This document shows positions 1-64,000 of a stretch of 64,000 bases of DNA, in pieces. Made by a program: the position numbers and the translations under genes. This stretch comes from Candidatus Barnesiella excrementigallinarum (lineage in GTDB: Bacteria > Bacteroidota > Bacteroidia > Bacteroidales > Barnesiellaceae). The notes under the pieces are model-generated. The model was not told where the DNA came from, ran no database searches, and saw nothing but the letters and a program-made list of their open reading frames with translations. Each line of letters starts with the position of its first letter. Positions within the stretch are counted from its first letter, which is position 1. Location of the stretch: contig DXFL01000023.1 in assembly GCA_019114445.1 (NCBI GenBank), forward strand, positions 1-64,000, read 5' to 3'.

Positions 1-345
1 CATAATCCGCTCTTCATCTACGTAGGCCTCATCGTGCTGTTTTTGGTATTTCCCATGATTCTCATGTTCCTTTGGTTTGCCTATGCCCTGCACCCCGACT
101 GCCGGGCCTCTATCCTCTCCAAAACCGTGGAGTTAAAACCGAATGGCCTCGCCTGCATATTTGACGATGGCCGTACCGAAACGATCGCATGGCAGCAAAT
201 CGAACAGATAAACATTATATCGGACGACATAATCTTTCACCTGTCGAAGTATGTTTTCTTTATTTTACCGAGCAATGCATTCCAATCGCCCGACGATTTG
301 GACTATTTCCTAAAAAAAATACCTCCCTCGCATAGTACGAATTAA
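1..345 (+). CDS. YcxB-like membrane protein, C-terminal part (5' truncated)
   Basis: The frame is open to the left edge of the window, so the N-terminus is missing. A GTG at 34 could start it, but the hydrophobic stretch continues upstream of that codon (NPLFIYVGLIVLF), which favours a truncated gene. What remains is one membrane segment (about the first 28 residues) and a soluble domain of about 75 residues ending FILPSNAF then a short helix. This matches the general pattern of the YcxB-like C-terminal domain: a strand-rich region with W-x2-I and a late I-P-x2-A-F motif. No function is known for that family. It ends 34 bases before the TPR protein on the same strand. Family call moderate; partial status sure. 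Confidence 0.55.
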   Translation, partial: HNPLFIYVGLIVLFLVFPMILMFLWFAYALHPDCRASILSKTVELKPNGLACIFDDGRTETIAWQQIEQINIISDDIIFHLSKYVFFILPSNAFQSPDDLDYFLKKIPPSHSTN

Positions 346-379
346 AAATAATTGTATATTTGAGTATAATTTTTTACCC

Positions 380-1822
380 ATGAGAATTTTCAACATTATA
401 AAATACATATTTGCCGCTGCAATTACCCTTTCGACCATATTCCCCTCGGGTGCGCTAACACTCGACCAAGCCCGCAAGCTCTATAAGGAAGGCAAATACA
501 AAGAAGCGGCCCCCACCTTCAAGGAGCAACTGAAACGGAAACCCAACGACGGCTCCCTAAACCACTGGTACGGAGTGTGCCTCCTGCATGAAAAAAAATA
601 CGACGAGGCCGAGAAATATTTAAAAACGGCAGCCAAACGCAAAGTTCTTGAATCGCCCCACTATTTAGCCGATTTATATATGACTCAATATCGTTTCGAC
701 GAAGCAATAGAAAGTTACAAAGAGTACACCGAAGCCTTATCCAAATCGAAAAAACAAATACCCGACTCGATCGAGACCGCTATTGCCCGCGCCCGAAAAG
801 CAAAACTCATGTTGCAATATGTCGAACAGGTACAAATCATCGACAGTATCATTGTCGATGCCGACTCGTTTTTCGACCATTATAAAATGACACCCGAATC
901 GGGAAGAATAGGTTCGGCCGAGGCTTTGGGGGTAGATATCCCCGAAAACGTGATTGCCTATATGCCCCAACGCGGCGACAAAGTATTTTTCGGCCAACCC
1001 AGCGACGAGAAAGGATACGAACTCTACTCGCGAAACAAGTTGCTCGATAACAGTTGGAGTAAAATCACCCCGCTGCCCGATGGAGTAAACACACCCAACA
1101 ACGAAGCATATCCCTTCTTTTTGAACGATGGTGTAACGCTCTATTTCGCTTCGGACGGCGAAGGCTCCATTGGCGGATACGACATATTCATCACCCGCCT
1201 GAATCTCGAAAACAACACCTATCTGAAACCCGAAAATGTGGGAATGCCGTTCAACTCGATATACAACGACTACATGATGGCCGTAGACGAAATGCTGAAC
1301 ATCGGCTGGTTCGTTTCAGACAGGGAACAGATACCGGGAAAAGTAACCATATACCTCTTTATCCCCAACGAAAGCAAACAGACCTACAATCTCGACGAAA
1401 TCAAGACCGACATCAAATCGCTCGCATTGATTCGCTCCATTCGGGATTCTTGGCCCGAAAATGCCAATTATACCGACCTGCTGCAACAGTTGAACAACAT
1501 CAAAGAGATTGAAGTAAAAACACGCCCCGATTTTGTATTTGCCGTTCAAAACGGTAAACGCTACACTTCGCTCGACCAATTTGTCAGTGACGAAGCCCGT
1601 AACTTATTCGTCAAATCGGCCGAAACTCGCAAAAACATTCTCGATTTAGAGGCGAAACTGGCAGAATTAAGACTGGAATATACACCGTCTCAGGGCACCA
1701 CCCGACAAAGATTATCGGCCGAAATACACGCGCTCGAAGAGCAACTGCTCAAACTCTACCCTCAACCCGAAGAGTATGAAAACCAAGCCCGAAAAGTTGA
1801 GATAGAATCGTCGAAACAGTAA
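380..1822 (+). CDS. Exported TPR / PD40 (WD40-like) repeat protein
   Basis: 480 residues. Residues 1-25 form a signal peptide without a lipobox, so it is probably periplasmic or envelope-associated. Residues 26-140 hold three to four TPR helices (LYKEGKYKEAAPTFKEQL, then YGVCLLHEKKYDEAEKYL). Residues 185-330 contain PD40-like strands; the clearest is YPFFLNDGVTLYFASDGEGSIGGYDIF, here cited only as the F-A-S-D-G and G-G-x-D-I-F core. The C-terminal 90 residues are charged and coiled-coil-like. TPR-PD40 proteins in Bacteroidota often carry an OmpA-like peptidoglycan domain; none is present here. Exact role unknown; probably scaffolding in the cell envelope. The NfeD gene starts 26 bases downstream. 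Confidence 0.7.
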   Translation: MRIFNIIKYIFAAAITLSTIFPSGALTLDQARKLYKEGKYKEAAPTFKEQLKRKPNDGSLNHWYGVCLLHEKKYDEAEKYLKTAAKRKVLESPHYLADLYMTQYRFDEAIESYKEYTEALSKSKKQIPDSIETAIARARKAKLMLQYVEQVQIIDSIIVDADSFFDHYKMTPESGRIGSAEALGVDIPENVIAYMPQRGDKVFFGQPSDEKGYELYSRNKLLDNSWSKITPLPDGVNTPNNEAYPFFLNDGVTLYFASDGEGSIGGYDIFITRLNLENNTYLKPENVGMPFNSIYNDYMMAVDEMLNIGWFVSDREQIPGKVTIYLFIPNESKQTYNLDEIKTDIKSLALIRSIRDSWPENANYTDLLQQLNNIKEIEVKTRPDFVFAVQNGKRYTSLDQFVSDEARNLFVKSAETRKNILDLEAKLAELRLEYTPSQGTTRQRLSAEIHALEEQLLKLYPQPEEYENQARKVEIESSKQ

Positions 1823-1848
1823 AGTCAAACCTATAAACCACAAGACAA

Positions 1849-2322
1849 ATGTTCGATATAATAGCCATCGCATTACTCATCATCATCGCCCTTACTCTTG
1901 TGATTTTAGAGATTTTCTTTCTCCCCGGAATCACTATCGCTGGAATATGTTCGATTCTATTCTATGGAGGGGGAATCTACTATGCCTATTCGGTATTCGG
2001 CAATAACGGCGCCGTAATCACACTACTCATCGCCGCCATAGCCACAATAACGCTCATCATAGGATTCATGCGTTCGCGCAGCCTCGACAAAATAGCACTC
2101 CATACCGAAATAGACTCGGTGGTCCCGTTGCAGGTACCAACCGACATCAAGGTGGGAGACCCGGGTGTAACTCTAACCCGCCTCAATCCTATGGGGAAAA
2201 TACTCACAGGGACACACGCTGTCGAAGCTATGGCCGAAAACGAATTAATTGACGAAGAGACTCCGGTAAAAATCATTCGCATAGAACCTACGATAGTAAT
2301 CGTAACCAAAGAGAATAAATAA
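1849..2322 (+). CDS. NfeD-like membrane protein
   Basis: 157 residues. The N-terminal half has two to three hydrophobic helices (residues 4-27, 30-50 and 55-75); the C-terminal 70 residues contain the small OB-fold-like domain of NfeD proteins, with the pattern GDPGVTLTRLNPMGKI...G..VEA and V-K-I-I-R-I-E near the end. Short NfeD proteins of this layout are encoded beside flotillin-like proteins and are thought to act with them in membrane microdomains. The next gene, 35 bases downstream, is indeed the flotillin-like FloA, supporting an nfeD-floA operon. Confidence 0.88.
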   Translation: MFDIIAIALLIIIALTLVILEIFFLPGITIAGICSILFYGGGIYYAYSVFGNNGAVITLLIAAIATITLIIGFMRSRSLDKIALHTEIDSVVPLQVPTDIKVGDPGVTLTRLNPMGKILTGTHAVEAMAENELIDEETPVKIIRIEPTIVIVTKENK

Positions 2323-2357
2323 ACACGCATTTTATAACCCCTAAATAATATACAATT

Positions 2358-3335
2358 ATGATGATTGGAATTGGACTTCTATTAGCATTCGGTATCATTG
2401 TAATACTATCCGTATTCTTTTATTTCGTACCGTTTTTGCTTTGGATCTCGGCACAAGTATCGGGTGTGAGAATATCACTCATTCAATTATTTCTTATGCG
2501 AATAAGGAAAGTTCCACCCCAAATAATCGTACGAGGCATGATCGAAGCCCACAAAGCCGGGCTCAAAACAATTACCCGCGATGAACTGGAAGCCCACTAT
2601 TTGGCAGGCGGCCACGTAGAACGTGTGGTACACGCTCTCGTATCGGCTTCGAAAGCCAATATAGACTTGGGATTTCAAATGGCAACAGCCATCGACTTGG
2701 CCGGCCGCGATGTATTCGAAGCCGTACAAATGTCGGTCAATCCCAAAGTAATCGACACCCCTCCCGTTACAGCCGTTGCCAAAGACGGTATCCAATTGAT
2801 TGCCAAAGCCCGTGTCACCGTTCGTGCAAATATCCGCCAATTGGTGGGTGGAGCCGGTGAAGACACGGTATTAGCCCGTGTAGGCGAGGGTATCGTATCG
2901 TCCATCGGATCTTCCGAGTCACACAAACAAGTACTCGAAAACCCCGATTCCATCTCGAAACTGGTCTTGAAAAAAGGTCTCGACTCGGGAACGGCTTTTG
3001 AAATCCTATCCATCGACATTGCCGACATCGACATCGGCAAAAACATAGGGGCAACCCTCCAAATGGATCAGGCACAGGCCGACAAGAATATTGCCCAAGC
3101 AAAAGCCGAAGAGCGCCGGGCCATGGCTATCGCCCTCGAACAAGAGATGAAAGCCAAAGCCCAAGAGGCAAGAGCCAAAGTAATCGAGGCCGAAGCCGAA
3201 GTGCCCAAAGCTATGGCCGAAGCCTTCCGAAACGGAAACCTCGGTATCATGGACTACTATAAAATGAAAAATATAGAGGCCGATACCTCCATGCGCGAAG
3301 CAATAGCCAAACCATCGGCAAAACCCGATAAATGA
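2358..3335 (+). CDS. floA: Flotillin-like protein FloA
   Basis: 325 residues, the usual FloA length. A membrane hairpin-like hydrophobic segment (residues 4-30) is followed by a band-7/SPFH-like domain (about 40-230, with the [13 protein letters not shown] strand) and a long Ala/Glu/Lys-rich coiled coil (about 235-300, repeats such as [10 protein letters not shown] and [20 protein letters not shown]) ending in the [13 protein letters not shown] segment typical of the family. FloA organises ordered membrane domains at the inner membrane. It follows nfeD as its usual partner. There is no clear terminator before sodB. Confidence 0.95.
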
Positions 3336-3470
3336 GTAAGTTAACAATATACGCACCACCTCGCAAAACCGCCCAAAAGCGACATTGCGAATAAAAAAGA
3401 AAAAAAATTATCGATTCAAAAAAACTTTTTTATCCCAGAGTGTGTTATATTAGCAACAAATAAAACTATT

Positions 3471-4049
3471 ATGATTTACGAATTGCCCACATTACCCTAT
3501 GAAGTAAACGATTTGGCCCCCGTGATAAGCAAGGAGACCATCGAATACCATTATGGTAAGCACGAAAAAACCTATATCGATAACCTCAACAAGCTTATCG
3601 AAGGAACTCCTTTCGCACAAAAAACCATCGAAGAAATTATCAAAGAAGCCGAAGGCCCCCTGTTCAACAACGCATCGCAGGCATGGAACCATATATTCTA
3701 TTTCTTCACCTTCTCGCCCGAAGGCCGCAGAGCCCCACAAGGAGAGTTGGCCGAAGCCATAGACCGCCAATGGGGAAACTTTGAAAATTTCCAAAAAGAG
3801 TTCGAACAAGCAGGAGTTAGCCTCTTCGGATCGGGCTGGGTATGGCTGTCGAAAGATCGTGAGGGAAAATTAGTAATCAGTAAGGAAAACAACGCAGGTT
3901 CCCCATTGACCAAAGGGCTTATTCCCCTATTGACTTTCGATGTATGGGAACACGCATACTATATCGACTACCGAAACAGACGAGCCGAACACCTGCATAA
4001 ACTTTGGGAAATCGTCGACTGGTCGGTTGTCGAATCGAGATATTTATAA
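3471..4049 (+). CDS. sodB: Iron superoxide dismutase
   Basis: 192 residues, normal length. It converts superoxide to oxygen and hydrogen peroxide in the cytoplasm. The four metal ligands are visible: His27 (EYHYGKH), His74 (AWNHIF), Asp157 and His161 (FDVWEHAYY). Gln70 two turns before His74 is the second-shell glutamine position typical of iron-type enzymes; in Bacteroidales the enzyme may accept Fe or Mn, which sequence cannot decide. GSGWVWL is the other family signature. An intrinsic terminator lies at 4121-4150. Start is the ATG after an AT-rich leader. Confidence 0.96.
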   Translation: MIYELPTLPYEVNDLAPVISKETIEYHYGKHEKTYIDNLNKLIEGTPFAQKTIEEIIKEAEGPLFNNASQAWNHIFYFFTFSPEGRRAPQGELAEAIDRQWGNFENFQKEFEQAGVSLFGSGWVWLSKDREGKLVISKENNAGSPLTKGLIPLLTFDVWEHAYYIDYRNRRAEHLHKLWEIVDWSVVESRYL

Positions 4050-4120
4050 ACGAATAGTCGCGCGTGAGCGTAACTCTATCTAGCACTTTAAAATAAGCAT
4101 AATGTGATGAATTCTAAAGA

Positions 4121-4150
4121 AGAGATGCTGCGTGAGCAGCGTCTCTTTTT
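4121..4150 (+). terminator. Intrinsic terminator after sodB
   Basis: Stem AGAGATGCTGC / GCAGCGTCTCT (11 pairs, one G-T) with a GTGA loop, followed by TTTT. It lies 71 bases after the sodB stop and separates it from trpB2. Confidence 0.85.
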
Positions 4151-4225
4151 GCTTTTCATGCAAATAAGCACCGTTCAAATAGATAAAATTTTACACATTT
4201 CGCTATACACTCAATAAATAATTGT

Positions 4226-4233
4226 TATATTTG
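4226..4233 (+). promoter_or_regulatory. Promoter -7 element of trpB2
   Basis: TATATTTG matches the Bacteroidales TAnnTTTG -7 element, 62 bases upstream of the trpB2 start. The -33 position has only a weak TTTC about 24 bases upstream, so this is a partial match. Confidence 0.5.
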
Positions 4234-4295
4234 CCTACCAATTCGACACAACAAATCCATTTTTGCTTATAAATATAAAAACCGAAAGACAAAAC

Positions 4296-5657
4296 ATGGC
4301 AACAAAAAAATTTATCCTCGCAGAAAAAGAGATTCCTCAGGCATGGTACAACATTGTCGCAGATATGCCCAACAAACCCATGAGCCCGCTGAACCCTGCG
4401 ACTAAAAAACCGCTCGCCGCAGAAGATCTTTACCCCATCTTCGCGGAAGAACTTTGTAAACAAGAATTAAACAATACCGATGCTTGGATAGAGATACCCG
4501 AAGAGGTACGCGATATGTACAAAATATGGAGACCCACCCCACTTGTAAGAGCGTTGGGCCTCGAAAAGGCATTGGATACACCGGCCCACATCTATTTCAA
4601 AAACGAGAGTGTAAGCCCCGTAGGCTCGCACAAACTCAACTCGGCCATACCGCAAGCCTACTATTGCAAAAAGCAAGGAGTAACCAATATTACCACCGAA
4701 ACCGGAGCCGGACAATGGGGAGCAGCCCTGTCGTTGGCAGCCAAAGCCTTTGGGCTGGAATTGGCCGTATACATGGTAAAAGTAAGCTACCATCAAAAAC
4801 CCTACCGCCGCTCCATTATGCAAACGTTCGGCGCCCAAGTAATCGCCTCGCCCAGTATGTCGACCAAAGCCGGTCGTAAAATACTCACCGACCACCCCAA
4901 TTATCAAGGCAGTTTGGGAACAGCTATCTCCGAAGCCATAGAGTTGGCTATGAGTACACCCAACTGCAAGTATACTTTGGGAAGTGTGCTGAATCACGTA
5001 TCGCTCCACCAAACCGTCATTGGGCTCGAAGCCGAAAAACAAATGGAGATGGCCGGCGAATACCCCGACGTAATAGTCGCCTGCTTCGGTGGAGGATCCA
5101 ATTTCTCGGGTATCGCTTTCCCCTTCCTGCGCCACAAACTGCGCGAAGGGAAAGATATAAGACTGGTAGCCGCCGAACCGGCCTCTTGTCCCAAACTCAC
5201 CAAAGGAGTATTCCATTACGACTTCGGCGACGAAGCCGGATATACCCCCTTGTTACCCATGTACACCTTAGGCCACAACTTCTCTCCGGCCAATATTCAT
5301 GCCGGCGGACTGAGGTACCACGGAGCGGGGACCATCGTCAGCCAGTTAAAAAAAGACGGATTTTTGGAAGCCGTCGACATTGACCAGCTCGACACTTTCA
5401 AGGCTGCCACGCTGTTTGCCCAATGCGAAGGCATTATACCGGCACCCGAATCCTCCCACGCTATCGCTGCAACCATACAAGAAGCACTTAAAGCAAAAGA
5501 GGAAGGAAAGAAAAAATGTATACTCTTCAACCTTTCGGGACACGGACTTATCGACATGGCTGCTTACGATCAATATCTGGCAGGAGACCTGCTCAATTAC
5601 AGTCTGCCCGAAGAGGAAATTACCAAGAATATCAAAGAATTAGATAAAATTATTTGA
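4296..5657 (+). CDS. trpB2: TrpB2-type tryptophan synthase beta chain
   Basis: 453 residues from the ATG at 4296; a TTG 33 bases upstream in frame would add residues that resemble no TrpB start. PLP-dependent beta subunit: condenses indole with serine. The PLP lysine is in PVGSHKLNSA; ETGAGQWG and CFGGGSNFSG (phosphate-binding glycine loop) follow. Length, the extended N-terminus (PLNPATKKPL...IEIPEEVRDMY) and GSHKLN instead of GAHKIN identify the TrpB2 subgroup. No trpA or other trp gene is adjacent, so it probably works as a stand-alone indole-salvaging or related enzyme. The stop is followed by the tRNA-Glu promoter. Confidence 0.93.
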   Translation: MATKKFILAEKEIPQAWYNIVADMPNKPMSPLNPATKKPLAAEDLYPIFAEELCKQELNNTDAWIEIPEEVRDMYKIWRPTPLVRALGLEKALDTPAHIYFKNESVSPVGSHKLNSAIPQAYYCKKQGVTNITTETGAGQWGAALSLAAKAFGLELAVYMVKVSYHQKPYRRSIMQTFGAQVIASPSMSTKAGRKILTDHPNYQGSLGTAISEAIELAMSTPNCKYTLGSVLNHVSLHQTVIGLEAEKQMEMAGEYPDVIVACFGGGSNFSGIAFPFLRHKLREGKDIRLVAAEPASCPKLTKGVFHYDFGDEAGYTPLLPMYTLGHNFSPANIHAGGLRYHGAGTIVSQLKKDGFLEAVDIDQLDTFKAATLFAQCEGIIPAPESSHAIAATIQEALKAKEEGKKKCILFNLSGHGLIDMAAYDQYLAGDLLNYSLPEEEITKNIKELDKII

Positions 5658-5718
5658 CTATAACCTCAGGAGGGTCGCAAACAGGTCACGAGAAATATCG
5701 AAAAAAATCGAGCCAAAA

Positions 5719-5750
5719 TTTGCCCGATAAGAATAAATCGCTTATATTTG
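5719..5750 (+). promoter_or_regulatory. Promoter of tRNA-Glu
   Basis: TTTG at 5719-5722, a 20-base spacer, and TATATTTG at 5743-5750: a full match to the Bacteroidales housekeeping promoter, ending 27 bases before the mature tRNA. Confidence 0.85.
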
Positions 5751-5777
5751 CATCGCTTTTTCAAAAGGAAGCAACAA

Positions 5778-5850
5778 GGCGGTTTAGTGTAGTGGCCTAG
5801 CACGCAACCCTCTCACGGTTGAGACTCGGGTTCGATTCCCGGAATCGCTA
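5778..5850 (+). tRNA. tRNA-Glu (anticodon CTC)
   Basis: A 73-base cloverleaf folds completely: acceptor GGCGGTT / AATCGCT (two G-T pairs), D stem GTGT / GCAC, anticodon stem CAACC / GGTTG with loop CTCTCAC, four-base variable loop, T stem TCGGG / CCCGG with loop TTCGATT, discriminator A. The anticodon CTC reads GAG (Glu). CCA is not encoded. A promoter lies just upstream and a terminator just downstream, so it is a single-gene unit. Confidence 0.93.
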
Positions 5851-5857
5851 CAACAAG

Positions 5858-5900
5858 GAAGTTCAACAAACCAATATCGGTAAGTTGAGCTTCTTTTTTT
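5858..5900 (+). terminator. Intrinsic terminator of tRNA-Glu
   Basis: Ten-pair stem GAAGTTCAAC / GTTGAGCTTC (one G-T) with a 16-base loop, followed directly by TTTTTTT. Confidence 0.85.
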
Positions 5901-6048
5901 ATCCCCGCATTTTTCACGTTGCCAAAAAACATCAGGTCCCAACAAACAAAAAACCGTTGTCGAATGTTATTATATAAAAAGGAAGAAAGCTCATTTTTTT
6001 GAACCTCTGTTATTCAAAGAGCATATTTTTATTTTTGAAAAAAATCGA

Positions 6049-6056
6049 TATATTTG
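6049..6056 (+). promoter_or_regulatory. Promoter -7 element of rubredoxin gene
   Basis: TATATTTG fits TAnnTTTG, 42 bases upstream of the rubredoxin start. The -33 region is only T-rich, with no exact TTTG at the right distance. Confidence 0.5.
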
Positions 6057-6098
6057 CGTTTGTATAAACAAACCAGTTTGAACTAAAAAAAAAGTTTT

Positions 6099-6263
6099 AT
6101 GAAAAAGTACATTTGCACGGCTTGTGAGTGGGTTTACGACCCGGAAGTAGGTGATCCCGAAGGTGGCATAGCCCCCGGCACCCCATTTGAAGAAATTCCC
6201 TATGATTGGGTTTGTCCAGTTTGCGGACTTGGGAAAGACGCATTCGAAGAGGTAACTGAATAA
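6099..6263 (+). CDS. Rubredoxin
   Basis: 54 residues: one Fe(SCys)4 domain that carries single electrons in the cytoplasm, in anaerobes often to peroxide- or superoxide-reducing enzymes. Both knuckles are present: ICTACEW near the N-terminus and [12 protein letters not shown] near the C-terminus, with the usual [18 protein letters not shown] stretch between (core YDP, GDP, GIAPGT). Length is standard. It has its own -7 element and terminator, so it is monocistronic; the sodB gene 2 kb away fits a shared oxygen-defence theme but is a separate unit. Confidence 0.97.
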
Positions 6264-6282
6264 TCAACTTCGTTTTTATATA

Positions 6283-6319
6283 AAGGATCTACATAAAATT
6301 CGTGTAGATTCTTTTTTTT
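6283..6319 (+). terminator. Intrinsic terminator of rubredoxin gene
   Basis: Eleven-pair stem AAGGATCTACA / TGTAGATTCTT with a nine-base loop and a run of T to 6319. Confidence 0.88.
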
Positions 6320-6396
6320 GCCATCGGCATTAAAGCAAAGTAGCCTTTTTCATAATTTTTTTCGGGCATTTTAGATTCTCTACAAAATCGAATTTA

Positions 6397-6404
6397 TAAA
6401 TTTG
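6397..6404 (+). promoter_or_regulatory. Possible -7 element directly before the response regulator
   Basis: TAAATTTG matches TAnnTTTG but ends only 4 bases before the ATG at 6409. If used, the mRNA would be leaderless or nearly so. The -33 position has only TTTT at 24 bases. Confidence 0.35.
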
Positions 6405-6408
6405 AAGC

Positions 6409-7092
6409 ATGAAAATACTTATTATAGAAGACGAACCCTCTTTGAGGGAGATCATGCAACGGGCACTGGTTCAGGAACGTTACGTGGTAGAGACTGCTGC
6501 GAACTATGCCGAAGCCGATGCCAAAATTGCAGCATATAGCTACGATTGCATATTGCTCGACATCATGCTTCCCGATGGCAGCGGATTAGATCTGTTGCAC
6601 CACCTTAAAGAGTTGCGCAAACGCGAGAATGTAATTATCATCTCGGCTCGCGATTCTCTCGACGACAAAATTCTCGGTCTCGATATGGGTGCCGACGACT
6701 ACCTGCCCAAACCCTTCCACACGGCCGAACTTTTGGCCCGAATAAAAAGTGTGTTACGCCGCGGGAAAAGCGGAGGAGAAATGTCGTTGGTACTGGGCAA
6801 TGTCACTTTGGAACCGGACAGTTCCCGTGTGTTGATAAACGGGAAAGAATTAGTTTTATTGAAAAAGGAATTCGACATATTGCTCTATTTCATGCAACGC
6901 CCCAACCACCTGATAGACAAGTCAGTTCTTGCCGAAGCTGTATGGGGCGACCACGTAGACCAAGCCGACAACTTCCATTTCGTGTATGCCCAAATGAAAA
7001 ACCTGCGCCGAAAACTCGTGGAAGCAGGAGCCAATATCGAGATAAAAGCCATTTACGGATTCGGATACAAACTTATCCCTCCTGCTTCGTAA
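6409..7092 (+). CDS. OmpR-family response regulator
   Basis: 227 residues. Receiver domain 1-115 with acidic pocket Glu7/Asp8, phospho-acceptor Asp51 (LLDIMLPDG), switch Ser (IIISARDS) and Lys (DYLPKPF). The C-terminal winged helix (about 125-225) has the usual ...FDILLYFMQRP... helix and the final IYGFGYKL hairpin. It binds DNA as a tandem dimer when phosphorylated. The partner kinase follows after 12 bases. A direct repeat upstream of the PepSY gene at 8417-8435 is a candidate target site. Confidence 0.93.
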   Translation: MKILIIEDEPSLREIMQRALVQERYVVETAANYAEADAKIAAYSYDCILLDIMLPDGSGLDLLHHLKELRKRENVIIISARDSLDDKILGLDMGADDYLPKPFHTAELLARIKSVLRRGKSGGEMSLVLGNVTLEPDSSRVLINGKELVLLKKEFDILLYFMQRPNHLIDKSVLAEAVWGDHVDQADNFHFVYAQMKNLRRKLVEAGANIEIKAIYGFGYKLIPPAS

Positions 7093-7104
7093 ATCCTTTG
7101 CCTT

Positions 7105-8385
7105 ATGAAACTCATATCGCGTATAGCCCTGCGGCTCTCGTTGGTTTTAATCCCGCTTTTGGCATTGTGGGCCTCGTTGTTTTATCTAATGACGGTAGAC
7201 GAAATCAACGACGAAGCCGACGATGCATTGGACAACTACTCGGAGCTGATTATCATTCGTATGCTGGCCGGTCGGGAACCGCCTCCCTTGAACAGCGGCA
7301 CCAACAACAGCTATTCGATAACTCCCATCGACGAGGAGTATGCGTTGTCGAAACCGCATATCGAATATTACGATGCCGAAGTTTATATCCCCGAAAAAGA
7401 CGAAACCGAACCTGCCCGTATCTTGTCGACCATCTTTATCGACGACAATGACAACTACTACGAACTTAAAGTAGCTATTCCCACATTTGAAAAGGACGAT
7501 TTAATACGGACCATACTGTTTTGGATTATTCTGCTCTATTTTGTACTTCTCATTACAATAATAGGTATTACGCTATGGATATTCCATCGTAGTATGCACC
7601 CGCTGTATGCATTGTTGCGGTGGCTCGACAATTTTACGCCGGGAAAACAAAACGCCCCTGTCCCCGACAGCACCAACATTACAGAATTTCACCGACTAAA
7701 CGTAGCGGCACAAGACGCGGCCAATCGAGCCGAAGAACTTTTCGAACGGCAAAAACAGTTCATTGGCAATGCGTCGCACGAGTTACAAACGCCGCTGGCC
7801 GTCTTGGGCAACCGTATCGAGTGGCTGCTCGACAATACCGAACTGAATGAAACCCAAATGGGAGAACTGTTGAAAATGCAACGCTCCCTGAACCATATCG
7901 TCCGTCTGAACAAAACATTGTTATTACTCACCAAAATCGAAAACGGACAATTCCCCGAAAGCTGCGACGTAGACATCACACTCATCATACGTGAACAACT
8001 GGCCTTGTACGACGAGATATATGCCTCGCGCCACATCTCCGGCTCGGCACAACTGCCCGAAAAGTTTATCGTTTCGATGAACGACTCTTTGGCTTCGACC
8101 CTACTCTCCAACTTACTTAAAAATGCCTATGTACACTCTGCGCCCCACTCTCGTGTAGAAGTATCGCTCTCGGGGAGCACCCTCAGAATTGCCAACGACG
8201 GAGAAACGCCACTCAACGCCGAACACATCTTCGAACGATTCTATCAAGGGAGTAAAAAAGAGGGCTCTACCGGATTGGGGCTGGCGCTGGTAAAGGCTGT
8301 ATGCCGGTATTACAACCTGCATATCACGTACCGTTTCGAAGAGTCGAAACACTGTTTTTACATCGATTGGCAACCGATACGGTAA
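7105..8385 (+). CDS. Sensor histidine kinase
   Basis: 426 residues. Membrane helix 1 at about 10-30, an acidic periplasmic domain of about 105 residues, membrane helix 2 at about 138-160, a HAMP-like linker, the dimerisation/H-box (FIGNASHELQTPL, His225), an N box (LLSNLLKNAYVHS) and a G box (GSTGLGLALVKAVC). It phosphorylates the upstream response regulator. The periplasmic domain resembles no sensor I can name. The PepSY-like protein encoded next, in the periplasm, may be its regulator or its output. Confidence 0.92.
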   Translation: MKLISRIALRLSLVLIPLLALWASLFYLMTVDEINDEADDALDNYSELIIIRMLAGREPPPLNSGTNNSYSITPIDEEYALSKPHIEYYDAEVYIPEKDETEPARILSTIFIDDNDNYYELKVAIPTFEKDDLIRTILFWIILLYFVLLITIIGITLWIFHRSMHPLYALLRWLDNFTPGKQNAPVPDSTNITEFHRLNVAAQDAANRAEELFERQKQFIGNASHELQTPLAVLGNRIEWLLDNTELNETQMGELLKMQRSLNHIVRLNKTLLLLTKIENGQFPESCDVDITLIIREQLALYDEIYASRHISGSAQLPEKFIVSMNDSLASTLLSNLLKNAYVHSAPHSRVEVSLSGSTLRIANDGETPLNAEHIFERFYQGSKKEGSTGLGLALVKAVCRYYNLHITYRFEESKHCFYIDWQPIR

Positions 8386-8416
8386 AAAAATGATTTTTTT
8401 TCGATAATCTCGCGAA

Positions 8417-8435
8417 ATTTCAAATTCATTTCAAA
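8417..8435 (+). promoter_or_regulatory. Direct repeat, candidate response-regulator site
   Basis: ATTTCAAA at 8417-8424 and again at 8428-8435, an 11-base period, just upstream of the -7-like AATCTTTG (8445-8452) of the PepSY gene. OmpR-family regulators bind direct repeats with about this period. Confidence 0.45.
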
Positions 8436-8498
8436 ATTGGACTTAATCTTTGTACCATCAAATTAAAACAATATACAACAAATAAAATTTTAAATGTT

Positions 8499-8939
8499 AT
8501 GAAAAAGTTAATGATTCTCTCCGCGATTTTGATGGTCTTTGGTATTACCACCGCTTGTGCCGACAACGACAAACCTATTGCAGTAACACAATTGCCCCAA
8601 AAGGCCCAACAATTTATCAAAACACATTTCTCCAAAGAAAAAGTTGCCTTTGCCAAACTCGAACGCGATTTTCTGGAAACAACCTACGAGGTAGTCTTTA
8701 CCAACAGCACCAAGTTGGAATTTCAAAAAGACGGTAACTGGAAAGAGGTAGACTGCAAATACTCAACCGTACCAACCGGTATCGTTCCGGCGCAAATAGC
8801 ACAATATGTAACGCAAAACTACCCCGATACGAAAATTGTAAAAATAGACCGTGACAAACGCGATTACGAAGTAAAACTAACCAACGGTTTGGAACTGACG
8901 TTCGATTTGAAGTTCAACTTAATCGACATAGACGATTAA
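8499..8939 (+). CDS. PepSY-like secreted protein
   Basis: 146 residues with a signal peptide (cleavage near TACA-DN). The mature part has two related halves: KAQQFIKTHFSKEKVAFAKL...YEVVFTNSTKLEFQKDGNW and QIAQYVTQNYPDTKIVKID...YEVKLTNGLELTFD (cores given only), the doubled beta-rich layout of PepSY-like (DUF2874) proteins. Role in the cell not known; such proteins are thought to bind or inhibit partners in the periplasm and often sit beside two-component systems, as here, 113 bases after the kinase. A terminator follows at 8975-9009. Confidence 0.85.
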   Translation: MKKLMILSAILMVFGITTACADNDKPIAVTQLPQKAQQFIKTHFSKEKVAFAKLERDFLETTYEVVFTNSTKLEFQKDGNWKEVDCKYSTVPTGIVPAQIAQYVTQNYPDTKIVKIDRDKRDYEVKLTNGLELTFDLKFNLIDIDD

Positions 8940-8974
8940 CCCCACAACCTACGGCAACAACCGTATAGCACACC

Positions 8975-9009
8975 TACCCGCCTCGGTCAACGAGGTGGGT
9001 ATTTTTTTT
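8975..9009 (+). terminator. Intrinsic terminator after PepSY gene
   Basis: Stem TACCCGCCTCG / CGAGGTGGGTA (one G-T) with a short loop, followed by eight T. Confidence 0.88.
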
Positions 9010-9033
9010 CAAAAATCTCTCCCCCCTTCCAGC

Positions 9034-9072
9034 AAAAAAATTGGGGCTGTATCGCTCACGACACAGCCCCAA
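9034..9072 (-). terminator. Intrinsic terminator of spt
   Basis: On the minus strand TTGGGGCTGT / ACAGCCCCAA (ten perfect pairs) followed by seven T. It lies 20 bases beyond the spt stop. Confidence 0.9.
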
Positions 9073-9091
9073 TACTTATACGTTTTACTAT

Positions 9092-10279
9092 TTACTTAAT
9101 GATTTCCAAACGTTTGAAACATTTCTCTATTTTTTCAAGAGCAATATCCACTTGTGCACGTGTATGCGTAGCCATCAACGAGAAACGTATTAAAGTATCT
9201 TTCGGAGCTACGGCCGGTGCAACAACCGGATTCACGAAAATGCCTTCGTCGAACAAGTCGCGGGTAACCCGGAATGTTTTGTCGTTATCGCGAATAAACA
9301 GCGGGATAATAGGGGTACAAGTATTTCCTATTTCGCAACCAATGCGGCGGAACCCTTCCAACGCATAGTTCGTCACATCCCACAGGTTGGCAATACGTTC
9401 GGGCTCACTCTCCATAATATCCAGAGCAGCGCCTACCGCGGCTGTCGAAGCCGGCGTAATACTTGCACTGAAAATATACGAACGAGAGTTGTGGCGCAAA
9501 TAGTTTGCCGTCACCTTGTCGGTGGCAATAAATCCGCCCAGCGAAGCAAACGATTTACTGAAAGTTCCCATAATGAGATCCACATCGTCGGCTACCCCAA
9601 AGTGGTCGCAAGTACCGCGTCCGTTCCGGCCGAAAACACCAATACCATGTGCCTCATCGACCATTATGGCAGCGTTGTACTGTTTTGCCAACCGCACGAT
9701 TTCGGGAAGATTTGCCACATCGCCCTCCATCGAAAAGACACCGTCGGTAACAATCAACTTCACCTTGTCGGGGTCGCAATTACGCAACTGCTCCTCCAAC
9801 GACTCCATATCGTTGTGACGATATTTTACCGGAGTAGAGAAAGAGAGTCGACGGCCTTCTATGATCGAAGCGTGGTCGAGTTCGTCCCACAAAATATAGT
9901 CGCCGCGTCCGGTCACGCAAGAGACAACTCCCAAGTTAACTTGGAAACCGGTGGAATAAATAATAGCCTCCTCTTTCCCTACAAATTTGGCCAATCGTTG
10001 TTCCAACTCCTCGTGAATATCGAGAGTACCGTTCAAGAAACGAGAACCGGCACACCCCGTACCATATTTGCGAATGGCGGCAATAGCAGCTTCTTTGATT
10101 TTAGGGTGATTGGTGAGGCCTAAATAACTGTTCGAACCGAACATCAAAACTTTTTTACCATTGATTAAGACCTCGGTGTCCTGATCGCTTTCTATCTTGC
10201 GAAAATAAGGATAAACACCCAAAGCCTTGGCTTTTTGCGGAGCATCGTACTTCGCCAGCTTTTCTTGCATCAATTTCAT
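9092..10279 (-). CDS. spt: Serine palmitoyltransferase (alpha-oxoamine synthase)
   Basis: 395 residues; PLP enzyme of the KBL/AONS/SPT family. It condenses L-serine with a long-chain acyl-CoA, the first step to dihydroceramide sphingolipids. The PLP lysine is in GTFSKSFASLGGF; MVDEAHGIGVFG and the N-terminal MFGSNSYLGLTNHPK are family motifs. The whole length, including the MKLMQEKLAKYDAPQKA start, resembles the Bacteroides enzyme shown to be SPT rather than E. coli KBL, but the two are hard to separate by eye. Its -7 element (TACCTTTG on the minus strand) is at 10363-10370. Confidence 0.85.
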   Translation of the reverse strand: MKLMQEKLAKYDAPQKAKALGVYPYFRKIESDQDTEVLINGKKVLMFGSNSYLGLTNHPKIKEAAIAAIRKYGTGCAGSRFLNGTLDIHEELEQRLAKFVGKEEAIIYSTGFQVNLGVVSCVTGRGDYILWDELDHASIIEGRRLSFSTPVKYRHNDMESLEEQLRNCDPDKVKLIVTDGVFSMEGDVANLPEIVRLAKQYNAAIMVDEAHGIGVFGRNGRGTCDHFGVADDVDLIMGTFSKSFASLGGFIATDKVTANYLRHNSRSYIFSASITPASTAAVGAALDIMESEPERIANLWDVTNYALEGFRRIGCEIGNTCTPIIPLFIRDNDKTFRVTRDLFDEGIFVNPVVAPAVAPKDTLIRFSLMATHTRAQVDIALEKIEKCFKRLEIIK

Positions 10280-10641
10280 AGTTTATGCTTAAATGATTTA
10301 TGTTATAAACTATCTGTATATTTGGGATTTCTAAATTTTTTATGCACCCAAAATACAGGCTGCAAAGGTAACATAAATATTCGAAAGAGAATCAATTTTT
10401 GTTTAAAAAAATTCTTTCGCTACGATAAAAATTTTCTTCACAAAAATCTCATACGGTTTTCTCCACCAAACAAAAGGAGCAGTTTTAACTAGAAGTGAAT
10501 ATACTACTAATAATCAACAGAATATAATATCCGCCCATAAATACCCGAAACGGTTTTGTAATAAATTCTACTCGTTAATATCAAGAATTTGAAAAAAATT
10601 GCGAAATTTGCCGATTATAATATCTAATGACAGAGAACAGC
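10280..10641. other. Intergenic region between spt and lpxD
   Basis: 362 bases, AT-rich, between divergent genes. On the minus strand TACCTTTG (10363-10370) is a good -7 element for spt, with a TTGA about 22 bases upstream. On the plus strand I see no complete promoter for lpxD; AAATTTG near 10600 lacks the leading TA. No open frame or hairpin stands out. Confidence 0.6.
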
Positions 10642-11688
10642 ATGAAATTCTCAGCACAACAAATAGCCGATTTTCTACATGGCGAGTTGGTTGGTGATCC
10701 CTCGGTAGAGGTCGATAATCTGTCGAAAATCGAAGAAGGAACACCCGGTACACTCACATTTTTGTCTAATCTTAAATACACACACTACATATATCAAACC
10801 CAAGCCAGCATTGTGTTGGTAAGACGGGATTTCGAACCGGAACAGCCCATCGGAGCTACCCTCATCAAGGTCGACGATCCCTATGCCTGTTTGGCAATGC
10901 TGCTCAATTTGGTCAACCAAGCCGTTACGGCCAAGCAAGGCATCGAACAGCCCAACTATGTAGCCCCGTCGGTAACCCTCCCCGACGACATCTATTTGGG
11001 AGCTTTTGCTTACATTGGCGAGCGGGTGAAGATAGGGAAAAACGTAAAAATATATCCCCAAGCCTATATCGGCAACGATGTAGTCATCGGCGACAATGTC
11101 ACCCTGTTTGCCGGGGTTAAAATCTACCACGGCTGCGTCATCGGCAACAACTGTACTTTGCACGCCGGAGTCGTAATCGGAGCCGATGGATTCGGGTTCG
11201 CTCCGCAAGCCAACGGCGAATACGCAAAGATTGCGCAAATAGGCAATGTCGTTCTCGAAGACAACGTAGAGGTTGGTGCCAATACCACCATCGACCGAGC
11301 CACTATGGGGTCGACCGTTATCCGTAGAGGAGTAAAACTCGACAATCTCATTCAAATAGCACATAACGTAGAGGTAGGCGAACACACCGTTATCGCCGCT
11401 CAGGCCGGAATAGCCGGATCGGCCAAAGTCGGCAGCCACTCCATGATAGGCGGGCAAGTGGGCGTAGCCGGGCACATCAGGCTGGGCAACCGCATACAGG
11501 TAGGCGCCCAATCGGGAATCCCCAACCATGTCGAAGACGACGCCGTCATTATGGGATACCCTGCCGTACCCTCCAAAGAGTTTGCCCGCCAAGTCGTTTA
11601 CATCAAACGATTGCCCGATCTCACCCAAACAGTTAAAGCCCTCCAAAAAGAGATTGCCTCGTTGAAAGAAGAATTGAAAAAACAATAA
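10642..11688 (+). CDS. lpxD: UDP-3-O-acylglucosamine N-acyltransferase LpxD
   Basis: About 348 residues from the ATG at 10642 ([15 protein letters not shown], the usual family start); an in-frame ATG at 10627 would add five residues. Third step of lipid A synthesis: N-acylation of UDP-3-O-acyl-GlcN. An N-terminal uridine-binding domain (1-100) is followed by hexapeptide repeats forming a left-handed beta helix (about 105-300), with the catalytic histidine in [14 protein letters not shown], and a C-terminal helix. First gene of lpxD-lpxC/fabZ-lpxA; 12 bases to the next gene. Confidence 0.96.
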
Positions 11689-11700
11689 ACAAGAATATAG

Positions 11701-13083
11701 ATGAAACAAAAGACTTTAAAACAAAGTTTCTCGGTCAGCGGTAAAGGTCTGCACACCGGTTTGGACATCACGGCTACATTCCTGCCCGCACCCGAAAATC
11801 ACGGATACAAAATACAACGTATCGACCTCGAAGGAGAACCTATTATCGACGCTTTGGCCGAAAATGTAGTGGAAACAAGCCGGGGGACAGTCATTGCCGA
11901 GGGCGATGTTAGAGTAAGCACCATCGAACACGCCATGGCCGCCTTGTATGCAGCCGAAATAGACAACTGCCTCATACAGGTCAACGCGCCCGAAATGCCT
12001 ATACTCGACGGAAGCGCTATCACATACGCCGAAGAGATAGAGCGCTGCGGGCTCGAAGAGCAAAACGCCGAACGGGAATATTACCTCATCAAATCGAAAA
12101 TCGAATTGCACGACGAGGGAACAGGCTCATCGATCGTTGTATTGCCCGACGACGAGTTCAGCATAAACACCCTTATCTCGTTCGACTCTCCTATCCTGAA
12201 CAACCAATTTGCCAGTCTCGAAGACCTGCACGATTTCAAAAAAGAAATCGCCGGAGCCCGTACTTTCGTATTTGTTCGCGAAGTAGAACCGCTGGTAAAA
12301 AACAACTTGATAAAAGGCGGCGACTTGGACAATGCAATTGTCATTTACGATCAAAAGACCTCGCAAGCCGAACTCGACCGACTGGCCGACCTCTTGGGTG
12401 TCCCCCACAAACACGTCGACGAATTGGGATACATCAACAACAAGCCGCTCGAATTTGAAAACGAACCGGCTCGGCACAAATTGCTCGATATACTGGGCGA
12501 CATCGCATTGGTAGGGAAACCCATCAAGGGACGTATCATCGCCACCCGTCCGGGGCATAAGATCAACAATCAGTTTGCGCGTCTTATCCGCAAGGAACTT
12601 CGCCGCCAAGACATTCAATGCCCCGTCTACAATCCCAACAAAGAGCCGATTATGGACGTCAACCGTATCCGTCAGTTGCTGCCCCACCGCTATCCCTTCC
12701 TGTTGGTGGATAAAATCATCGAGATGGGAACCCGCCATATTGTCGGTATCAAAAACGTATCGGGCAACGAACCTTTCTTCCAAGGGCACTTCCCCAGCGA
12801 GCCCGTCATGCCCGGAGTCTTGTTGGTAGAAGCCATGGCTCAAACTGGCGGCCTCTTGGTATTGGGTACAGTCGAGGAACCCGAACGCTACTCGACCTAC
12901 TTCATGAAAATCGACAACGTGAAGTTCCGCCAAAAAGTTGTCCCCGGCGATACCGTCATCTTCCATCTATCACTGATGAGCGAAGTACGTCGTGGCTGCG
13001 CCTATATGAAAGGTTACGCTTTTGTAGGCGAACGCATCGTCACCGAAGCAGAATTTATGGCACAAATTATCAAGAACAAATAA
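11701..13083 (+). CDS. lpxC/fabZ: Bifunctional LpxC deacetylase / FabZ dehydratase
   Basis: 460 residues, a fusion typical of Bacteroidota. Residues 1-310: LpxC, zinc-dependent UDP-3-O-acyl-GlcNAc deacetylase, the committed lipid A step; zinc ligands in TIEHAMAAL and in HKLLDILGD, catalytic His in TRPGHKINN. Residues 318-460: FabZ, 3-hydroxyacyl-ACP dehydratase, with LLPHRYPFLLVDKI and the active site His in QGHFPSEPVMPGVL. The fusion ties fatty acid elongation to lipid A flux. Eleven bases to lpxA. Confidence 0.97.
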   Translation: MKQKTLKQSFSVSGKGLHTGLDITATFLPAPENHGYKIQRIDLEGEPIIDALAENVVETSRGTVIAEGDVRVSTIEHAMAALYAAEIDNCLIQVNAPEMPILDGSAITYAEEIERCGLEEQNAEREYYLIKSKIELHDEGTGSSIVVLPDDEFSINTLISFDSPILNNQFASLEDLHDFKKEIAGARTFVFVREVEPLVKNNLIKGGDLDNAIVIYDQKTSQAELDRLADLLGVPHKHVDELGYINNKPLEFENEPARHKLLDILGDIALVGKPIKGRIIATRPGHKINNQFARLIRKELRRQDIQCPVYNPNKEPIMDVNRIRQLLPHRYPFLLVDKIIEMGTRHIVGIKNVSGNEPFFQGHFPSEPVMPGVLLVEAMAQTGGLLVLGTVEEPERYSTYFMKIDNVKFRQKVVPGDTVIFHLSLMSEVRRGCAYMKGYAFVGERIVTEAEFMAQIIKNK

Positions 13084-13094
13084 AACGCAAATAA

Positions 13095-13871
13095 ATGAAA
13101 CAACCGTTAGCATACGTCCACCCCGATGCAAAAATCGCCAACAACGTAGTCATAGAACCCTTTGTGACTATCGATAAAAACGTAGTCATCGGCGAAGGTA
13201 CTCATATAGGCTCAAACGTAACCATTCTCGAAGGGGCCCGCATTGGTAAAAACTGCAAGATATTCCCCGGAGCCGTCATCTCGGCCATTCCCCAAGACCT
13301 CAAATTCCAGGGCGAAGAAACCACCGTAGAGATTGGCGACAACACCACCTTGCGCGAATGTGTCACCGTAAACCGCGGGACTGCCGCCAAAGGGAAAACC
13401 ATCGTAGGAAGCAATTGCTTGATTATGGCCTATTCGCACATTGCTCACGACTGCATTGTAGGCGACAACGTCATCATATCGAACGCTACCCAAGTAGCCG
13501 GCGAGGTCGTTATCGACAACTATGCCGTGATCGGGGGAGGCAGCCTCATACACCAGTTCAGCCATATTGGTGCACACGTCATGGTACAAGGCGGTTCGCA
13601 CATCAACAAAGATATTCCCCCTTATATCAAAGCCGGACGTAACCCTATCTCCTACGCCGGCATCAACTCCATCGGGCTGCGTCGTCGCAATTTCAGCAAC
13701 GAAACCATTTGCAACATACAAGAAATTTATCGCTATCTCTATCTGTCCGATATGAATAACAGCGATGCCATCGAACGTATCGAAGCCGAGTTGCCCGCCA
13801 CCAAAGAACGCGACGAAATTGTACTGTTCGTGCGCAACTCCAAACGCGGGATTATCAAAGGGTATCTATAA
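13095..13871 (+). CDS. lpxA: UDP-N-acetylglucosamine acyltransferase LpxA
   Basis: 258 residues. First lipid A step, 3-O-acylation of UDP-GlcNAc from 3-hydroxyacyl-ACP. Hexapeptide repeats from residue 8 to about 185, with LpxA signatures VTVNRGT and MAYSHIAHDC (catalytic His in the latter), then SYAGINSIGLRRRNFS and a helical C-terminal domain. Order lpxD-lpxC/fabZ-lpxA is usual for the phylum. There is no miaA or other familiar gene behind it. Confidence 0.97.
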   Translation: MKQPLAYVHPDAKIANNVVIEPFVTIDKNVVIGEGTHIGSNVTILEGARIGKNCKIFPGAVISAIPQDLKFQGEETTVEIGDNTTLRECVTVNRGTAAKGKTIVGSNCLIMAYSHIAHDCIVGDNVIISNATQVAGEVVIDNYAVIGGGSLIHQFSHIGAHVMVQGGSHINKDIPPYIKAGRNPISYAGINSIGLRRRNFSNETICNIQEIYRYLYLSDMNNSDAIERIEAELPATKERDEIVLFVRNSKRGIIKGYL

Positions 13872-14023
13872 AGAGAGGCCGCACAACAAACATTACCGGT
13901 ACTACCACCCACGAAACTCCCGGCGATAACGCCACCTTAGAAAACACATTCGGGTTCCATGCAACTCCGGCGTTTCGAGTAGGTTGGTGTTTCTAATCGA
14001 ACACTTTTATACATCTGTATATC

Positions 14024-14063
14024 AACGACAAGGCACATCACAACGATATGCCTTGTCGTTTTT
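14024..14063 (+). terminator. Intrinsic terminator of the lpx operon
   Basis: Twelve-pair perfect stem AACGACAAGGCA / TGCCTTGTCGTT with a 13-base loop and following T. Confidence 0.85.
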
Positions 14064-14141
14064 CTTCGCACCTCCTCTGCAAGCAGGTTAAAACGCACTC
14101 TTTCAAATAACATCATAATCGCGAATTTTTATATCCTTGTA

Positions 14142-14172
14142 TTTGGTAAGAGAAAGTTTTTTAGTACTTTTA
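14142..14172 (+). promoter_or_regulatory. Promoter of the pRiA4b-like gene
   Basis: TTTG at 14142-14145, 19 bases, then TACTTTTA at 14165-14172 (last base off consensus), 34 bases before the start codon. Confidence 0.65.
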
Positions 14173-14206
14173 CGTATCCAAAAAAAGAACTTAATTATAA
14201 AAAACT

Positions 14207-14761
14207 ATGGTATATAAATTCAGAATTGTTTCGGACGAAGTTGACAATTTTAGACGGGAAATCTGCATAGATTCCGATGCCACTTTCCTTGAACTGCACG
14301 ATGCCATACTCGATTCTGTGGGATTCACCAAAGACCAAATGACCTCTTTCTTCATTTGTGACGACGACTGGGAGAAAAAAACAGAAATCACCCTCATGGA
14401 TATGGGAAAGGACTCGGACGAGGATACATGGATTATGGCTTCGACTCGATTGAGCGAGCTTATCGAAGACGAAGGCCAACGCTTGGTCTTTGTATTTGAC
14501 TACATGACCGACCGTATGTTTTTCATGGAATTAAAAGACATAGAACCGGGAAAAGATTTGGACGCTCCGGTTTGCACCCGTTCCGAAGGCAATCCGCCTC
14601 AACAAGTGATGGATTTTGAGGAAATGGAGAAAAAGAATGCGGCAAACACCACATCGGATTTCGACGAGAATTTCTACGGCGACGAAACTTACGATCCTTC
14701 GGAACTCGACATAGACGGGTTCGACGACTTGTCGATGGACGACGACTATAACAATATGTAA
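14207..14761 (+). CDS. pRiA4b ORF-3-like protein with acidic tail
   Basis: 184 residues. Residues 1-115 have the pattern of the plasmid pRiA4b ORF-3-like family: an N-terminal VYKFRIVSDEV...FRREI strand pair, F-L-E-L-H-D-A-I-L helix, FF-I-C-D-D-D-W and a later L-V-F-V-F-D-Y-M-x-D strand. The last 60 residues are strongly acidic (DFDENFYGDE, DIDGFDDLSMDDD). The family is sometimes labelled IS1096 passenger TnpR; nothing here suggests a mobile element. Function unknown. It has its own promoter and a strong bidirectional terminator. Confidence 0.8.
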   Translation: MVYKFRIVSDEVDNFRREICIDSDATFLELHDAILDSVGFTKDQMTSFFICDDDWEKKTEITLMDMGKDSDEDTWIMASTRLSELIEDEGQRLVFVFDYMTDRMFFMELKDIEPGKDLDAPVCTRSEGNPPQQVMDFEEMEKKNAANTTSDFDENFYGDETYDPSELDIDGFDDLSMDDDYNNM

Positions 14762-14791
14762 GCCTCTAAAAATTCCTTCAAAAATACCATC

Positions 14792-14830
14792 AAAGCCGTT
14801 TGAGCGTTGAACCAACGCTCAAACGGCTTT
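14792..14830. terminator. Bidirectional terminator between convergent genes
   Basis: Seventeen perfect pairs, 14792-14808 with 14814-14830, loop GAACC. The arms start AAA and end TTT, so the hairpin can serve the plus-strand gene and the minus-strand yjbQ. Confidence 0.92.
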
Positions 14831-14881
14831 TGACGTATACATGGGTACGGCCCCCCCAATAGATTAGAACGCCCCGCCCGT

Positions 14882-15292
14882 TCACTCCACAATCGTAACG
14901 GCCACGCAACGCTCGCCGCCTCCGTCGCGAAACTCACACAAATAAATGCCTTGCCACCGCCCTAAATCGAGACGCCCCTCCTTGATAGGAATCGTAAGCG
15001 AAGGCCCCAACAAAGATGCCTTGATATGGGCCGACATATCATCGTCGCCCTCGTATATATGTGTAAAATACGAAGCTCCATCGGGAACAATCCGATCGAA
15101 AAACGAAGCAAAATCGGCCCGAACGTCGGGATCGGCATTCTCATTGATCGTCAACGCGGCCGACGTATGTTTTATAAAAAGATGTAGCAGTCCGCTTTGT
15201 GGCAAACGAGGCAACCGAGCACACACCTCGGCGGTTATCAAGTGATACCCTCTGCCATAATGCGGCAATTTTATTTCGGTACATTTTACCAT
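14882..15292 (-). CDS. yjbQ: YjbQ family protein (UPF0047)
   Basis: 136 residues, full length for the family. Conserved features: HLFIKHTSAALTINENADPDVRAD core (cited as KHTSAAL, NENADPDV), HIYEGDDDMSAHIK (G-D-D-M-x-A-H), LGRWQGIYLCEFRDG near the C-terminus. A weak thiamine-phosphate synthase activity has been reported for YjbQ proteins, but the true role is unsettled. The gene precedes nothing related; 15316-15693 lies upstream on the same strand with a 23-base gap. Confidence 0.93.
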   Translation of the reverse strand: MVKCTEIKLPHYGRGYHLITAEVCARLPRLPQSGLLHLFIKHTSAALTINENADPDVRADFASFFDRIVPDGASYFTHIYEGDDDMSAHIKASLLGPSLTIPIKEGRLDLGRWQGIYLCEFRDGGGERCVAVTIVE

Positions 15293-15315
15293 CTCTATAC
15301 CCCTTCCCTTTACAG

Positions 15316-15693
15316 CTATCCTTTCGAACGCAACAATTTATATTTGAACCAGCCGTACAACCGCTGCCAACAAGACTTGTTCTCGGGTTTGAAATGGACC
15401 ATCATGTCAAACTTATCCCTATGAAAAAACAATATATACGACGGGGTTACCAGCGCTATATGGTCTTCGAATTTTTCTATCCCGCATATATGGCGCAACA
15501 AAATCACACGAAACGGATTCTCCTCACTCATTCGGCCGAATGTAATAGTATTCTCGTCGAGTACAATACCGTATGTTTCGCCACAAAGCGAAATAAAGTC
15601 TTCGATATCCAAATCGGGAAAATTCTGCGGAGGGCTCGGATACTTTTTATATAAAGCCTCTATTACATATTTCGAAATCATAGCACTATACAA
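15316..15693 (-). CDS. Hypothetical protein, 125 residues
   Basis: I do not recognise the family. It is soluble, with no signal peptide or membrane helix, and has an alpha/beta look: an N-terminal helix (MISKYVIEALYKKYP), a middle acidic stretch (PDLDIEDFISLCGETYGIVL), then strands (DHIALVTPSYILFFHRD) and a basic tail (WFKYKLLRSKG). The strand-gene spacing of 23 bases to yjbQ suggests cotranscription. The frame has good codon use for this genome, and no opposing gene competes. Confidence 0.7.
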   Translation of the reverse strand: MYSAMISKYVIEALYKKYPSPPQNFPDLDIEDFISLCGETYGIVLDENTITFGRMSEENPFRVILLRHICGIEKFEDHIALVTPSYILFFHRDKFDMMVHFKPENKSCWQRLYGWFKYKLLRSKG

Positions 15694-15922
15694 CCAATTA
15701 CATAAGCCCTTTTAATCTGCGGAATAAATTTACTCACGAATAAGAAGACACCCTAATTATCATTTGATTTTTTCACAAATTAACACTGCAATACAATCAA
15801 CTACAAATATTATCACATAAAATATGAATAAATCTTATCGATGTTGGCTATCGCAAAAGATACTATAAAAATAGGCTACAAAATGTGTAATTTAAGTTTC
15901 AAAGCACAAAAGAAGTCAAATA

Positions 15923-17170
15923 TTACGACTTCCTCTCGCGCAAAAATTGCATATCGTAACTTCCGGGAAGTTGATAGAGCCGCAAACCGAACTCCCGTGT
16001 CACAGCGAGGGTATGATCGAGCAGATCGGCCAAAATGCCTTCGTAGGCCTTCCAATTCGTTTGAGAAGAAAACAGGTAAAGTTCAAGCGGAAGCCCCTTC
16101 TCGGCCATAGGCAGATAACGTACCAAATAGAGCATATCGGGATTGGAGTTTCCCATTTGCCGGATATAATTTTCGAGATATACCCTGAATAACATACTAT
16201 TTGTCACTCTCAACTCTTCGACCAAAAAAGAATTACCGGCTTCGCGGGCATCGCGAATGGCCTGCAACCGTTGGGCTACAAACTCACCCACCAAAAAATG
16301 ATTTTCATACGGGCGCAAATCCTCTTCATTGAGAAACACAATACTGTTTACGTCCAACAAAATTTGTCGGGTAATGCGACGACCGCCCCGCTCGAACATA
16401 CTGCGCCAGTTGGTAAAAGAGCCCGACACCAACGCATACGGAGGTATTGTCGTAGTCGTGTTATCGAAATTCAACACCTTTACCGTATTGAGCGTCACAT
16501 CGAGTACTATACCGTTGGCATTATGAGCCGGAGCCGTAATCCAGTCGCCTTTATGCAACATCTCGTTGGCCGAAAGCTGTATCCCGGCCACAAATCCCAA
16601 TATGGTATCCCTGAAAATCAACATCAGTACCGCAGCCGAAGCTCCCAAACCGGCAAACAACCGCGCCGGCGATTCGTCGATAACCGTACCTACGATACAG
16701 ATAAATCCCACCGAAAATATAATCACCTGCAATGTTTGTACACCACCCTTTATGGGATAATGTTTCAAACTCTCCTTTTCGCTGAAAATTTCAAGGAGAG
16801 CATTCAATACGCCATTCAAGAATCGAAGGACAAGAGCTATGATATAAACCTTGCATACACGAGTTATGAGTATATGCCAGCCACTACCAAGTTCGAAAGC
16901 CGAAGGCAGAAACGCATACAAAATAAAAGCCGGAGCCAAAGCCGCCAATCGCGAAACCACATTTTTATCGTACAAATGATCGTCCCAATCGTATTTCGTA
17001 CGACGTATAACCGGCAACAGAAGTTTATTTATCAGAAGTTTACAAATTACATCGCAAATGATCGCTATCACAACGACCAATGATATATAAACCACTTTGT
17101 GCCAATGGTCTCCCCCAATAGACAACATGGAGGCCACACTATGCAATATATCTTCTATGGATTTTATCAT
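15923..17170 (-). CDS. MscS-family mechanosensitive ion channel
   Basis: 415 residues. Helices at about 23-48, 65-85, 92-118 and 148-170, then the pore helix and MscS beta domain: FAGLGASAAVLMLIFRDTILGFVAGIQLSANEMLHKGDWI (cores GASAAVL, DTILGFVAGIQ, GDWI), with N-T-T-T-T-I-P-P-Y-A-L-V beta strand. This larger, YbdG-like architecture gates small solute release on membrane tension at the inner membrane. The C-terminal 150 residues are a mixed cytoplasmic domain. Twelve bases downstream of the DUF6048-like gene, so probably same transcript. Confidence 0.92.
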   Translation of the reverse strand: MIKSIEDILHSVASMLSIGGDHWHKVVYISLVVVIAIICDVICKLLINKLLLPVIRRTKYDWDDHLYDKNVVSRLAALAPAFILYAFLPSAFELGSGWHILITRVCKVYIIALVLRFLNGVLNALLEIFSEKESLKHYPIKGGVQTLQVIIFSVGFICIVGTVIDESPARLFAGLGASAAVLMLIFRDTILGFVAGIQLSANEMLHKGDWITAPAHNANGIVLDVTLNTVKVLNFDNTTTTIPPYALVSGSFTNWRSMFERGGRRITRQILLDVNSIVFLNEEDLRPYENHFLVGEFVAQRLQAIRDAREAGNSFLVEELRVTNSMLFRVYLENYIRQMGNSNPDMLYLVRYLPMAEKGLPLELYLFSSQTNWKAYEGILADLLDHTLAVTREFGLRLYQLPGSYDMQFLRERKS

Positions 17171-17182
17171 CTCATCAACATT

Positions 17183-17977
17183 TTACTCCGTGACCGGTTG
17201 CGATGGTGCCGTGTTCGCCTTCTTCCCAAAAGAAAAACGATACCCCAGCGTATAGGTAAATCCGAACGGCGAACTCGTGGGTCCGAAGCCCGGAATATAC
17301 CACGGCTGCGAATGGCTATTCTTTTTATACCCGAATATCAACCGGTAACGAGCCGTCCACCCCATATAAAAATTCTTATATACCTGTACACGCAATCCGC
17401 CCAACAGCTCACCCCAGTGAGCCCACGACTTTTGCCCGGCAATACGCAACTGTTCACTTTCTTCCCAATAGGGCGATTCTACCTGTATATTGTCTATATC
17501 GTAAGTAAAAACCGAAAATCCGTAACGAAGGCCGATATAAAAAAAGCTCATATCGGTTTTGTTATACCCGAAATTGTAGTTCATTCCCACCCGATTATAC
17601 AGAGAGGCCTTATTGATATAGGTAAAATTCAAGCCTTCGGGGGTGTTATGAGCACGGCCGATACCAACCTCCCACACGGGGAAAAAGCGATTATGCAAAT
17701 CGAGTTCAGCTGCAATCTCGTAATTACCATAAGTTTGTCCGAACAAATTGGCCACCCCGTCGAGGATATTGACATTTACGATAAGTCCGTTGAACAGGGG
17801 ATAGAGATACCCTTCTATTTTAGGTTCCGTCTCAACGACCACGCTATCGGTAGGAATGGTATCCTTTACTTCGCGTTTGACCGTAGGGTCGACCGGCGTT
17901 ATCCGACGTTGCGCCACCAACGGAAAAACCAATGGCAAGGCCAACCACAAAAACAATATGAAAACCTTACTTCTCAT
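17183..17977 (-). CDS. DUF6048-like outer-membrane beta-barrel protein
   Basis: 264 residues. Signal peptide 1-22 (LVFPLVAQ), then alternating amphipathic strands (VWEVGIGRAH, YNRVGMNYNFGYN, FFYIGLRYGFSVF, YMGWTARYRLIFGY) ending in aromatic FTYTLGYRFSFG, the look of a small outer-membrane barrel. It overlaps the upstream lipoprotein gene by four bases (ATGA). The pairing of this barrel with a short lipoprotein is seen in other Bacteroidales under the names DUF6048 and DUF6452; the job is unknown, presumably an envelope complex. Confidence 0.72.
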   Translation of the reverse strand: MRSKVFILFLWLALPLVFPLVAQRRITPVDPTVKREVKDTIPTDSVVVETEPKIEGYLYPLFNGLIVNVNILDGVANLFGQTYGNYEIAAELDLHNRFFPVWEVGIGRAHNTPEGLNFTYINKASLYNRVGMNYNFGYNKTDMSFFYIGLRYGFSVFTYDIDNIQVESPYWEESEQLRIAGQKSWAHWGELLGGLRVQVYKNFYMGWTARYRLIFGYKKNSHSQPWYIPGFGPTSSPFGFTYTLGYRFSFGKKANTAPSQPVTE

Positions 17978-18495
17978 TGATCGTCGGAGTTTTGAACGGT
18001 ATAGAAAAGACGTACGCTCTCTTCGTTCTTATTGGTAATCTCGGGGACCGTTACCGCAACCGAATCGAGTATATTGCGCGTATATCGGCAAGTATCTATT
18101 ATAAAATTATACATCGCCCCACAATCGATCGAGGCAAAATAGGGATAAGCCCGATAAATGAACGTAAGCGTATCGTTGTAACGAGGCGACGAAAGGCCTT
18201 GTTGATCGTAACGTATCACATAACGGGTAGTATCGTGGGTAAAACGCAAGGGCAAATAAACCAACGAGACGGCTACTGCCGAATCGAGCAACATCGAGTC
18301 GCCGGGCTGACCGATTCCATAGATAGAAATCGAATCGAGCGACAATTGAGCCTCTTGGGCATCGTACGAATAAAATTGCGCCATCGGTATGCTGCTGCGA
18401 TTATCCACACAACCTTCGCTCGCACAACCGCTCCATACCGAACAGCCTATACCCAAGAGCAATGCAATCCCGACGTAACTCAAAAATTTTCCCAT
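17974..18495 (-). CDS. DUF6452-like lipoprotein
   Basis: 173 residues. Signal peptide with two candidate lipobox cysteines (LGIGC and WSGC-ASEGC). Conserved-looking CVDNRSSIPMAQFYS follows, then a beta-rich domain (DSISIYGIGQPGDSMLLDS, RYVIRYDQQG, NDTLTFIYRAYPYF) and a cysteine pair (SIDCG, IDTCRYT). It overlaps nitroreductase by 16 bases upstream and the barrel gene by four downstream, so it is made from the same mRNA. Function unknown. Confidence 0.72.
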   Translation of the reverse strand: MGKFLSYVGIALLLGIGCSVWSGCASEGCVDNRSSIPMAQFYSYDAQEAQLSLDSISIYGIGQPGDSMLLDSAVAVSLVYLPLRFTHDTTRYVIRYDQQGLSSPRYNDTLTFIYRAYPYFASIDCGAMYNFIIDTCRYTRNILDSVAVTVPEITNKNEESVRLFYTVQNSDDQ

Positions 18496-19025
18496 TTCAC
18501 TACATCGTTAAACGGTTTTCTCTTTCGCTCGGTCGCGGCGCCATCGGTCGGATAGCCCAGCGGCAAAAGCACCACAGGCTCCCACGACTCGGGTAACCCG
18601 ATAATTTCTTTACACCGAGCGGCATCGAAGTTGCACACCCAGCAGGCTCCTAACCCTTGCTCGGTAGCCGCCAAAACCAAATGTTCGGTGGCTATGGCCA
18701 CATCGACATCGCAAAAATCCTTATTGTCGGAAGCACGTTTCCACGACGCACCGTGATCGCCGCAAACCACTATGCACACGGGAGCTTTGGCAAACCAGTC
18801 GCGAGGATAGCACTCATACAAGGCTTTAAGCCGTTCGGGCTCCCTTACGACAACAAAGCACCACGGTTGGAAGTTTACCGCCGACGGAGCCAGTCGGGCC
18901 ACCTCCAATATATATTCGAGTTTTGCACGCTCCACTTTATCGGGTTTGAACGAACGTACCGAACTTCTTGCTTTAACCAAAGCCAGCAATCCGGCACTTT
19001 GGGTCTCTTTCGTCGAATCTTTCAT
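18480..19025 (-). CDS. Nitroreductase family protein
   Basis: 181 residues, FMN-dependent flavoprotein fold. Signatures: KARSSVRSF (FMN phosphate-binding Arg-Ser), ARLAPSAVNFQPWCFVVV (PSAxNxQPW), TEQGLGACWVCNFDA (GLGACW) and the late VVLLPLGYP. It likely reduces quinones or nitro compounds with NAD(P)H in the cytoplasm; true substrate unknown. Fourteen bases downstream of the glycosyltransferase gene on the same strand. Confidence 0.92.
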   Translation of the reverse strand: MKDSTKETQSAGLLALVKARSSVRSFKPDKVERAKLEYILEVARLAPSAVNFQPWCFVVVREPERLKALYECYPRDWFAKAPVCIVVCGDHGASWKRASDNKDFCDVDVAIATEHLVLAATEQGLGACWVCNFDAARCKEIIGLPESWEPVVLLPLGYPTDGAATERKRKPFNDVVKWENF

Positions 19026-19039
19026 AAAATTCTCCCTCC

Positions 19040-19993
19040 TTATTTAATTTCGGTCTCTATCTGATAGCTGTTACGCTCACTCGCGTTACGAGAAATAAGT
19101 TCGCCCAAAAAGCCGGCAAGGAACAATTGGGTACCCAAAATCATAGCCGTCAAAGCCAAGTAAAAATAGGGCGAATCGGTCACCAAACGATAAGGCAGCC
19201 CGCTATACAAACAATACAACTTATTGGCTCCTACAAAAACAACCGCAATGAAACCCAACACAAACATGAGGCTACCCAACAGCCCGAAAAAGTGCATGGG
19301 TTTCACCCCAAACCGGGAGAAAAACCACAAGGTAATCAAATCGAGATAGCCATTGACAAAACGGTCTAACCCAAACTTTGTCTTTCCATACTTACGGGCT
19401 TGGTGGTGTACGGCCTTCTCCCCAATTTTGCCATATCCGGCATTTTTCGCTAAATAGGGAATATAACGGTGCATATCGCCATACACCTCGATATTCTTCA
19501 CCACCTCTCTTTTATAGGCTTTCAACCCGCAATTGAAATCGTGAAGGTTTTTTATGCCCGACACCTTGCGAGCCGTGGCATTGAACAGCTTGGTAGGAAT
19601 AGTCTTGGACAGGGGATCGTAGCGTTTCTTTTTCCACCCCGACACCAAGTCGTAACCCTCGACCGTAATCATACGGTACAATTCGGGTATTTCGTCGGGA
19701 CTATCCTGCAAATCGGCATCCATAGTAATCACCACATCGCCCTCGGCTCGTTCGAACCCCACATACAGAGCAGGCGATTTACCATAATTCCGCCGGAACT
19801 TCACCCCTTTGATACAGGGATTCTTCTCGCGCAACGATTCGATTACCTGCCACGAATTATCGGTACTTCCATCGTTGACGAACCATATTTCGTATGAAAA
19901 CTTGTTAGCGGTCATTACCCGCTCGATCCACGCAGCCAACTCGGGCAACGATTCGGCTTCGTTATATAAAGGTACGATTACCGAAATATCCAT
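19040..19993 (-). CDS. Membrane glycosyltransferase family 2 (GtrB/DPM-like)
   Basis: 317 residues. GT-A domain 1-215: SVIVPLYNEAESL, FVNDGSTDNSW, TMDADLQDSPDEI (DxD-type metal site), then GWKKKRYDP and HDFNCGLKAYKREV, which are typical of polyprenyl-phosphate sugar synthases. Two C-terminal membrane helices (about 228-252, 270-295). It likely makes undecaprenyl-phosphate glucose or a similar lipid-linked sugar, or transfers to a lipid, on the cytoplasmic face. It lies five bases downstream of the DUF4199 gene, a common pairing in the phylum. Confidence 0.9.
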   Translation of the reverse strand: MDISVIVPLYNEAESLPELAAWIERVMTANKFSYEIWFVNDGSTDNSWQVIESLREKNPCIKGVKFRRNYGKSPALYVGFERAEGDVVITMDADLQDSPDEIPELYRMITVEGYDLVSGWKKKRYDPLSKTIPTKLFNATARKVSGIKNLHDFNCGLKAYKREVVKNIEVYGDMHRYIPYLAKNAGYGKIGEKAVHHQARKYGKTKFGLDRFVNGYLDLITLWFFSRFGVKPMHFFGLLGSLMFVLGFIAVVFVGANKLYCLYSGLPYRLVTDSPYFYLALTAMILGTQLFLAGFLGELISRNASERNSYQIETEIK

Positions 19994-19997
19994 ATTG

Positions 19998-20549
19998 CTA
20001 CTGTTTTGTATGTTTTGAATTAAAACGCATTCTTACAAGCCCGGCTACTGCTGCCGACAACAAAGAGCCGAAAAACAAATTCACCCATATACGTTCCAGC
20101 ACGACCGACATCGGCGACGGGACATTTCCTTTGTCCAACCCCTCCTTTACAGATTCGAGCAACGAAGGGTCATTAGCCATTACCCCCCATGCATCCATCA
20201 ACTCAACCGCCGACTGGAATTGTAGTTTTATATAATCGGGATTAATATACACGTAGTAAATATATTGGGCTAAACTACTGATAAGCGAAGTGAAAAAAAA
20301 CAGGAAAATACCCATCATCCACAACTGCGAGAAATAACACGATTCCCCAATTTGGGTATGATACTTATTCATGACAAAGTAAACAAACACCGGTACACAC
20401 AGTAACATGGCCAAAGCAACGGCATTACAGAAAAAAGAATCCATACTCCACACTTCGAATATGAATTTCACCACAAAGTAGAGTCCCATATACACACCCC
20501 ACTCCATTGCAAACTGCACAATACCTTTCGGCTTTTCGTTTTTCTTCAT
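19998..20549 (-). CDS. DUF4199 membrane protein
   Basis: 183 residues with four hydrophobic helices (about 17-34, 38-58, 70-98 and 148-170), a charged KKNEKPKG start and the late VVLERIWVNLFFGSLLSAAVAGLVR segment (cores only). Fits DUF4199, whose function is unknown; the gene regularly precedes a GtrB-like glycosyltransferase, as here. Its -7 element on the minus strand (TACCTTTG) lies at 20584-20591. Confidence 0.8.
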   Translation of the reverse strand: MKKNEKPKGIVQFAMEWGVYMGLYFVVKFIFEVWSMDSFFCNAVALAMLLCVPVFVYFVMNKYHTQIGESCYFSQLWMMGIFLFFFTSLISSLAQYIYYVYINPDYIKLQFQSAVELMDAWGVMANDPSLLESVKEGLDKGNVPSPMSVVLERIWVNLFFGSLLSAAVAGLVRMRFNSKHTKQ

Positions 20550-20706
20550 TTAAAACCTCGCTTTTCGATCATGCGTATAGCGTACAAAGGTATCACTTTT
20601 ACCACAATATTCATAGGCGATAAGGCCAAAAATCATTGTATCGACAACAAAATAGGGGCTAAATACTACATGAAAAACCATAAGAAAACCTAAAAGCCGC
20701 AAAAGG

Positions 20707-20738
20707 TTTGGCTATTCCACGCTTTCTCACTACCTTTG
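20707..20738 (+). promoter_or_regulatory. Promoter of the endonuclease I gene
   Basis: TTTG at 20707-20710, exactly 20 bases, then TACCTTTG at 20731-20738: full consensus match. It excludes any start codon upstream of about 20745 and supports the ATG at 20760. Confidence 0.85.
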
Positions 20739-20759
20739 ATACCCTTTTATGAAGACCGT

Positions 20760-22160
20760 ATGAATAAACGATATGTAATGATTATCACCGCTATATGCGG
20801 TATTTTTCTCTCGCTTTCGGCCGATATGCCCCGCGATTACTACCCCAATACGCTGGAAGGGAAAAACGGTGCCGAATTGAAAACCGAATTGCACAATCTG
20901 TTAAAAGAACACACCCGAATCGCCTATGGTTCGCGCAATTATAACGGGGCTTGTACATGGACCGTGTTCAAAGTGAGTGACCGACGCCCCAACGATAAAG
21001 TATGGGATATGTATTCCAACAACTCGTACAGCTTTTCGAATGGTGCGGCCAGAGGTATGAATATCGAGCACAGCGTCCCCAAAAGCTGGTGGGGCGACGC
21101 TGCCGAGTATAACGGGACAACTCCACTCACAAGATTTCAATACGACGGGTCGTATGATCTGCACCACCTCACCCCATCGGATGCCGATGCCAACTCCGCC
21201 AAAAGCAACTATCCACTGGGCGAAGTCCTCACCGCCATCTTCGACAACGGCGTGAGCAAAGTAGGTACGGGATATGCCAATGGAAAAGCCACGAAACTGT
21301 TCGAACCGGCCGACGAATACAAAGGCGATTTTGCCCGAATGTATTTCTACTTCGTAACCTGCTACCAAAATTACTCGTGGAAATCTTTGGCCACTACCAT
21401 GTTTGCCCAAAACAGCTATCCTACGCTTAACGCCTATGGGAAACAACTATTGCTGGATTGGCATCGACAAGACCCTGTCAGCCAAAAAGAGATCGACCGC
21501 AACAACGCCGTATACAGTTTTCAAGGGAACCGAAACCCCTTTATCGATTACCCCAATATGGTAGAATTCATTTGGGGCGACTCGATAGACTACGAGTTCA
21601 GCTTCTCCGGCGCACAGATTTCGACCCCGACAATTACCATTGCAAAGGAGGAGATCGATTTTGGATACATCGGAGCCGAAACTTCGAAAACCACCGAAAT
21701 CTACCTCAAAGGCCGCAACCTCACCAACAACCTCACCATTTTGTTGCAAAACGACACACAAAACGAGTTCTCCCTATCCTCAACTTCGTTATCGGCCGAT
21801 ATTCTGAACACAACGGGGTACATACTCGGCATTACCTTCTCGCCACAAACAATCGGTGCCCATAGCGTTACATTGCAAATGCAGAGCGAAGATCTTACCG
21901 CTCCCATCAATATAGGAATCACCGGAACGGTACTTCCTTCCAACATTTCCTACCTGCAAATTCTCGACTTGAAATCCTCTTACAAAAAGAGCGACGACCC
22001 GGTTCTACTGCGCTTGAACAGTAATTTGGAAGTCAAATGGACGGTCGACGGAACCCAAGCGACCCACCTTACCCCGGCCGACCTCTCGACAGGAATGCAC
22101 ACCGTACAGTTCACCACCTCGGCCGGAAGCGGGAAAATGCGTATACAAATTGTTGAATAA
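20760..22160 (+). CDS. Secreted endonuclease I family nuclease
   Basis: 466 residues from the ATG at 20760, chosen because the promoter lies just upstream. Signal peptide 1-21, then an EndA/NucM-type His-Me finger nuclease (about 25-270): NIEHSVPKSWWG (H in the active site), YDLHHLTPSDADANSAKSN (catalytic His and metal Asn), NYPLGE, and Y-F-Y-F-V-T-C-Y-Q-N-Y. The C-terminal 190 residues are two beta domains (TITIAKEEIDFGYIGAE, a choice-of-anchor or Ig-like strand set). It degrades DNA or RNA outside the cytoplasm. Followed after 18 bases by a lipoprotein gene. Confidence 0.9.
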   Translation: MNKRYVMIITAICGIFLSLSADMPRDYYPNTLEGKNGAELKTELHNLLKEHTRIAYGSRNYNGACTWTVFKVSDRRPNDKVWDMYSNNSYSFSNGAARGMNIEHSVPKSWWGDAAEYNGTTPLTRFQYDGSYDLHHLTPSDADANSAKSNYPLGEVLTAIFDNGVSKVGTGYANGKATKLFEPADEYKGDFARMYFYFVTCYQNYSWKSLATTMFAQNSYPTLNAYGKQLLLDWHRQDPVSQKEIDRNNAVYSFQGNRNPFIDYPNMVEFIWGDSIDYEFSFSGAQISTPTITIAKEEIDFGYIGAETSKTTEIYLKGRNLTNNLTILLQNDTQNEFSLSSTSLSADILNTTGYILGITFSPQTIGAHSVTLQMQSEDLTAPINIGITGTVLPSNISYLQILDLKSSYKKSDDPVLLRLNSNLEVKWTVDGTQATHLTPADLSTGMHTVQFTTSAGSGKMRIQIVE

Positions 22161-22178
22161 AACCCCATCGCACAACTT

Positions 22179-22874
22179 ATGGAAACAAAAAAATATATCC
22201 ACTATATCGTAGCCTTTTTGGTAACAATTGCGCTGCTCTGCGGCTGTACGGAGGAGAAAAACAAACCCCAGCAAACCGAATTTAACCTGCGGGTAGACGA
22301 AACGGTCGATATTTATTTGGCCAAATCGACCTCCTATACCATCACCATCAATAACCCGGCCGTCGCATACGAGCTATCGGGAAACCGACTTACCGTAACC
22401 GCCATCAAGGAAGGGAAAGCCACACTCTCTGCCATACTCGATTCAGGAGAAACAACGGTCTATTCGTTTACCGTCACCCCCAATAAAAGCCAATTGGGAT
22501 TCAACATCGACACCACCCCTCGGATAGAGTCGTGGGCCGAAACAACTATAAAAACCGAAGAAACTCCCGGTCTGCAAGTGAGTTGCGAACCCGGTATCGA
22601 CATCATGGGAGAAACGGCCGACAACTCGACCCGTTCCTACGGGTTCGTCTATGTCGAAACCGGCAAATTACTGCGCTTTACAGCACAAGGCGACTTCTCC
22701 CAAAAAGGGACACTAAGCGATGGAATAATGGCGACCCGCGAAAACTCAAATGATCCTGTCCAATACGAAAGTTGCACCGTTACCATCGAGAAAGTGAACA
22801 GCGAAGGTAAAATTTGGTTTACCTTGCAATTTACCGACCGCAGCGATATTCGCATCGTTACCGAGGTATTCTAA
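22179..22874 (+). CDS. Hypothetical lipoprotein with Ig-like N-terminal domain
   Basis: 231 residues. Lipobox LLCGC-TEE gives an outer-membrane or periplasmic lipoprotein. Residues 35-110 look like a bacterial Ig-like/Big-type fold (YTITINNPAVAYELSGNRLTVTAIKEGKATLSAI; cores AVAYELSG, VTAIKEGKATL). The rest is beta-rich and unrecognised. Close spacing to the nuclease gene suggests a two-gene operon; it might bind or localise the nuclease, but that is a guess from position only. Confidence 0.75.
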   Translation: METKKYIHYIVAFLVTIALLCGCTEEKNKPQQTEFNLRVDETVDIYLAKSTSYTITINNPAVAYELSGNRLTVTAIKEGKATLSAILDSGETTVYSFTVTPNKSQLGFNIDTTPRIESWAETTIKTEETPGLQVSCEPGIDIMGETADNSTRSYGFVYVETGKLLRFTAQGDFSQKGTLSDGIMATRENSNDPVQYESCTVTIEKVNSEGKIWFTLQFTDRSDIRIVTEVF

Positions 22875-22956
22875 TTACAGGTAAACAAAACCGTTCCTTT
22901 TCTATCTCCGGGTTGCACGTCGTTTTTTTCACCGCACTCACCCCGAAAGGAGACGA

Positions 22957-23232
22957 CTACTCTGTGGCAACGTCCGCCCCATATTGCGGATTCCGTTTCA
23001 GCCACACCGCCGCATATTCGCACGTAGCCACAGGCTTCAAACCCTGAGCCAGCGCATAATCATACGCCGTCTTTACCAAAGCGGCAGCCACACCCCGTCC
23101 GCCAATTTCCGGGGGAACAATGGTATGTTCTATATCGAGACACCCGTCGACAAGGCGATACGATACATAGGCCCGCACCCCCTCTACCACCGTTTCGAAA
23201 ACCCCTTTCGATGAATCATGTGTAATATCCAT
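22957..23232 (-). CDS. GNAT-like N-acetyltransferase
   Basis: 91 residues from the ATG at 23232 (MDITHDSSKG); an upstream ATG at 23268 would overlap tspO by 20 bases. Short, YidJ/Gcn5-like fold: VEGVRAYVSYRLVDGCLDIEHTIVPPEIGGRGVAAALVK (cores IEHTIVPPEIGGRG, the acetyl-CoA loop, and VAAALVK), then CEYAAVWLKRNP, the usual C-terminal Y-A-A-x-W-L-K-R. Substrate unknown. Sixteen bases after tspO. Confidence 0.88.
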   Translation of the reverse strand: MDITHDSSKGVFETVVEGVRAYVSYRLVDGCLDIEHTIVPPEIGGRGVAAALVKTAYDYALAQGLKPVATCEYAAVWLKRNPQYGADVATE

Positions 23233-23248
23233 AGTCTTGCACGTTTTT

Positions 23249-23725
23249 TTAGTTATACAAATATACATACCCGTTGAGATATGTGGCTAACAACAGCCAT
23301 AAAAAATAGGGCGCGAACAAGCATGATGCCACTTTGTCGTACCGACGCGAATTTACCATATAAAGCAATACCAGCACGTCGAGCAACAAAATATCGACCA
23401 ATCCCAGCAACGGATTCCGGCAGGTAAAGAAGAAGATACTCCACAAGAAATTAAGTAAAAGCTGAACGCCCCACAATCCCAACAACACTTTATCCCGACA
23501 ACCGACAATCAACCGTCCCAACGATACGCCCATGCAAACATAGAGTATACTCCATACTATCGGAAAGGCCAAAGCGGGAGGGGTAAGCGACGATTTGTCG
23601 AGCAACGGATACCACTCTGCAAGGGAATCGGACTGGAAATAACTGGCCGAAAGCCCTACGGCAAAGCACAACAACATAGACAGGAAATAGTAAACGATGT
23701 TTTTCATAATCAAAAATTTTTTCAT
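23249..23725 (-). CDS. tspO: TspO/MBR family protein
   Basis: 158 residues (or 152 from the next in-frame ATG at 23707). Five helices. Signatures WYPLLDKSSLTPPALAFPIVWSILYVCMG (cores LTPPALAFPIVW, LYVCMG), then LLNFLWSIFFFTCRNP and late LFAPYFLWLLLATYLN. TspO proteins bind porphyrins/tetrapyrroles in the membrane and influence stress responses. No partner gene other than the GNAT gene downstream. Confidence 0.93.
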   Translation of the reverse strand: MKKFLIMKNIVYYFLSMLLCFAVGLSASYFQSDSLAEWYPLLDKSSLTPPALAFPIVWSILYVCMGVSLGRLIVGCRDKVLLGLWGVQLLLNFLWSIFFFTCRNPLLGLVDILLLDVLVLLYMVNSRRYDKVASCLFAPYFLWLLLATYLNGYVYLYN

Positions 23726-23830
23726 GTAATCTATGGGTGTAACAAAACTACTCCATTAATGTTTACATTCGTATTCGAACGAAAGAGAAAAAAATAGATC
23801 CGACACAGCCCCCTCCACATTTCACAACTC

Positions 23831-23875
23831 ACAAAAAAAAGGAAAAAGCACTGTGTTTGCAGTGCTTTTTCCTTT
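23831..23875 (-). terminator. Intrinsic terminator of the SRP RNA-tRNA-Thr unit
   Basis: On the minus strand AAAGGAAAAAGCACTG / CAGTGCTTTTTCCTTT (16 pairs) followed by a T run (A8 on plus strand, 23833-23840). It starts two bases after the tRNA. Confidence 0.92.
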
Positions 23876-23876
23876 G

Positions 23877-23950
23877 AGCCTCTTGTCGGATTCGAACCAA
23901 CGACCCCGAGATTACAAATCACGTGCTCTGGCCAACTGAGCTAAAGAGGC
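23877..23950 (-). tRNA. tRNA-Thr (anticodon TGT)
   Basis: A 74-base cloverleaf on the minus strand: acceptor GCCTCTT / AAGAGGC, D stem GCTC / GAGC, anticodon loop TTTGTAA, T stem GTTGG / CCGAC with loop TTCGAAT, discriminator T. Anticodon TGT reads ACA (Thr). In the anticodon stem CGTGA / TCTCG positions 29-41 form a T-T mismatch. CCA is not encoded. It starts four bases after the SRP RNA on the same strand and shares its promoter. Confidence 0.93.
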
Positions 23951-23954
23951 AGGT

Positions 23955-24050
23955 GGGTAAGCTATCTACATCGCGCCGCTACAACCGGCTACCCTTGCTG
24001 CGGTCAAGCCCTGGGGGATTCACAAGGAGCTGGCCGTATAGGACTTACCC
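23955..24050 (-). ncRNA. ffs: Signal recognition particle RNA (4.5S-like)
   Basis: About 96 bases. The ends pair (GGGTAAG with CTTACCC), and the centre carries the SRP domain IV core: CCCCCAGGG ... GCAGCAAGGGT, that is the 5' CAGG and 3' AGCA sides of the symmetric loop. It binds Ffh for membrane protein targeting. The tip between them reads GC-TTGACC-GC, not GGAA-capped. A -7 element (TACTTTTG on minus, 24055-24062) fixes the 5' end near 24050. Gap of four bases to tRNA-Thr. Confidence 0.88.
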
Positions 24051-24054
24051 GGGC

Positions 24055-24085
24055 ACAAAAGTAGATATTTTTTCGCAGATAGCAA
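24055..24085 (-). promoter_or_regulatory. Promoter of SRP RNA-tRNA-Thr
   Basis: Minus strand: ATTG (24082-24085), 19 bases, TACTTTTG (24055-24062). Its -7 element lies five bases before the SRP RNA 5' end. Confidence 0.7.
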
Positions 24086-24220
24086 TAGTATTGGACAAAA
24101 AAATATGCAAAATTTTCTATCTGCTTAAAAACGAAATATTTAAAAATAGATATTTCTTATACATTTTCCCCTGTATGATTTTTTATAAGAACTTTCGGCC
24201 GCATTGTTCGCTAAAAAATC

Positions 24221-24228
24221 TACATTTG
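24221..24228 (+). promoter_or_regulatory. -7 element of bioB
   Basis: TACATTTG matches TAnnTTTG. It rules out the in-frame ATG at 24204 as the bioB start. No exact -33 TTTG. Confidence 0.5.
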
Positions 24229-24269
24229 TACCCTCGGACACGAAAATGTTCCACCCAAAAAAAGAGACC

Positions 24270-25229
24270 ATGCTGCAAGAAATTAAAAACCGCATATTGG
24301 CCGGAGGCGAAATTACCCCCGACGAGGCCATCGAACTGGCTCTGCACGCCAACCGCCCCGAATTATACGCTGCGGCCGACGAAATTCGCCGAGCCTTCTG
24401 CAACCGTGTACTCGACAGTTGCTCCATTATCAATGCCCGTTCGGGACACTGCCCCGAAAATTGCAAATGGTGCGCCCAGTCGGCACACTACAATACCCAC
24501 ATCGAAACCTACGACGCGATTCCCGAGGAGGAGGCTTTGGCTATGGCCCGGCTCAACGAGTCGCAAGGTATCAAACGGCTGTCGCTCGTCACCAGCGGCC
24601 GAAGCGTCAGGAACTCTGATCTCGATTATTTCTGCGACCTCTACCGCCGCATGGGCAAAGAGACAAATCTACAACTCTGTGCCTCGATGGGACTACTGAA
24701 ACGGGAGGAGTTACAAAAATTGAAAGAGGCTGGCGTAAAACGCTACCATTGTAACCTCGAAACCTCCTCGTCCTATTTCCCCGAACTTTGTACCACACAC
24801 ACCTCGGCACAGAAAAAAGAGACGATACGCACGGCACAGGAGCTGGGCATGGAGATCTGTTCGGGCGGAATCATCGGTATGGGCGAAACCATGCAACAAC
24901 GCATCGAGTTGGCGTTCGAATTGAAAGAGTTGGGGGTATGCTCCGTCCCGATGAACATTCTCAGCCCCATACCGGGCACACCGTTGGAACATACCACCCC
25001 CATCGGCGACGAAGATATATTGGTAACCATTGCTATCTTCCGCCTCGTATTGCCCCACGCTTTCATTCGGTTTGCCGGTGGGCGGGCACGGCTCTCGCGC
25101 GCCACTCAGAAACAGGCTCTGCTGGCCGGGGTAAACGGCTTGCTCATGGGCGATATGCTCACCACCCTCGGCTCCGGTGTCGACGACGACAAGGCTTTGA
25201 TTCAGGAGGCCGGATACGACCCGCTGTAA
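24270..25229 (+). CDS. bioB: Biotin synthase BioB
   Basis: About 319 residues from the ATG at 24270 (MLQEIKNRILAGG); 24246 is also possible, 24204 lies upstream of the promoter. Radical SAM enzyme inserting sulfur into dethiobiotin. The [4Fe-4S] motif is GHCPENCKWCAQS (CxxxCxxC); the second cluster ligands are in LCASMGLL, YHCNLETS and the late FAGGRARLS arginine. GGIIGMGET and NILSPIPGTPLE are standard. No other bio gene is adjacent. A shared terminator follows at 25279-25314. Confidence 0.94.
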   Translation: MLQEIKNRILAGGEITPDEAIELALHANRPELYAAADEIRRAFCNRVLDSCSIINARSGHCPENCKWCAQSAHYNTHIETYDAIPEEEALAMARLNESQGIKRLSLVTSGRSVRNSDLDYFCDLYRRMGKETNLQLCASMGLLKREELQKLKEAGVKRYHCNLETSSSYFPELCTTHTSAQKKETIRTAQELGMEICSGGIIGMGETMQQRIELAFELKELGVCSVPMNILSPIPGTPLEHTTPIGDEDILVTIAIFRLVLPHAFIRFAGGRARLSRATQKQALLAGVNGLLMGDMLTTLGSGVDDDKALIQEAGYDPL

Positions 25230-25278
25230 AAACAGGGTCCGTTACAAGAGGGTATCGTCTTGCTCGATCCTTATAAAA

Positions 25279-25314
25279 AAGAGGCTGTTATCTTCTCACA
25301 GACAACAGCCTTTT
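25279..25314. terminator. Bidirectional terminator between bioB and XRE gene
   Basis: AGGCTGTT / AACAGCCT with flanking A/T pairs (stem of 11 with one G-T), A run on the left and TTTT on the right, usable from both sides. Confidence 0.82.
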
Positions 25315-25353
25315 CACGTTTATCGAAATTCTATCGGGAACGCCTCCCCCGAT

Positions 25354-25554
25354 TCAGTCATCCGGTTCCAACTGGAAAATCTGCTCGACCGGTTTTCGAA
25401 ATAGCCGTGCTATTTTCAGCGCAAGTACAGTGGAGGGAACAAATTTCCCTGTTTCGATGGCATTGATGGTTTGCCGGCTCACACCGGTCGCTTCGGCCAA
25501 TGCTTGCTGGGTTATACGAAGTTCGGCCCGTTCGGCTCGTATCCTATTCTTCAT
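25354..25554 (-). CDS. XRE-family helix-turn-helix regulator (YozG-like)
   Basis: 66 residues, a single HTH domain: RITQQALAEATGVSRQTINAIETGKFVPSTVLALKIARLFRKPVEQIF (cores TQQALAEATGVSRQTIN and IETGKF). No ligand domain. It overlaps the end of the membrane protein gene by 11 bases; small XRE regulators with a multi-helix membrane partner are a known two-gene arrangement, and the regulator may control its own operon. Target unknown. Confidence 0.9.
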   Translation of the reverse strand: MKNRIRAERAELRITQQALAEATGVSRQTINAIETGKFVPSTVLALKIARLFRKPVEQIFQLEPDD

Positions 25555-26014
25555 AACTCAACGATTTTTTAAGCCGCCACAACTTCACTTCATAGACCAC
25601 CAAGAAGACCAGCAAGACGGTGAAGATATTCCCAATCATCACATACAAATAGCTGAGTCCGTAGAAACAGAGGGCAGACACGACATTAAACGCCGTACTC
25701 AGATAAAGAGCTATCAATAGTGCATTGAGCCGCAACTGGGTGATGAGTTCGTCCTCAATCGGCTCTCGCGAACAGGTGACAAACAGACTGCCCACGCAAA
25801 TGCCTATGATAGCAATGTTGTTGAGTACATAGCCCATCGTATTGGAATTCAATACACGGTATAACTCGCTGGCAGGGTCCAGACCCTTCATCAAATAACC
25901 GGGGAAACCGTTGCAACCGTCGATAAACATCATAAATCCGATGATAAAGGTAGGAATCAAAATAGCCCAACCCGCTTTCTTAAAGCTGTGGGGCAACAAG
26001 AAAATCTTTTTCAT
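25544..26014 (-). CDS. Four-helix membrane protein, partner of XRE regulator
   Basis: 156 residues with four membrane helices (about 15-32, 60-80, 96-118, 122-145) and an acidic cytoplasmic loop (SREPIEDELITQLRLNALL) between helices 2 and 3, resembling the SREPxEDE pattern of small membrane proteins found with XRE regulators. No enzymatic motif. Transcribed from a promoter at 26063-26094, ahead of the regulator. Confidence 0.75.
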   Translation of the reverse strand: MKKIFLLPHSFKKAGWAILIPTFIIGFMMFIDGCNGFPGYLMKGLDPASELYRVLNSNTMGYVLNNIAIIGICVGSLFVTCSREPIEDELITQLRLNALLIALYLSTAFNVVSALCFYGLSYLYVMIGNIFTVLLVFLVVYEVKLWRLKKSLSYEE

Positions 26015-26062
26015 CTCCGTTATAATTTTCAGTTCATAGGTAAAAGGATCATTCTCTCGCTA

Positions 26063-26094
26063 CAAATGTAAAGTTTATTTTACATTTAGACAAG
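26063..26094 (-). promoter_or_regulatory. Promoter of membrane protein/XRE operon
   Basis: Minus strand: CTTG (26091-26094), 20 bases, TACATTTG (26063-26070), about 49 bases before the start codon. An AT-rich near-palindrome (TACA..TGTA/TTTACAT repeats) overlaps it and could be the XRE operator. Confidence 0.7.
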
Positions 26095-26107
26095 TATACA
26101 CGACAAT

Positions 26108-26140
26108 TTAATCGCAAAAAAAACTTAATAACCCTCAGTT
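26108..26140 (-). terminator. Intrinsic terminator, end of the upstream RNA
   Basis: Minus strand AATAAC / GTTATT with loop TGAGG, then AAG and eight T. Confidence 0.7.
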
Positions 26141-26236
26141 ATTACACAAATGAATACAACGAAGTCGAACCAACTGCAAGCAACATTGTTGTAGTTTTAC
26201 AAATATTCTCTCTATCGTATGAAGAAGGGGGAAAAT

Positions 26237-26399
26237 AAAAAAAGAGGAGCATTTCCCGCAAGACCCTGCACTTCCGACCAAATGCTTTACAGTCTTGCAA
26301 TAACGGATAATGTCGGCGTTTGTGTGTTTTGTTTCAGGTAGATAGATAGGATAACAAGATTGGTACAACCCATGACTTCCGTCATTGAGTACAATCAAA
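26237..26399 (-). ncRNA. Candidate structured small RNA or attenuator
   Basis: Bounded by a -7 element (TATCTTTG, 26405-26412) and a seven-T run (26237-26243 on the minus strand). Visible folds: hairpin 26358-26396 with GATTG/CAATC base and ATGAC-GGAA-GTCAT tip; stem GCAAGAC/GTCTTGC (26292-26298 with 26258-26264) enclosing GCATTT/AAGTGC (26280-26285 with 26268-26273); and an exclusive alternative AGCATTT/AAATGCT (26280-26286 with 26248-26254) next to the T run. I cannot name the family; 6S-like RNA was considered but the ends do not pair. Confidence 0.45.
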
Positions 26400-26578
26400 C
26401 TTTGCAAAGATAAGACTTTATTCTTAAACAAAAACCATTTCAAGGAATATTTTTTCAAAAAAAAAGATTTTCCCTCCCCCGTTGACAGGAAAACATACAC
26501 AAGGGAGCTCACCTACCGGCAAAACAAAGGCGAAAAGAGCCTCCGGTCCCGACCTTTTGGCGACAAAAGCCTCCCCTA

Positions 26579-26610
26579 TTTGCTCAATCGCCACATTTAT
26601 CGTAAATTTG
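26579..26610 (+). promoter_or_regulatory. Promoter of ABC-F gene
   Basis: TTTG at 26579-26582, 20 bases, TAAATTTG at 26603-26610; start codon 20 bases later. Full consensus. Confidence 0.85.
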
Positions 26611-26630
26611 ACTGGATTTAATAGACGACA

Positions 26631-28520
26631 ATGATAAGCTACCTGCAAATAGAGAATCTCACCAAATCGTTCGGAGATCGCATTCTTTTTGAAAATATAT
26701 CGCTGGGAGTGGGCGAAGGTGACCACATAGGATTGATTGCCAAAAATGGAGCCGGGAAGACGACTTTACTGAACATTTTAGCCGGCAAGGAGGACTACGA
26801 CAGCGGAAACATCACCTACCGAAACGGATTGCGGGTAGGCTATTTGGAGCAGTCGCCCTCTTATCCACCCGAATTATCGGTAATCGAAGCCTGCTTCCAG
26901 TCGGACAACGAAACTGTGCGCCTGATTGCCGAATACGAGAAAGCATTGCAGCACAACGACACCGCCGGCTTGCAAAAATTGCTCGACCGCATGGATCACG
27001 CCAAAGCATGGGACTATGAGCAACGTGCCAAACAGATTCTTTCCCAACTGAAAATCAACAATTTCGAACAGCCCGTCAAAGAGCTTTCGGGAGGACAGTT
27101 GAAACGACTGGCACTCGCCAATGTGTTGATTACCGAACCCGATTTGCTTATCCTCGACGAGCCGACCAACCACCTCGACATCGACATGACCGAATGGCTC
27201 GAAGAGTTCCTGCGGCGTTCCCACATGACCCTGCTGATGGTTACGCACGACCGCTACTTCCTCGACCGGGTATGCAATCAAATTGTCGAAATCGACGACC
27301 GCACACTGTATAGCTACAAAGGCAATTACAGCTACTACCTCGAAAAACGGGAAGAACGTATCGAGATACACAATGCCGAAATAGACCGCGCCCGAAACCT
27401 CATGCGCACCGAATTAGACTGGATCAGACGTCAGCCGCAGGCACGAGGTACAAAAGCCAAATACCGCATAGATGCCTTTGCCGAACTGCAAGAGAAGGCG
27501 CGGCGGGAGAAAACGGCCGGACAAGTGCGCCTCGAAGTGAAATCGTCGTACATCGGCTCCAAAATTTTCGAGGCAAAGGGTATTACCAAACGATTCGGCG
27601 ACCTCAAAATTATCGAGGACTTCAACTACACCTTCACCCGTTACGAAAAAATGGGTATCGTAGGGAACAACGGTACCGGGAAATCGACCTTCATCAAAAT
27701 GCTCATTGGCGAAGTGAAACCCGACAGCGGACGATTCGACATTGGCGAAACGGTAAAATTCGGCTATTACAGCCAAGAGGGAATGCAGTTCAACGACCAA
27801 ATGAAAGTTATCGACGCCGTGCGCAACATAGCCGAGGAAATTTCGCTCGGCGACGGGCGCAAACTGTCGGCATCACAATTCCTGCAACATTTCCTCTTTA
27901 CTCCCGAAACGCAGCACAACTACATCTATAAACTCAGCGGAGGCGAACGGCGACGGCTCTACCTGTGCACAATTCTTATCAGCAACCCCAACTTCTTGGT
28001 TCTTGACGAGCCTACCAACGACCTCGACATCGTCACCCTCAACGTACTCGAAGAGTATCTGCGCAATTTCAAAGGCTGCGTTATCGTCATCTCGCACGAC
28101 CGCTACTTCATGGACAAGGTGGCCGACCACCTATTGGTGTTCAAAGGGAACGGCGAATTGAAAGATTTCCCCGGAAACTATACCGACTACCGCGAATGGC
28201 GCGAGGAGCAGGAACAAAAAGCCCGGCAGGAACAGGCCGAAAAAGCCCGACAGGAGGGTAAAAAAAGCGTCGCCGAGAAACCAAAACCGGTCGAGAACAG
28301 CCGGCGGCGCCTCTCCTTCAAAGAGCGGAAAGAGTTGGAACAACTCGAAACGGAAATTGCCGAACTGGAAGAGGAGAAGAAAGCCATCGAAACCCTGTTG
28401 TGCAGCGGCACACTCAGTGTCGACGAACTTACCGAGAAGTCGAAACGGCTGCCCGAACTAAACGACACACTTGACGAAAAGACCCTCCGCTGGCTCGAAC
28501 TGAGTGAGATAGAGGGATAA
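26631..28520 (+). CDS. ABC-F family ATPase (Uup-like)
   Basis: 629 residues, two ABC domains without membrane helices. Domain 1: Walker A GLIAKNGAGKTT, signature KELSGGQLKRLALA, Walker B LLILDEPTNHLD. An interdomain linker with the ARGTKAKYRIDAF segment follows. Domain 2: Walker A GIVGNNGTGKST, signature KLSGGERRRLYL, Walker B FLVLDEPTNDLD. The C-terminal 90 residues are a Lys/Glu-rich coiled coil typical of Uup, which acts on ribosomes or branched DNA. It has its own promoter. Confidence 0.93.
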   Translation: MISYLQIENLTKSFGDRILFENISLGVGEGDHIGLIAKNGAGKTTLLNILAGKEDYDSGNITYRNGLRVGYLEQSPSYPPELSVIEACFQSDNETVRLIAEYEKALQHNDTAGLQKLLDRMDHAKAWDYEQRAKQILSQLKINNFEQPVKELSGGQLKRLALANVLITEPDLLILDEPTNHLDIDMTEWLEEFLRRSHMTLLMVTHDRYFLDRVCNQIVEIDDRTLYSYKGNYSYYLEKREERIEIHNAEIDRARNLMRTELDWIRRQPQARGTKAKYRIDAFAELQEKARREKTAGQVRLEVKSSYIGSKIFEAKGITKRFGDLKIIEDFNYTFTRYEKMGIVGNNGTGKSTFIKMLIGEVKPDSGRFDIGETVKFGYYSQEGMQFNDQMKVIDAVRNIAEEISLGDGRKLSASQFLQHFLFTPETQHNYIYKLSGGERRRLYLCTILISNPNFLVLDEPTNDLDIVTLNVLEEYLRNFKGCVIVISHDRYFMDKVADHLLVFKGNGELKDFPGNYTDYREWREEQEQKARQEQAEKARQEGKKSVAEKPKPVENSRRRLSFKERKELEQLETEIAELEEEKKAIETLLCSGTLSVDELTEKSKRLPELNDTLDEKTLRWLELSEIEG

Positions 28521-28552
28521 AACAAAGGGAGCGACCTTTTCGTGGCGCTCCC
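28521..28552 (-). terminator. Intrinsic terminator of mgsA
   Basis: Minus strand GGGAGCG / CGCTCCC stem followed by TTTGTTTT. The plus side lacks a T run, so it serves mainly the minus strand. Confidence 0.75.
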
Positions 28553-28576
28553 TCATAAAATCGGGCCCTGCAAATT

Positions 28577-29020
28577 TCAACGTTGGAAATAAGCATATTT
28601 CGGCTCGCTCGGCACGTACGAATCGTCGTCCCACAGCGTGCTGGTAATCATCAAGTCGGCGCTATACCGGTTGCAAGCGATAGGCACATTGTGCACCCGG
28701 CATTGACGGAGCAACATTTGTATATCGGCTTCGTGCGGCTGAGGATTGAGGTCGTCGATTAGGAATATGGCCAAATCGACCTGATGGCGTACCACCAAAG
28801 CGGCAATCTCGGCATCACCACCCAACGGACCCGAATTCATACAAGTCACATCGGCCTCGATATTCAACTCCTCGAAAGCCTCTTTAATCAACCGTCCGGT
28901 TGTTCCCGTACATACCAAATGATGATGCGACAGCAACTCGGCATTGTGTTTCACCCACTCCACCATATCGGCTTTACGGTTATCATGCGCAACCAGCGCA
29001 ATTGTTAATCTCTTTTTCAT
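28577..29020 (-). CDS. mgsA: Methylglyoxal synthase
   Basis: 147 residues, standard length. Converts dihydroxyacetone phosphate to methylglyoxal and phosphate, a bypass of lower glycolysis under phosphate stress or sugar excess. Visible: ALVAHDNRKADMVEW (AHD and K), TGTTGRLI (phosphate-binding TGTTG), NSGPLGGDAEIAALV (catalytic Asp in GGD) and IPIACNR-like VPIACNRYSAD. The gene lies 12 bases downstream of the MATE gene on the same strand. Confidence 0.96.
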   Translation of the reverse strand: MKKRLTIALVAHDNRKADMVEWVKHNAELLSHHHLVCTGTTGRLIKEAFEELNIEADVTCMNSGPLGGDAEIAALVVRHQVDLAIFLIDDLNPQPHEADIQMLLRQCRVHNVPIACNRYSADLMITSTLWDDDSYVPSEPKYAYFQR

Positions 29021-29032
29021 AGCTCTATATTT

Positions 29033-30397
29033 TTAAGATTGAACTCCTTGAAACTTCCGACGTATAGTCCGCAAGTGTATCCACAAAGCAACAACGGCAA
29101 TGACAAATGCGATAAAATCGGAGATGGGCATACTCCACCATACCCCGTTTGTAGACCAATAGTTGGGTAAAATCAACAGCAACGGCAACAGAAACAGCAA
29201 CTGTCGCGACAACGAGAGGAATATCGATACCGGTGCCCGTCCGATAGACTGGAAGAAATTGGAAATAACAATTTGGCAACCGACAAACGGGAACATGGCA
29301 CAACTGATACGAAGCCCCACCACCGACAAATCGACCAACTCCTCGCTGGTGGTAAACAAGGCCACAATAGCATGAGGGAACAATTCGCTAAACACAAATC
29401 CCACACTGGTAACAATCACTCCTGCCGTAATACCGTAACGCAAAGTCTTGCGCACCCGGTCGTACTGCTTCGCTCCAAAATTATATCCCACAATAGGTTG
29501 CATACCCTGTGTAATACCCATCACAATCATCACAAACAGCATCAACGTGCGGTTCACAATGCCATAAGCGCCTATGGCCAAGTCGCCACCGGTCCGTTGC
29601 AAAGCGTTGTTGATAAAGATAACCACCACACAGGCACATACGTTCATCAAGAAAGGCGACATACCTATCGAGAATATCTTGCCTACGACCCGAAGTTTCA
29701 GTCGGGCATAGCGACGGTCGAAGTGTACAAAGCTCTTTTTATTGGAGAAATGGACAAGAACCCACACCATAGCAACCGTTTGCGAAACGAGAGTGGCCAA
29801 AGCCGCCCCCCGGATTCCCCAACCCAGCGAAAAGATAAATATAGGTGCCAAAATAATGTTGCAACCCACGGTCAACAACGACGACAACATGGCCTTGCGA
29901 GGATAACCCGTAGCCCGCATCACATTGTTCAACCCGATAAAAACGTAGGTAATAGGTGTTCCCAGCAATATCACTTGCATGAAGTCGCGGGCATACGGCA
30001 ATGTGTCGTGACTTGCCCCGAAGAACAACAAAATGGGATCGAGAAACACGAATGTCAATCCACCGAAACATATCGCATTGACAATGCACATGAACAAGAC
30101 GTTATGAACCACCTCGGTAGCCCGCACCCGATCGCCCTGTCCCAAAAAAATAGAACTTATCGTAGCACCGCCTATACCCACCAGCGTACAAAAGGCTACC
30201 ACCAAGTTCATCAACGGGAAAGTAATGGCCAAACCGGCGATTGCCAGCGCCCCTACACCATGTCCGATAAAAATACTGTCTATAATATTGTAAAGCGATG
30301 TGACAGTCATCGCTATAATGGCCGGTACAGAGTATTGTACCAACAGCTTGCCTATCGGCTCGCTTCCCAAAATCAACGGAGAATTACGATCTGTCAT
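29033..30397 (-). CDS. MATE family efflux transporter
   Basis: 454 residues, 12 membrane helices in two halves. N-terminal LGSEPIGKLLVQYSVPAIIAMTVTSLYNIIDSIFIGHGVGALAIAGL (cores PAIIAMT, YNIIDSIFIG) is the usual MATE start; an equivalent SIGMSPFLMNVC and QPIVGYNFGA occur in the second half. It exports cationic drugs or metabolites with Na+ or H+. Substrate unknown. Its -7 element on minus is TACCTTTG at 30424-30431. The long plus-strand frame opposite it is a shadow. Confidence 0.94.
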   Translation of the reverse strand: MTDRNSPLILGSEPIGKLLVQYSVPAIIAMTVTSLYNIIDSIFIGHGVGALAIAGLAITFPLMNLVVAFCTLVGIGGATISSIFLGQGDRVRATEVVHNVLFMCIVNAICFGGLTFVFLDPILLFFGASHDTLPYARDFMQVILLGTPITYVFIGLNNVMRATGYPRKAMLSSLLTVGCNIILAPIFIFSLGWGIRGAALATLVSQTVAMVWVLVHFSNKKSFVHFDRRYARLKLRVVGKIFSIGMSPFLMNVCACVVVIFINNALQRTGGDLAIGAYGIVNRTLMLFVMIVMGITQGMQPIVGYNFGAKQYDRVRKTLRYGITAGVIVTSVGFVFSELFPHAIVALFTTSEELVDLSVVGLRISCAMFPFVGCQIVISNFFQSIGRAPVSIFLSLSRQLLFLLPLLLILPNYWSTNGVWWSMPISDFIAFVIAVVALWIHLRTIRRKFQGVQS

Positions 30398-30687
30398 AAA
30401 TCTCTAATTTCACAATTATGCCGCAAAGGTAGACATAAAAGCCGAAACAGAGAAATTTGGAATCGTTTTATTGATATACATTTATATACAATAACACATA
30501 CCCATAACAGACTTTTGAAATCGATCATTAAAAATGATAAATTATCTCAAAACAGAACTGTTTTTTACAACTCCTTGTTATATTTGTAAAAAGAATGGAG
30601 CGGTCGAAGGCATCGCAACATTCTCGACAGCGAGCGAAAAATCGCGGTCTCGAACAATTTATACCCAACGATTAATAAAATAAAACG

Positions 30688-31143
30688 ATGAAAAAACTAC
30701 TATTACTGGCAATCATAAGTCTGACATTGTTTTCCTGCGAAGGCCCTATGGGGCCGCAAGGCGTTCCCGGCGAAGGAATGTATTGGAAGTACTACACCTA
30801 CACCGTGAAATCGCAAGACTGGGAACTCGTCAACACGGCGGACGGATTAAACACATACTATATGTTTGTGTTTAAAAACGACGACATCACCGACGACCTC
30901 TACCTCAACGGCTATGCACTGGGTTATCTCGTGCTGTCGCCGGGAACCAACGACGAGGTAATCACACCCTTGCCCTACACCATACACCGGGGCAGCACCG
31001 ACTCGCAAGGGAACGAAATACTGTGGACCGAAACGTTTACCTACGACTATATGCCGGGCAGCGTAGCGTTTTACGTCCAATACAGCGATTTCCTCCAACA
31101 ACAACCCGAGGAGATGACCTTCCGGCTTGTACTCAACAACTAA
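30688..31143 (+). CDS. Small lipoprotein with collagen-like motif
   Basis: 151 residues. Lipobox LFSC-EGP, then a very short collagen-like GPMGPQGVPGEG and a beta-rich domain with many aromatic residues (MYWKYYTYTVKS, WELVN, YYMFVFKND). No named family comes to mind; similar short lipoproteins with one GxxGPxG tract occur across Bacteroidales. A -7 element TATATTTG lies near 30580. A strong hairpin follows at 31170-31201. Confidence 0.75.
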   Translation: MKKLLLLAIISLTLFSCEGPMGPQGVPGEGMYWKYYTYTVKSQDWELVNTADGLNTYYMFVFKNDDITDDLYLNGYALGYLVLSPGTNDEVITPLPYTIHRGSTDSQGNEILWTETFTYDYMPGSVAFYVQYSDFLQQQPEEMTFRLVLNN

Positions 31144-31169
31144 GCAACTGATATCAAAACCAATAGCAC

Positions 31170-31201
31170 GGGGCTGTTCCTTCACACGAAGGAGCAGCCC
31201 C
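31170..31201 (+). terminator. Hairpin after the collagen-motif lipoprotein
   Basis: Fourteen-pair stem GGGGCTGTTCCTTC / GAAGGAGCAGCCCC (one G-T), loop ACAC. There is no T run, so it may protect or terminate weakly. Confidence 0.6.
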
Positions 31202-31265
31202 GGGTGTATTATGCCGGCACCTTGATTATATAATAATATAAAATTCCGAGAAAACTAAATCCCGC

Positions 31266-31297
31266 TTTGGATAAATTTTTTTCTTTTTTTACATTTG
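31266..31297 (+). promoter_or_regulatory. Promoter of DUF4377 gene
   Basis: TTTG at 31266-31269, 20 bases, TACATTTG at 31290-31297; full consensus, 30 bases before the start. Confidence 0.85.
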
Positions 31298-31327
31298 TCC
31301 ACAGACAAACCCTAACCTTTCAAAACC

Positions 31328-31693
31328 ATGAAATCAAAACTTTTGCTTCTCGGTCTGCTACTCGTGAATCTCGTACTTATAGGCTGTGACAAAGACGATT
31401 ACTCACTAAAAGACCGTATAGAAACCGTTACTCTCTATGTCTCATCAGAGACAGGGACATACCAGCCGTGGGGTGCCGAACAACCCGTTGAATGTATGCG
31501 GGTGAAAGAGCCGGGAGAAACCGAATACCAACCGCTCGCCTTCGGGGCTATCGCCGGCTTTGTATATGAAAAAGGATACGACTATACCCTATCGGTCGAA
31601 AAGACCACTTTGTCCAATCCTCCCGCCGACGCCAGCCGTGTAACCTATAAGCTGCTGCAAATCGTTGAACAAACGATCCCAACCACAGAGTAA
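31328..31693 (+). CDS. DUF4377 lipoprotein
   Basis: 121 residues. Signal peptide with lipobox VLIGC-DKD. The mature domain carries the DUF4377 pattern: ETVTLYVSSETGTYQPW, C-M-R-V-K-E, then IAGFVYEKGYDYTLSVEK and NPPADASRVTYKLLQIV, with GF-YE-GY-Y-L-V and NPPADAS conserved. Function unknown; DUF4377 domains are found in secreted META-like or HslJ-like proteins. Monocistronic, own promoter. Confidence 0.85.
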   Translation: MKSKLLLLGLLLVNLVLIGCDKDDYSLKDRIETVTLYVSSETGTYQPWGAEQPVECMRVKEPGETEYQPLAFGAIAGFVYEKGYDYTLSVEKTTLSNPPADASRVTYKLLQIVEQTIPTTE

Positions 31694-31816
31694 AGAATCC
31701 CGCCGAGAGATTCACGAGTAATACCATACAGCCACGCCCCGGTGCGGGTTCCAACAAAATAAAAGCGACGGTCCCCCCATATCGGGTGCAGTATAACCCG
31801 TCTCACCCCTGCAACG

Positions 31817-31863
31817 AAAAAAACAGCCCCTAAAAGTTTTTTTTATTAAACTTTTGGGGGCTG
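31817..31863 (-). terminator. Intrinsic terminator of nadC
   Basis: Minus strand CAGCCCCCAAAAGTTT / AACTTTTAGGGGCTG followed by seven T. It may also stop plus-strand transcription. Confidence 0.88.
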
Positions 31864-31885
31864 CCTATTTCTCAGATAATTTTCC

Positions 31886-32734
31886 TCAACAAGCCTTAAA
31901 GCTCATATCGAGCCCTTTGACCGAATGGGTGAGCGCACCTACCGAGATGAAGTCGACGCCACACTCGGCATAATCGCGAATCGTGTCGAAGGTAATGCCA
32001 CCCGACGATTCGGTCTCGTATTTGCCGTCGACAATCTTCACCGCTTCGCGAGTGAGTTCGGGCGAGAAGTTATCGAGCATAATACGATCGACACCACCCA
32101 CGCGCATCACTTCGCGCAACTCATCGAGATTGCGCACCTCGATTTCGATTTTCAAATCCTTGCCTTTCTCCTTCAAATAGTGGTGGCAACGGGTAATGGC
32201 ATTCTCTATGCCGCCGGCAAAATCGACGTGGTTGTCTTTGAGCAGAATCATGTCGAAAAGCCCGATACGGTGATTCACGCCGCCGCCAATCTTCACGGCA
32301 GCCTTTTCGAGCATACGCATACCCGGCGTGGTTTTGCGGGTATCGAGTATGCGGGTGTGCAGCCCTTCGAGCCGTTTCACATAGCGGCGGGTCATGGTGG
32401 CGATACCGCTCATGCGCTGCATGACGTTGAGCATGAGCCGCTCGGTTTGCAACAGCGATTGTACACGGCCTTCAACTACAAAAGCCACATCGCCGGGTTT
32501 CACTTCGGCGCCATCTTCGATATAAACGGTCATCTTCAACTCGGGGTCGAAGCGGCGGAATATCTCACGGGCTACCTCTACACCGGCCAATACACCCGGC
32601 TCCTTAATCAGCAACTTCGATTTACCCATAGCGGTGGCAGGTATGCAGCACAAAGTTGTGTGGTCGCCGTCGCCTATATCCTCGGCAAAAGCCAAATCGA
32701 TCAACTCGTCTATTAATTGTTCGGTTGTTTTCAT
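31886..32734 (-). CDS. nadC: Nicotinate-nucleotide pyrophosphorylase NadC
   Basis: 282 residues. Makes nicotinate mononucleotide from quinolinate and PRPP in NAD synthesis. Visible: EDIGDGDHTT start, RTERLMLNVMQRMSGIATMT-type core (ERLMLNVMQRMSGIAT), ILDTRKTTPGMR, KIGGGVNHRIGLFDMILLKDNH (cores GGGVNHR, LLKDNH), the IMLDNFSPE strand and ESSGGI phosphate loop. No nadA or nadB adjacent. Its promoter is divergent from rlmH. Confidence 0.97.
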   Translation of the reverse strand: MKTTEQLIDELIDLAFAEDIGDGDHTTLCCIPATAMGKSKLLIKEPGVLAGVEVAREIFRRFDPELKMTVYIEDGAEVKPGDVAFVVEGRVQSLLQTERLMLNVMQRMSGIATMTRRYVKRLEGLHTRILDTRKTTPGMRMLEKAAVKIGGGVNHRIGLFDMILLKDNHVDFAGGIENAITRCHHYLKEKGKDLKIEIEVRNLDELREVMRVGGVDRIMLDNFSPELTREAVKIVDGKYETESSGGITFDTIRDYAECGVDFISVGALTHSVKGLDMSFKAC

Positions 32735-32770
32735 ATCGTTCGGTATTTGATAAATTCCTAATTATCGGTA

Positions 32771-32802
32771 CAAAGATAACACAAGGCAAAGAGAGAAACA
32801 AG
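32771..32802 (-). promoter_or_regulatory. Promoter of nadC
   Basis: Minus strand: CTTG (32799-32802), 20 bases, TATCTTTG (32771-32778). It abuts the -33 element of the rlmH promoter on the other strand. Confidence 0.75.
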
Positions 32803-32834
32803 TTTGATTTTACTCTTTGTTTATATTAAATTTG
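32803..32834 (+). promoter_or_regulatory. Promoter of rlmH
   Basis: TTTG at 32803-32806, 20 bases, TAAATTTG at 32827-32834. It fixes the rlmH start at 32855, not the upstream in-frame ATG at 32804. Confidence 0.85.
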
Positions 32835-32854
32835 CCGAAAATTTAGAATCGAGC

Positions 32855-33328
32855 ATGAAAATAACGCTACTGGTTGTGGGAAAAACGGTTGAATCGTACT
32901 TTGTTCGAGGTATCGAGGAGTACAGCAAACGACTGGTTCACTATGTACCCTTCGAAACGGTTGTCATTCCCGAATTGCGCAACACCAAAAGCCTCAGTGC
33001 CGACCAGCAAAAAGAGCGGGAGGCCGACTTGATTCTGAAAGCAATCCTGCCCGGCGACTACATCGTGCTGCTCGACGAACACGGCAAGGAGTTCACCTCG
33101 CTGCAATTTGCCTCGTATCTCGAAAAAAAGATGGCCAACGTGTCGAAACGGCTGGTCTTTGTCGTAGGCGGGCCTTACGGTTTTTCGGACCGTATCTACA
33201 ACGTGGCGCAAGAAAAAATTTCGCTGTCGAAGATGACCTACTCGCACCAAATGATTCGCCTCATCTTCGTCGAACAGTTGTACCGTGCCATGACCATTCT
33301 CAATAACGAACCCTATCATCACGAATAA
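32855..33328 (+). CDS. rlmH: 23S rRNA pseudouridine-1915 N3-methyltransferase RlmH
   Basis: 157 residues from the ATG at 32855. SPOUT methyltransferase that methylates Psi1915 in helix 69 of 23S rRNA. Features: N-terminal MKITLLVVGKT, YIVLLDEHGKEFTS (LDE-GK), FVVGGPYGFSD (SAM-binding knot glycine loop) and SLSKMTYSHQMIRLIFVEQLYRA (cores MTYSHQM, EQLYRA). Standard length. DUF2490 gene begins two bases after its stop. Confidence 0.97.
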   Translation: MKITLLVVGKTVESYFVRGIEEYSKRLVHYVPFETVVIPELRNTKSLSADQQKEREADLILKAILPGDYIVLLDEHGKEFTSLQFASYLEKKMANVSKRLVFVVGGPYGFSDRIYNVAQEKISLSKMTYSHQMIRLIFVEQLYRAMTILNNEPYHHE

Positions 33329-33330
33329 AC

Positions 33331-34014
33331 ATGAAACAATCGCTACACAACCACATATACAAACGCATACTCTCCCTTTGTATTATTCTATTCTCGTGCC
33401 TCACCCACGTTTCGGCCCGCGAATACAGCAGCGAAGTGGGTACGATGTGGAACTTCACCCTATCCAAACAGATAGACCGGGTAAACCTGCAACTGCAACA
33501 AAACGTATGGACACTCGGGCGATATTACGAACGGTATATGTCGATCGTAGCCGTATCGTACACCGTCGTACCTAAATATATAAAACTGAACGCCCTCTAC
33601 TACTACATGAACCAACAGACGCCTCCGGGTACCTATAATAACCGAAACCGTTACCATGTGGGGGCAACCTTTTCCTGCCCCGTCGACCGGCTCTCCATTT
33701 CGCTGAACTCCCGGTTCGAATCGACCTATACCGTAGGAACCGCCCAGCCGTTGAACAAATGGCGGAACAAATTGCTGTTCAGTTACGCTATCCCCAACAG
33801 CCGCTGGACCCCCTTCTTCCATACCGACATATTCCTCTTACTCAACGGCAGCAAAAGCGGCAATTTGGACCGGGTATGGTACGACGCCGGCGTGGAGTAT
33901 CGTATCGACCCGAAAAACTCGATCGAATGCAAAGTGCGCGAAGAGCACCTCATCAACAAAACTCCGCAACAACTCAACACCTTTATCTCCTTTGCCTATA
34001 AACTGAAACTGTAA
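33331..34014 (+). CDS. DUF2490 outer-membrane protein
   Basis: 227 residues. Signal peptide 1-29 (LTHVSA-RE), then beta strands (EVGTMWNFTLSKQI, VNLQLQQNVWTLG, YIKLNALYYYMNQQ, WRNKLLFSYAI, YDAGVEYRI) ending SFAYKLKL with an aromatic/hydrophobic last strand, as in DUF2490 barrels. Ligand unknown. Cotranscribed with rlmH. A weak hairpin without T run (CTACCGC/GCGGTAG, 34017-34042) lies in the short gap to hemW. Confidence 0.82.
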   Translation: MKQSLHNHIYKRILSLCIILFSCLTHVSAREYSSEVGTMWNFTLSKQIDRVNLQLQQNVWTLGRYYERYMSIVAVSYTVVPKYIKLNALYYYMNQQTPPGTYNNRNRYHVGATFSCPVDRLSISLNSRFESTYTVGTAQPLNKWRNKLLFSYAIPNSRWTPFFHTDIFLLLNGSKSGNLDRVWYDAGVEYRIDPKNSIECKVREEHLINKTPQQLNTFISFAYKLKL

Positions 34015-34016
34015 CA

Positions 34017-34042
34017 CTACCGCGGTGGAAGGCAAGCGGTAG
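34017..34042. terminator. Weak hairpin between convergent DUF2490 gene and hemW
   Basis: CTACCGC / GCGGTAG, seven pairs, 12-base loop; no T run on either side. Confidence 0.3.
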
Positions 34043-34065
34043 AGCGCGACAGGGGGCGAGAGAAA

Positions 34066-35196
34066 TCAATCCACCCAAAAAAGATCGCTCATTATATCGT
34101 CGGAGGTAAAAATTCCCTCACGGGTTATCCGCAAAATACCGTCGGCAACGACCAGCCGCCCGGCCTCGATGTGCGGTCGGGCCTGTTCCATGCAATAGTG
34201 TGCGCGGTCGGGGCCGAAATCGGCGGCAAGACGATTCAAATCCAACCCCCAACAGGTGCGCAACGAAGTAAGTATCCGTTCGTTATAGAGGCTGTCGAAT
34301 GTTTCGAGTTCCTCGGTATAGGCCACCCTCCCCTCGGTTACGGCAGCGACATACCTCGACAAGGATGCAGGATTAACCCTCCGGCACCGCCCGTCGTAAC
34401 TGTGAGCCGCCGCCCCGAGGCCCAAATAAGGCACGCCTTGCCAATACGAGGTATTATGCCGGGCATACCGGCCGGAACGGGCAAAATTGGAAATCTCGTA
34501 ATGTTCATACCCATGCGACGAGAGCGTATCGATAAGTTGCCCGAACATCTGCAACGCCAACTCCTCGTCGCACTCCTCCACCTCGCCCCGCTCGCGCATT
34601 CGCCACAACGCCGTCCCCTCTTCGTAAATAAGGTTGTAGGCCGAGATGTGCGGGACATCCAACGCCACGGCACGCTGTAAATTCGCGTTCCACCGGTCGA
34701 GCGTTTGCCCCGGCAATCCGTAAATAAGATCGATACTCACATTCTCGTACCCTCCCCGACGACAACGCTCAACCGCTTCGACCGCAGCCCGGACAGTATG
34801 CCGGCGATGCAAGAAAGCCAAATCGTTATCATCGAAACTCTGTACCCCCATGCTCAGCCGGTTTACCGGAGTATCTTTCAACTCGCTTATAAATAAAGGT
34901 GTTACATCGTCGGGGTTCACCTCGAAAGTAACTTCGTCGCACGTGTCCCACTCGACCACCTTCGAGAGCGCACAAAAAAGCCGTTCACGCTCGTCGGCCG
35001 ATAACGTCGAGGGAGTGCCTCCCCCAAAATAAACCGTCGCGACAGGCTCACCACCCAACTCCCCGCGGCGCAGGTCGAGTTCACGGCAAAGCGCATCGAC
35101 ATAAGCCCCCCTCCAAGAAGAATCGGTCGACGAAAAAAAGTCGCAATAAATACAGCGGCTCGCACAAAACGGTATGTGAATATACAATCCGGCCAT
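34066..35196 (-). CDS. hemW: HemW-like radical SAM heme chaperone
   Basis: 376 residues from the ATG at 35196 (MAGLYIHIPFC, family start); a frame extension to 35214 adds six residues that overlap a -7 element. The SAM cluster motif HIPFCASRCIYCDF (CxxxCxxC) is intact, with YFGGGTPSTL, INRLSMGVQSF-type NRLSMGVQSF, YGLPGQT, HISAYNL and the HemW C-terminal domain. The single-Cys CxxxCxFC variation of true HemN is absent, favouring heme insertion chaperone over coproporphyrinogen dehydrogenase. Confidence 0.92.
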   Translation of the reverse strand: MAGLYIHIPFCASRCIYCDFFSSTDSSWRGAYVDALCRELDLRRGELGGEPVATVYFGGGTPSTLSADERERLFCALSKVVEWDTCDEVTFEVNPDDVTPLFISELKDTPVNRLSMGVQSFDDNDLAFLHRRHTVRAAVEAVERCRRGGYENVSIDLIYGLPGQTLDRWNANLQRAVALDVPHISAYNLIYEEGTALWRMRERGEVEECDEELALQMFGQLIDTLSSHGYEHYEISNFARSGRYARHNTSYWQGVPYLGLGAAAHSYDGRCRRVNPASLSRYVAAVTEGRVAYTEELETFDSLYNERILTSLRTCWGLDLNRLAADFGPDRAHYCMEQARPHIEAGRLVVADGILRITREGIFTSDDIMSDLFWVD

Positions 35197-35203
35197 CGAG
35201 ATA

Positions 35204-35211
35204 CAAAAGTA
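35204..35211 (-). promoter_or_regulatory. -7 element immediately before hemW
   Basis: Minus strand TACTTTTG, eight bases before the chosen hemW ATG; ATTG lies at the -33 position (35231-35234). Confidence 0.45.
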
Positions 35212-35294
35212 CAAAAGTTCGTTTCACAAACAATGTTTTGTAACATAGTTCTTATCGTTGCATTTTAAAAATATAATTCATAATTTGCGAACGC

Positions 35295-35325
35295 TTTGTC
35301 AAAAAAACAGAGCTAAGTATGTTTC
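35295..35325 (+). promoter_or_regulatory. Promoter of fusA2
   Basis: TTTG at 35295-35298, 19 bases, TATGTTTC at 35318-35325 (last base off), 21 bases before the start codon. Confidence 0.65.
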
Positions 35326-35346
35326 TTTTATTAAAACTTTAATATC

Positions 35347-37506
35347 ATGAAAGTCTATCAATCTCACGAAATTAAAAACATTGCCCTGTTGGGCAGCAAA
35401 GGCTCCGGTAAGACCACCCTCGCAGAAGCTATGCTCTACGAGTGTGGTGTAATAAAACGTCGCGGAACCGTCGAAGGGAAAAACACCGTATCGGACTACT
35501 TTCCTGTGGAAAAAGAATATGGATATTCCGTCTTTTCCACAGTTTTTTATGCCGAATTTTTAGGAAAGAAACTCAACGTGATAGATTGTCCGGGAGCCGA
35601 CGACTTTGTGGGGAGTGCCATCACCGCGCTCAACGTAACCGACACCGGAGTAATCGTTATCGACGCACAATACGGAGTTGAGGTAGGTACACAAAACATA
35701 TTCCGTACAGCCGAGAACCTCAACAAACCTATTCTTTTCGCCATGAACCAACTCGATGGCGAAAAAGCCGATTACGAAAATGTAATCAACCAAATGCACG
35801 AAACATTCGGGAACCGAATCGTACAAGTGCAATACCCGCTTCACTGCGGCCCGTCGTTCAACGCCATGATCGACGTCCTTCTCATGAAAATGTACAGCTG
35901 GTCGCCCGAAGGCGGCAAGCCCACTATATCCGAAATTCCCGAAAGCGAAATGGAGAAAGCCCGGGAATTGAACCAAAAACTGGTTGAAGCCGCTGCCGAA
36001 AACGACGAAACACTGATGGAAAAATTCTTCGACAAAGGCTCCCTCACCGAAGACGAAATGCGCGAAGGTATCCGCAAAGGGTTGGTTACCCGCAGCATCT
36101 ACCCCGTATTCTGCGTAAGCGCATTACGCGATATGGGTGTGCGCCGTATGATGGAGTTCCTCGGCAATGTGGTACCTTTCGTTTCCGAAATGCCCAAACC
36201 GAAAAACACCGCCGGAGAAGAAGTTGCCCCCGATGCCAACGGCCCCACAAGCATATTCTGTTTCAAAACTACGGTAGAGCCGCATATCGGCGAAGTTTCC
36301 TATTTTAAAGTCATGTCGGGTACCGTTCATCAAGGTGACGATTTGGTAAATGTCGATCGTGGCGACGGTCGCGAACGTTTGGCCCAACTCTTCTGCGTGT
36401 GCGGACAAATACGCACCCCGGTCGACGAACTCGTTGCCGGCGATATAGGGGCTTCGGTAAAACTGAAAGACGTACGTACCGGCAACACCCTCAACACCAA
36501 AGGATGCGAATACCATTTCGACTTCATCAAATATCCGGCACCCAAATTCCAACGTGCCATAAAACCCCTCAACGAAGCCGATGCCGAGAAACTGAGCGAG
36601 ATCCTCACCCGTATGCACGAAGAAGATCCCACTTGGCAGATAGAACAATCCAAAGAATTGAAACAAACCATTGTTTCGGGACAAGGAGAGTTCCACTTGC
36701 GCACCTTGAAATGGCGTATCGAAAACAACGACAAACTCGCCGTCGAATACATCGAACCGCGAATCCCCTATCGCGAAACCATTACCAAAGCGGCCCGAGC
36801 CGACTATCGTCACAAGAAACAATCGGGCGGTGCAGGCCAGTTCGGTGAAGTACACCTTATTATAGAACCGTATTACGACGGTATGCCGGCGCCCGAAGTC
36901 TATAAATTCAACAATCAGGAATACCGCATGAACGTGCGCGACACCCAAACGATCGACCTCGAATGGGGTGGAAAACTGGTTGTTTGTAACTGTATCGTGG
37001 GCGGAGCCATCGATGCCCGTTTCATTCCCGCCATTGTAAAAGGCTTGATGGACCGCATGGAACAAGGTCCCCTCACCGGCTCCTACGCTCGCGACGTGCG
37101 CGTATGTATCTACGACGGAAAAATGCACCCGGTTGACTCCAACGAAATATCGTTCCGCTTGGCCGGCCGAAACGCATTCAGCGAAGCATTCCGAAACGCA
37201 GGGCCCAAAATCCTCGAACCCATCTACGACGTGGAAGTGCTTACACCGGCCGACGTCATGGGCGATGTCATGAGCGATTTGCAAGGACGAAGAGCCATTA
37301 TCATGGGTATGTCGAGCGAAAAAGGATTCGAAAAAATTACAGCCAAAATTCCATTGAAAGAGATGGCCTCCTATTCGACAGCACTCAGCTCGATTACCGG
37401 CGGACGCTCCTCTTTCACAATGGCATTCGCTTCCTACGAACTCGTGCCCTCCGACGTTCAGGAAAAACTACTCAAAGCATACGAAGCTGAACAAACCGAC
37501 GAATAA
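35347..37506 (+). CDS. fusA2: Elongation factor G paralog EF-G2
   Basis: 719 residues, five EF-G domains. P loop GSKGSGKT (residues 16-23) is present but the switch regions differ from ordinary EF-G: EKEYGYSV in place of RGITI, and DCPGADDF (80-87) in place of DTPGHVDF, so the catalytic histidine is Ala84; NQLD replaces NKxD. Domains II-V are intact, including the domain IV loop. A Bacteroides EF-G2 lacking GTPase activity supports translation when carbon is scarce; this protein matches that type. Housekeeping EF-G must lie elsewhere. Own promoter and terminator. Confidence 0.92.
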   Translation: MKVYQSHEIKNIALLGSKGSGKTTLAEAMLYECGVIKRRGTVEGKNTVSDYFPVEKEYGYSVFSTVFYAEFLGKKLNVIDCPGADDFVGSAITALNVTDTGVIVIDAQYGVEVGTQNIFRTAENLNKPILFAMNQLDGEKADYENVINQMHETFGNRIVQVQYPLHCGPSFNAMIDVLLMKMYSWSPEGGKPTISEIPESEMEKARELNQKLVEAAAENDETLMEKFFDKGSLTEDEMREGIRKGLVTRSIYPVFCVSALRDMGVRRMMEFLGNVVPFVSEMPKPKNTAGEEVAPDANGPTSIFCFKTTVEPHIGEVSYFKVMSGTVHQGDDLVNVDRGDGRERLAQLFCVCGQIRTPVDELVAGDIGASVKLKDVRTGNTLNTKGCEYHFDFIKYPAPKFQRAIKPLNEADAEKLSEILTRMHEEDPTWQIEQSKELKQTIVSGQGEFHLRTLKWRIENNDKLAVEYIEPRIPYRETITKAARADYRHKKQSGGAGQFGEVHLIIEPYYDGMPAPEVYKFNNQEYRMNVRDTQTIDLEWGGKLVVCNCIVGGAIDARFIPAIVKGLMDRMEQGPLTGSYARDVRVCIYDGKMHPVDSNEISFRLAGRNAFSEAFRNAGPKILEPIYDVEVLTPADVMGDVMSDLQGRRAIIMGMSSEKGFEKITAKIPLKEMASYSTALSSITGGRSSFTMAFASYELVPSDVQEKLLKAYEAEQTDE

Positions 37507-37530
37507 AACAATCCGTTTGTTAAATAATCG

Positions 37531-37562
37531 AAAAGCCGCTGGAAAAACCCAGCGGCTTTTTT
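37531..37562 (+). terminator. Intrinsic terminator of fusA2
   Basis: AAAGCCGCTGG / CCAGCGGCTTT (11 pairs) and six T. Confidence 0.92.
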
Positions 37563-37590
37563 GCAAATAAACACTTATTTGTTAAATTTG
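37560..37590 (+). promoter_or_regulatory. Promoter of rprXY
   Basis: TTTG at 37560-37563, 19 bases, TAAATTTG at 37583-37590; full consensus, with the TTTG inside the fusA2 terminator T run. The leader to rprX is about 135 bases. Confidence 0.7.
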
Positions 37591-37652
37591 CCGTGAAGTG
37601 TTAAATACAAAAGATAAAATAGGTTTTCATAAAATAAACAAAAATAGAGGAA

Positions 37653-37701
37653 CGGGTGTTTAATAATAAATTTGTACAAATGATGTAAAATTAAACACCC
37701 G
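37653..37701 (+). repeat. Perfect 12-base inverted repeat in rprXY leader
   Basis: CGGGTGTTTAAT (37653-37664) and ATTAAACACCCG (37690-37701), with a 25-base centre that contains TAAATTTG (37667-37674), a second possible -7 element. Confidence 0.8.
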
Positions 37702-37730
37702 CAAATTCTAAAATCGGAGAGATAAACGAA

Positions 37731-39269
37731 ATGAAAAAGTCAACAATCTGGCTATTAGTTGTAATCATGGCACTCACATTCATTGGGTTGCTCTACATTC
37801 AAATCATGTATATGGAAAACATGATAAAAATGAGAAACGAGCAATTCACCGAAGCGGTAAAACGCAGCCTCTATGCCGTATCGACAAGCCTCGAACTCGA
37901 CGAAACGCAACGTTATCTCGACGAATATTTAGAGGAAGAAGAGAAAAAAATGCTCTCTTCGTATGAGCAAAAACAAGACAAACAAGATATTGCCACACAC
38001 CAGTTTTCCATTGTTTCGCCCGATGGCACAGTAGCCAGTTTCTCGTTCCGCGAGCAAACCAGCACCATCATCACTCCGGCAGCCCCACGGCCCAAAGAGC
38101 ACAACACCCTCATCAGCACCTACCGCAATATGCAGGAAGCCCGCAAAGGACAATACCTCTACCAAAAAGGTCTGCTCAACGAGGTGATACTCAATATGCT
38201 CAGCAAGGCCAGCACGCGACCGGTAATGGAGCGTATCGACATCAAAAAACTGGAAACCTACCTGAAATCGGAGTTCGAGAACAACGGGCTCAACCTCCCC
38301 TTCCAGTTTGCCATCTATAACAAAAACGAAAAAATACTATACAGCTCGAACCAGTACGATCCCAAAATCGAGGGGAACCTCTTTACCCAAGCCATCTTCC
38401 CCAACGATCCACCGGCAAGAATAAACTACCTGAAAGTTTATTTCCCCACCAAGAGAGACTACATATCGAGCTCGGTAAAATTCATGATACCCTCGTTTGC
38501 CTTTACTCTCATTCTGTTGGTAACCTTCCTGTTCACCATCATCACAGCTTTCCGCCAAAAGAAGCTCACCGAGATGAAGAACGATTTTATCAACAACATG
38601 ACACACGAGTTTAAAACCCCCATATCCACCATATCGTTGGCTGCACAAATGCTCAACGACCCCTCCGTCGGCAAAAGCCCCGCCATGTTCCAACACATAT
38701 CGGGCGTAATCAACGACGAGACAAAACGGCTGAGATTCCAAGTCGAAAAAGTACTGCAAATGTCTATGTTCGACCGCCAAAAGACACTCATGAAATTGCA
38801 CAACGTAGATGTAAACGACCTCGTTACCAGTGTCATGAGTACCTTCAAACTCAAAGTCGAGAAATACGGGGGCGTAATCGACGCCGACCTCGAAGCCGAA
38901 GACGCTATCGTATCGGTCGACGAAATGCACTTTACCAACGTGATATTCAACCTACTCGACAATGCCGTGAAGTATCGCCGCGAAGAAGAACCGCTCTCGC
39001 TGTTCATTCGCACGAGAACCATCAGCGACAAAGTGGAAATATCCATTCGAGATAACGGAATAGGAATAAAACGTGAAGACTTAAAGAAAATATTCGACAA
39101 ATTTTATCGCGTTTCCACCGGAAACCGCCACGACGTGAAAGGATTCGGGCTGGGCCTTGCCTACGTCCACAAAATCATCACCGACCTCAAAGGCGATATC
39201 CGCGTAGAAAGCGAGATAAATCAAGGTTCGACATTCATAATTACACTACCACTAATAAAAAACAAATGA
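37731..39269 (+). CDS. rprX: Sensor histidine kinase RprX
   Basis: 512 residues. Membrane helix 1 (7-28), a periplasmic domain of about 225 residues with a Glu-rich coiled start, membrane helix 2 (about 250-275), then H box NNMTHEFKTPISTIS, N box VIFNLLDNAVKYRREE, DNGIGIKREDLKKIFDKFYRV and VKGFGLGLAYVHKII. It resembles RprX of Bacteroides fragilis over its N-terminal region (ALTFIGLLYIQIMYMENMI core IGLLYIQIMY). Signal sensed not known. Stop overlaps the rprY start (ATGA). Confidence 0.9.
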   Translation: MKKSTIWLLVVIMALTFIGLLYIQIMYMENMIKMRNEQFTEAVKRSLYAVSTSLELDETQRYLDEYLEEEEKKMLSSYEQKQDKQDIATHQFSIVSPDGTVASFSFREQTSTIITPAAPRPKEHNTLISTYRNMQEARKGQYLYQKGLLNEVILNMLSKASTRPVMERIDIKKLETYLKSEFENNGLNLPFQFAIYNKNEKILYSSNQYDPKIEGNLFTQAIFPNDPPARINYLKVYFPTKRDYISSSVKFMIPSFAFTLILLVTFLFTIITAFRQKKLTEMKNDFINNMTHEFKTPISTISLAAQMLNDPSVGKSPAMFQHISGVINDETKRLRFQVEKVLQMSMFDRQKTLMKLHNVDVNDLVTSVMSTFKLKVEKYGGVIDADLEAEDAIVSVDEMHFTNVIFNLLDNAVKYRREEEPLSLFIRTRTISDKVEISIRDNGIGIKREDLKKIFDKFYRVSTGNRHDVKGFGLGLAYVHKIITDLKGDIRVESEINQGSTFIITLPLIKNK

Positions 39270-39982
39270 CTATGGAAGAAAGATTGCGTATTCTACTATG
39301 CGAAGATGATGAAAATCTTGGCATGTTGTTAAGAGAGTATTTGCAAGCCAAAGGCTATGCCGCCGACCTCTTCTCCGACGGAGAAAGCGGGTACAAGGCA
39401 TTCCTCAAAGGCAAATACGACTTATGTGTGCTCGACGTGATGATGCCCAAAAAAGACGGCTTCACCCTCGCACAAGAAATTCGTACTGTAAACGGAGAAG
39501 TTCCCATCATATTCTTGACAGCAAAATCTTTGAAAGAAGATATTCTCGAAGGATTTAAAATCGGAGCCGACGACTACATTACCAAACCGTTCAGTATGGA
39601 AGAGCTCGTGTTCCGTATCGAAGCCATCTTGCGCCGTGTAAAAGGCAAGAAGGGAAAAGAGGTGACCATGTACAAGATCGGTCGCTTCACGTTCGATACC
39701 CAAAAACAGGTACTCTCCATCGACGACAAGAGCACGAAGCTCACCACCAAAGAGTCGGAATTGCTGAGCCTCCTTTGCGCCCATGTAAACGAGATTCTCG
39801 AAAGAAATTTCGCTTTGAAAACAATTTGGATCGACGACAACTACTTCAATGCACGAAGCATGGACGTTTACATCACCAAATTGCGTAAACACCTCAAAGA
39901 CGATCCCTCGATCGAGATCATCAATATCCACGGAAAGGGATACAAACTCATCGCTCCCGACGTAGAGGCAAAGACAAAATAA
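39266..39982 (+). CDS. rprY: Response regulator RprY
   Basis: 238 residues (or 236 from the ATG at 39272). Receiver with Glu13/Asp14, phospho-acceptor Asp57 (VLDVMMPKKDG), Lys in DYITKPF; OmpR-type winged helix with LTTKESELLSLLCAH and NIHGKGYKLIAP. RprXY controls envelope and redox-related genes in Bacteroides. Four-base overlap with rprX. The inverted repeat upstream of rprX may be an autoregulatory site. Terminator at 40006-40035. Confidence 0.92.
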   Translation: MTMEERLRILLCEDDENLGMLLREYLQAKGYAADLFSDGESGYKAFLKGKYDLCVLDVMMPKKDGFTLAQEIRTVNGEVPIIFLTAKSLKEDILEGFKIGADDYITKPFSMEELVFRIEAILRRVKGKKGKEVTMYKIGRFTFDTQKQVLSIDDKSTKLTTKESELLSLLCAHVNEILERNFALKTIWIDDNYFNARSMDVYITKLRKHLKDDPSIEIINIHGKGYKLIAPDVEAKTK

Positions 39983-40005
39983 ACAACCCTTTGTTTATAC
40001 AATCC

Positions 40006-40035
40006 GAAAGGCGGCCCTGAAAAGCCGCCTTTCTT
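40006..40035 (+). terminator. Intrinsic terminator of rprXY
   Basis: GAAAGGCGGC / GCCGCCTTTC (10 perfect pairs), then TTA. Confidence 0.75.
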
Positions 40036-40087
40036 ACATTTTGACATCAAAAAGCAGCAATAATAGTGCGATTTCGGGCAAATTCAC

Positions 40088-40095
40088 TACCTTTG
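40088..40095 (+). promoter_or_regulatory. -7 element of plsC
   Basis: TACCTTTG, 23 bases before the plsC ATG at 40119; no clear -33. Confidence 0.5.
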
Positions 40096-40118
40096 TTCCA
40101 CGAATCAAACTTAAAAAC

Positions 40119-40847
40119 ATGATACGCACACTCACCTTCCTGTACCAATGGCTCATTGCCATGCCCATACTGCTGGTACTCACACTGCTTACCGCACTCA
40201 CTACCCTTATCGGATGCCGGCTGGGAAACGGGAACGTTTGGGGATACTACCCCGCACACATCTGGTCGCGGCTCGTCTGCATCTTCTCGCTCGTCAAAAT
40301 CGAAGTGCGAGGCCGAGAAAACATCGACAAGAACACCTCCTACGTTTTTGTGGCCAACCACCAGGGAGCATACGACATATTTCTCATCTACGGATACCTC
40401 AACCACAATTTCAAATGGATGATGAAAAAAAGTCTGCGGAACATTCCTTTCGTAGGCAGCGCCTGTGCCGCAGCCGGGCACATCTTCGTCGACAACAGCA
40501 CACCGGGGCACCTCAAAGAGACGCTCCAAAAAGCCGAAAAAACACTGCAAAACGGAATGTCGCTCGTTGTTTTTCCCGAAGGAGCCCGCACATGGACCGG
40601 CAAAATGCGACCTTTCAAACGAGGGGCATACCAACTGGCCGTGGAATTTTCGCTACCCGTAGCTCCCCTCACCATCGACGGAGCCTTCGCCGTAATGCCT
40701 CGCACCACCTACAACTTCAAACCCGGAAAAATAGTTCTGACCATACACCCGCCCATCTATCCTCCCAAAGAAGGCGGGCACGACATAGAGCAACTCATGA
40801 AGCAATCCTACGACATTATCGAATCGGCATTGCCGCAAGAGAAATAG
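40119..40847 (+). CDS. plsC: 1-acyl-glycerol-3-phosphate acyltransferase (PlsC)
   Basis: 242 residues from the ATG at 40119 (MIRTLTFLYQ); a longer frame to 40041 would contain the promoter. Makes phosphatidic acid from lysophosphatidic acid at the inner membrane. N-terminal hydrophobic helices (8-40), motif I NHQGAYD (HX4D), motif II-like GHIFVDNS, motif III VVFPEGART, motif IV VAPLTIDG. Monocistronic as far as visible. Confidence 0.93.
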   Translation: MIRTLTFLYQWLIAMPILLVLTLLTALTTLIGCRLGNGNVWGYYPAHIWSRLVCIFSLVKIEVRGRENIDKNTSYVFVANHQGAYDIFLIYGYLNHNFKWMMKKSLRNIPFVGSACAAAGHIFVDNSTPGHLKETLQKAEKTLQNGMSLVVFPEGARTWTGKMRPFKRGAYQLAVEFSLPVAPLTIDGAFAVMPRTTYNFKPGKIVLTIHPPIYPPKEGGHDIEQLMKQSYDIIESALPQEK

Positions 40848-40940
40848 ATTTGTAAAAAATTATTAAACCAAAGAAAAAATCCGGCCCGTGCATGGTCGAA
40901 CAAAAATAAATTCGCAAATTTGCAGTCGCAAAACAAAATT

Positions 40941-41011
40941 TGTCCGGTGGTGTAATGGTAGCACTTCGGATTCTGGTTCCGCCTGTGAGGGTTCGAGTCC
41001 TTCCCGGACAA
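40941..41011 (+). tRNA. tRNA-Gln (anticodon CTG)
   Basis: A 71-base cloverleaf: acceptor TGTCCGG / CCGGACA, D stem GTGT / GCAC, anticodon loop TTCTGGT (CTG, codon CAG), T stem GAGGG / CCTTC with loop TTCGAGT, discriminator A. The outermost anticodon-stem pair (27-43) is T-C. CCA is not encoded. A terminator follows directly. Confidence 0.93.
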
Positions 41012-41012
41012 C

Positions 41013-41044
41013 AAAAAAGCCAACTTTGCGAAGTTGGCTTTTTT
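41013..41044. terminator. Bidirectional terminator after tRNA-Gln / end of polysaccharide locus
   Basis: AAAAAAGCCAACTT / AAGTTGGCTTTTTT (14 perfect pairs), loop TGCG. A and T runs on both sides let it also end the minus-strand polysaccharide transcript. Confidence 0.92.
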
Positions 41045-41063
41045 GTTTATATACACGCTCCTA

Positions 41064-41459
41064 CTATTCCAATATATCGTCAGGAACCAAAGGAGAGTAC
41101 GGACCGTCCTTCACCTCAAAAATAACCGTATCGCTGCACAGCACCTCAATCGTATGCCACTGTCCGCGAGGAATGTTTATCCCATACACACCCTTTTGCG
41201 GGTCGAGTTCACGACGTTCGATTTCCCGCTTGTGTTCGTCATAAAACGACACATTCATGCGTCCTCGCAAAAGCACATAAGTCTCCGAAGTATGCCGATG
41301 ACGATGTACAGGCACAACCGTACCCGGTTCGAGAGCATTGAGCAACCGTTGAGCCGGGGAATCAAGCGACTCGTGAAAATTGTAATTCATGCGCAACCGG
41401 GTATTGGCTTTCGCCTCGGCCGACACCTTGTCGAGTAAACTCTTATCGATTGTTTCCAT
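41064..41459 (-). CDS. wbuC: WbuC-family cupin
   Basis: 131 residues. Start MDKSLLDKVSAEAKANTRLRMNYNFHESLD-like pattern (core RLRMNYNFHESLD) then cupin box 1 VPVHRHRHTSETYVLLRG (His, His, Glu metal ligands) and box 2 YGINIPRGQWHTIEVL (His). WbuC proteins are found at the ends of O-antigen and capsule loci; their reaction is unknown. Overlaps the glycosyltransferase gene by 17 bases; last gene of the locus. Confidence 0.9.
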   Translation of the reverse strand: METIDKSLLDKVSAEAKANTRLRMNYNFHESLDSPAQRLLNALEPGTVVPVHRHRHTSETYVLLRGRMNVSFYDEHKREIERRELDPQKGVYGINIPRGQWHTIEVLCSDTVIFEVKDGPYSPLVPDDILE

Positions 41460-42249
41460 TGATATTCTTTAATTTCTTTTTTATGCGTATTCGAGTATAT
41501 AGCACCTCGTAAATCTTATACACGTAGCGTAACGACAAAATTACAAAATTGGTATAAACGCCATGTTCCTTGCAGGCCTTTAAATGCTCTTTCATGATCG
41601 TTTTATGGGATTCCACACCACTCGTACTTATCCCTCCTACCCGCATAGTGATTAATGGTTCCGAGACATAATAAGTTTTAATTTTATGTATATACAACGC
41701 TCGTAATAAAAATTCAAAATCGGCGGCAATACGATATTCTATCCGATACAAGCCTATCTGTTTTATCAATTCACGCCGCATATAAAATGTAGGGTGTGCC
41801 GGTATAAAGCCCAGCCGCATCAACGACGGACGGAATATCGCCGATGAATAATACCGGATACATCGATTCAAATCATTAGGATGGACATACTCCAAATCGG
41901 CATATACCGCCCCGATCGCCTCATCTCGAAACGGAGCGACCAATCGAGACAGCGACCATTCATATTTATAAAAATCGTCGCTGTTCAACACCCCTACAAC
42001 ATCGCCCTCGGCCATCGCTATTCCTTTATTGATGGCATCATAAATTCCCCGGTCGGGAGCGCTTGTCCACTTCAACCGCCCTTGATACTGTGTTTCATAG
42101 TGTTGTATTAAATCTACGGTTCCATCGGTAGATGCGCCATCGACTATAATATGTTCCCAATCGACACCTGTTTGAGAAAAAATACTTTTTATCGTGTCGC
42201 CAAGTGTCTGTACACTATTATACGTAACCGTTATAATCGAAACTTTCAT
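41443..42249 (-). CDS. Glycosyltransferase family 2
   Basis: 268 residues, GT-A fold with no membrane helix. SIITVTYNSVQTLGDTIKSI, HIIVDGASTDGT, ISAPDRGIYDAINKGI-like APDRGIYDAMNKG pattern (here DRGIYDAINKG), GVLNSDDFY (metal-binding SDD) and HPTFYMRREL. It resembles colanic acid WcaE/WcaA-type enzymes. Adds one sugar of the repeat unit on the cytoplasmic side; sugar unknown. Overlaps neighbours by 17 and 4 bases. Confidence 0.9.
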   Translation of the reverse strand: MKVSIITVTYNSVQTLGDTIKSIFSQTGVDWEHIIVDGASTDGTVDLIQHYETQYQGRLKWTSAPDRGIYDAINKGIAMAEGDVVGVLNSDDFYKYEWSLSRLVAPFRDEAIGAVYADLEYVHPNDLNRCIRYYSSAIFRPSLMRLGFIPAHPTFYMRRELIKQIGLYRIEYRIAADFEFLLRALYIHKIKTYYVSEPLITMRVGGISTSGVESHKTIMKEHLKACKEHGVYTNFVILSLRYVYKIYEVLYTRIRIKKKLKNINGNNR

Positions 42250-43424
42250 CTTTTATTTTTATTTGTCAAAAGAGCCTTTCCTAAAATTTCTATCTGATTC
42301 TCAAAAGCATATTTCCGGGCGACGTTCAAAGCCTCCAACCTCATACTCTCTACTTCTGCCTGATGCCGGTAAACATACATAAAGGCCTTACTCAACTCAT
42401 CTATACTTTTGGGAGCAAACAATAATCCGGTATGCCCCGAATTGACGACATCGGGGATTCCTCCTACATTCGAAGCCAAAACCAAACAGCCTCCGGCCAT
42501 CGCCTCCAATACGACTTGGGGAAGCCCCTCGCTGTAACTCGGCAAAACAAATATATCGTGCGATCTATATTGTTTCATTAAATCGGGGCCGAATGGGACG
42601 AATCCCATTAATTCCACCTTTTCGGCTATTCCGTACCGTCCGATCAAACGTTTCACCTCGGGCATAAAGGCGCCGTCGCCTACAATGGTCAAACGCCAGT
42701 CAAACGGCATTTCGCCCGACAAACATTCAAGCAATTCCGTAAACCCCTTGTTTACTTCTACCCGACCTACAAACAGCAATTTTATCGGCCGAGACCAATC
42801 CACCGGCAACATCGATTCGGGTAAAACAATATCGGACAATCGATAAGGCGAGGTAGAAATATAATGCACTTTATCTGTGAAAAGCGAAAAACGATTGGCT
42901 ATTCTGCTGCCCAATGCCATCACTGTAATATCTTGTTTCGCCACTAACCGCTCTACCTGCCACTCAAAGAGATAGGCCAAGATAGTCGCTAAAATCTTCT
43001 TTATTCCGCCATATCGTTGAGGCAATACACGACGTGTATCTTGCCGCGCCAACAGAACCACCGGTTTACCGTATTTCCCTGCCAACTTCACCAGCTCGAT
43101 ACATATAGGCATAGGCGACATCACCAACAATATATCGACATTCTGCACAAAAGCCGAAAACGTGGCCTTGTTCTCTCGTTTTAATCGGGGCCAACGAATG
43201 CATAAATCGACTAAATCACGGAAAGGAGTCAACTCAAAAAAACGGTCATACCGGTCAAGAAGGTACATATTCTCTTTCTTACAAGCATACTGCCGTCCCA
43301 AGAAACTAAATGATATACCTTTCTCCTGAGATAACCGATTAAGCAATACGGTATAAATATCCTCACAAAAGAGCTTTTCGCCCTCTTTGTAATATCCGGC
43401 TTCAAGATAAACTCCTACTCTCAT
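42246..43424 (-). CDS. Glycosyltransferase family 4
   Basis: 392 residues, GT-B fold. N-terminal half MRVGVYLEAGYYKEGEK; C-terminal nucleotide-sugar domain with KLLFVGRVEVNKGFTELLE, ELMGFVPFGPDLMKQY, FVLPSYSEGLPQVVLEAMAGGCLVLASNVGGIPD (EX7E core SEGLPQVVLEAMA). Builds part of the repeat unit. An 86-base gap separates it from the next upstream gene, the largest but one in the locus, with no obvious promoter. Confidence 0.9.
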   Translation of the reverse strand: MRVGVYLEAGYYKEGEKLFCEDIYTVLLNRLSQEKGISFSFLGRQYACKKENMYLLDRYDRFFELTPFRDLVDLCIRWPRLKRENKATFSAFVQNVDILLVMSPMPICIELVKLAGKYGKPVVLLARQDTRRVLPQRYGGIKKILATILAYLFEWQVERLVAKQDITVMALGSRIANRFSLFTDKVHYISTSPYRLSDIVLPESMLPVDWSRPIKLLFVGRVEVNKGFTELLECLSGEMPFDWRLTIVGDGAFMPEVKRLIGRYGIAEKVELMGFVPFGPDLMKQYRSHDIFVLPSYSEGLPQVVLEAMAGGCLVLASNVGGIPDVVNSGHTGLLFAPKSIDELSKAFMYVYRHQAEVESMRLEALNVARKYAFENQIEILGKALLTNKNKR

Positions 43425-43510
43425 CTGTTTTCTGTATAGTTATCAAATACTCAATCGAGAACTCCCGCCCCACATACACAATAGATAACAATGCCACATT
43501 TGTTTCTATA

Positions 43511-44587
43511 TTATCCAATAATCCGTAAATAAAGATTTAAAAAGGTCTCTTCCGAAAAAAGTCTCTCTGCCTGCAATCGAGCATTATGCGCAAGTTCTTT
43601 CTTCTGTTCCACCGGCAAAGCGATAAACCGTTCTATCACTCGAATAATATCCTGTACATCATTGGGGTCAAACAAAAATCCGCTTTTCCCCTCCTCTACA
43701 ATATAGGGGTTATCACAAACTCGACCACATACCACGGGTATACCACAACTCATCGCCTCGCACAACACATTGGGAAAACCTTCGTAAATCGAAGGGAGGC
43801 AAAACAAGTCGGCACTACGATATACATTCTCAATATCTTCCTTCGGAGCATACATCTCAAATATGTTTTCCATGCCATACATCTTTACCTTTTCTTCACA
43901 AGATTTCATATAACTCGAAGGCTTTCCATACCACGATACCTTTACCGGATAATGCCTTCGTATGATGTTCACCGCCTCAATCAACCGAAGAACATTCTTT
44001 TGTTCCGAGAACCGACCCACTCCTACTATATGCAAACAATCTTCATTAGGAGTATACTCCACCGACGATGGTCTAAACCTTTTTAAATCGACACAATTTG
44101 TTATCACCTCGCATTTGGGCGACAAAAAAGGATACTGAGCCCTTATAAATTTATCCTGTGTATATGAATTGCTTACAATCTTATCGGCAAACCGATAACT
44201 CCAAAATTTTATTCTTTCCTTAACCGTCAATTGTTGTGTTGTATTGCGCTCCGAAACAATCAACTTAAATTTTCCAGCGCCTAACATTTTACAAATGCAA
44301 GCAATAATCGAGGGGCCGTCCAAATAAGAAATCACCACATCGGGCGAATAGGTCTTGATATACTTATATATCGTAAATATACGGCGCCATTTATTATTTG
44401 CTTTGGCCAAATACTCATATTCCACCCCATGCTCGTCGAGATACGAATCGTAAAAGGGGATATCATAATATGAGATCAATCGCACACGATAGCCCGAATC
44501 CTTCAACAAACGGGCCAACCCCACCAGTTGGCGCTGCGCACCACCAGAGGCCAAACAATCGATCATACAAAGTATCTTCTTAGCCAT
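43511..44587 (-). CDS. Glycosyltransferase family 4
   Basis: 358 residues from the ATG at 44587 (MAKKILCMIDCLASGGAQRQL); the frame extends upstream to 44629 inside wzy. The GGAQRQL loop and ISERNTTQQL are typical of GT4 enzymes of the WbpH/RfaG type; C-terminal core FCLPSIYEGFPNVLCEAMSCGIPVVCG (EX7E in YEGFPNVLCEAM). Acts on a lipid-linked acceptor in the cytoplasm. Overlaps the wzy end by eight bases. Confidence 0.9.
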   Translation of the reverse strand: MAKKILCMIDCLASGGAQRQLVGLARLLKDSGYRVRLISYYDIPFYDSYLDEHGVEYEYLAKANNKWRRIFTIYKYIKTYSPDVVISYLDGPSIIACICKMLGAGKFKLIVSERNTTQQLTVKERIKFWSYRFADKIVSNSYTQDKFIRAQYPFLSPKCEVITNCVDLKRFRPSSVEYTPNEDCLHIVGVGRFSEQKNVLRLIEAVNIIRRHYPVKVSWYGKPSSYMKSCEEKVKMYGMENIFEMYAPKEDIENVYRSADLFCLPSIYEGFPNVLCEAMSCGIPVVCGRVCDNPYIVEEGKSGFLFDPNDVQDIIRVIERFIALPVEQKKELAHNARLQAERLFSEETFLNLYLRIIG

Positions 44588-45767
44588 TATGTTTCTCTGT
44601 TTTAATACGAACTTTCTCCTCTCCTGCAATCAAACCCAGCAGTAAAATATACTCGGCATTCGATATGGCGGTATATCCCATTGAAAAAATAGACTGCAAA
44701 AACCAAATCAATATACACAAATAAGCCGATAATCGCATGATGGGAGATAACGACGAATTGCGTAAAAACTTAATCATACTAATAAATATCGTCAAATAGA
44801 GTATAACCCCTACCGCTCCATTGCTAATCAACAACTCCAGCCAGTCGTTATGTGCGAAATTTCCCCATACCGTCACCGACTGAGCCATACCGTTTCCAAA
44901 CATCAGCGTCCAAAAGTTTGTATCGTTATACCAGTGCCCGAACAATATGGGATAGGCCAACCCCCTGCCGCCGATACCATTGTCCTCCATAAACTCCATA
45001 CGAGCCAAAAGCCATTCGTTCGACTCATACGCATAATAAATAAGATAGCTAACCCCCAAAAGCAATATCAATGTAATAAAGAAGGTTTTCACGGATGCCT
45101 TATTCATTTTCATATAGAACATCAATGAAAAGAACAATGCTGCCAACATACACACGATAGTACCCCGCTTGGCGGCAAACATAATGAGCAAGATAGATAA
45201 TATCAATAATACGAAGCCAAAGACCTTATTCCGTTTCAACAAAAAAGGCAGGAATGGGAAAGCCCCCACGATAAAATAGCCACTGTTATTGGTTACCGCA
45301 TCGACCTTTAATGTGCTTAACAAAGTATTCAACATATAGAAATACCTTACAAATGCCAAAGCAAAAAATGCCAGTCCTATGTAAACGAACAAATTCTCGT
45401 TTAGCTTCCCAAATTTGCGGGAGATGACATATCCCATACAAAACGAGAGCATAAAAACCGATATTCCCTTAAATTGCTCCAATGTACTCGCCTTTCCTAT
45501 CGCTTCGTAAACCGTACCGAAAACCTCTTTCGGAGAAAAAAGGAACGTAATAGCCTGTACGAAATAAAAGATCAACCACATCGTCACAAAAAAAGGCTTA
45601 TGAACGTATATGGCCGTTTTTCCATAATAAAAAAGCCCTATCAACAAAAAAAGTAAAATGGCCAACTGAGATATGAGACTGCCCCCAGAATATAAAATAT
45701 CCTGTAAATAGTATACGATAAAGAGAATAACTACAACAAACAATATTATCGGTTTCCGCGATGCCAT
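44580..45767 (-). CDS. wzy: O-antigen polymerase / ligase-like (Wzy)
   Basis: 395 residues, about 11-12 membrane helices and a long loop near the C-terminus (MEFMEDNGIGGRGLAYPILFGHWYN core GIGGRGLAY; later GNFAHNDWLELLISNGAVGVILYL, with the H-N-D-W-L pattern of the O-antigen ligase family). In a Wzx/Wzy locus this is the polymerase that joins repeat units in the periplasm; a ligase role cannot be excluded from sequence alone. Confidence 0.85.
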   Translation of the reverse strand: MASRKPIILFVVVILFIVYYLQDILYSGGSLISQLAILLFLLIGLFYYGKTAIYVHKPFFVTMWLIFYFVQAITFLFSPKEVFGTVYEAIGKASTLEQFKGISVFMLSFCMGYVISRKFGKLNENLFVYIGLAFFALAFVRYFYMLNTLLSTLKVDAVTNNSGYFIVGAFPFLPFLLKRNKVFGFVLLILSILLIMFAAKRGTIVCMLAALFFSLMFYMKMNKASVKTFFITLILLLGVSYLIYYAYESNEWLLARMEFMEDNGIGGRGLAYPILFGHWYNDTNFWTLMFGNGMAQSVTVWGNFAHNDWLELLISNGAVGVILYLTIFISMIKFLRNSSLSPIMRLSAYLCILIWFLQSIFSMGYTAISNAEYILLLGLIAGEEKVRIKTEKHNG

Positions 45768-45813
45768 AACAAATTTATTCTGAAAGATGTCTCGATTCTA
45801 CTACTTATAAAAT

Positions 45814-46776
45814 CTATCTATTTTGAAATGCATTAATTCTTTCGTCCCGGATTACTCCTTTTTCAATAATGAGGCTACGCCGTAACACCTCATTATCGAG
45901 TTCCCGTTCTTCGATAAAACAATCTAAATATTTCACGACCTCTTTACTTAATTCGCCTGAAACCGTTTTATAAAACAACGCCGGTGTATGGTCTACCACA
46001 TAGTGGCGAATCCCATCTACCATGTAATCGGGATTTTCGATAGTCATAGGTATGCTTGTTTCTATGCCTCCGCATCGGTCGCAACTAATGTCTATAATCA
46101 TAGATCCGGGCTTCATACGTTTCAGATCATCGCGATAGAGAATGTGGTCTTTACGTGAAGTATCCCACAATACGGCATTTACCACCACATCATAAAGCGG
46201 GAGCTCCTCCCTGAACAAAGCCTCTGTTTTTCGGTCATAAACAGTAACCATCGCGCCCATATAATTAAGCATATTCATTGCTCCTCGGGCAACATTGCCC
46301 CGCCCGATAACCGCCACTTTGGTATGGTATGGGAATATACCATGCCTCAAATAGGCATGAATAATTGCAGCTTCACCGGCAATTTCGTTATTCCGCCAAA
46401 AAGAGTGACGCCCCATTTCGTACATATCCTCCCAAGCATACGCCGATAATCGACCGTGAATAATCTTGTCGGTAATATCTCTGTTTTGAACGGCATGAAC
46501 CCAGCCAAAAATTATTTGGTCGGATAAATCGCCCAAATATTCGGCATCGCCTATTTTAGGGTCACAGATGATATCTTTCCTAAGGATTTCATCTCTCTCG
46601 CAAATGCCTTTGATACCCTCTCTCAAATAGCAATTATCGTCATAGCCCAAGACCTCGCCATAGCCCTTCTCGATAAAAACATACTCTTTGTTTTTTATAT
46701 ATTGCACATCGCATGGCAATAAAGCCCGTCTATGTTCATTCTCCTTTTGGCTTATTACAAATCCGATTGTTCTCAT
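45814..46776 (-). CDS. N5-(carboxyethyl)ornithine synthase-like dehydrogenase
   Basis: 320 residues, alanine dehydrogenase/transhydrogenase fold. Start RTIGFVISQKENEHRRALLP and EKGYGEVLGYDD resemble N5-(carboxyethyl)ornithine synthase; NAD(P)-binding VAVIGRGNVARGAM (GxGxxxxG) and late IDISCDRCGGIETS follow. Known members reductively condense pyruvate with the side-chain amino group of ornithine or lysine. In a polysaccharide locus the product would be an amino-acid substituent. Six bases before it, upstream on the mRNA, ends the ATP-grasp gene, consistent with joint function. Confidence 0.75.
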   Translation of the reverse strand: MRTIGFVISQKENEHRRALLPCDVQYIKNKEYVFIEKGYGEVLGYDDNCYLREGIKGICERDEILRKDIICDPKIGDAEYLGDLSDQIIFGWVHAVQNRDITDKIIHGRLSAYAWEDMYEMGRHSFWRNNEIAGEAAIIHAYLRHGIFPYHTKVAVIGRGNVARGAMNMLNYMGAMVTVYDRKTEALFREELPLYDVVVNAVLWDTSRKDHILYRDDLKRMKPGSMIIDISCDRCGGIETSIPMTIENPDYMVDGIRHYVVDHTPALFYKTVSGELSKEVVKYLDCFIEERELDNEVLRRSLIIEKGVIRDERINAFQNR

Positions 46777-46782
46777 AGGAAT

Positions 46783-47685
46783 TCAATTTTTCAAATTTAT
46801 CATAGAGCCCAATAATAAATCTGTTTCATCTAACAAGTTTGCATCGAAACCACTTGCCGGATAAAAAGTCATTTCACCGAACCAAATAACTCCATCTTGA
46901 TTATATAAATCTACTCGCACGAATGGAATCCCGGTCGATAACCGTCCGGCCAGCTCAAACATCTCGTCTATACCCCGAGGCTTCGGTAATGTAAAGCCTT
47001 CGGGAGCCTCTTTCCCCCGCTTGTTCAAGCGTAAAAGCGACCAAGCCCTATCGAAAAAATAAAACTTGGGACTGCCTATATTCCGATCGACACAAACCAT
47101 TACACAATAAACATTCCCATCGAAACAGAAAAATTTATAATCGTCTAAATCGCCGTGCCCATCGACCAAATACTCTTCGGCTATGATTCGGGGTGTAACA
47201 TTTCTATACGGCCACTCTTTCGTTAAGGCATATATATCGCGCTGCATAGAGTAGCTGAGTTTCGACAATGCCGCCTGCTTATCAAACTGCTTTTTATCCC
47301 GGCAAATTACCACTCCTTCGCCTCCGCCATCATGTGTCGTTTTCAATACAAATTTATCGGGCAACCTATCGAAATCGATCTCTTCCACCCGATTCCACAC
47401 ACCCAATGTCGGTATAATATACTTATCCCCTATTACAGAAGCTACATATTTTTTGGCTTCGCATTTATCCACCATCGTCGTATATTGGGGATTGCGATCA
47501 TATAATTTCAGCCACTGCAATTTTTCATTGAATGTTACCGGATTCTTCAAATGAAGGCTCTTTTTCATCATCAGAGAGTAAACCAAGCGCAAATAAACAG
47601 CATCACTGTAAAGAAAATAGGTTTTCTTTACAATGGCCAAAAACAATTGGCGTGGCGAACATATATAGTTGATAACAGACTGCAT
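46783..47685 (-). CDS. TupA-like ATP-grasp ligase
   Basis: 300 residues. ATP-grasp features of the TupA-like family: NPVTFNEKLQWLKLYDRNPQYTTMVDKCEAKKYV (cores FNEKLQWLKLYDRN, VDKCEAKKYV), then KFVLKTTHDGGGEGVVICRD (ATP-binding glycine loop), ITPRIIAEEYLVDG, DYKFFCFDG and VRVDLYNQDGVIWFGEMTFYPASGF (metal ligands E and the final FxPASG). TupA is tied to poly-amino acid attachment in teichuronopeptide; the family is thought to form amide bonds. Here it likely links an amino acid to a uronic acid carboxylate. Confidence 0.85.
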   Translation of the reverse strand: MQSVINYICSPRQLFLAIVKKTYFLYSDAVYLRLVYSLMMKKSLHLKNPVTFNEKLQWLKLYDRNPQYTTMVDKCEAKKYVASVIGDKYIIPTLGVWNRVEEIDFDRLPDKFVLKTTHDGGGEGVVICRDKKQFDKQAALSKLSYSMQRDIYALTKEWPYRNVTPRIIAEEYLVDGHGDLDDYKFFCFDGNVYCVMVCVDRNIGSPKFYFFDRAWSLLRLNKRGKEAPEGFTLPKPRGIDEMFELAGRLSTGIPFVRVDLYNQDGVIWFGEMTFYPASGFDANLLDETDLLLGSMINLKN

Positions 47686-47712
47686 ACAAAATATAATTAA
47701 AGATATAAAATC

Positions 47713-48966
47713 TTATTCTTTCATACAACGCTTTGCGGTTAAATAAATCGAAACTCCTATCGCACCCCGCGTCAGCAACAATACAAGAGCAACCCCTATA
47801 TAACTAAACTTGGGAACAAGTATCCAAGCTAAGATGAATCCGATAACAGACCACACCACGTATATGTTACGCATGAGATTTTCTTTTCCCACCAAAACCA
47901 AATAATTGGTTCCATAGGAGTTGGCAAGAAACATGAAAATGGGCGACAATGCCAATATGCGTATCACATACGCCGAATCCGAGAAATTGGGCGTTAAGAA
48001 TATATCTACAAAAAGGTCGGCACAAAGGAACATCAACAGGCTCATAACCAATGCGATCACCCCCGTAATCTTTACATACACGCTATGTTTCTCCTTATGT
48101 CTCGCCAAAAAAGGGAAAAATGTACGGGAAAGGACTTGTGTCAACTGGTCTACAATTCCATGAAACTTTTCGCCTCCCGAATAAATACCCGTAGCCCCCT
48201 CTCCGCAATAGGTCCGCAATAAAATTACCGAGAAATTATTATATAAGTTTGGGACTATCAGACTGACAAACATATTTGTCGAAGATTTCAATCGGTTCAC
48301 AATCGGTTTGATACCAGGGAATTTCACATATACCCCATACCGTTTTATCAAAATGTATATCGCAATTATTCCGCTTACCAAATAACCGCACGCAACCAAA
48401 AGGGGTTGGTATACATAATCGCTCTGTTTGCGAATGACGACAAATACCAATACCGTAAATATCAACTTCGACAAAACATTCAAAATCGTTATGTATTTCA
48501 TATGCTCGAATGCCTGAAACAGCCATTCGGGAAATAAAATATGTCCGGGGATATATGCAAATGTCAATAGTAACAATAACTCATACTCTTTCGAAACAGA
48601 AAACAAAGGTAACACCGAAAACAGCAGAACAAAGCAAATTACCATAAGGGTCAATTTCGAAAAAATCACCTCACTGAAAATTTGAGAAACCACATCGATA
48701 TTCTCCCGTGACCGGGCGGCGTCTCTAGTTGCCGTATAGTTAAATCCCCAATCAACGACAGTCTCCACAATTACAATCACGGCCGTAGCAAAAGCTATTG
48801 CACCAAACTTTTCCACACCTATCACCCGGGTGAGATAAGGCAATGTAATAAGCGGAAAAACAAACGATAAAACTTTAAGGAGCGACAAATAGAAAAAATT
48901 CCCTATCAGGCCCCGTGTATCCCGATTCTGAAAAAGCAATTTTATTTTCGACTTATCCAGCTGCAT
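47713..48966 (-). CDS. wzx: Polysaccharide flippase (Wzx)
   Basis: 417 residues with about 12 membrane helices. N-terminal NFFYLSLLKVLSFVFPLITLPYLTRVIGVEKFGAIAFA (cores FPLITLPYLTRVIG, FGAIAFA) is the standard Wzx/RfbX opening; GAVALY-like IYSGGEKFHG occurs mid-way. Exports undecaprenyl-linked repeat units to the periplasm. Its ATG overlaps the epimerase stop by one base (TAATG), so translation is coupled. Confidence 0.9.
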   Translation of the reverse strand: MQLDKSKIKLLFQNRDTRGLIGNFFYLSLLKVLSFVFPLITLPYLTRVIGVEKFGAIAFATAVIVIVETVVDWGFNYTATRDAARSRENIDVVSQIFSEVIFSKLTLMVICFVLLFSVLPLFSVSKEYELLLLLTFAYIPGHILFPEWLFQAFEHMKYITILNVLSKLIFTVLVFVVIRKQSDYVYQPLLVACGYLVSGIIAIYILIKRYGVYVKFPGIKPIVNRLKSSTNMFVSLIVPNLYNNFSVILLRTYCGEGATGIYSGGEKFHGIVDQLTQVLSRTFFPFLARHKEKHSVYVKITGVIALVMSLLMFLCADLFVDIFLTPNFSDSAYVIRILALSPIFMFLANSYGTNYLVLVGKENLMRNIYVVWSVIGFILAWILVPKFSYIGVALVLLLTRGAIGVSIYLTAKRCMKE

Positions 48967-49979
48967 TATTCACCACAATTATACGACTTATGCCACGCTA
49001 CGAATTCAGCCAATCCTTCGCCCAACGTAACCGAAGGCTTGAATCCGAACGTCTGTTCAAACTTCGACGAGTCGGCATACGTTTGGTACACATCGCCCGG
49101 TTGCATAGGATACATCTCCAATATGGCCTTTTTCCCCAAGTTCTCTTCCATGATATGAATAAAATCCATGAGAGGCACCGGATGCCCGCATCCTACATTA
49201 TAAACATCGTATATATGCTCCTCTTCGCGATTATAATCTATCGCTTTTACCGTAGCTTCCACAATATCGTCGATATAGGTAAAGTCCCTCGACAAGTTTC
49301 CGTTATTAAAAACTTTTATGGGACGGCCTTCTTGAATTGCTGTCACAAAAAGCGAAGGAGCCATATCGGGACGACCCCACGGCCCGTAAACCGTAAAATA
49401 TCGAAGTCCCGTCATGGGTATCCGGTACAGATGTGCATATACGTGCGCCATCAATTCATCTGATTTTTTCGTGGCGGCATATAAGCTCACAGGTTTATCG
49501 GTCTTGTCCTCCTCCGAAAATGGCACATGGGAGTTCATGCCATATACGCTGCTCGACGAAGCAAATACAAAATGCTTGACCGGATAGTGTCTCATACACT
49601 CCAACAGATTCACAAATCCTATCAGATTACTCTCTACATAGGCATACGGATTCTCCAAAGAATATCTTACCCCGGCTTGGGCTGCCAAATTACAGACCTT
49701 GTCGAAACGCTCTGCTTCAAAAAGATGTTGCAGACTTTCTCGCTCCGACAAATTTATTTTTATAAACCGCAATCCGTTATATAAACGGCTTTGAACAAAT
49801 ACCTTATCTTGTATGGCCGACTTATCTATTCCCAACAAAGACAAACGGGAATATTTTAACTCTACGTCATAATAATCGTTGATATTGTCGAGGGCAACAA
49901 CATCATCGCCCCGTTCTACTAACCTACGGCACAAATTACTGCCTATAAACCCGGCCCCACCGGTTACCAATATCTTCAT
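48966..49979 (-). CDS. UDP-glucuronate 4-epimerase
   Basis: 337 residues, extended SDR. GGAGFIGSNLCRRL (NAD), DNINDYYDVELKYSRL, NLAAQAGVRYSLENPYAYVESN (core LAAQAGVRYS), ASSSSVYG and YAATKKSDEL (YxxxK) and RYFTVYGPWGRPDMA are those of UDP-GlcA 4-epimerases (UDP-GlcA to UDP-GalA) rather than UDP-Glc 4-epimerases. First gene of the polysaccharide locus; transcribed from an element near 50330, giving a leader of about 345 bases. Confidence 0.9.
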   Translation of the reverse strand: MKILVTGGAGFIGSNLCRRLVERGDDVVALDNINDYYDVELKYSRLSLLGIDKSAIQDKVFVQSRLYNGLRFIKINLSERESLQHLFEAERFDKVCNLAAQAGVRYSLENPYAYVESNLIGFVNLLECMRHYPVKHFVFASSSSVYGMNSHVPFSEEDKTDKPVSLYAATKKSDELMAHVYAHLYRIPMTGLRYFTVYGPWGRPDMAPSLFVTAIQEGRPIKVFNNGNLSRDFTYIDDIVEATVKAIDYNREEEHIYDVYNVGCGHPVPLMDFIHIMEENLGKKAILEMYPMQPGDVYQTYADSSKFEQTFGFKPSVTLGEGLAEFVAWHKSYNCGE

Positions 49980-50186
49980 ACTATTCGTTATTCTTTTTCA
50001 AATATTTGCTCGGAATAAATCTCGTAGCTATTGCAAACAAATTTTCGAGGCGTATTATCACTCAATAAAAAAACGGCAATATATAACTATTCCTCTATCC
50101 CGATAAAACAGTCTACCAGCACCCGCATTCAGTTCCCTTATCCCTTATTTTTATCTTTTGTTCTTAAAAACAAGCCTTTGCCGAGG

Positions 50187-50288
50187 TCAAAAATCGGCCG
50201 CAAGGGTTCCGGTTTTGATAAAACCCAATACCCTGGACAACCGACTGTTATCCTTCACAAAAAGCGAACCTCCTAACGAGTTTTGCAT
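50187..50288 (-). CDS. Possible 33-residue leader peptide
   Basis: ATG at 50288 preceded by AAGGGAGAGGG, stop TGA at 50187. The peptide begins MQNSLGGSLFVKDNS and ends IKTGTLAADF. It sits in the polysaccharide leader, between the -7 element and the first gene. It could be an attenuation peptide, a remnant of a lost gene, or chance. Not a known family. Confidence 0.25.
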   Translation of the reverse strand: MQNSLGGSLFVKDNSRLSRVLGFIKTGTLAADF

Positions 50289-50329
50289 CCCTCTCCCTTG
50301 AAGACAGAGTTACAAATACAATTCGGAGA

Positions 50330-50337
50330 CAAATATA
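50330..50337 (-). promoter_or_regulatory. -7 element of the polysaccharide locus
   Basis: Minus strand TATATTTG; the -33 position is only T-rich. Confidence 0.5.
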
Positions 50338-50436
50338 ATAGATATATACGGATTAAAAAATTATTTATTTATTTAATTATTATTACATTCTTTATCATTC
50401 CGATTTTATCGGGTTAAAGCCCCCTATAATATAAAA

Positions 50437-50476
50437 TCCGCTTATTCTCTATCCCAGGGAATAAGCGGATTTTTCA
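50437..50476. terminator. Intrinsic terminator after the small repeat protein gene
   Basis: AAAATCCGCTTATTC / GAATAAGCGGATTTTT (about 14 pairs), loop of about 12. A-rich left arm and T-rich right arm: works for either strand; on minus it ends the small-protein transcript. Confidence 0.85.
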
Positions 50477-50567
50477 TCTTCACTAAAACAGATAAGAAAT
50501 AAGAACGATTTTTGTTTCTCAACAATACATCACAAAATTTTTAATAGAGAGGTTATTAGGGGACTTC

Positions 50568-50816
50568 TTAAAAGAGCACAACGTCGGTGGCAGGTGCAGG
50601 CTCCTCTTTCTGAGGCTCTTGCGAAGGCACACTATCGGTAGGGGCGGGCTCCTCGGACAAGAAAATCAACGAGGCTTGCGGCTCCTCTTTTTGAGGCTCT
50701 TGTGAAGGTACACTATCGGTAGGGGCGGGCTCTACCTTCGTATCTTGTGCAAAAAGATGAGACGATATACCAACAGACATCATACATACAGCAACTGCTA
50801 ACATTAACTTTTTCAT
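50568..50816 (-). CDS. Small secreted protein with two Pro/Glu-rich repeats
   Basis: 82 residues. Signal peptide 1-23 (ISSHLFAQ-DT). The mature part holds two copies of an 18-residue unit EPAPTDSVPSQEPQKEEP, separated by QASLIFLSE, and ends ATDVVLF. The repeat is also clear in DNA (about 50600-50652 and 50681-50732, over 90% identical by eye), so the duplication is recent. No cysteines, no known family; probably disordered in the periplasm or outside. Preceded by a sigma-54-type promoter and activator-like sites, and by the gene of a sigma-54 activator. Confidence 0.7.
   Translation of the reverse strand: MKKLMLAVAVCMMSVGISSHLFAQDTKVEPAPTDSVPSQEPQKEEPQASLIFLSEEPAPTDSVPSQEPQKEEPAPATDVVLF
50600..50732 (-). 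repeat. Tandem coding repeat in small secreted protein
   Basis: Two units of about 53 bases, 50600-50652 and 50681-50732, differing at only a few third positions, encode the same Pro/Glu-rich peptide. Confidence 0.8.
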
Positions 50817-50874
50817 AATCTTTTCGTTTTTAATTGTTTGTACTATTATATTCCATTCTTCGATGATTAAAAAT

Positions 50875-50889
50875 ACAATCTGCGTGCCA
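50875..50889 (-). promoter_or_regulatory. Sigma-54 (-24/-12) promoter of the small secreted protein gene
   Basis: Minus strand TGGCAC-GCAGA-TTGT: the -24 GG and the spacing are exact; -12 reads TTGT in place of TTGC. Start codon of 50568-50816 is about 59 bases downstream of the -12 element. No TAnnTTTG element is close by. Confidence 0.7.
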
Positions 50890-50956
50890 ATCGTGTCACA
50901 AATTCAATAATATACTGACAACAAGAGTTTTACATAATATTTACAACATGAGCCGG

Positions 50957-51010
50957 GTGTGGAAAAGTGTGGAATATAAATCGCGGAGTGTGGAATTTTT
51001 CCACACTCCG
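50957..51010 (-). promoter_or_regulatory. GTGTGGAA repeats, candidate upstream activating sequence
   Basis: GTGTGGAA at 50957-50964, 50967-50974 and 50988-50995, and inverted TTCCACAC at 50999-51006. The last two form a 12-pair palindrome CGGAGTGTGGAA / TTCCACACTCCG. The cluster lies 68-121 bases upstream of the -24 element, the usual place for a sigma-54 activator. There is no T run, so it is not a terminator. Confidence 0.65.
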
Positions 51011-51071
51011 CTCCAATATCGCCCTTATCCGAAACAATCGGCACCCTCTATGGGGCGAAAACGAAAGTATA

Positions 51072-52394
51072 TTAATCTATTCGGTACAATTTCAGTTTAT
51101 TATACAATGTTTTTCTATCGATTCCCAGCATCTCGGCGGCTTTACTTTTGTTCCCCGAACATTTTTGCAAAGCCGCTATGATTTTAGCCCGCTCATTATC
51201 GGGATCGTGCAAAGCGGTTATCGACGGAGCGCTTCCCGATTCCAGCCTTATATGTTCTACTCCTATCGGTCGTCCCTGCGAAAGCAACGCCGCCCGCATA
51301 ATGGTGTTACGCATCTCCCTCAAATTGCCGGGCCAGCCATATCGGCAAAGTTGTTCCATCGCCTCGGGTAAAAATCCCGGTACCGGTTTTTCCAATTCGC
51401 GATTGGCCTGATCCAAAAAGAAATTGGCAAACAACTGTATATCCTCCCCTCGTTCGCAAAGACGAGGCATATAAATTGTAAATTCGTTTATCCGGTGATA
51501 CAAATCTTCCCTGAACGTTCCCGCCGCTATGGCCGCCTTCAAATCTTCGTTGGTAGCGGCAATCAACCGCACATCTACTTTTATCTCGCTTGTAGCCCCT
51601 ACCGGCTTCACCCGCCGCTCTTGCAACACCCGCAGCAACTGCACTTGTACATCGTAACTCAAATTTCCTATTTCATCGAGGAATAAGGTTCCCCCATCGG
51701 CCTCGACAAACGCCCCGATTTTATCATCGACGGCACCCGTAAACGAGCCTTTCTTATGTCCAAAAAACTCCGAGGCCGCCAGTTCCTTAGGAATGGCCCC
51801 GCAATCGATTGCGACAAAAGGCTTATCGGCCCGCTTGCTCAACCGGTGTATGCGTTTGGCCACATACTCTTTACCCGTTCCACTCGCTCCGTTTATCAAA
51901 ACCGACATGGCTGTGGGAGCAACCAATTTCACATAAGAATAAAGTTGGCGGGCAGCTTCGCTTTGGCCTTCCAGAAAATTCGGCTCCTCGGCAACTGGAT
52001 TCGGTTTTGGGGTCGATTTTTTTTCTTTTTCGTTCACCGAGCCCAACACCTCATTTATCTTTTGCAACAACTCTTCGGGATTCACCGGTTTGGCAACATA
52101 ATCTTTCGCCCCCAACTTCATGGCGTGTACAGCCGACGGAATAGCCGCGTAACTTGTCATCACAATCAACGGGACATTCATTCCCACCGACGCCTGCCAT
52201 TCCAACAAATCAATACCTTCGCCGTCGGGCAAACGCAAATCGCAAAGAAGCAAATCGACCGATATTTTCGCCAGCTCCTTCTTCGCAGCCGCCATATTCG
52301 AAACAGAGGTTACCGAGAAACCCTTCTTGGTAAGCCAAGTTTGCAACATCACAGCAAAGGTCGTATCGTCTTCGACCATAAAAATATGTTTCAT
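51072..52394 (-). CDS. Sigma-54-dependent response regulator (NtrC family)
   Basis: 440 residues from the ATG at 52394 (MKHIFMVEDD); longer frames run into the kinase gene. Receiver 1-115, phospho-acceptor Asp52 (LLCDLRLPDG), Lys in DYVAKPV. AAA+ domain with Walker A GASGTGKEYVAKRIH, sigma-54-contacting loop GSFTGA (in KKGSFTGAVDD), Walker B GGTLFLDEIG and R-finger region. Fis-type HTH at the C-terminus (KSKAAEMLGIDRKTLYNKL). Two bases after its kinase. Likely target: the adjacent -24/-12 promoter. Confidence 0.95.
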   Translation of the reverse strand: MKHIFMVEDDTTFAVMLQTWLTKKGFSVTSVSNMAAAKKELAKISVDLLLCDLRLPDGEGIDLLEWQASVGMNVPLIVMTSYAAIPSAVHAMKLGAKDYVAKPVNPEELLQKINEVLGSVNEKEKKSTPKPNPVAEEPNFLEGQSEAARQLYSYVKLVAPTAMSVLINGASGTGKEYVAKRIHRLSKRADKPFVAIDCGAIPKELAASEFFGHKKGSFTGAVDDKIGAFVEADGGTLFLDEIGNLSYDVQVQLLRVLQERRVKPVGATSEIKVDVRLIAATNEDLKAAIAAGTFREDLYHRINEFTIYMPRLCERGEDIQLFANFFLDQANRELEKPVPGFLPEAMEQLCRYGWPGNLREMRNTIMRAALLSQGRPIGVEHIRLESGSAPSITALHDPDNERAKIIAALQKCSGNKSKAAEMLGIDRKTLYNKLKLYRID

Positions 52395-52396
52395 AA

Positions 52397-54847
52397 CTAC
52401 CTCTCTTTCAAAAGCATTAATGCAATTGCAGTTTGTATCTGTTCGGCTTGGCTCAACACCCGAACCAAAAGTTCCGACAATTCGTCGTTCCACCGATCGG
52501 CACCCTCCTCTTCCAGCCGGGTCAACAAGGGTAACATATCGGACAATTTAAGCATGGCAAAAACAGGCTGCCACTTATGAGCCATTCGCGACACAGCCCC
52601 ACCATCGCCACGCCCTTTTGCCTCTTTCATCTCCTCTATTTGGAGGCTCAACTCATGGGAAAATGTCTCTAAAATATTCCGTCGGGCATCTTCATCACCC
52701 TCGGCAAAAACAGTCAATGCCGAGAAATCATAACCGGTCTCTTCCGGCATCGCCTCCGGCTCCTCCGTCGAGGAGGTACTTACATCGAATCGTCCATCGC
52801 AAATCTGCGACAGGCAATCCGACAGTTGAGCCAACGTAAAAGGCTTGTGCAAAACGGCCGAAAAGCCCTCGGAAAGTAACTGAGCCGTATCGCTACGGGC
52901 CGTCACCACAACCACCGGAATCGTCTTGGCCCAATCGAAACGCGCCCCCCGCAAAAACTGCAAGAAACGGATTCCGTCCATCTCGGGCATCTGCATATCG
53001 GTAAACACCGCGTCGAAATGCTCATGCTCCAAATAACTCAACACCTCCTCGGCACGCACACAGGCAACAGCCTCTACACCCAGTTGTTTCAGTTGGTTCT
53101 CAAAAAGGACCAGTTGTATTTTATCATCGTCGAGCAACAAGCATCGCCGCCCCGAAAAGAGCGGCCGGGACTGTTCTTGAATCTCTTTCTCCGAAAGCTC
53201 TTCCAAAGGAATCTCCACGGTGAATACACTGCCAACCCCTTCCTCGCTGCGGACATCGATACGCCCACCCATCAATTCGACCAACTGCCGGGTAATGGCC
53301 AAACCCAATCCAAAACCCTCTTCGCCTTGTGCCGACGATAAACGGGTAAATGCCTGAAATATCTTTTCCAACTCTTCCCGAGCAATTCCCCTGCCCGTAT
53401 CGCTTACCGAAAAAACCAAATATTTTACTCGGACCAACAGATGTACCGTAACGCTCCCTTTTGCCGTAAATTTCAACGCATTGGAAAGCAAATTGTCTAC
53501 AATTTGCTGAATGCGCAGCGGGTCGCCATAGAAATTACCATCGGCTGTCGCTTCGGCTTTCAACCGCAACTTCAAATGTTTCTTATCGGCTACCGGCTGC
53601 ATAGCCGACACAATTTTTTCGAACCACACACGAGGGTTAAACACCATGCGGTTTATATCCAACTTATGAGACTCCAACCGATGGAAGTCGAGCAAATCGC
53701 TCACCAAAGCGAGCAAATGGTCCGACGATGCCTTTATATTTTGCAAATAAAACCGTTGCCTCTCGGTAATATCCAAACGCGACAAAAGTTCCACATAACC
53801 GATAATCGAACTCAACGGAGCCTTAAAATCGTGTGTAATGGTCAACATCATTTTCTCGCGGGCTTCCAATAAATCTTCCGCCCGACGCCGAGCAGCCTCC
53901 AACTCCCGCCGCCAACGGTCGTCGCGCAACCAACCCCGCCAAACCAACACCCCGAAAATCACAGCCAATACAATCGCCCCCGAAGCTACCGCCACCAAAG
54001 CATACATCGATTCCCGGCGAATCTCCTCGTTACGAGCCATAATTTTTTCGGCAACCACCAACTGTTCTTGTTCGAAGCTATTCATCAATCGGCTAATCTG
54101 CCCGCCCAACCGTTCATTATCGCGACGCAGCCGCCACCGCTCCCGTTCGAGAGCTTGATGCGAAAGCAACCGGCTCTCGTTATAGCCCAGTTCCATCACC
54201 TTCAAGTCCGAAGCCAACGAATCGCTCAATGCTCCTATACGCTTCGATTCGACACGGATACTGTCCAAACGTACCGAAGATTTTCCCGAAATCGCATCGG
54301 CAATACGTCCGAATACATTCTTGTTCCGACGCTTTTCCAACAACGAGTCGCTCTGTCTCACCAACGTTTGCTGGTGATCATGAATAAGAAGCAACGAATC
54401 TTGCTGGCGCATCATGTCTTCGATTTTCCGGTTCTGCTCTTCGGCTACATCGATCGAGACACTCATCAACCGCCTTATTACCCCATTCTTCCGGTTCAAC
54501 AAACCCACAATGCTGTCTATCCGGGACAACTGTATGGAATCCGAAGTAATACCGCGCAACGAATCTACCCCCGAAACGACATCGTTCATGGCACGACGGT
54601 ACAGCGGATAATCGGAATATCGTCCCCACACCAACGACTGCCCCACCGACTCGGCCCGGTACAACAACGTCAAAGCGTCGGCCATCCGATGACGCTTTAC
54701 GCTCATATCCTTCTCTATTGTCCTTATCGATACCAGCAAATTTATTTCATGATAAACGAACCAAGAAGAAGCCAACAGCACCACCACCAACAACAAATAC
54801 CCCCACAAAGCCTTATTGCGGGTCGATTTCCGGGAATAAGCAGCCAT
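52397..54847 (-). CDS. Hybrid histidine kinase with receiver and HPt domains
   Basis: 816 residues. Membrane helix 1 (14-33), a periplasmic helical domain of about 220 residues rich in leucine and charged heptads, membrane helix 2 (about 280-300), H box LTITHDFKAPLSSIIGYV, N box VDNLLSNALKFTAKG, G box EGFGLGLAITRQLV, receiver with LLLDDDKIQ and FTDMQMPEMDG (Asp), and a C-terminal HPt with MAHKWQPVFAML (His). The HPt probably passes phosphate to the sigma-54 activator encoded next. The predicted stimulus is unknown. Confidence 0.95.
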   Translation of the reverse strand: MAAYSRKSTRNKALWGYLLLVVVLLASSWFVYHEINLLVSIRTIEKDMSVKRHRMADALTLLYRAESVGQSLVWGRYSDYPLYRRAMNDVVSGVDSLRGITSDSIQLSRIDSIVGLLNRKNGVIRRLMSVSIDVAEEQNRKIEDMMRQQDSLLLIHDHQQTLVRQSDSLLEKRRNKNVFGRIADAISGKSSVRLDSIRVESKRIGALSDSLASDLKVMELGYNESRLLSHQALERERWRLRRDNERLGGQISRLMNSFEQEQLVVAEKIMARNEEIRRESMYALVAVASGAIVLAVIFGVLVWRGWLRDDRWRRELEAARRRAEDLLEAREKMMLTITHDFKAPLSSIIGYVELLSRLDITERQRFYLQNIKASSDHLLALVSDLLDFHRLESHKLDINRMVFNPRVWFEKIVSAMQPVADKKHLKLRLKAEATADGNFYGDPLRIQQIVDNLLSNALKFTAKGSVTVHLLVRVKYLVFSVSDTGRGIAREELEKIFQAFTRLSSAQGEEGFGLGLAITRQLVELMGGRIDVRSEEGVGSVFTVEIPLEELSEKEIQEQSRPLFSGRRCLLLDDDKIQLVLFENQLKQLGVEAVACVRAEEVLSYLEHEHFDAVFTDMQMPEMDGIRFLQFLRGARFDWAKTIPVVVVTARSDTAQLLSEGFSAVLHKPFTLAQLSDCLSQICDGRFDVSTSSTEEPEAMPEETGYDFSALTVFAEGDEDARRNILETFSHELSLQIEEMKEAKGRGDGGAVSRMAHKWQPVFAMLKLSDMLPLLTRLEEEGADRWNDELSELLVRVLSQAEQIQTAIALMLLKER

Positions 54848-55015
54848 ATATCGTTATTTGGGGGTGAAGATAAAAAAAAGAGTAGTATTCCCCACTACAA
54901 GGCGATATAAAAATAGTAAAAACGAATCGCCCCAAATTCCCTGCCGACTCACGAATTGCCCCCAATTATATCTGAACTTTTTTACTACTTTTGCAATAAA
55001 CTACAATCTACACAA

Positions 55016-55381
55016 ATGGAAATACTCTTTTTTCACTACCCTCCGTGCAGCACTTGCCAAAAAGCTGCAAAGTGGCTGAAAGGAAACCATATCGAAGTCA
55101 CTGCCCGACATATTGTCGAAAATCCCCCTTCGCCACAGGAACTCTCCGAATGGATTACCCGCAGCGGGCTGCCCTTGCAAAAATTTTTCAATACCAGCGG
55201 ACAACGATACCGCGAATTGAACATGAAAGAACGCATGGCTACCGCCTCGCCCAAAGAGCTCATCGAGCTACTGGCCTCCGACGGAATGTTGATAAAACGT
55301 CCGCTCGTTGTAACCGACAACAAGGTATTAGTCGGGTTCAATCCCGAAACGTGGGAAAAAGCACTATGCACAAAACCATAA
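55016..55381 (+). CDS. ArsC/Spx-family thioredoxin-fold protein
   Basis: 121 residues from the ATG at 55016; an upstream in-frame ATG at 54956 precedes a -7 element and is rejected. Thioredoxin-like start EILFFHYPPCSTCQKAAKWL with CSTC, and RPLVVTDNKVLVGFNPETWEKAL at the end, the pattern of YffB/Spx-like or arsenate reductase-like proteins. The CxxC, without a further catalytic Cys, and the late RPLV-VGF motif favour the Spx/YffB side. No ars genes nearby. TACTTTTG at 54986-54993 is its -7 element. Confidence 0.88.
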   Translation: MEILFFHYPPCSTCQKAAKWLKGNHIEVTARHIVENPPSPQELSEWITRSGLPLQKFFNTSGQRYRELNMKERMATASPKELIELLASDGMLIKRPLVVTDNKVLVGFNPETWEKALCTKP

Positions 55382-55428
55382 AATTCCTGCATAATTAAAA
55401 GAAATAAAAGAAAATAACGAGGCTTTTG

Positions 55429-55460
55429 TTTGCACGGGTCGCAAAGAAACACTACCTTTG
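55429..55460 (+). promoter_or_regulatory. Promoter of rpsP
   Basis: TTTG at 55429-55432, 20 bases, TACCTTTG at 55453-55460; full consensus. Confidence 0.88.
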
Positions 55461-55499
55461 CGCCGCTAATGCAAATAATAACCAATTAAAAAATTTCAA

Positions 55500-56075
55500 A
55501 TGGCAACAAAAATCAGATTACAACGTTTTGGTCACAAAGACTATGCGTTCTATCAAATTGTAATCGCCGATAGCAGGGCACCACGTGATGGTAAGTTTAT
55601 TGAAAGGATAGGTTCTTATAATCCGAACACTAATCCTGCTACAATAAATTTGAATTTCGAAAGAGCTTTGTATTGGCTGACAACCGGTGCTCAACCCACC
55701 GATACCGTTCGCAACATTCTTTCCAAAGAGGGTGTATTGTTGAAAAAACACTTGCTGGGCGGTGTAAAGAAAGGCGCTTTTACCGAAGAAGTTGCTGAAC
55801 AACGCTTCGAAGCTTGGTTGAAAAACAAAAAATCGGCTACCGATGCCGAAAAAGCTAAAATCTCTGCTGCCAAAGACGCTGCCGCTAAGAAACGTCTCGA
55901 AGAAGAAGCTGAGAAAAACAAAGTGAAAGCCGAAGCTGTCGCCGCTAAAAAAGCTGCCGAAGCTGCTGCTAAGGCCGAAGCCGAAGCCGCTGCCAAAGCA
56001 GAGGAAGAAGCTAACGCTGCCGCAGAAGCTCCCGCCGAAGAGGCTGCCGCTCCTGCTACCGAAAGTGCTGAATAA
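55500..56075 (+). CDS. rpsP: Ribosomal protein S16 with long C-terminal extension
   Basis: 191 residues; the usual S16 is about 80-90. Residues 1-90 are the S16 domain ([42 protein letters not shown]; cores [34 protein letters not shown]). Residues 95-191 are a Lys/Ala then Ala/Glu-rich, low-complexity helix tail ([13 protein letters not shown]-type) common to S16 of this phylum, role unknown. Codon use changes in the tail (GCT/GCC repeats) but there is no frameshift. Monocistronic, with terminator at 56095-56130; rimM/trmD do not follow. Confidence 0.96.
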
Positions 56076-56094
56076 TATTTTAGACAGCATATCG

Positions 56095-56130
56095 AAACGG
56101 GGTATCCACACAAGGATGCCCCGTTTTTTT
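56095..56130 (+). terminator. Intrinsic terminator of rpsP
   Basis: ACGGGGTATCC / GGATGCCCCGT (one G-T) and seven T. Confidence 0.9.
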
Positions 56131-56489
56131 ATTCCCCCTTCGCCAAAACTATCGCTGCAACAAAACAACACACTCGACTTCTATCCAAACTGTTTCTTCT
56201 TTTTCCACTCGAACGTATCATATTCGTCTCATCATCGCCCAACAAACCCACCGCCCCCCTACATTCAAACACACTAACCTATCTACAACAAATGGCTTTC
56301 CCCTTCGCGAATCTATATCAGCCCTCCCATTTTCACACTTATTAACACCATCAAAACAGCCATCACCCCAAAATACGCTAAAAACAATAAAATTTTGTAA
56401 ATAATATACAATACACAAAAGAATAAACGCAATCTTATTAAATTTGTATTTACAATTATTAAATACCATTCAATAAAACACAAATTATC
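56131..56489. other. AT-rich intergenic region after rpsP
   Basis: About 360 bases, poor in G on the plus strand. TAAATTTG at 56439-56446 is a -7 element for the next gene, 44 bases before its start. No further gene or structure seen. Confidence 0.5.
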
Positions 56490-57773
56490 ATGAAAAAACT
56501 TTTTACCGCAATTTCAACACTCTGCTTTACAGCATTGGCTTGGGCAGGAGCAAACGATTTGACATTCACCCAATTGTTCTCTATCGATACCTCAACGCCG
56601 AATCCTCCATCGTATTTCGTAGGCGCCGATATGCGTAGTTGCGCCGTCTTTGAAAACAACCTCTTTATTGCCAACAAGAGTGGTTTGGTTCATGTACTCG
56701 ACGCTACCACAGGGGAATATATACGAGACCTCGATAACACCGGTATTTGGGGAGGAGACATAACTCTCTCCGATATAAAATGTCTCGAAGATGGAACCGT
56801 AGTAGCATCGAATTGCCGAGTAACAGTAAGCGATGCCGGAACTCTCAAAGTCTATTATTGGGACGATTTGGAAGCTGCCCCGAAAGAGCTGATCAACTAC
56901 GGCGTCGATAAACTGACCCCTCCCAATGGCAATGCGAAAATCCATGTCCGCGCATTTGATTACATCGGAACCATCGAATTGGGAAACTACTACGCCATCA
57001 CTTCCGATTGTGCCATAGATAATGTTTATGTTATCAAAATTCCTGTAACCAATGGCACTCCGGGCGATCCCGTCTTTTATTCCGTAGGAGGCTGTGCATC
57101 TACTACATCGGCTCGTATTCGGGTAGATGCCGATGAAAGCGGATTTTGGTTTACCAATAAAGGCGAATCCTATTACTATACTTTCGATTCGACTTCGAGT
57201 TGGAAATATTACAACCAAACCGGCAATAAAAAATATACCAATGCATTCGAGCAATTCAGTATCGGGAATACTCCGTACTATGCAACGGTCGATTATCTCG
57301 ACGGCTCCATCGGAACAATTACAAATCCGCTCGTTTCCATATATACTTATGAAAGCTGGGGTCGATGGGGTAGCTCGGGGAAAACATTAGTTTCGTCTCA
57401 ACCCGAAAGCGGACTGGTCAGCTCGGCAAGAAATATCAACTTCTTCGACGGATTGGCTATTCGCACTTTGACCAACAACGAAAAAGCCATCTACATGGTA
57501 TCGCCGTTGAGCGGAATAGCTGCTTTCACTGTAAAAGACCCCACTGTGGAACCAACTGCTATCGAAGGGAATCGTGTAGAATCGGCAAAGGTATATGCCA
57601 TGAACGGACAAATCGTTGTAGAAACGACCGCCGGTGAAACCATCGAAATCTACTCCATTACCGGGCAACTCATCACCAAAGCCGTTGCCGAAAACGGAAT
57701 TACCACATTGGATGCCGGCAAGGGCGTAGCTATTGTAAAAGTAGGTAACAAAGCCCACAAAGTTATTCTGTAA
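56490..57773 (+). CDS. Secreted protein with T9SS-like C-terminal tail
   Basis: 427 residues. Signal peptide 1-18 (ALAWA-GA). Residues 40-340 show repeating beta blades (LFIANKSGLVHVLDATTGEYIRDL, TLSDIKCLEDGTVVASNC), a propeller-like, DUF4623-like pattern. The last 75 residues (AKVYAMNGQIVVETTAGETIEIYSITGQLITKA...GVAIVKVGNKAHKVIL) form the immunoglobulin-like tail typical of type A T9SS sorting domains. Substrate unknown; cell-surface or secreted. Terminator at 57797-57837. Confidence 0.75.
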   Translation: MKKLFTAISTLCFTALAWAGANDLTFTQLFSIDTSTPNPPSYFVGADMRSCAVFENNLFIANKSGLVHVLDATTGEYIRDLDNTGIWGGDITLSDIKCLEDGTVVASNCRVTVSDAGTLKVYYWDDLEAAPKELINYGVDKLTPPNGNAKIHVRAFDYIGTIELGNYYAITSDCAIDNVYVIKIPVTNGTPGDPVFYSVGGCASTTSARIRVDADESGFWFTNKGESYYYTFDSTSSWKYYNQTGNKKYTNAFEQFSIGNTPYYATVDYLDGSIGTITNPLVSIYTYESWGRWGSSGKTLVSSQPESGLVSSARNINFFDGLAIRTLTNNEKAIYMVSPLSGIAAFTVKDPTVEPTAIEGNRVESAKVYAMNGQIVVETTAGETIEIYSITGQLITKAVAENGITTLDAGKGVAIVKVGNKAHKVIL

Positions 57774-57796
57774 ATACAATCGTCTATAAAAACTAT

Positions 57797-57837
57797 ACGG
57801 CAGGGATCTCGAAGGGTGATTCCTGCCGTTCTTTTTT
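57797..57837 (+). terminator. Intrinsic terminator after the T9SS-tail protein
   Basis: ACGGCAGG / CCTGCCGT, 17-base loop with additional pairing, followed by T6. Confidence 0.8.
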
Positions 57838-57946
57838 CTGCCCTAACAGACAATCGTTGCATAAATGTACCGAGAATAGAGGCAAAGAATTACAAGCACA
57901 GAGGCTCTAAACCGGCTATATTGCACAATGCCCTGCCCATTATATT

Positions 57947-57987
57947 GAAAAGCGCAAAGCCTTTAACATAAAGACCTTGCGCTTTTC
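57947..57987 (-). terminator. Hairpin after tmRNA
   Basis: Minus strand: perfect 11-pair stem GAAAAGCGCAA / TTGCGCTTTTC; the 3' arm ends in T-rich sequence but no separate T run. Confidence 0.55.
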
Positions 57988-57993
57988 AATCGG

Positions 57994-58388
57994 TGGAGCT
58001 GGAGGGATTCGAACCCTCGTCCAAACGAGGAACTAATGAGCTTTCTACATGCTTATCTTCGCTTCGATTGTAGGGCATGGACAAGACCGAAGCTACCAAT
58101 CCATACCTTAGTTTCTAAAACTTCATCGTCGGCCCGAAACTTGCCTTCGACTATTTCCGATATTATTGCACCACCGTTTCGGAACGCTTCGGAACCACAG
58201 CAACCGGGTGATGTCTTGTCTCCGCAACTGTTGCGGAGATTAAGCTAATCTACTGTACTTCGATTAAGCAGCAAGAGCGTAGTTATTTTCGCCAGTTAAA
58301 TTTTTGTTGTCTGATATTATAGAGCGGGGCAACAACGCTCTGCATGCTTACCCACCACTTCTACCCGCTGTCAAAACCGGTCAGCCCC
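57994..58388 (-). ncRNA. ssrA: tmRNA
   Basis: About 395 bases. The tRNA-like ends pair: 5' GGGGCTG (58388-58382) with CAGCTCC (58001-57995), discriminator A, then CCG rather than CCA. T arm GGGTTCGAATCCC is near the 3' end. The tag frame at 58293-58264 reads GGC GAA AAT AAC TAC GCT CTT GCT GCT TAA: GENNYALAA, the Bacteroidales tag. It rescues stalled ribosomes. A -7 element (TATCTTTG, 58430-58437) lies about 42 bases upstream; a short hairpin lies in the precursor leader. Confidence 0.97.
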
Positions 58389-58429
58389 AGTGGTAGTATA
58401 TCCTTTCCTCGAACGCTTTCGAGGAGGAA

Positions 58430-58437
58430 CAAAGATA
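58430..58437 (-). promoter_or_regulatory. -7 element of ssrA
   Basis: Minus strand TATCTTTG, with ATTG about 18 bases upstream as -33. Confidence 0.65.
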
Positions 58438-58491
58438 ATGCTTTTCCAGCAGATACAATCTTCTATCCCGAAAAAAAAATAGATATTCGCC

Positions 58492-59616
58492 TTAACTCTT
58501 CAACAGCATGATGAGTTTGATAGCCAAGTCGAACAGGACGATTTTGGCATTGGCATTTTGCCCGATGTCGTTCTCGGCATCACTCAGGTGCTTCATAATG
58601 GCTTGAACGTTACGCTCATGTATAAAAGGAGCAAAACGGGTAGAGAACTGCTCTTCTTCCCGATTCATGTACGACAGGTCGGGCACGTGTAGATTATAGA
58701 TATAATTTTCGCGCACCATGCGCTGGGCATAGGCAAGGAAACGGCGCAACCGCTCGCGTCCCAAATCGGCCACCTCTTCGCTCCACCCTTTCAAGGCCTT
58801 GATCTTGCGCCCGTAAGCCAGTCGCATTACCTGCACGAAGTAATCGAAAAACAATTTATTCTCCTCATTCAGTTGAAGCGATTCGCACGCCCGCAAATAA
58901 CTGCCGTCGGCCACATGAGCCACCGCAACGGCGTCCTGACCGGTTATTCCATAATTGCGCTGCAACGCTTCGGCGATAACCGAGGAAGAAAGCGGACGCA
59001 TTTCGATCAATTGCGACCGGGAGCGAATCGTCCCCAACACCCGATCGGGGGCATTGCTCACCAACAGAAACACACTGCCGGGATAAGGTTCCTCCAACAG
59101 TTTCAGCAATTTGTTGGCACAGGTATCGTTCATGCGCTCGGGCAACCAGATAATCATGATCTTATAGGGCGATTCGTAACTTTTCAACGACATTTTGCGT
59201 AAAATACTCTCGCTCTCCTCGCCATAAATTACCGCCTGCTTGTTTTCGGCATTGATATGGCTCAACCACGAATCAAGCCCGAAGTAGATATGCTCTTTCA
59301 AAAAATCGCACCACTCGGGCAGGTAGTCGTCGCAAATACGCTTCTTCTTTTCCACTCTGACCATAGGAAAGACAAAATGCAAGTCGGGGTGAGTAAGCGC
59401 CGCATATTGCCGGCACGAAGGGCACACCCCGCAAGCCTCGCCCTGTTGCCGGTTGGTACAATGGATATAACGTGCATAGGCTATGGCCATAGCAAATTTA
59501 CCTATCCCTTCGGGGCCACAGAGCAATTGGGCATGGGCGATATGTCCGCTATCGACCGATTGCAAGAGCCTTTGCTTCACCTCCTCTTGTCCGATAACGT
59601 CTTTAAAGAAGAACAT
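58492..59616 (-). CDS. holB: DNA polymerase III delta-prime subunit
   Basis: 374 residues, clamp-loader AAA+ fold. FFFKDVIGQEEVKQRL start, degenerate Walker A LLCGPEGIGKFAMA, zinc-finger cysteines CTNRQQGEACGVCPSC, then ERMNDTCANKLLKLLEEP (sensor region core NKLLKLLEEP), and SRSQLIEMRPLS. It has the SRC-like S-R-S sensor of delta-prime. It works in the clamp loader complex with DnaX and HolA. Sixteen bases downstream of metF on the same strand. Confidence 0.92.
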   Translation of the reverse strand: MFFFKDVIGQEEVKQRLLQSVDSGHIAHAQLLCGPEGIGKFAMAIAYARYIHCTNRQQGEACGVCPSCRQYAALTHPDLHFVFPMVRVEKKKRICDDYLPEWCDFLKEHIYFGLDSWLSHINAENKQAVIYGEESESILRKMSLKSYESPYKIMIIWLPERMNDTCANKLLKLLEEPYPGSVFLLVSNAPDRVLGTIRSRSQLIEMRPLSSSVIAEALQRNYGITGQDAVAVAHVADGSYLRACESLQLNEENKLFFDYFVQVMRLAYGRKIKALKGWSEEVADLGRERLRRFLAYAQRMVRENYIYNLHVPDLSYMNREEEQFSTRFAPFIHERNVQAIMKHLSDAENDIGQNANAKIVLFDLAIKLIMLLKS

Positions 59617-59632
59617 AACCTCTCACCTCTCG

Positions 59633-60589
59633 TTAATAAACCGACTTCGCCACACGATACACACTGTCGACCGCCATGAGCGAGTAATAATGAATACTGG
59701 GTACCCCCCGGGCTTTCAGTTCGAGCGACTGTGCCGTACACCACTCGATACCCACCTGTTTTACTTGCGAATCGTCCTTACACTTGACAATCTCGCGCAC
59801 CAACGCATCGGGAATATCCACATGGAATACCCGCGGCAGCAACGTCAACTGCGAAGCCTTCGATATGGGTTTCAAACCCGGTACAATAGGTACGGTGATT
59901 CCGGCAGCCCGGCAACGCTCGACAAATGCAAAAAATTTCGCATTGTCGAAAAACATTTGGGTTACGATATAGTCGGCCCCCATATCGACTTTCGCTTTCA
60001 GCCACTTCATATCCTCATCGGGATTGGGCGATTCGTCGTGCTTCTCGGGATAACCCGCCACCCCATACGAGAAACGGTTATTCCCCACCAAATCCATGCT
60101 GGTGCCGTCTAAAAAATAACCTTCGTTAAAACGGTTCACCTGTTGCTCCAACTCGATAGCGTGCTCATATCCTCCCGGCACGGCCGTAAACCGGCTTTCG
60201 TGCTTTGCCTTATCCCCGCGAAGAATAAGCAAATCGCATATTCCCAAGAAGTTAAGGTCGATAAGTGCATACTCCGTTTCCGTGGCGGTAAAGCCACTGC
60301 ATATCAAATGCGGGACCGTAGGTATTTGATACTTATTTTTAATAGCCGCTGCCACCGCTACCGTACCGGGGCGACTACGCTCCGATACCCGGCGGAACAA
60401 TCCGTCGGGTGTATCTTTGTAAACCAACTCGCTGCGATGTGTGGTTATGTTGATATACAACGGCGAGAACTCTCGCAAACGGTCTATCGACTGAAACGAT
60501 TTCTCGATACTGCTACCCTTCAATGGCGGAAGTATCTCGAACGAAAAGCCTGTACTTCCGTTATTCTTTATCAAATCGACAACCTTCAT
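59633..60589 (-). CDS. metF: 5,10-methylenetetrahydrofolate reductase
   Basis: 318 residues, TIM barrel with FAD. FSFEILPPLKG, YINITTHRSELV, VPHLICSGFT (TFEVPHL-type), LNFLGICDLLILRGD (core DLLILRGD), WLKAKVDMGADYIVTQMFFDNAKF and PGLKPISKASQL. Makes 5-methyl-THF for methionine synthesis. No riboswitch is visible in the short leader. Its -7 element on minus is TATATTTG (60675-60682). holB follows in the same transcript. Confidence 0.96.
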   Translation of the reverse strand: MKVVDLIKNNGSTGFSFEILPPLKGSSIEKSFQSIDRLREFSPLYINITTHRSELVYKDTPDGLFRRVSERSRPGTVAVAAAIKNKYQIPTVPHLICSGFTATETEYALIDLNFLGICDLLILRGDKAKHESRFTAVPGGYEHAIELEQQVNRFNEGYFLDGTSMDLVGNNRFSYGVAGYPEKHDESPNPDEDMKWLKAKVDMGADYIVTQMFFDNAKFFAFVERCRAAGITVPIVPGLKPISKASQLTLLPRVFHVDIPDALVREIVKCKDDSQVKQVGIEWCTAQSLELKARGVPSIHYYSLMAVDSVYRVAKSVY

Positions 60590-60838
60590 GTGCTCTTTTT
60601 TTATCGGAGGGGTACAGAATTTCTCTCTGTATTGGACTTTTTACCCCTTGAAAAATCAATTTTTTGTTGAAATACAAATATACAATAATTTCCCGAAATA
60701 CCGAATTATATACATTCCTTTCCTGTTAATTGTTAAAGACTATATATATTACCCTCCATTTGCATTCACATTGATTAAAATAGATTAAATCCAAGCATTT
60801 TTTCGCTGAAATATTATGTTTGAAAACATATTTATCCC

Positions 60839-60918
60839 TATATTTGCAATGTGTTTTTCATGGTATTAGATTTAAGGTTAACAAAGATTGGTTGTCGTGA
60901 GACAATCAATTTTTTTTT
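60839..60918 (+). ncRNA. Candidate small RNA between metF and NigD-like gene
   Basis: A -7 element TATATTTG (60839-60846) with TTTG at 60819-60822 (spacer 16, short), then about 65 bases ending in stem ATTGGTTGTC / GACAATCAAT (loop GTGA) and nine T (60889-60918). The unit is free of flanking genes. A 40-codon frame from 60859 runs through the terminator and is not convincing. I cannot name the family. Confidence 0.45.
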
Positions 60919-60958
60919 GTACCTGCCTATACCCTTTCAAAACAAGAGGTTTCAACAC

Positions 60959-60996
60959 AAAAAAAAACCGGAGGCAGCATAAAAATCCCGCCCCCG
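60959..60996 (-). terminator. Intrinsic terminator of NigD-like gene
   Basis: Minus strand CCGGGGGC / GCCTCCGG (one G-T), 14-base loop, then eight to nine T. Confidence 0.88.
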
Positions 60997-61028
60997 GCAA
61001 TCACAACTATTTATTTAACTATTAAACC

Positions 61029-61778
61029 TTATTCCAAATCGGCCGAAACGCTTTTCTCGGACGTTTCCGTAAAAGACCGGTTATTGTCGGCATTTTCAAA
61101 GTCACAAGTAAAGACCTCCGTACCGTGAGAGGTTCGCACCTCTATCTTCAAGCCTTTCAAATCGGGGAACTCGGTATTTACATCGGCCAACCGGAACGAG
61201 GCTACTCCCCACAAAAAATGCTGCACATCGGGGTCGTTCATTCGATTATGGCGCAATTTCAGTTGCAAATATCCCTCTCCATCGGGATTCGAAGACAACG
61301 TATAGTCCCGCACCAAATTGATCATGTGCTTCTCACGACCGGCACCACGCATTTCGAATTGTACCGTCAAATATTTGTCGCTGGTCCACATATCCAAAAT
61401 GTTTATAGGGTCGTTACCAATACTGTCGGTCGTTTCGGGAGTAATGGGAATGATATTTTTCACCAGTACCGAATCTATATCGTTAACGAGAATGTGATAA
61501 TCGTATCCTTCCCGTTGTGTGTCGAGGAGAGAAAAGTTTACAATCACCCGCTGGCCGTTCTTCACCAAATAACTCGGCAACCGGTTGCCATTCGACGGGA
61601 AAAGCGTCTTTTTGCTATCCAACTGGATATACGGTTCAAAGCCATCTTCTACAACCATATCGCCCACCGCGTATGAGTAGGGAACATAATAGACCTCATT
61701 GTCATTGTCACACGACAAGAATCCACACAAAAGGATTACCCCCAGCAATCCTGTCCATAAAAATTGTTTCACTTTCAT
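61029..61778 (-). CDS. NigD-like lipoprotein
   Basis: 249 residues. Lipobox LSC-DND. Then the NigD-like layout: DMVVEDGFEPYIQLDSKKTLFPSN, RVIVNFSLLDTQREGYDYHILVNDIDSVLVKNI (cores RVIVNFSLL, YDYHILVNDIDSVLVKNI), DMWTSDKYLTVQFEM, LRHNRMNDPDV and the C-terminal SFRLADV...IEVRTSHGTEVFTCDF. The N-terminal OB-like and C-terminal beta-sandwich domains are those of the family named for NigD next to a Bacteroides bacteriocin gene; no nig genes are here. Function unknown. Confidence 0.85.
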   Translation of the reverse strand: MKVKQFLWTGLLGVILLCGFLSCDNDNEVYYVPYSYAVGDMVVEDGFEPYIQLDSKKTLFPSNGNRLPSYLVKNGQRVIVNFSLLDTQREGYDYHILVNDIDSVLVKNIIPITPETTDSIGNDPINILDMWTSDKYLTVQFEMRGAGREKHMINLVRDYTLSSNPDGEGYLQLKLRHNRMNDPDVQHFLWGVASFRLADVNTEFPDLKGLKIEVRTSHGTEVFTCDFENADNNRSFTETSEKSVSADLE

Positions 61779-61937
61779 ATCTTTTTGTTTTTAATATTTA
61801 TCCGTGTTTATGAGATAAACGGACTTGATACAGAAATACTGCACCGCATATTGTTAAAGAGTGAAAAACAATTTTTCTATCGCTCTCCATGCAGTATTTT
61901 TACATCGTTGCATTTACTATATAACAGGATTCTCACA

Positions 61938-62495
61938 ATGAACGAAGCAGAGCTGGTAGCGTATTGCAAACAAAAGAAGCCCTCGGCGCAAGCCGAACTT
62001 TACCGACGATATGCCGGCGAGATGTTTGCCCTCTGTATCCGGTATGCCGGGAATAGAGATACAGCCAAAGACCTGCTTCACGACGGATTCCTCAAAGCAT
62101 TCACTTCGCTCGATAAATTCGACTACCGGGGTGAGGGCTCTTTAAAAGCATGGTTGAGCCGCATTATGGTAAATACAGCGTTAGAAGAAGCACGAAAACA
62201 GGCGCAACGCCCCGACGTCGGTATCGACGACGCTCCTGAGATTGCCGACCCGGACTCGGAGGACGACGGAATCGTACAAAACATCGCCCCCGAAATTCTG
62301 CTCCGGTTCATCTCGGAATTGCCCGACGGGTACCGTACCGTATTCAATTTGTTCACCTTCGAGAACAAATCGCACAAAGAGATAGCCCACCTGCTACATA
62401 TTAATGAAAAAAGTTCTTCGTCGCAACTATACCGAGCCCGAACTTTGTTGATAAATCGAGTGAAAGATTATTTGGAAAAACATGGAGACGAATAA
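61938..62495 (+). CDS. ECF sigma-70 factor
   Basis: 185 residues from the ATG at 61938; the open frame continues upstream without good coding character. Region 2: LYRRYAGEMFALCIRYAGNRDTAKDLLHDGFLKAFTSLDKFDYRG (cores AKDLLHDGFLKAF, FDYRG), SLKAWLSRIMVNTALEEAR; a short acidic linker; region 4: ELPDGYRTVFNLFTFENKSHKEIAHLL and SSSSQLYRARTLLINRV. It directs RNA polymerase to a stress or envelope regulon. The next gene overlaps by 14 bases and carries the anti-sigma-like part. Confidence 0.93.
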   Translation: MNEAELVAYCKQKKPSAQAELYRRYAGEMFALCIRYAGNRDTAKDLLHDGFLKAFTSLDKFDYRGEGSLKAWLSRIMVNTALEEARKQAQRPDVGIDDAPEIADPDSEDDGIVQNIAPEILLRFISELPDGYRTVFNLFTFENKSHKEIAHLLHINEKSSSSQLYRARTLLINRVKDYLEKHGDE

Positions 62496-63819
62496 AAATA
62501 AAGATTGGAGAAAAAGCTGGAAAGAACAGCTCGACAACTTTTCGGTCACTCCTCCCCCCGAGGTCTGGGAAGAGTTGAGCGAGGAGATCGCCCCCCGCGT
62601 AACCGTGGGACGAAGAGTTGTCTTATGGGCTGCCGCAGCTTGTATCGCAATTTTGGTCGGTACCATCATCGGACTGCAATACCTGCCTTCGGGAATTCCT
62701 GCACAGGAAACTCCTCTCCAAGCCCATCGCACAGAACCGACACCGACCCTCCGACCCGAAACCAGTTCAACCGTAGCGGAAGTTACGGCCGAAGAAAAAA
62801 CAATATATGCACAGAACCATACCCACACAAACCTCGGCGGCAAAACGAACACTTCGTCTACATTACAAAACACGCCCGTAACCGCAGCAAGGACCCGCAC
62901 AGAAGCCGAGCCAACCATCGGGGAGCTCGTAGAACCCGAAAGGACAAACGACCAAACGCAAATGTCCGAACCCACCCTCCCCAACAAGCAGGGAGAGAAC
63001 GATTCGAACGGAAACTACACTCCCAAAACAGATCGACTAAATTCCCTGCCCAACGGGAAGGATATGCCCCCGTCGTACCGGAATAAAAAATCGAATAGCT
63101 CCGCAAAGAAGAGTTGGACCGTTGGGCTATCGTTAGGCAACAATCTGATAGCAGCTACCAACAACCGTGATGGTTTCGGCAACCTTGCGCCCTACTCACT
63201 CGCCGAAATGGCTACCTTGCCTTCGGGAAAAGATGCCAACAACGCCAACGATATGAGCGCAACGCCCTACCAGCACGTCATGCTGCAAAATATCAACGCC
63301 CGCCCGAAAACCGACGTGAAACACCACTTCCCCATTTCGGCAGGAATCGCCGTACAAAAATCGCTAAACAACCGGTTCGCCATAGAAACCGGTATCGTAT
63401 ATACCTATTTGGCATCCGACCTGACAGCCGGCGATGCCGCCTATTACACGCAAAAACAAGAACTTCACTATTTGGGAATACCACTGAAACTCAACTGGAA
63501 CTTTTTACAAAAACGTTACTTCAACCTCTATCTCACCGGTGGAGGCATGATGGAAAAATGTGTTTTCGGGAAACTCTCTACCCATTACGAAACAAGTACC
63601 CACCCTTCATTCTCCGAAAGTGATAAGCTCCATGTCAATCCTTTGCAATGGTCGGTATCGGCGGCGGCAGGTATATCGTTCAAACTGGCCCGGCACATCA
63701 ACCTCTATGCCGAACCCGGCGTCGTCTACTATTTCGACGATGGCTCCGACATCTCGACCATACGTAAGGAAAAACCTTTCAACATCAACCTGCAAGCCGG
63801 TCTCCGATTCGATTTCTGA
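62482..63819 (+). CDS. Anti-sigma-like / outer-membrane beta-barrel fusion
   Basis: 445 residues. Residues 1-50 (WRKSWKEQLDNFSVTPPPEVWEELSEEI) resemble the N-terminal part of anti-sigma partners encoded with ECF factors; one membrane helix follows (54-73). Residues 75-205 are a low-complexity Thr/Asn/Glu linker. Residues 210-445 are a PorT-like barrel domain: KKSWTVGLSLGNNL, HHFPISAGIAVQKSLNNRFAIETGIVYTYL, HYLGIPLKLNWNFL, LYAEPGVVYYF, and NINLQAGLRFDF at the end. This layout is frequent in Bacteroidales downstream of ECF genes. The single membrane helix would place the barrel-like part in the periplasm. Confidence 0.8.
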   Translation: METNKNKDWRKSWKEQLDNFSVTPPPEVWEELSEEIAPRVTVGRRVVLWAAAACIAILVGTIIGLQYLPSGIPAQETPLQAHRTEPTPTLRPETSSTVAEVTAEEKTIYAQNHTHTNLGGKTNTSSTLQNTPVTAARTRTEAEPTIGELVEPERTNDQTQMSEPTLPNKQGENDSNGNYTPKTDRLNSLPNGKDMPPSYRNKKSNSSAKKSWTVGLSLGNNLIAATNNRDGFGNLAPYSLAEMATLPSGKDANNANDMSATPYQHVMLQNINARPKTDVKHHFPISAGIAVQKSLNNRFAIETGIVYTYLASDLTAGDAAYYTQKQELHYLGIPLKLNWNFLQKRYFNLYLTGGGMMEKCVFGKLSTHYETSTHPSFSESDKLHVNPLQWSVSAAAGISFKLARHINLYAEPGVVYYFDDGSDISTIRKEKPFNINLQAGLRFDF

Positions 63820-64000
63820 CAACCGCACACCCCTTCCGGTCGCACCGCTCTACAACCGGGGAAATACTCTACAAAGAAATATTCTTTGCAAGGGAGGTAA
63901 AATTTTTTTCGTTTTTTTGTTACAAATTCTTTCCGACTTCGTTATCTGTACAGAAACCGCAAAAAAAACGAATAGCCGTTAATACCGACAATGAATCAAG
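63820..64000. other. 3' end of window
   Basis: 181 bases. Poly-T and AT-rich sequence; ATG at 63991 runs off the window and may begin another gene, but ten bases are too few to judge. Confidence 0.4.

Follow-up and report, generated by a model that had tools for sequence, protein, structure and literature searches.

Candidate enzymes for carboxyethyl amino acid amidation of a uronic acid in a Barnesiella surface polysaccharide

Known uronic acid amides and related enzymes

Amides of uronic acids with carboxyethyl amino acids occur in some enterobacterial O-antigens (PMC10609480, PMC11989651). One of these, a galacturonic acid (GalA) amide of N-epsilon-(S)-1-carboxyethyl-lysine, is described for Providencia rustigianii O14 (PMC10609480) and corresponds to the product predicted for the gene block analysed here, but it is known by chemistry and from another phylum. 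A literature search, made mostly without subscription papers, found no paper assigning genes to carboxyethyl amino acid uronamides or describing a pair of N5-(carboxyethyl)ornithine synthase (CEOS) and TupA genes, and no related paper on CEOS in polysaccharide clusters; the chemistry itself is known from other systems. For Proteus, 60 O-antigen clusters have been reported, and the main text of that report (PMC5560731) contains none of the words lysine, ATP-grasp, amide or AlaLys.

Enzymes of both types are known separately. In the HS:2 capsule of Campylobacter jejuni the C-terminal TupA-like domain of Cj1438 is reported to amidate glucuronic acid (GlcA) at its C6 carboxylate, using serinol phosphate or ethanolamine phosphate as the amine (PMC11800379). 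In reported function this TupA-like ATP-grasp enzyme resembles the ligase proposed below, as its target is a uronic acid of a surface polysaccharide, but the amines and the sugar differ and no CEOS is named in the available part of that report. The Pfam family is named after TupA of Bacillus halodurans, whose teichuronopeptide is a uronic acid polymer joined with amino acid; that system differs in consisting of polyglutamate and polyglucuronate in a Gram-positive wall, and the accessible part of its description mentions no CEOS (PMC8153356). The Lactococcus CEOS belongs, like the dehydrogenase studied here, to the alanine dehydrogenase (AlaDH)/PNT superfamily, is of similar length (310 vs 320 aa) and shares Trp92 and Asn129 with it, but the two are only 34% identical and a plasmid copy (L008) lies outside any polysaccharide cluster. 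Characterised CEOS enzymes act on free lysine and ornithine.

The polysaccharide block and its enzymes

The window, a 64,000-nucleotide stretch of Candidatus Barnesiella excrementigallinarum, carries a block of nine minus-strand genes located at a variable polysaccharide site of Barnesiella. It starts with a UDP-glucuronate 4-epimerase-like gene (48966..49979, 337 aa), followed by a complete gene for a Wzx-type oligosaccharide flippase (47713..48966, 417 aa; PF01943, 168.4 bits), a TupA-type ATP-grasp ligase gene (46783..47685, 300 aa) and a CEOS-like dehydrogenase gene (45814..46776, 320 aa). A Wzy-like polymerase (44580..45767, 395 aa) is recognised by its place in the block and by a PF04932 match of 25.6 bits, below the cut-off of 31.7. 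Three glycosyltransferases follow: two of group 1 (43511..44629, 372 aa, PF00534 111.7 bits, with a 71% identical homologue in Barnesiella An22 in conserved order; and 42246..43424, 392 aa, PF00534 113.1 bits, with 71–73% homologues in the clusters of genomes G001 and G006) and one of family 2 (41443..42249, 268 aa, PF00535 90.1 bits, with homologues of 79% in G001 and 85% in G006). In these two clusters, which hold the glycosyltransferase homologues, TupA and CEOS are absent. The block ends with a WbuC-family cupin (41064..41459, 131 aa; NCBIfam TIGR04366, 155 bits, cut-off 42) and is flanked at its edge by a plus-strand tRNA-Gln (ctg; 40941..41012, ARAGORN), which in the relative G007 adjoins an empty polysaccharide site. 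This arrangement, which Barnesiella An22 has as well, is best explained by synthesis of a Wzx/Wzy-type surface polysaccharide.

The original prediction concerned the epimerase, TupA and CEOS-like genes, and all three are indeed minus-strand open frames with the ends it gave, encoding proteins whose Pfam domains all score above the cut-off. Its description of the three as adjacent is correct for TupA and the CEOS-like gene, separated by 6 bases, but not for the epimerase, from which TupA is parted by the flippase gene (47713-48966).

The CEOS-like protein, a predicted maker of an N-(1-carboxyethyl) amino compound, carries both AlaDh_PNT_C (PF01262; 82.7 bits, cut-off 23) and AlaDh_PNT_N (PF05222; 40.5 bits, cut-off 30.4). 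Structural prediction, suggested earlier as a check, gave an alanine-dehydrogenase fold (pLDDT 95.6; Foldseek TMq 0.85–0.88 to M. tuberculosis AlaDH). Arg16, His94 and Asp233 align with AlaDH Arg15, His96 and Asp270, and Lys74 aligns with the AlaDH lysine in the HMMER alignment and is one place off in MAFFT; we take these AlaDH positions to be catalytic and pyruvate-site residues. Trp92 and Asn129 are common to the window protein and annotated CEOS proteins and are not found in three AlaDH. Grouping with alanine dehydrogenases would have spoken against the original prediction; in the tree (all trees here are quick searches without bootstrap) the protein instead stands apart from the AlaDH rows with a support of 93, under the tool's 95 star, and groups with annotated CEOS proteins, those of Lactococcus and Vagococcus lying on its side but on a long branch. 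Identity as an alanine dehydrogenase was rejected on the basis of this separation, of an NCBIfam TIGR00518 (alaDH) score of 95.6 bits against a cut-off of 391.85, and of the presence of a second AlaDH-like gene in the genome, which also makes a plain AlaDH duty of the enzyme unlikely. Since identity to the Lactococcus CEOS is so low, the amine specificity of that enzyme is not transferable.

The neighbouring ligase, a predicted amide former, matches PF14305 (ATPgrasp_TupA) at 213.3 bits (cut-off 25), and its model (pLDDT 94.9) has an ATP-grasp ligase fold, with PsnB and D-Ala-D-Ala ligases as the best Foldseek matches among those listed (TMq 0.36–0.48). A search of PDB sequences for relatives returned none but one chance match (E 0.7). 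Nineteen columns are invariant across 39 TupA homologues, the window protein included. An inactive ATP-grasp, the other outcome that would have weakened the prediction, is thus not supported, as the family-conserved residues are retained and the model is confident. Among 395 Bacteroidota genomes, seven besides the window's own encode a TupA at E ≤1e-50, none of them more than 42% identical.

The epimerase (PF01370 Epimerase, 199.4 bits, cut-off 20.9) has as its best solved matches 5u4q (E 6e-108), named dTDP-glucose 4,6-dehydratase by its depositors, and 6zl6/6zla (E 1.5e-48), of which 6zla is presumably a UDP-GlcA 4-epimerase; none of the NCBIfam matches listed reached an equivalog cut-off. 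It is likely the source of UDP-GalA, and its presence in the block suggests GalA as the uronic acid. A UDP-glucose dehydrogenase-like gene is located elsewhere in the genome.

Recurrence and partial co-inheritance of the CEOS-TupA pair

The surroundings of CEOS were compared in 79 loci, drawn from the 80 highest-ranking of 299 relatives after L030, in which no intact CEOS frame was found, had been left out. The loci are not independent, because several are near copies or close kin (L076/L081, L077/L079, L025/L036, L056/L057 and L035/L041); judging by their equal lengths, L013, L019 and L050 evidently correspond to contigs of G003, G127 and G251. TupA adjoins CEOS in 33 of the 79 loci, from both Bacteroidota and Bacillota, and nine of these 33 pairs have an identical 4-base gene overlap. 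TupA constitutes 33 of 137 same-strand direct neighbours of CEOS vs 14 of the 587 same-strand genes found two to six positions away on either side, and chance adjacency was rejected (Fisher p 1.6e-15, without correction for kinship between loci). TupA lies at most two genes from CEOS in 37 loci, whereas the other 42 have none that close. Epimerases, counted when they matched the window protein with ≥42% identity across more than 250 aligned columns, occur up to six genes away in 13 of the former vs 1 of the latter (Fisher p 1.7e-4; not significant when rows were paired by relatedness, median p 0.5), and uronic-acid genes in 20/37 vs 8/42, likewise not significant after such pairing. CEOS and TupA recur together across phyla; the trio with the epimerase is not general (13/37 loci).

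Pairing is not universal. Seven Clostridium or Carnobacteriaceae CEOS loci lack all labelled ligase and sugar genes nearby, and among 393 Bacteroidales genomes a close CEOS was found in three, lying beside TupA only in the window's own; in G127 the only TupA is at a different place, and G251 lacks TupA. Two plasmids of E. coli carry an ATP-grasp gene of another type, which overlaps CEOS and is accompanied by epimerase and UDP-glucose dehydrogenase genes; its protein matched no Pfam family, and a copy in L132 is named ATP-grasp domain-containing protein by NCBI.

The window TupA falls in a clade of 27 rows (SH-aLRT 99), of which 25 are no more than two genes away from CEOS and two at other places of CEOS loci, while none of 25 Bacteroidales background TupA rows falls inside. 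In an enlarged tree with reciprocal and further background rows the clade comprises 32 rows, with 0/32 Bacteroidota background rows inside. No CEOS was found within ~1.5 kb of 28 Bacteroidales background TupA loci (two Barnesiella loci apart), where the search gave one 13.9-bit match (L119). A reciprocal search found CEOS beside 3 of 16 TupA matches, all three within the clade. Five clade TupAs were found without using CEOS: two are in genomes without a close CEOS. The other three genomes have CEOS, but one of them was the centre of the search and another contributes a TupA sequence that duplicates an earlier row exactly. The window's TupA clade spans phyla and is tied to CEOS, a partial co-inheritance of the two enzymes.

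Proposed decoration and its alternatives

In the proposed pathway, the CEOS-like enzyme would couple pyruvate reductively to a small amino compound through one of its amines, most probably that on the side chain of L-lysine or L-ornithine, yielding an N-(1-carboxyethyl) amino acid. TupA would then use ATP to activate a hexuronic acid of the growing repeat unit, perhaps GalA as the epimerase suggests, at its C6 carboxylate, and link it as an amide to the amine left free in the CEOS product; by analogy with C. jejuni, this may take place on the lipid-linked repeat. We infer the substrates, product, linkage and stage; the analysis itself shows the families, retained residues, predicted folds, recurrent pairing, partial co-inheritance and the UDP-glucose dehydrogenase-like gene. 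That some carboxyethyl-amine amide is placed on a uronic acid is reasonably probable, and the whole scheme, with its likely lysine or ornithine amine and its perhaps-GalA acceptor, is slightly favoured overall; lysine or ornithine specifically, on GalA specifically, is a tentative assignment.

The same enzymes may serve other substrates: the amine carboxyethylated by CEOS may be ethanolamine phosphate, serinol phosphate, alanine or a diamine, which TupA would then attach as an amide to GlcA or another uronic acid. The amines of the C. jejuni domain (PMC11800379), N-(R)-1-carboxyethyl-ethanolamine phosphate among Proteus polysaccharide components (PMC9630907) and the low identity to the Lactococcus CEOS are in line with this, but carboxyethyl-lysine on GalA is an established polymer component (PMC10609480), and we consider such substrates rather unlikely. 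The substrates of characterised CEOS, free lysine and ornithine, also weigh against them. Alternatively, the two genes could be mere neighbours; TupA would then decorate the uronic acid with a plain amino acid such as lysine, and CEOS would have a different role. GalA lysine amides are common in Proteus (PMC11989651), the 28 background TupA loci are without nearby CEOS (the 13.9-bit match of L119 aside) and some CEOS genes lie away from polysaccharide clusters; nevertheless, the frequent adjacency with its repeated identical overlap, the CEOS-tied TupA clade, the second ATP-grasp type overlapping CEOS on E. coli plasmids and the improbable AlaDH duty make this clearly improbable.

It is very improbable that the opine's own carboxylate is activated by the ATP-grasp enzyme and joined to an amino sugar, with the uronic acid left unactivated. 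An alanopine amide of Qui4N exists in Providencia alcalifaciens O35 (PMC10609480), but no amino-sugar genes were recognised in the window block by Pfam or NCBIfam, and uronic-acid genes tend to accompany the pair in the counts given above (not significant after relatedness pairing). Furthermore, no DegT-type aminotransferase is among the families listed for 93 of 150 TupA-CEOS neighbour genes (150 listed, 119 under the size limit, 93 searched; families with at least three members were all listed).

Returning to the carboxyethyl amino acid uronamide, recurrence of the CEOS-TupA pair in other surface-sugar clusters makes the gene basis of a known decoration type testable. The compact pair would allow the decoration to be forecast from sequence, tested with two purified enzymes and searched for in gut commensals, whose zwitterionic surface groups matter in immune recognition. 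It is also conceivable, at somewhat less than even likelihood, that CEOS is a shared cross-phylum supplier of carboxyethyl amino compounds for surface polysaccharides, feeding interchangeable ligases (the dedicated TupA clade, another ATP-grasp type, ATPgrasp_ST and perhaps an AMP-forming ligase). In that case, gut Bacteroidales and Clostridia would widely carry opine-type amide decoration, a surface chemistry so far unrecognised.

Gene block and its site in Barnesiella

The minus-strand block running from 49979 to 41064 encodes an epimerase, a Wzx flippase, a TupA-type ATP-grasp ligase (TupA; PF14305; 46783-47685), an N5-(carboxyethyl)ornithine synthase-like dehydrogenase (CEOS; 45814-46776), a Wzy-like protein, two group-1 glycosyltransferases, a family-2 glycosyltransferase and a WbuC cupin. 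The TupA and CEOS genes are separated by 6 bases. The three genes of the original prediction, i.e. those of the epimerase, TupA and CEOS, are real and well placed, but the flippase gene lying between the first two had been overlooked. The block is bordered by an AtoC-like regulator and its sensor kinase on one side and by a tRNA-Gln on the other, and its GC content is 0.37-0.45 (kilobases 41-50 of the window), that of the flanks shown being 0.44-0.51.

The sensor kinase was found in all nine Barnesiella genomes searched, and the region beside it was read in the window, in Barnesiella sp. An22 (G003) and in six of the remaining seven genomes (L181-L186), G005 being excluded as its contig ends there. 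Four of these six (G001, G002, G004 and G006) carry a different cluster with WbuC at its end and without TupA and CEOS. G007 has an empty site, in which the regulator is followed by the tRNA-Gln, acyltransferase and response regulator known from the window's other side, and neither WbuC nor a similar cluster was seen beside the kinase in G008. The far flank also varies: WbuC is followed by tRNA-Lys, not tRNA-Gln, in G001 and G004, and none was detected in the stretches read in G002 and G006. Two of the nine genomes have TupA, and the same two have CEOS. In strain An22, the epimerase, Wzx, TupA, CEOS, Wzy and first glycosyltransferase genes follow the window's order (68-86% identity) and the downstream genes differ, while the window's last two glycosyltransferases have homologues (71-85% identical) in G001 and G006. 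The arrangement suggests a serotype-type variable site, within which the part from the epimerase to the first glycosyltransferase appears to behave as a unit.

The dehydrogenase and the ligase

The AlphaFold2 model of CEOS (pLDDT 95.6) matched the M. tuberculosis alanine dehydrogenase (AlaDH) with a TMq of 0.85-0.88, and the PDB titles among its structure matches mention a D270A mutant and a complex with pyruvate. In an alignment with the AlaDH of the same genome, Arg16, His94 and Asp233 of CEOS fall opposite Arg15, His96 and Asp270, residues which we take to have roles in pyruvate binding and catalysis. The window CEOS has Trp92 and Asn129 in common with the CEOS proteins of Lactococcus, Vagococcus and E. 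coli; three AlaDH carry Tyr and Met at these positions. A quick maximum-likelihood tree (90 rows) split AlaDH from all CEOS rows with a support of 93; the Lactococcus-type CEOS lies on a long branch and its placement is unsure. The window CEOS is 34% identical to the Lactococcus protein and 37% identical to an E. coli plasmid protein.

The best solved matches to the TupA model (pLDDT 94.9) were ATP-grasp ligases (PsnB, D-Ala-D-Ala ligases, RizA and LysX), with TMq values of 0.36-0.48 among the 50 rows listed, which places TupA in the ATP-grasp superfamily, yet without a close solved relative. There are 19 invariant columns among 39 TupA homologues.

Recurrence and partial co-inheritance of the pair

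A six-row CEOS alignment, used to scan genome contigs, yielded 299 relatives, of which the best 80 were kept and 79 used. Of the same-strand neighbours, TupA accounts for 28 of 72 directly upstream of CEOS and 5 of 65 directly downstream, compared with 14 of 587 at the ten other positions, and nine TupA-CEOS pairs share an identical 4-base gene overlap. Within two genes of CEOS, the 79 loci contain TupA (37), ATPgrasp_ST (14), another ATP-grasp type (5) or any ATP-grasp (50). A family named AMP-ligase-like, a name which is inferred since its representative has no Pfam match, occurs within three genes in 16 of them. The state of TupA changes at least 14 times on the CEOS tree, thus the pairing was gained or lost repeatedly.

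Two ligases stand beside one CEOS (order TupA, ATPgrasp_ST, CEOS) in L015, L048 and L059, which could reflect two successive couplings. A CapA-like PGA_cap protein (PF09587; e.g. L043:8794-9930) is often encoded close to CEOS, within four genes in 13 loci. At L011:2765-14009, the CEOS shares 69-70% identity with that of the window, and its cluster encodes a second AlaDh_PNT_N protein, a class-V aminotransferase, LicD, an IspD-like protein and a cytidylyltransferase-GFO/IDH/MocA fusion; two ATPgrasp_ST genes lie immediately upstream. Neighbours of the CEOS relatives (56-60% identical) in L062, L069, L074, L084, L086, L087 and L088 (Clostridium, Carnobacteriaceae) match none of the labelled ligase or sugar families.

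A parallel arrangement in another phylum is present on two E. coli plasmids, where an ATP-grasp gene of another type overlaps the CEOS gene alongside genes for a flippase, glycosyltransferases, an EpsG-type polymerase, an epimerase (51% identical to the window's on the first plasmid) and a UDP-glucose dehydrogenase. CEOS matches were found in 5 of 5,426 E. coli genomes, namely these plasmids and three chromosomes (L129, L130 and L131; CEOS DNA approximately 71% identical), in which the CEOS/ATP-grasp pair is surrounded by insertion sequences and partial genes, and CEOS is annotated as alanine dehydrogenase. In the two of these chromosomes that were tested, the gene before CEOS shares 75% identity with the plasmid ATP-grasp.

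The window TupA falls into a 27-row clade (SH-aLRT 99) of Bacteroidota and Bacillota, in which 25 rows lie within two genes of CEOS and two elsewhere in CEOS loci; none of 25 background Bacteroidales TupAs falls inside. As these rows had been found through CEOS, a reverse search was run with the window TupA alone against 375 genomes of a clostridial order, and the 16 matches, from 15 genomes, were added to the tree. The clade took in five of them, three with CEOS adjoining and two without, and the eleven outside had no CEOS within approximately 1.5 kb. It then comprised 32 rows and included none of 32 background rows. In a whole-genome CEOS search of 23 chosen genomes, 3 of those 15 with TupA matches had a close CEOS, every time directly downstream of a clade TupA, and so did 1 of 8 others (G127), wherever its TupA lies; the two genomes whose clade TupA has no adjoining CEOS lack a close CEOS anywhere. 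One of the three cases is the search centre and the TupA of another is identical to a CEOS-derived row, so G1007 is the sole fresh case. The reverse search is small and points the same way as co-inheritance.

Evidence against the pairing comes from 393 evenly sampled Bacteroidales genomes: a close CEOS was found in 3 and TupA over the cut-off in 31, side by side in the window's genome only; G127 has TupA on contigs other than that of its CEOS, and G251, with a close CEOS, is not among the TupA genomes. The CEOS-TupA gene module is real and recurrent.

Predicted product

The TupA-like C-terminal domain of C. jejuni Cj1438 is reported to make an amide on the GlcA C6 carboxylate before the next sugar is added (PMC11800379). 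Providencia rustigianii O14 is listed as having GalA amidated with N-epsilon-(S)-1-carboxyethyl-L-lysine, and P. alcalifaciens O35 as having Qui4N with an alanopine amide (PMC10609480); R-Cet-L-Lys is named in a legend on Proteus repeat units (PMC11989651). In literature searches that took in few subscription papers and gave several capped listings, none of the papers listed connects a TupA or another ATP-grasp gene of a polysaccharide cluster with CEOS or with a carboxyethyl amino acid, which is weak evidence for novelty.

Approximately 25 kb beyond the window, the same contig carries a UDP-glucose dehydrogenase-like gene, so the organism can probably make UDP-GlcA. Within six genes, 13 of 37 TupA loci versus 1 of 42 others have an epimerase with 42% or more identity to the window's (Fisher p 1.7e-4), and 20 of 37 versus 8 of 42 have an epimerase or UDP-glucose dehydrogenase (p 0.002). 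Pairing of rows by relatedness left 7 informative pairs, which are too few (median p 0.5 and 0.25, respectively; direction mostly unchanged), and the assignment of the sugar as GalA is therefore suggestive only.

The most likely product is predicted to be a uronic acid that carries a carboxyethyl-amine amide, lysine or ornithine as the amine and GalA as the sugar being best guesses. With confidence slightly lowered by the counter-examples (the 393-genome sample and clade TupAs in genomes without CEOS), we lean modestly towards a module in which CEOS would make an N-(1-carboxyethyl) amino acid and TupA would amide-link it to a uronic acid.
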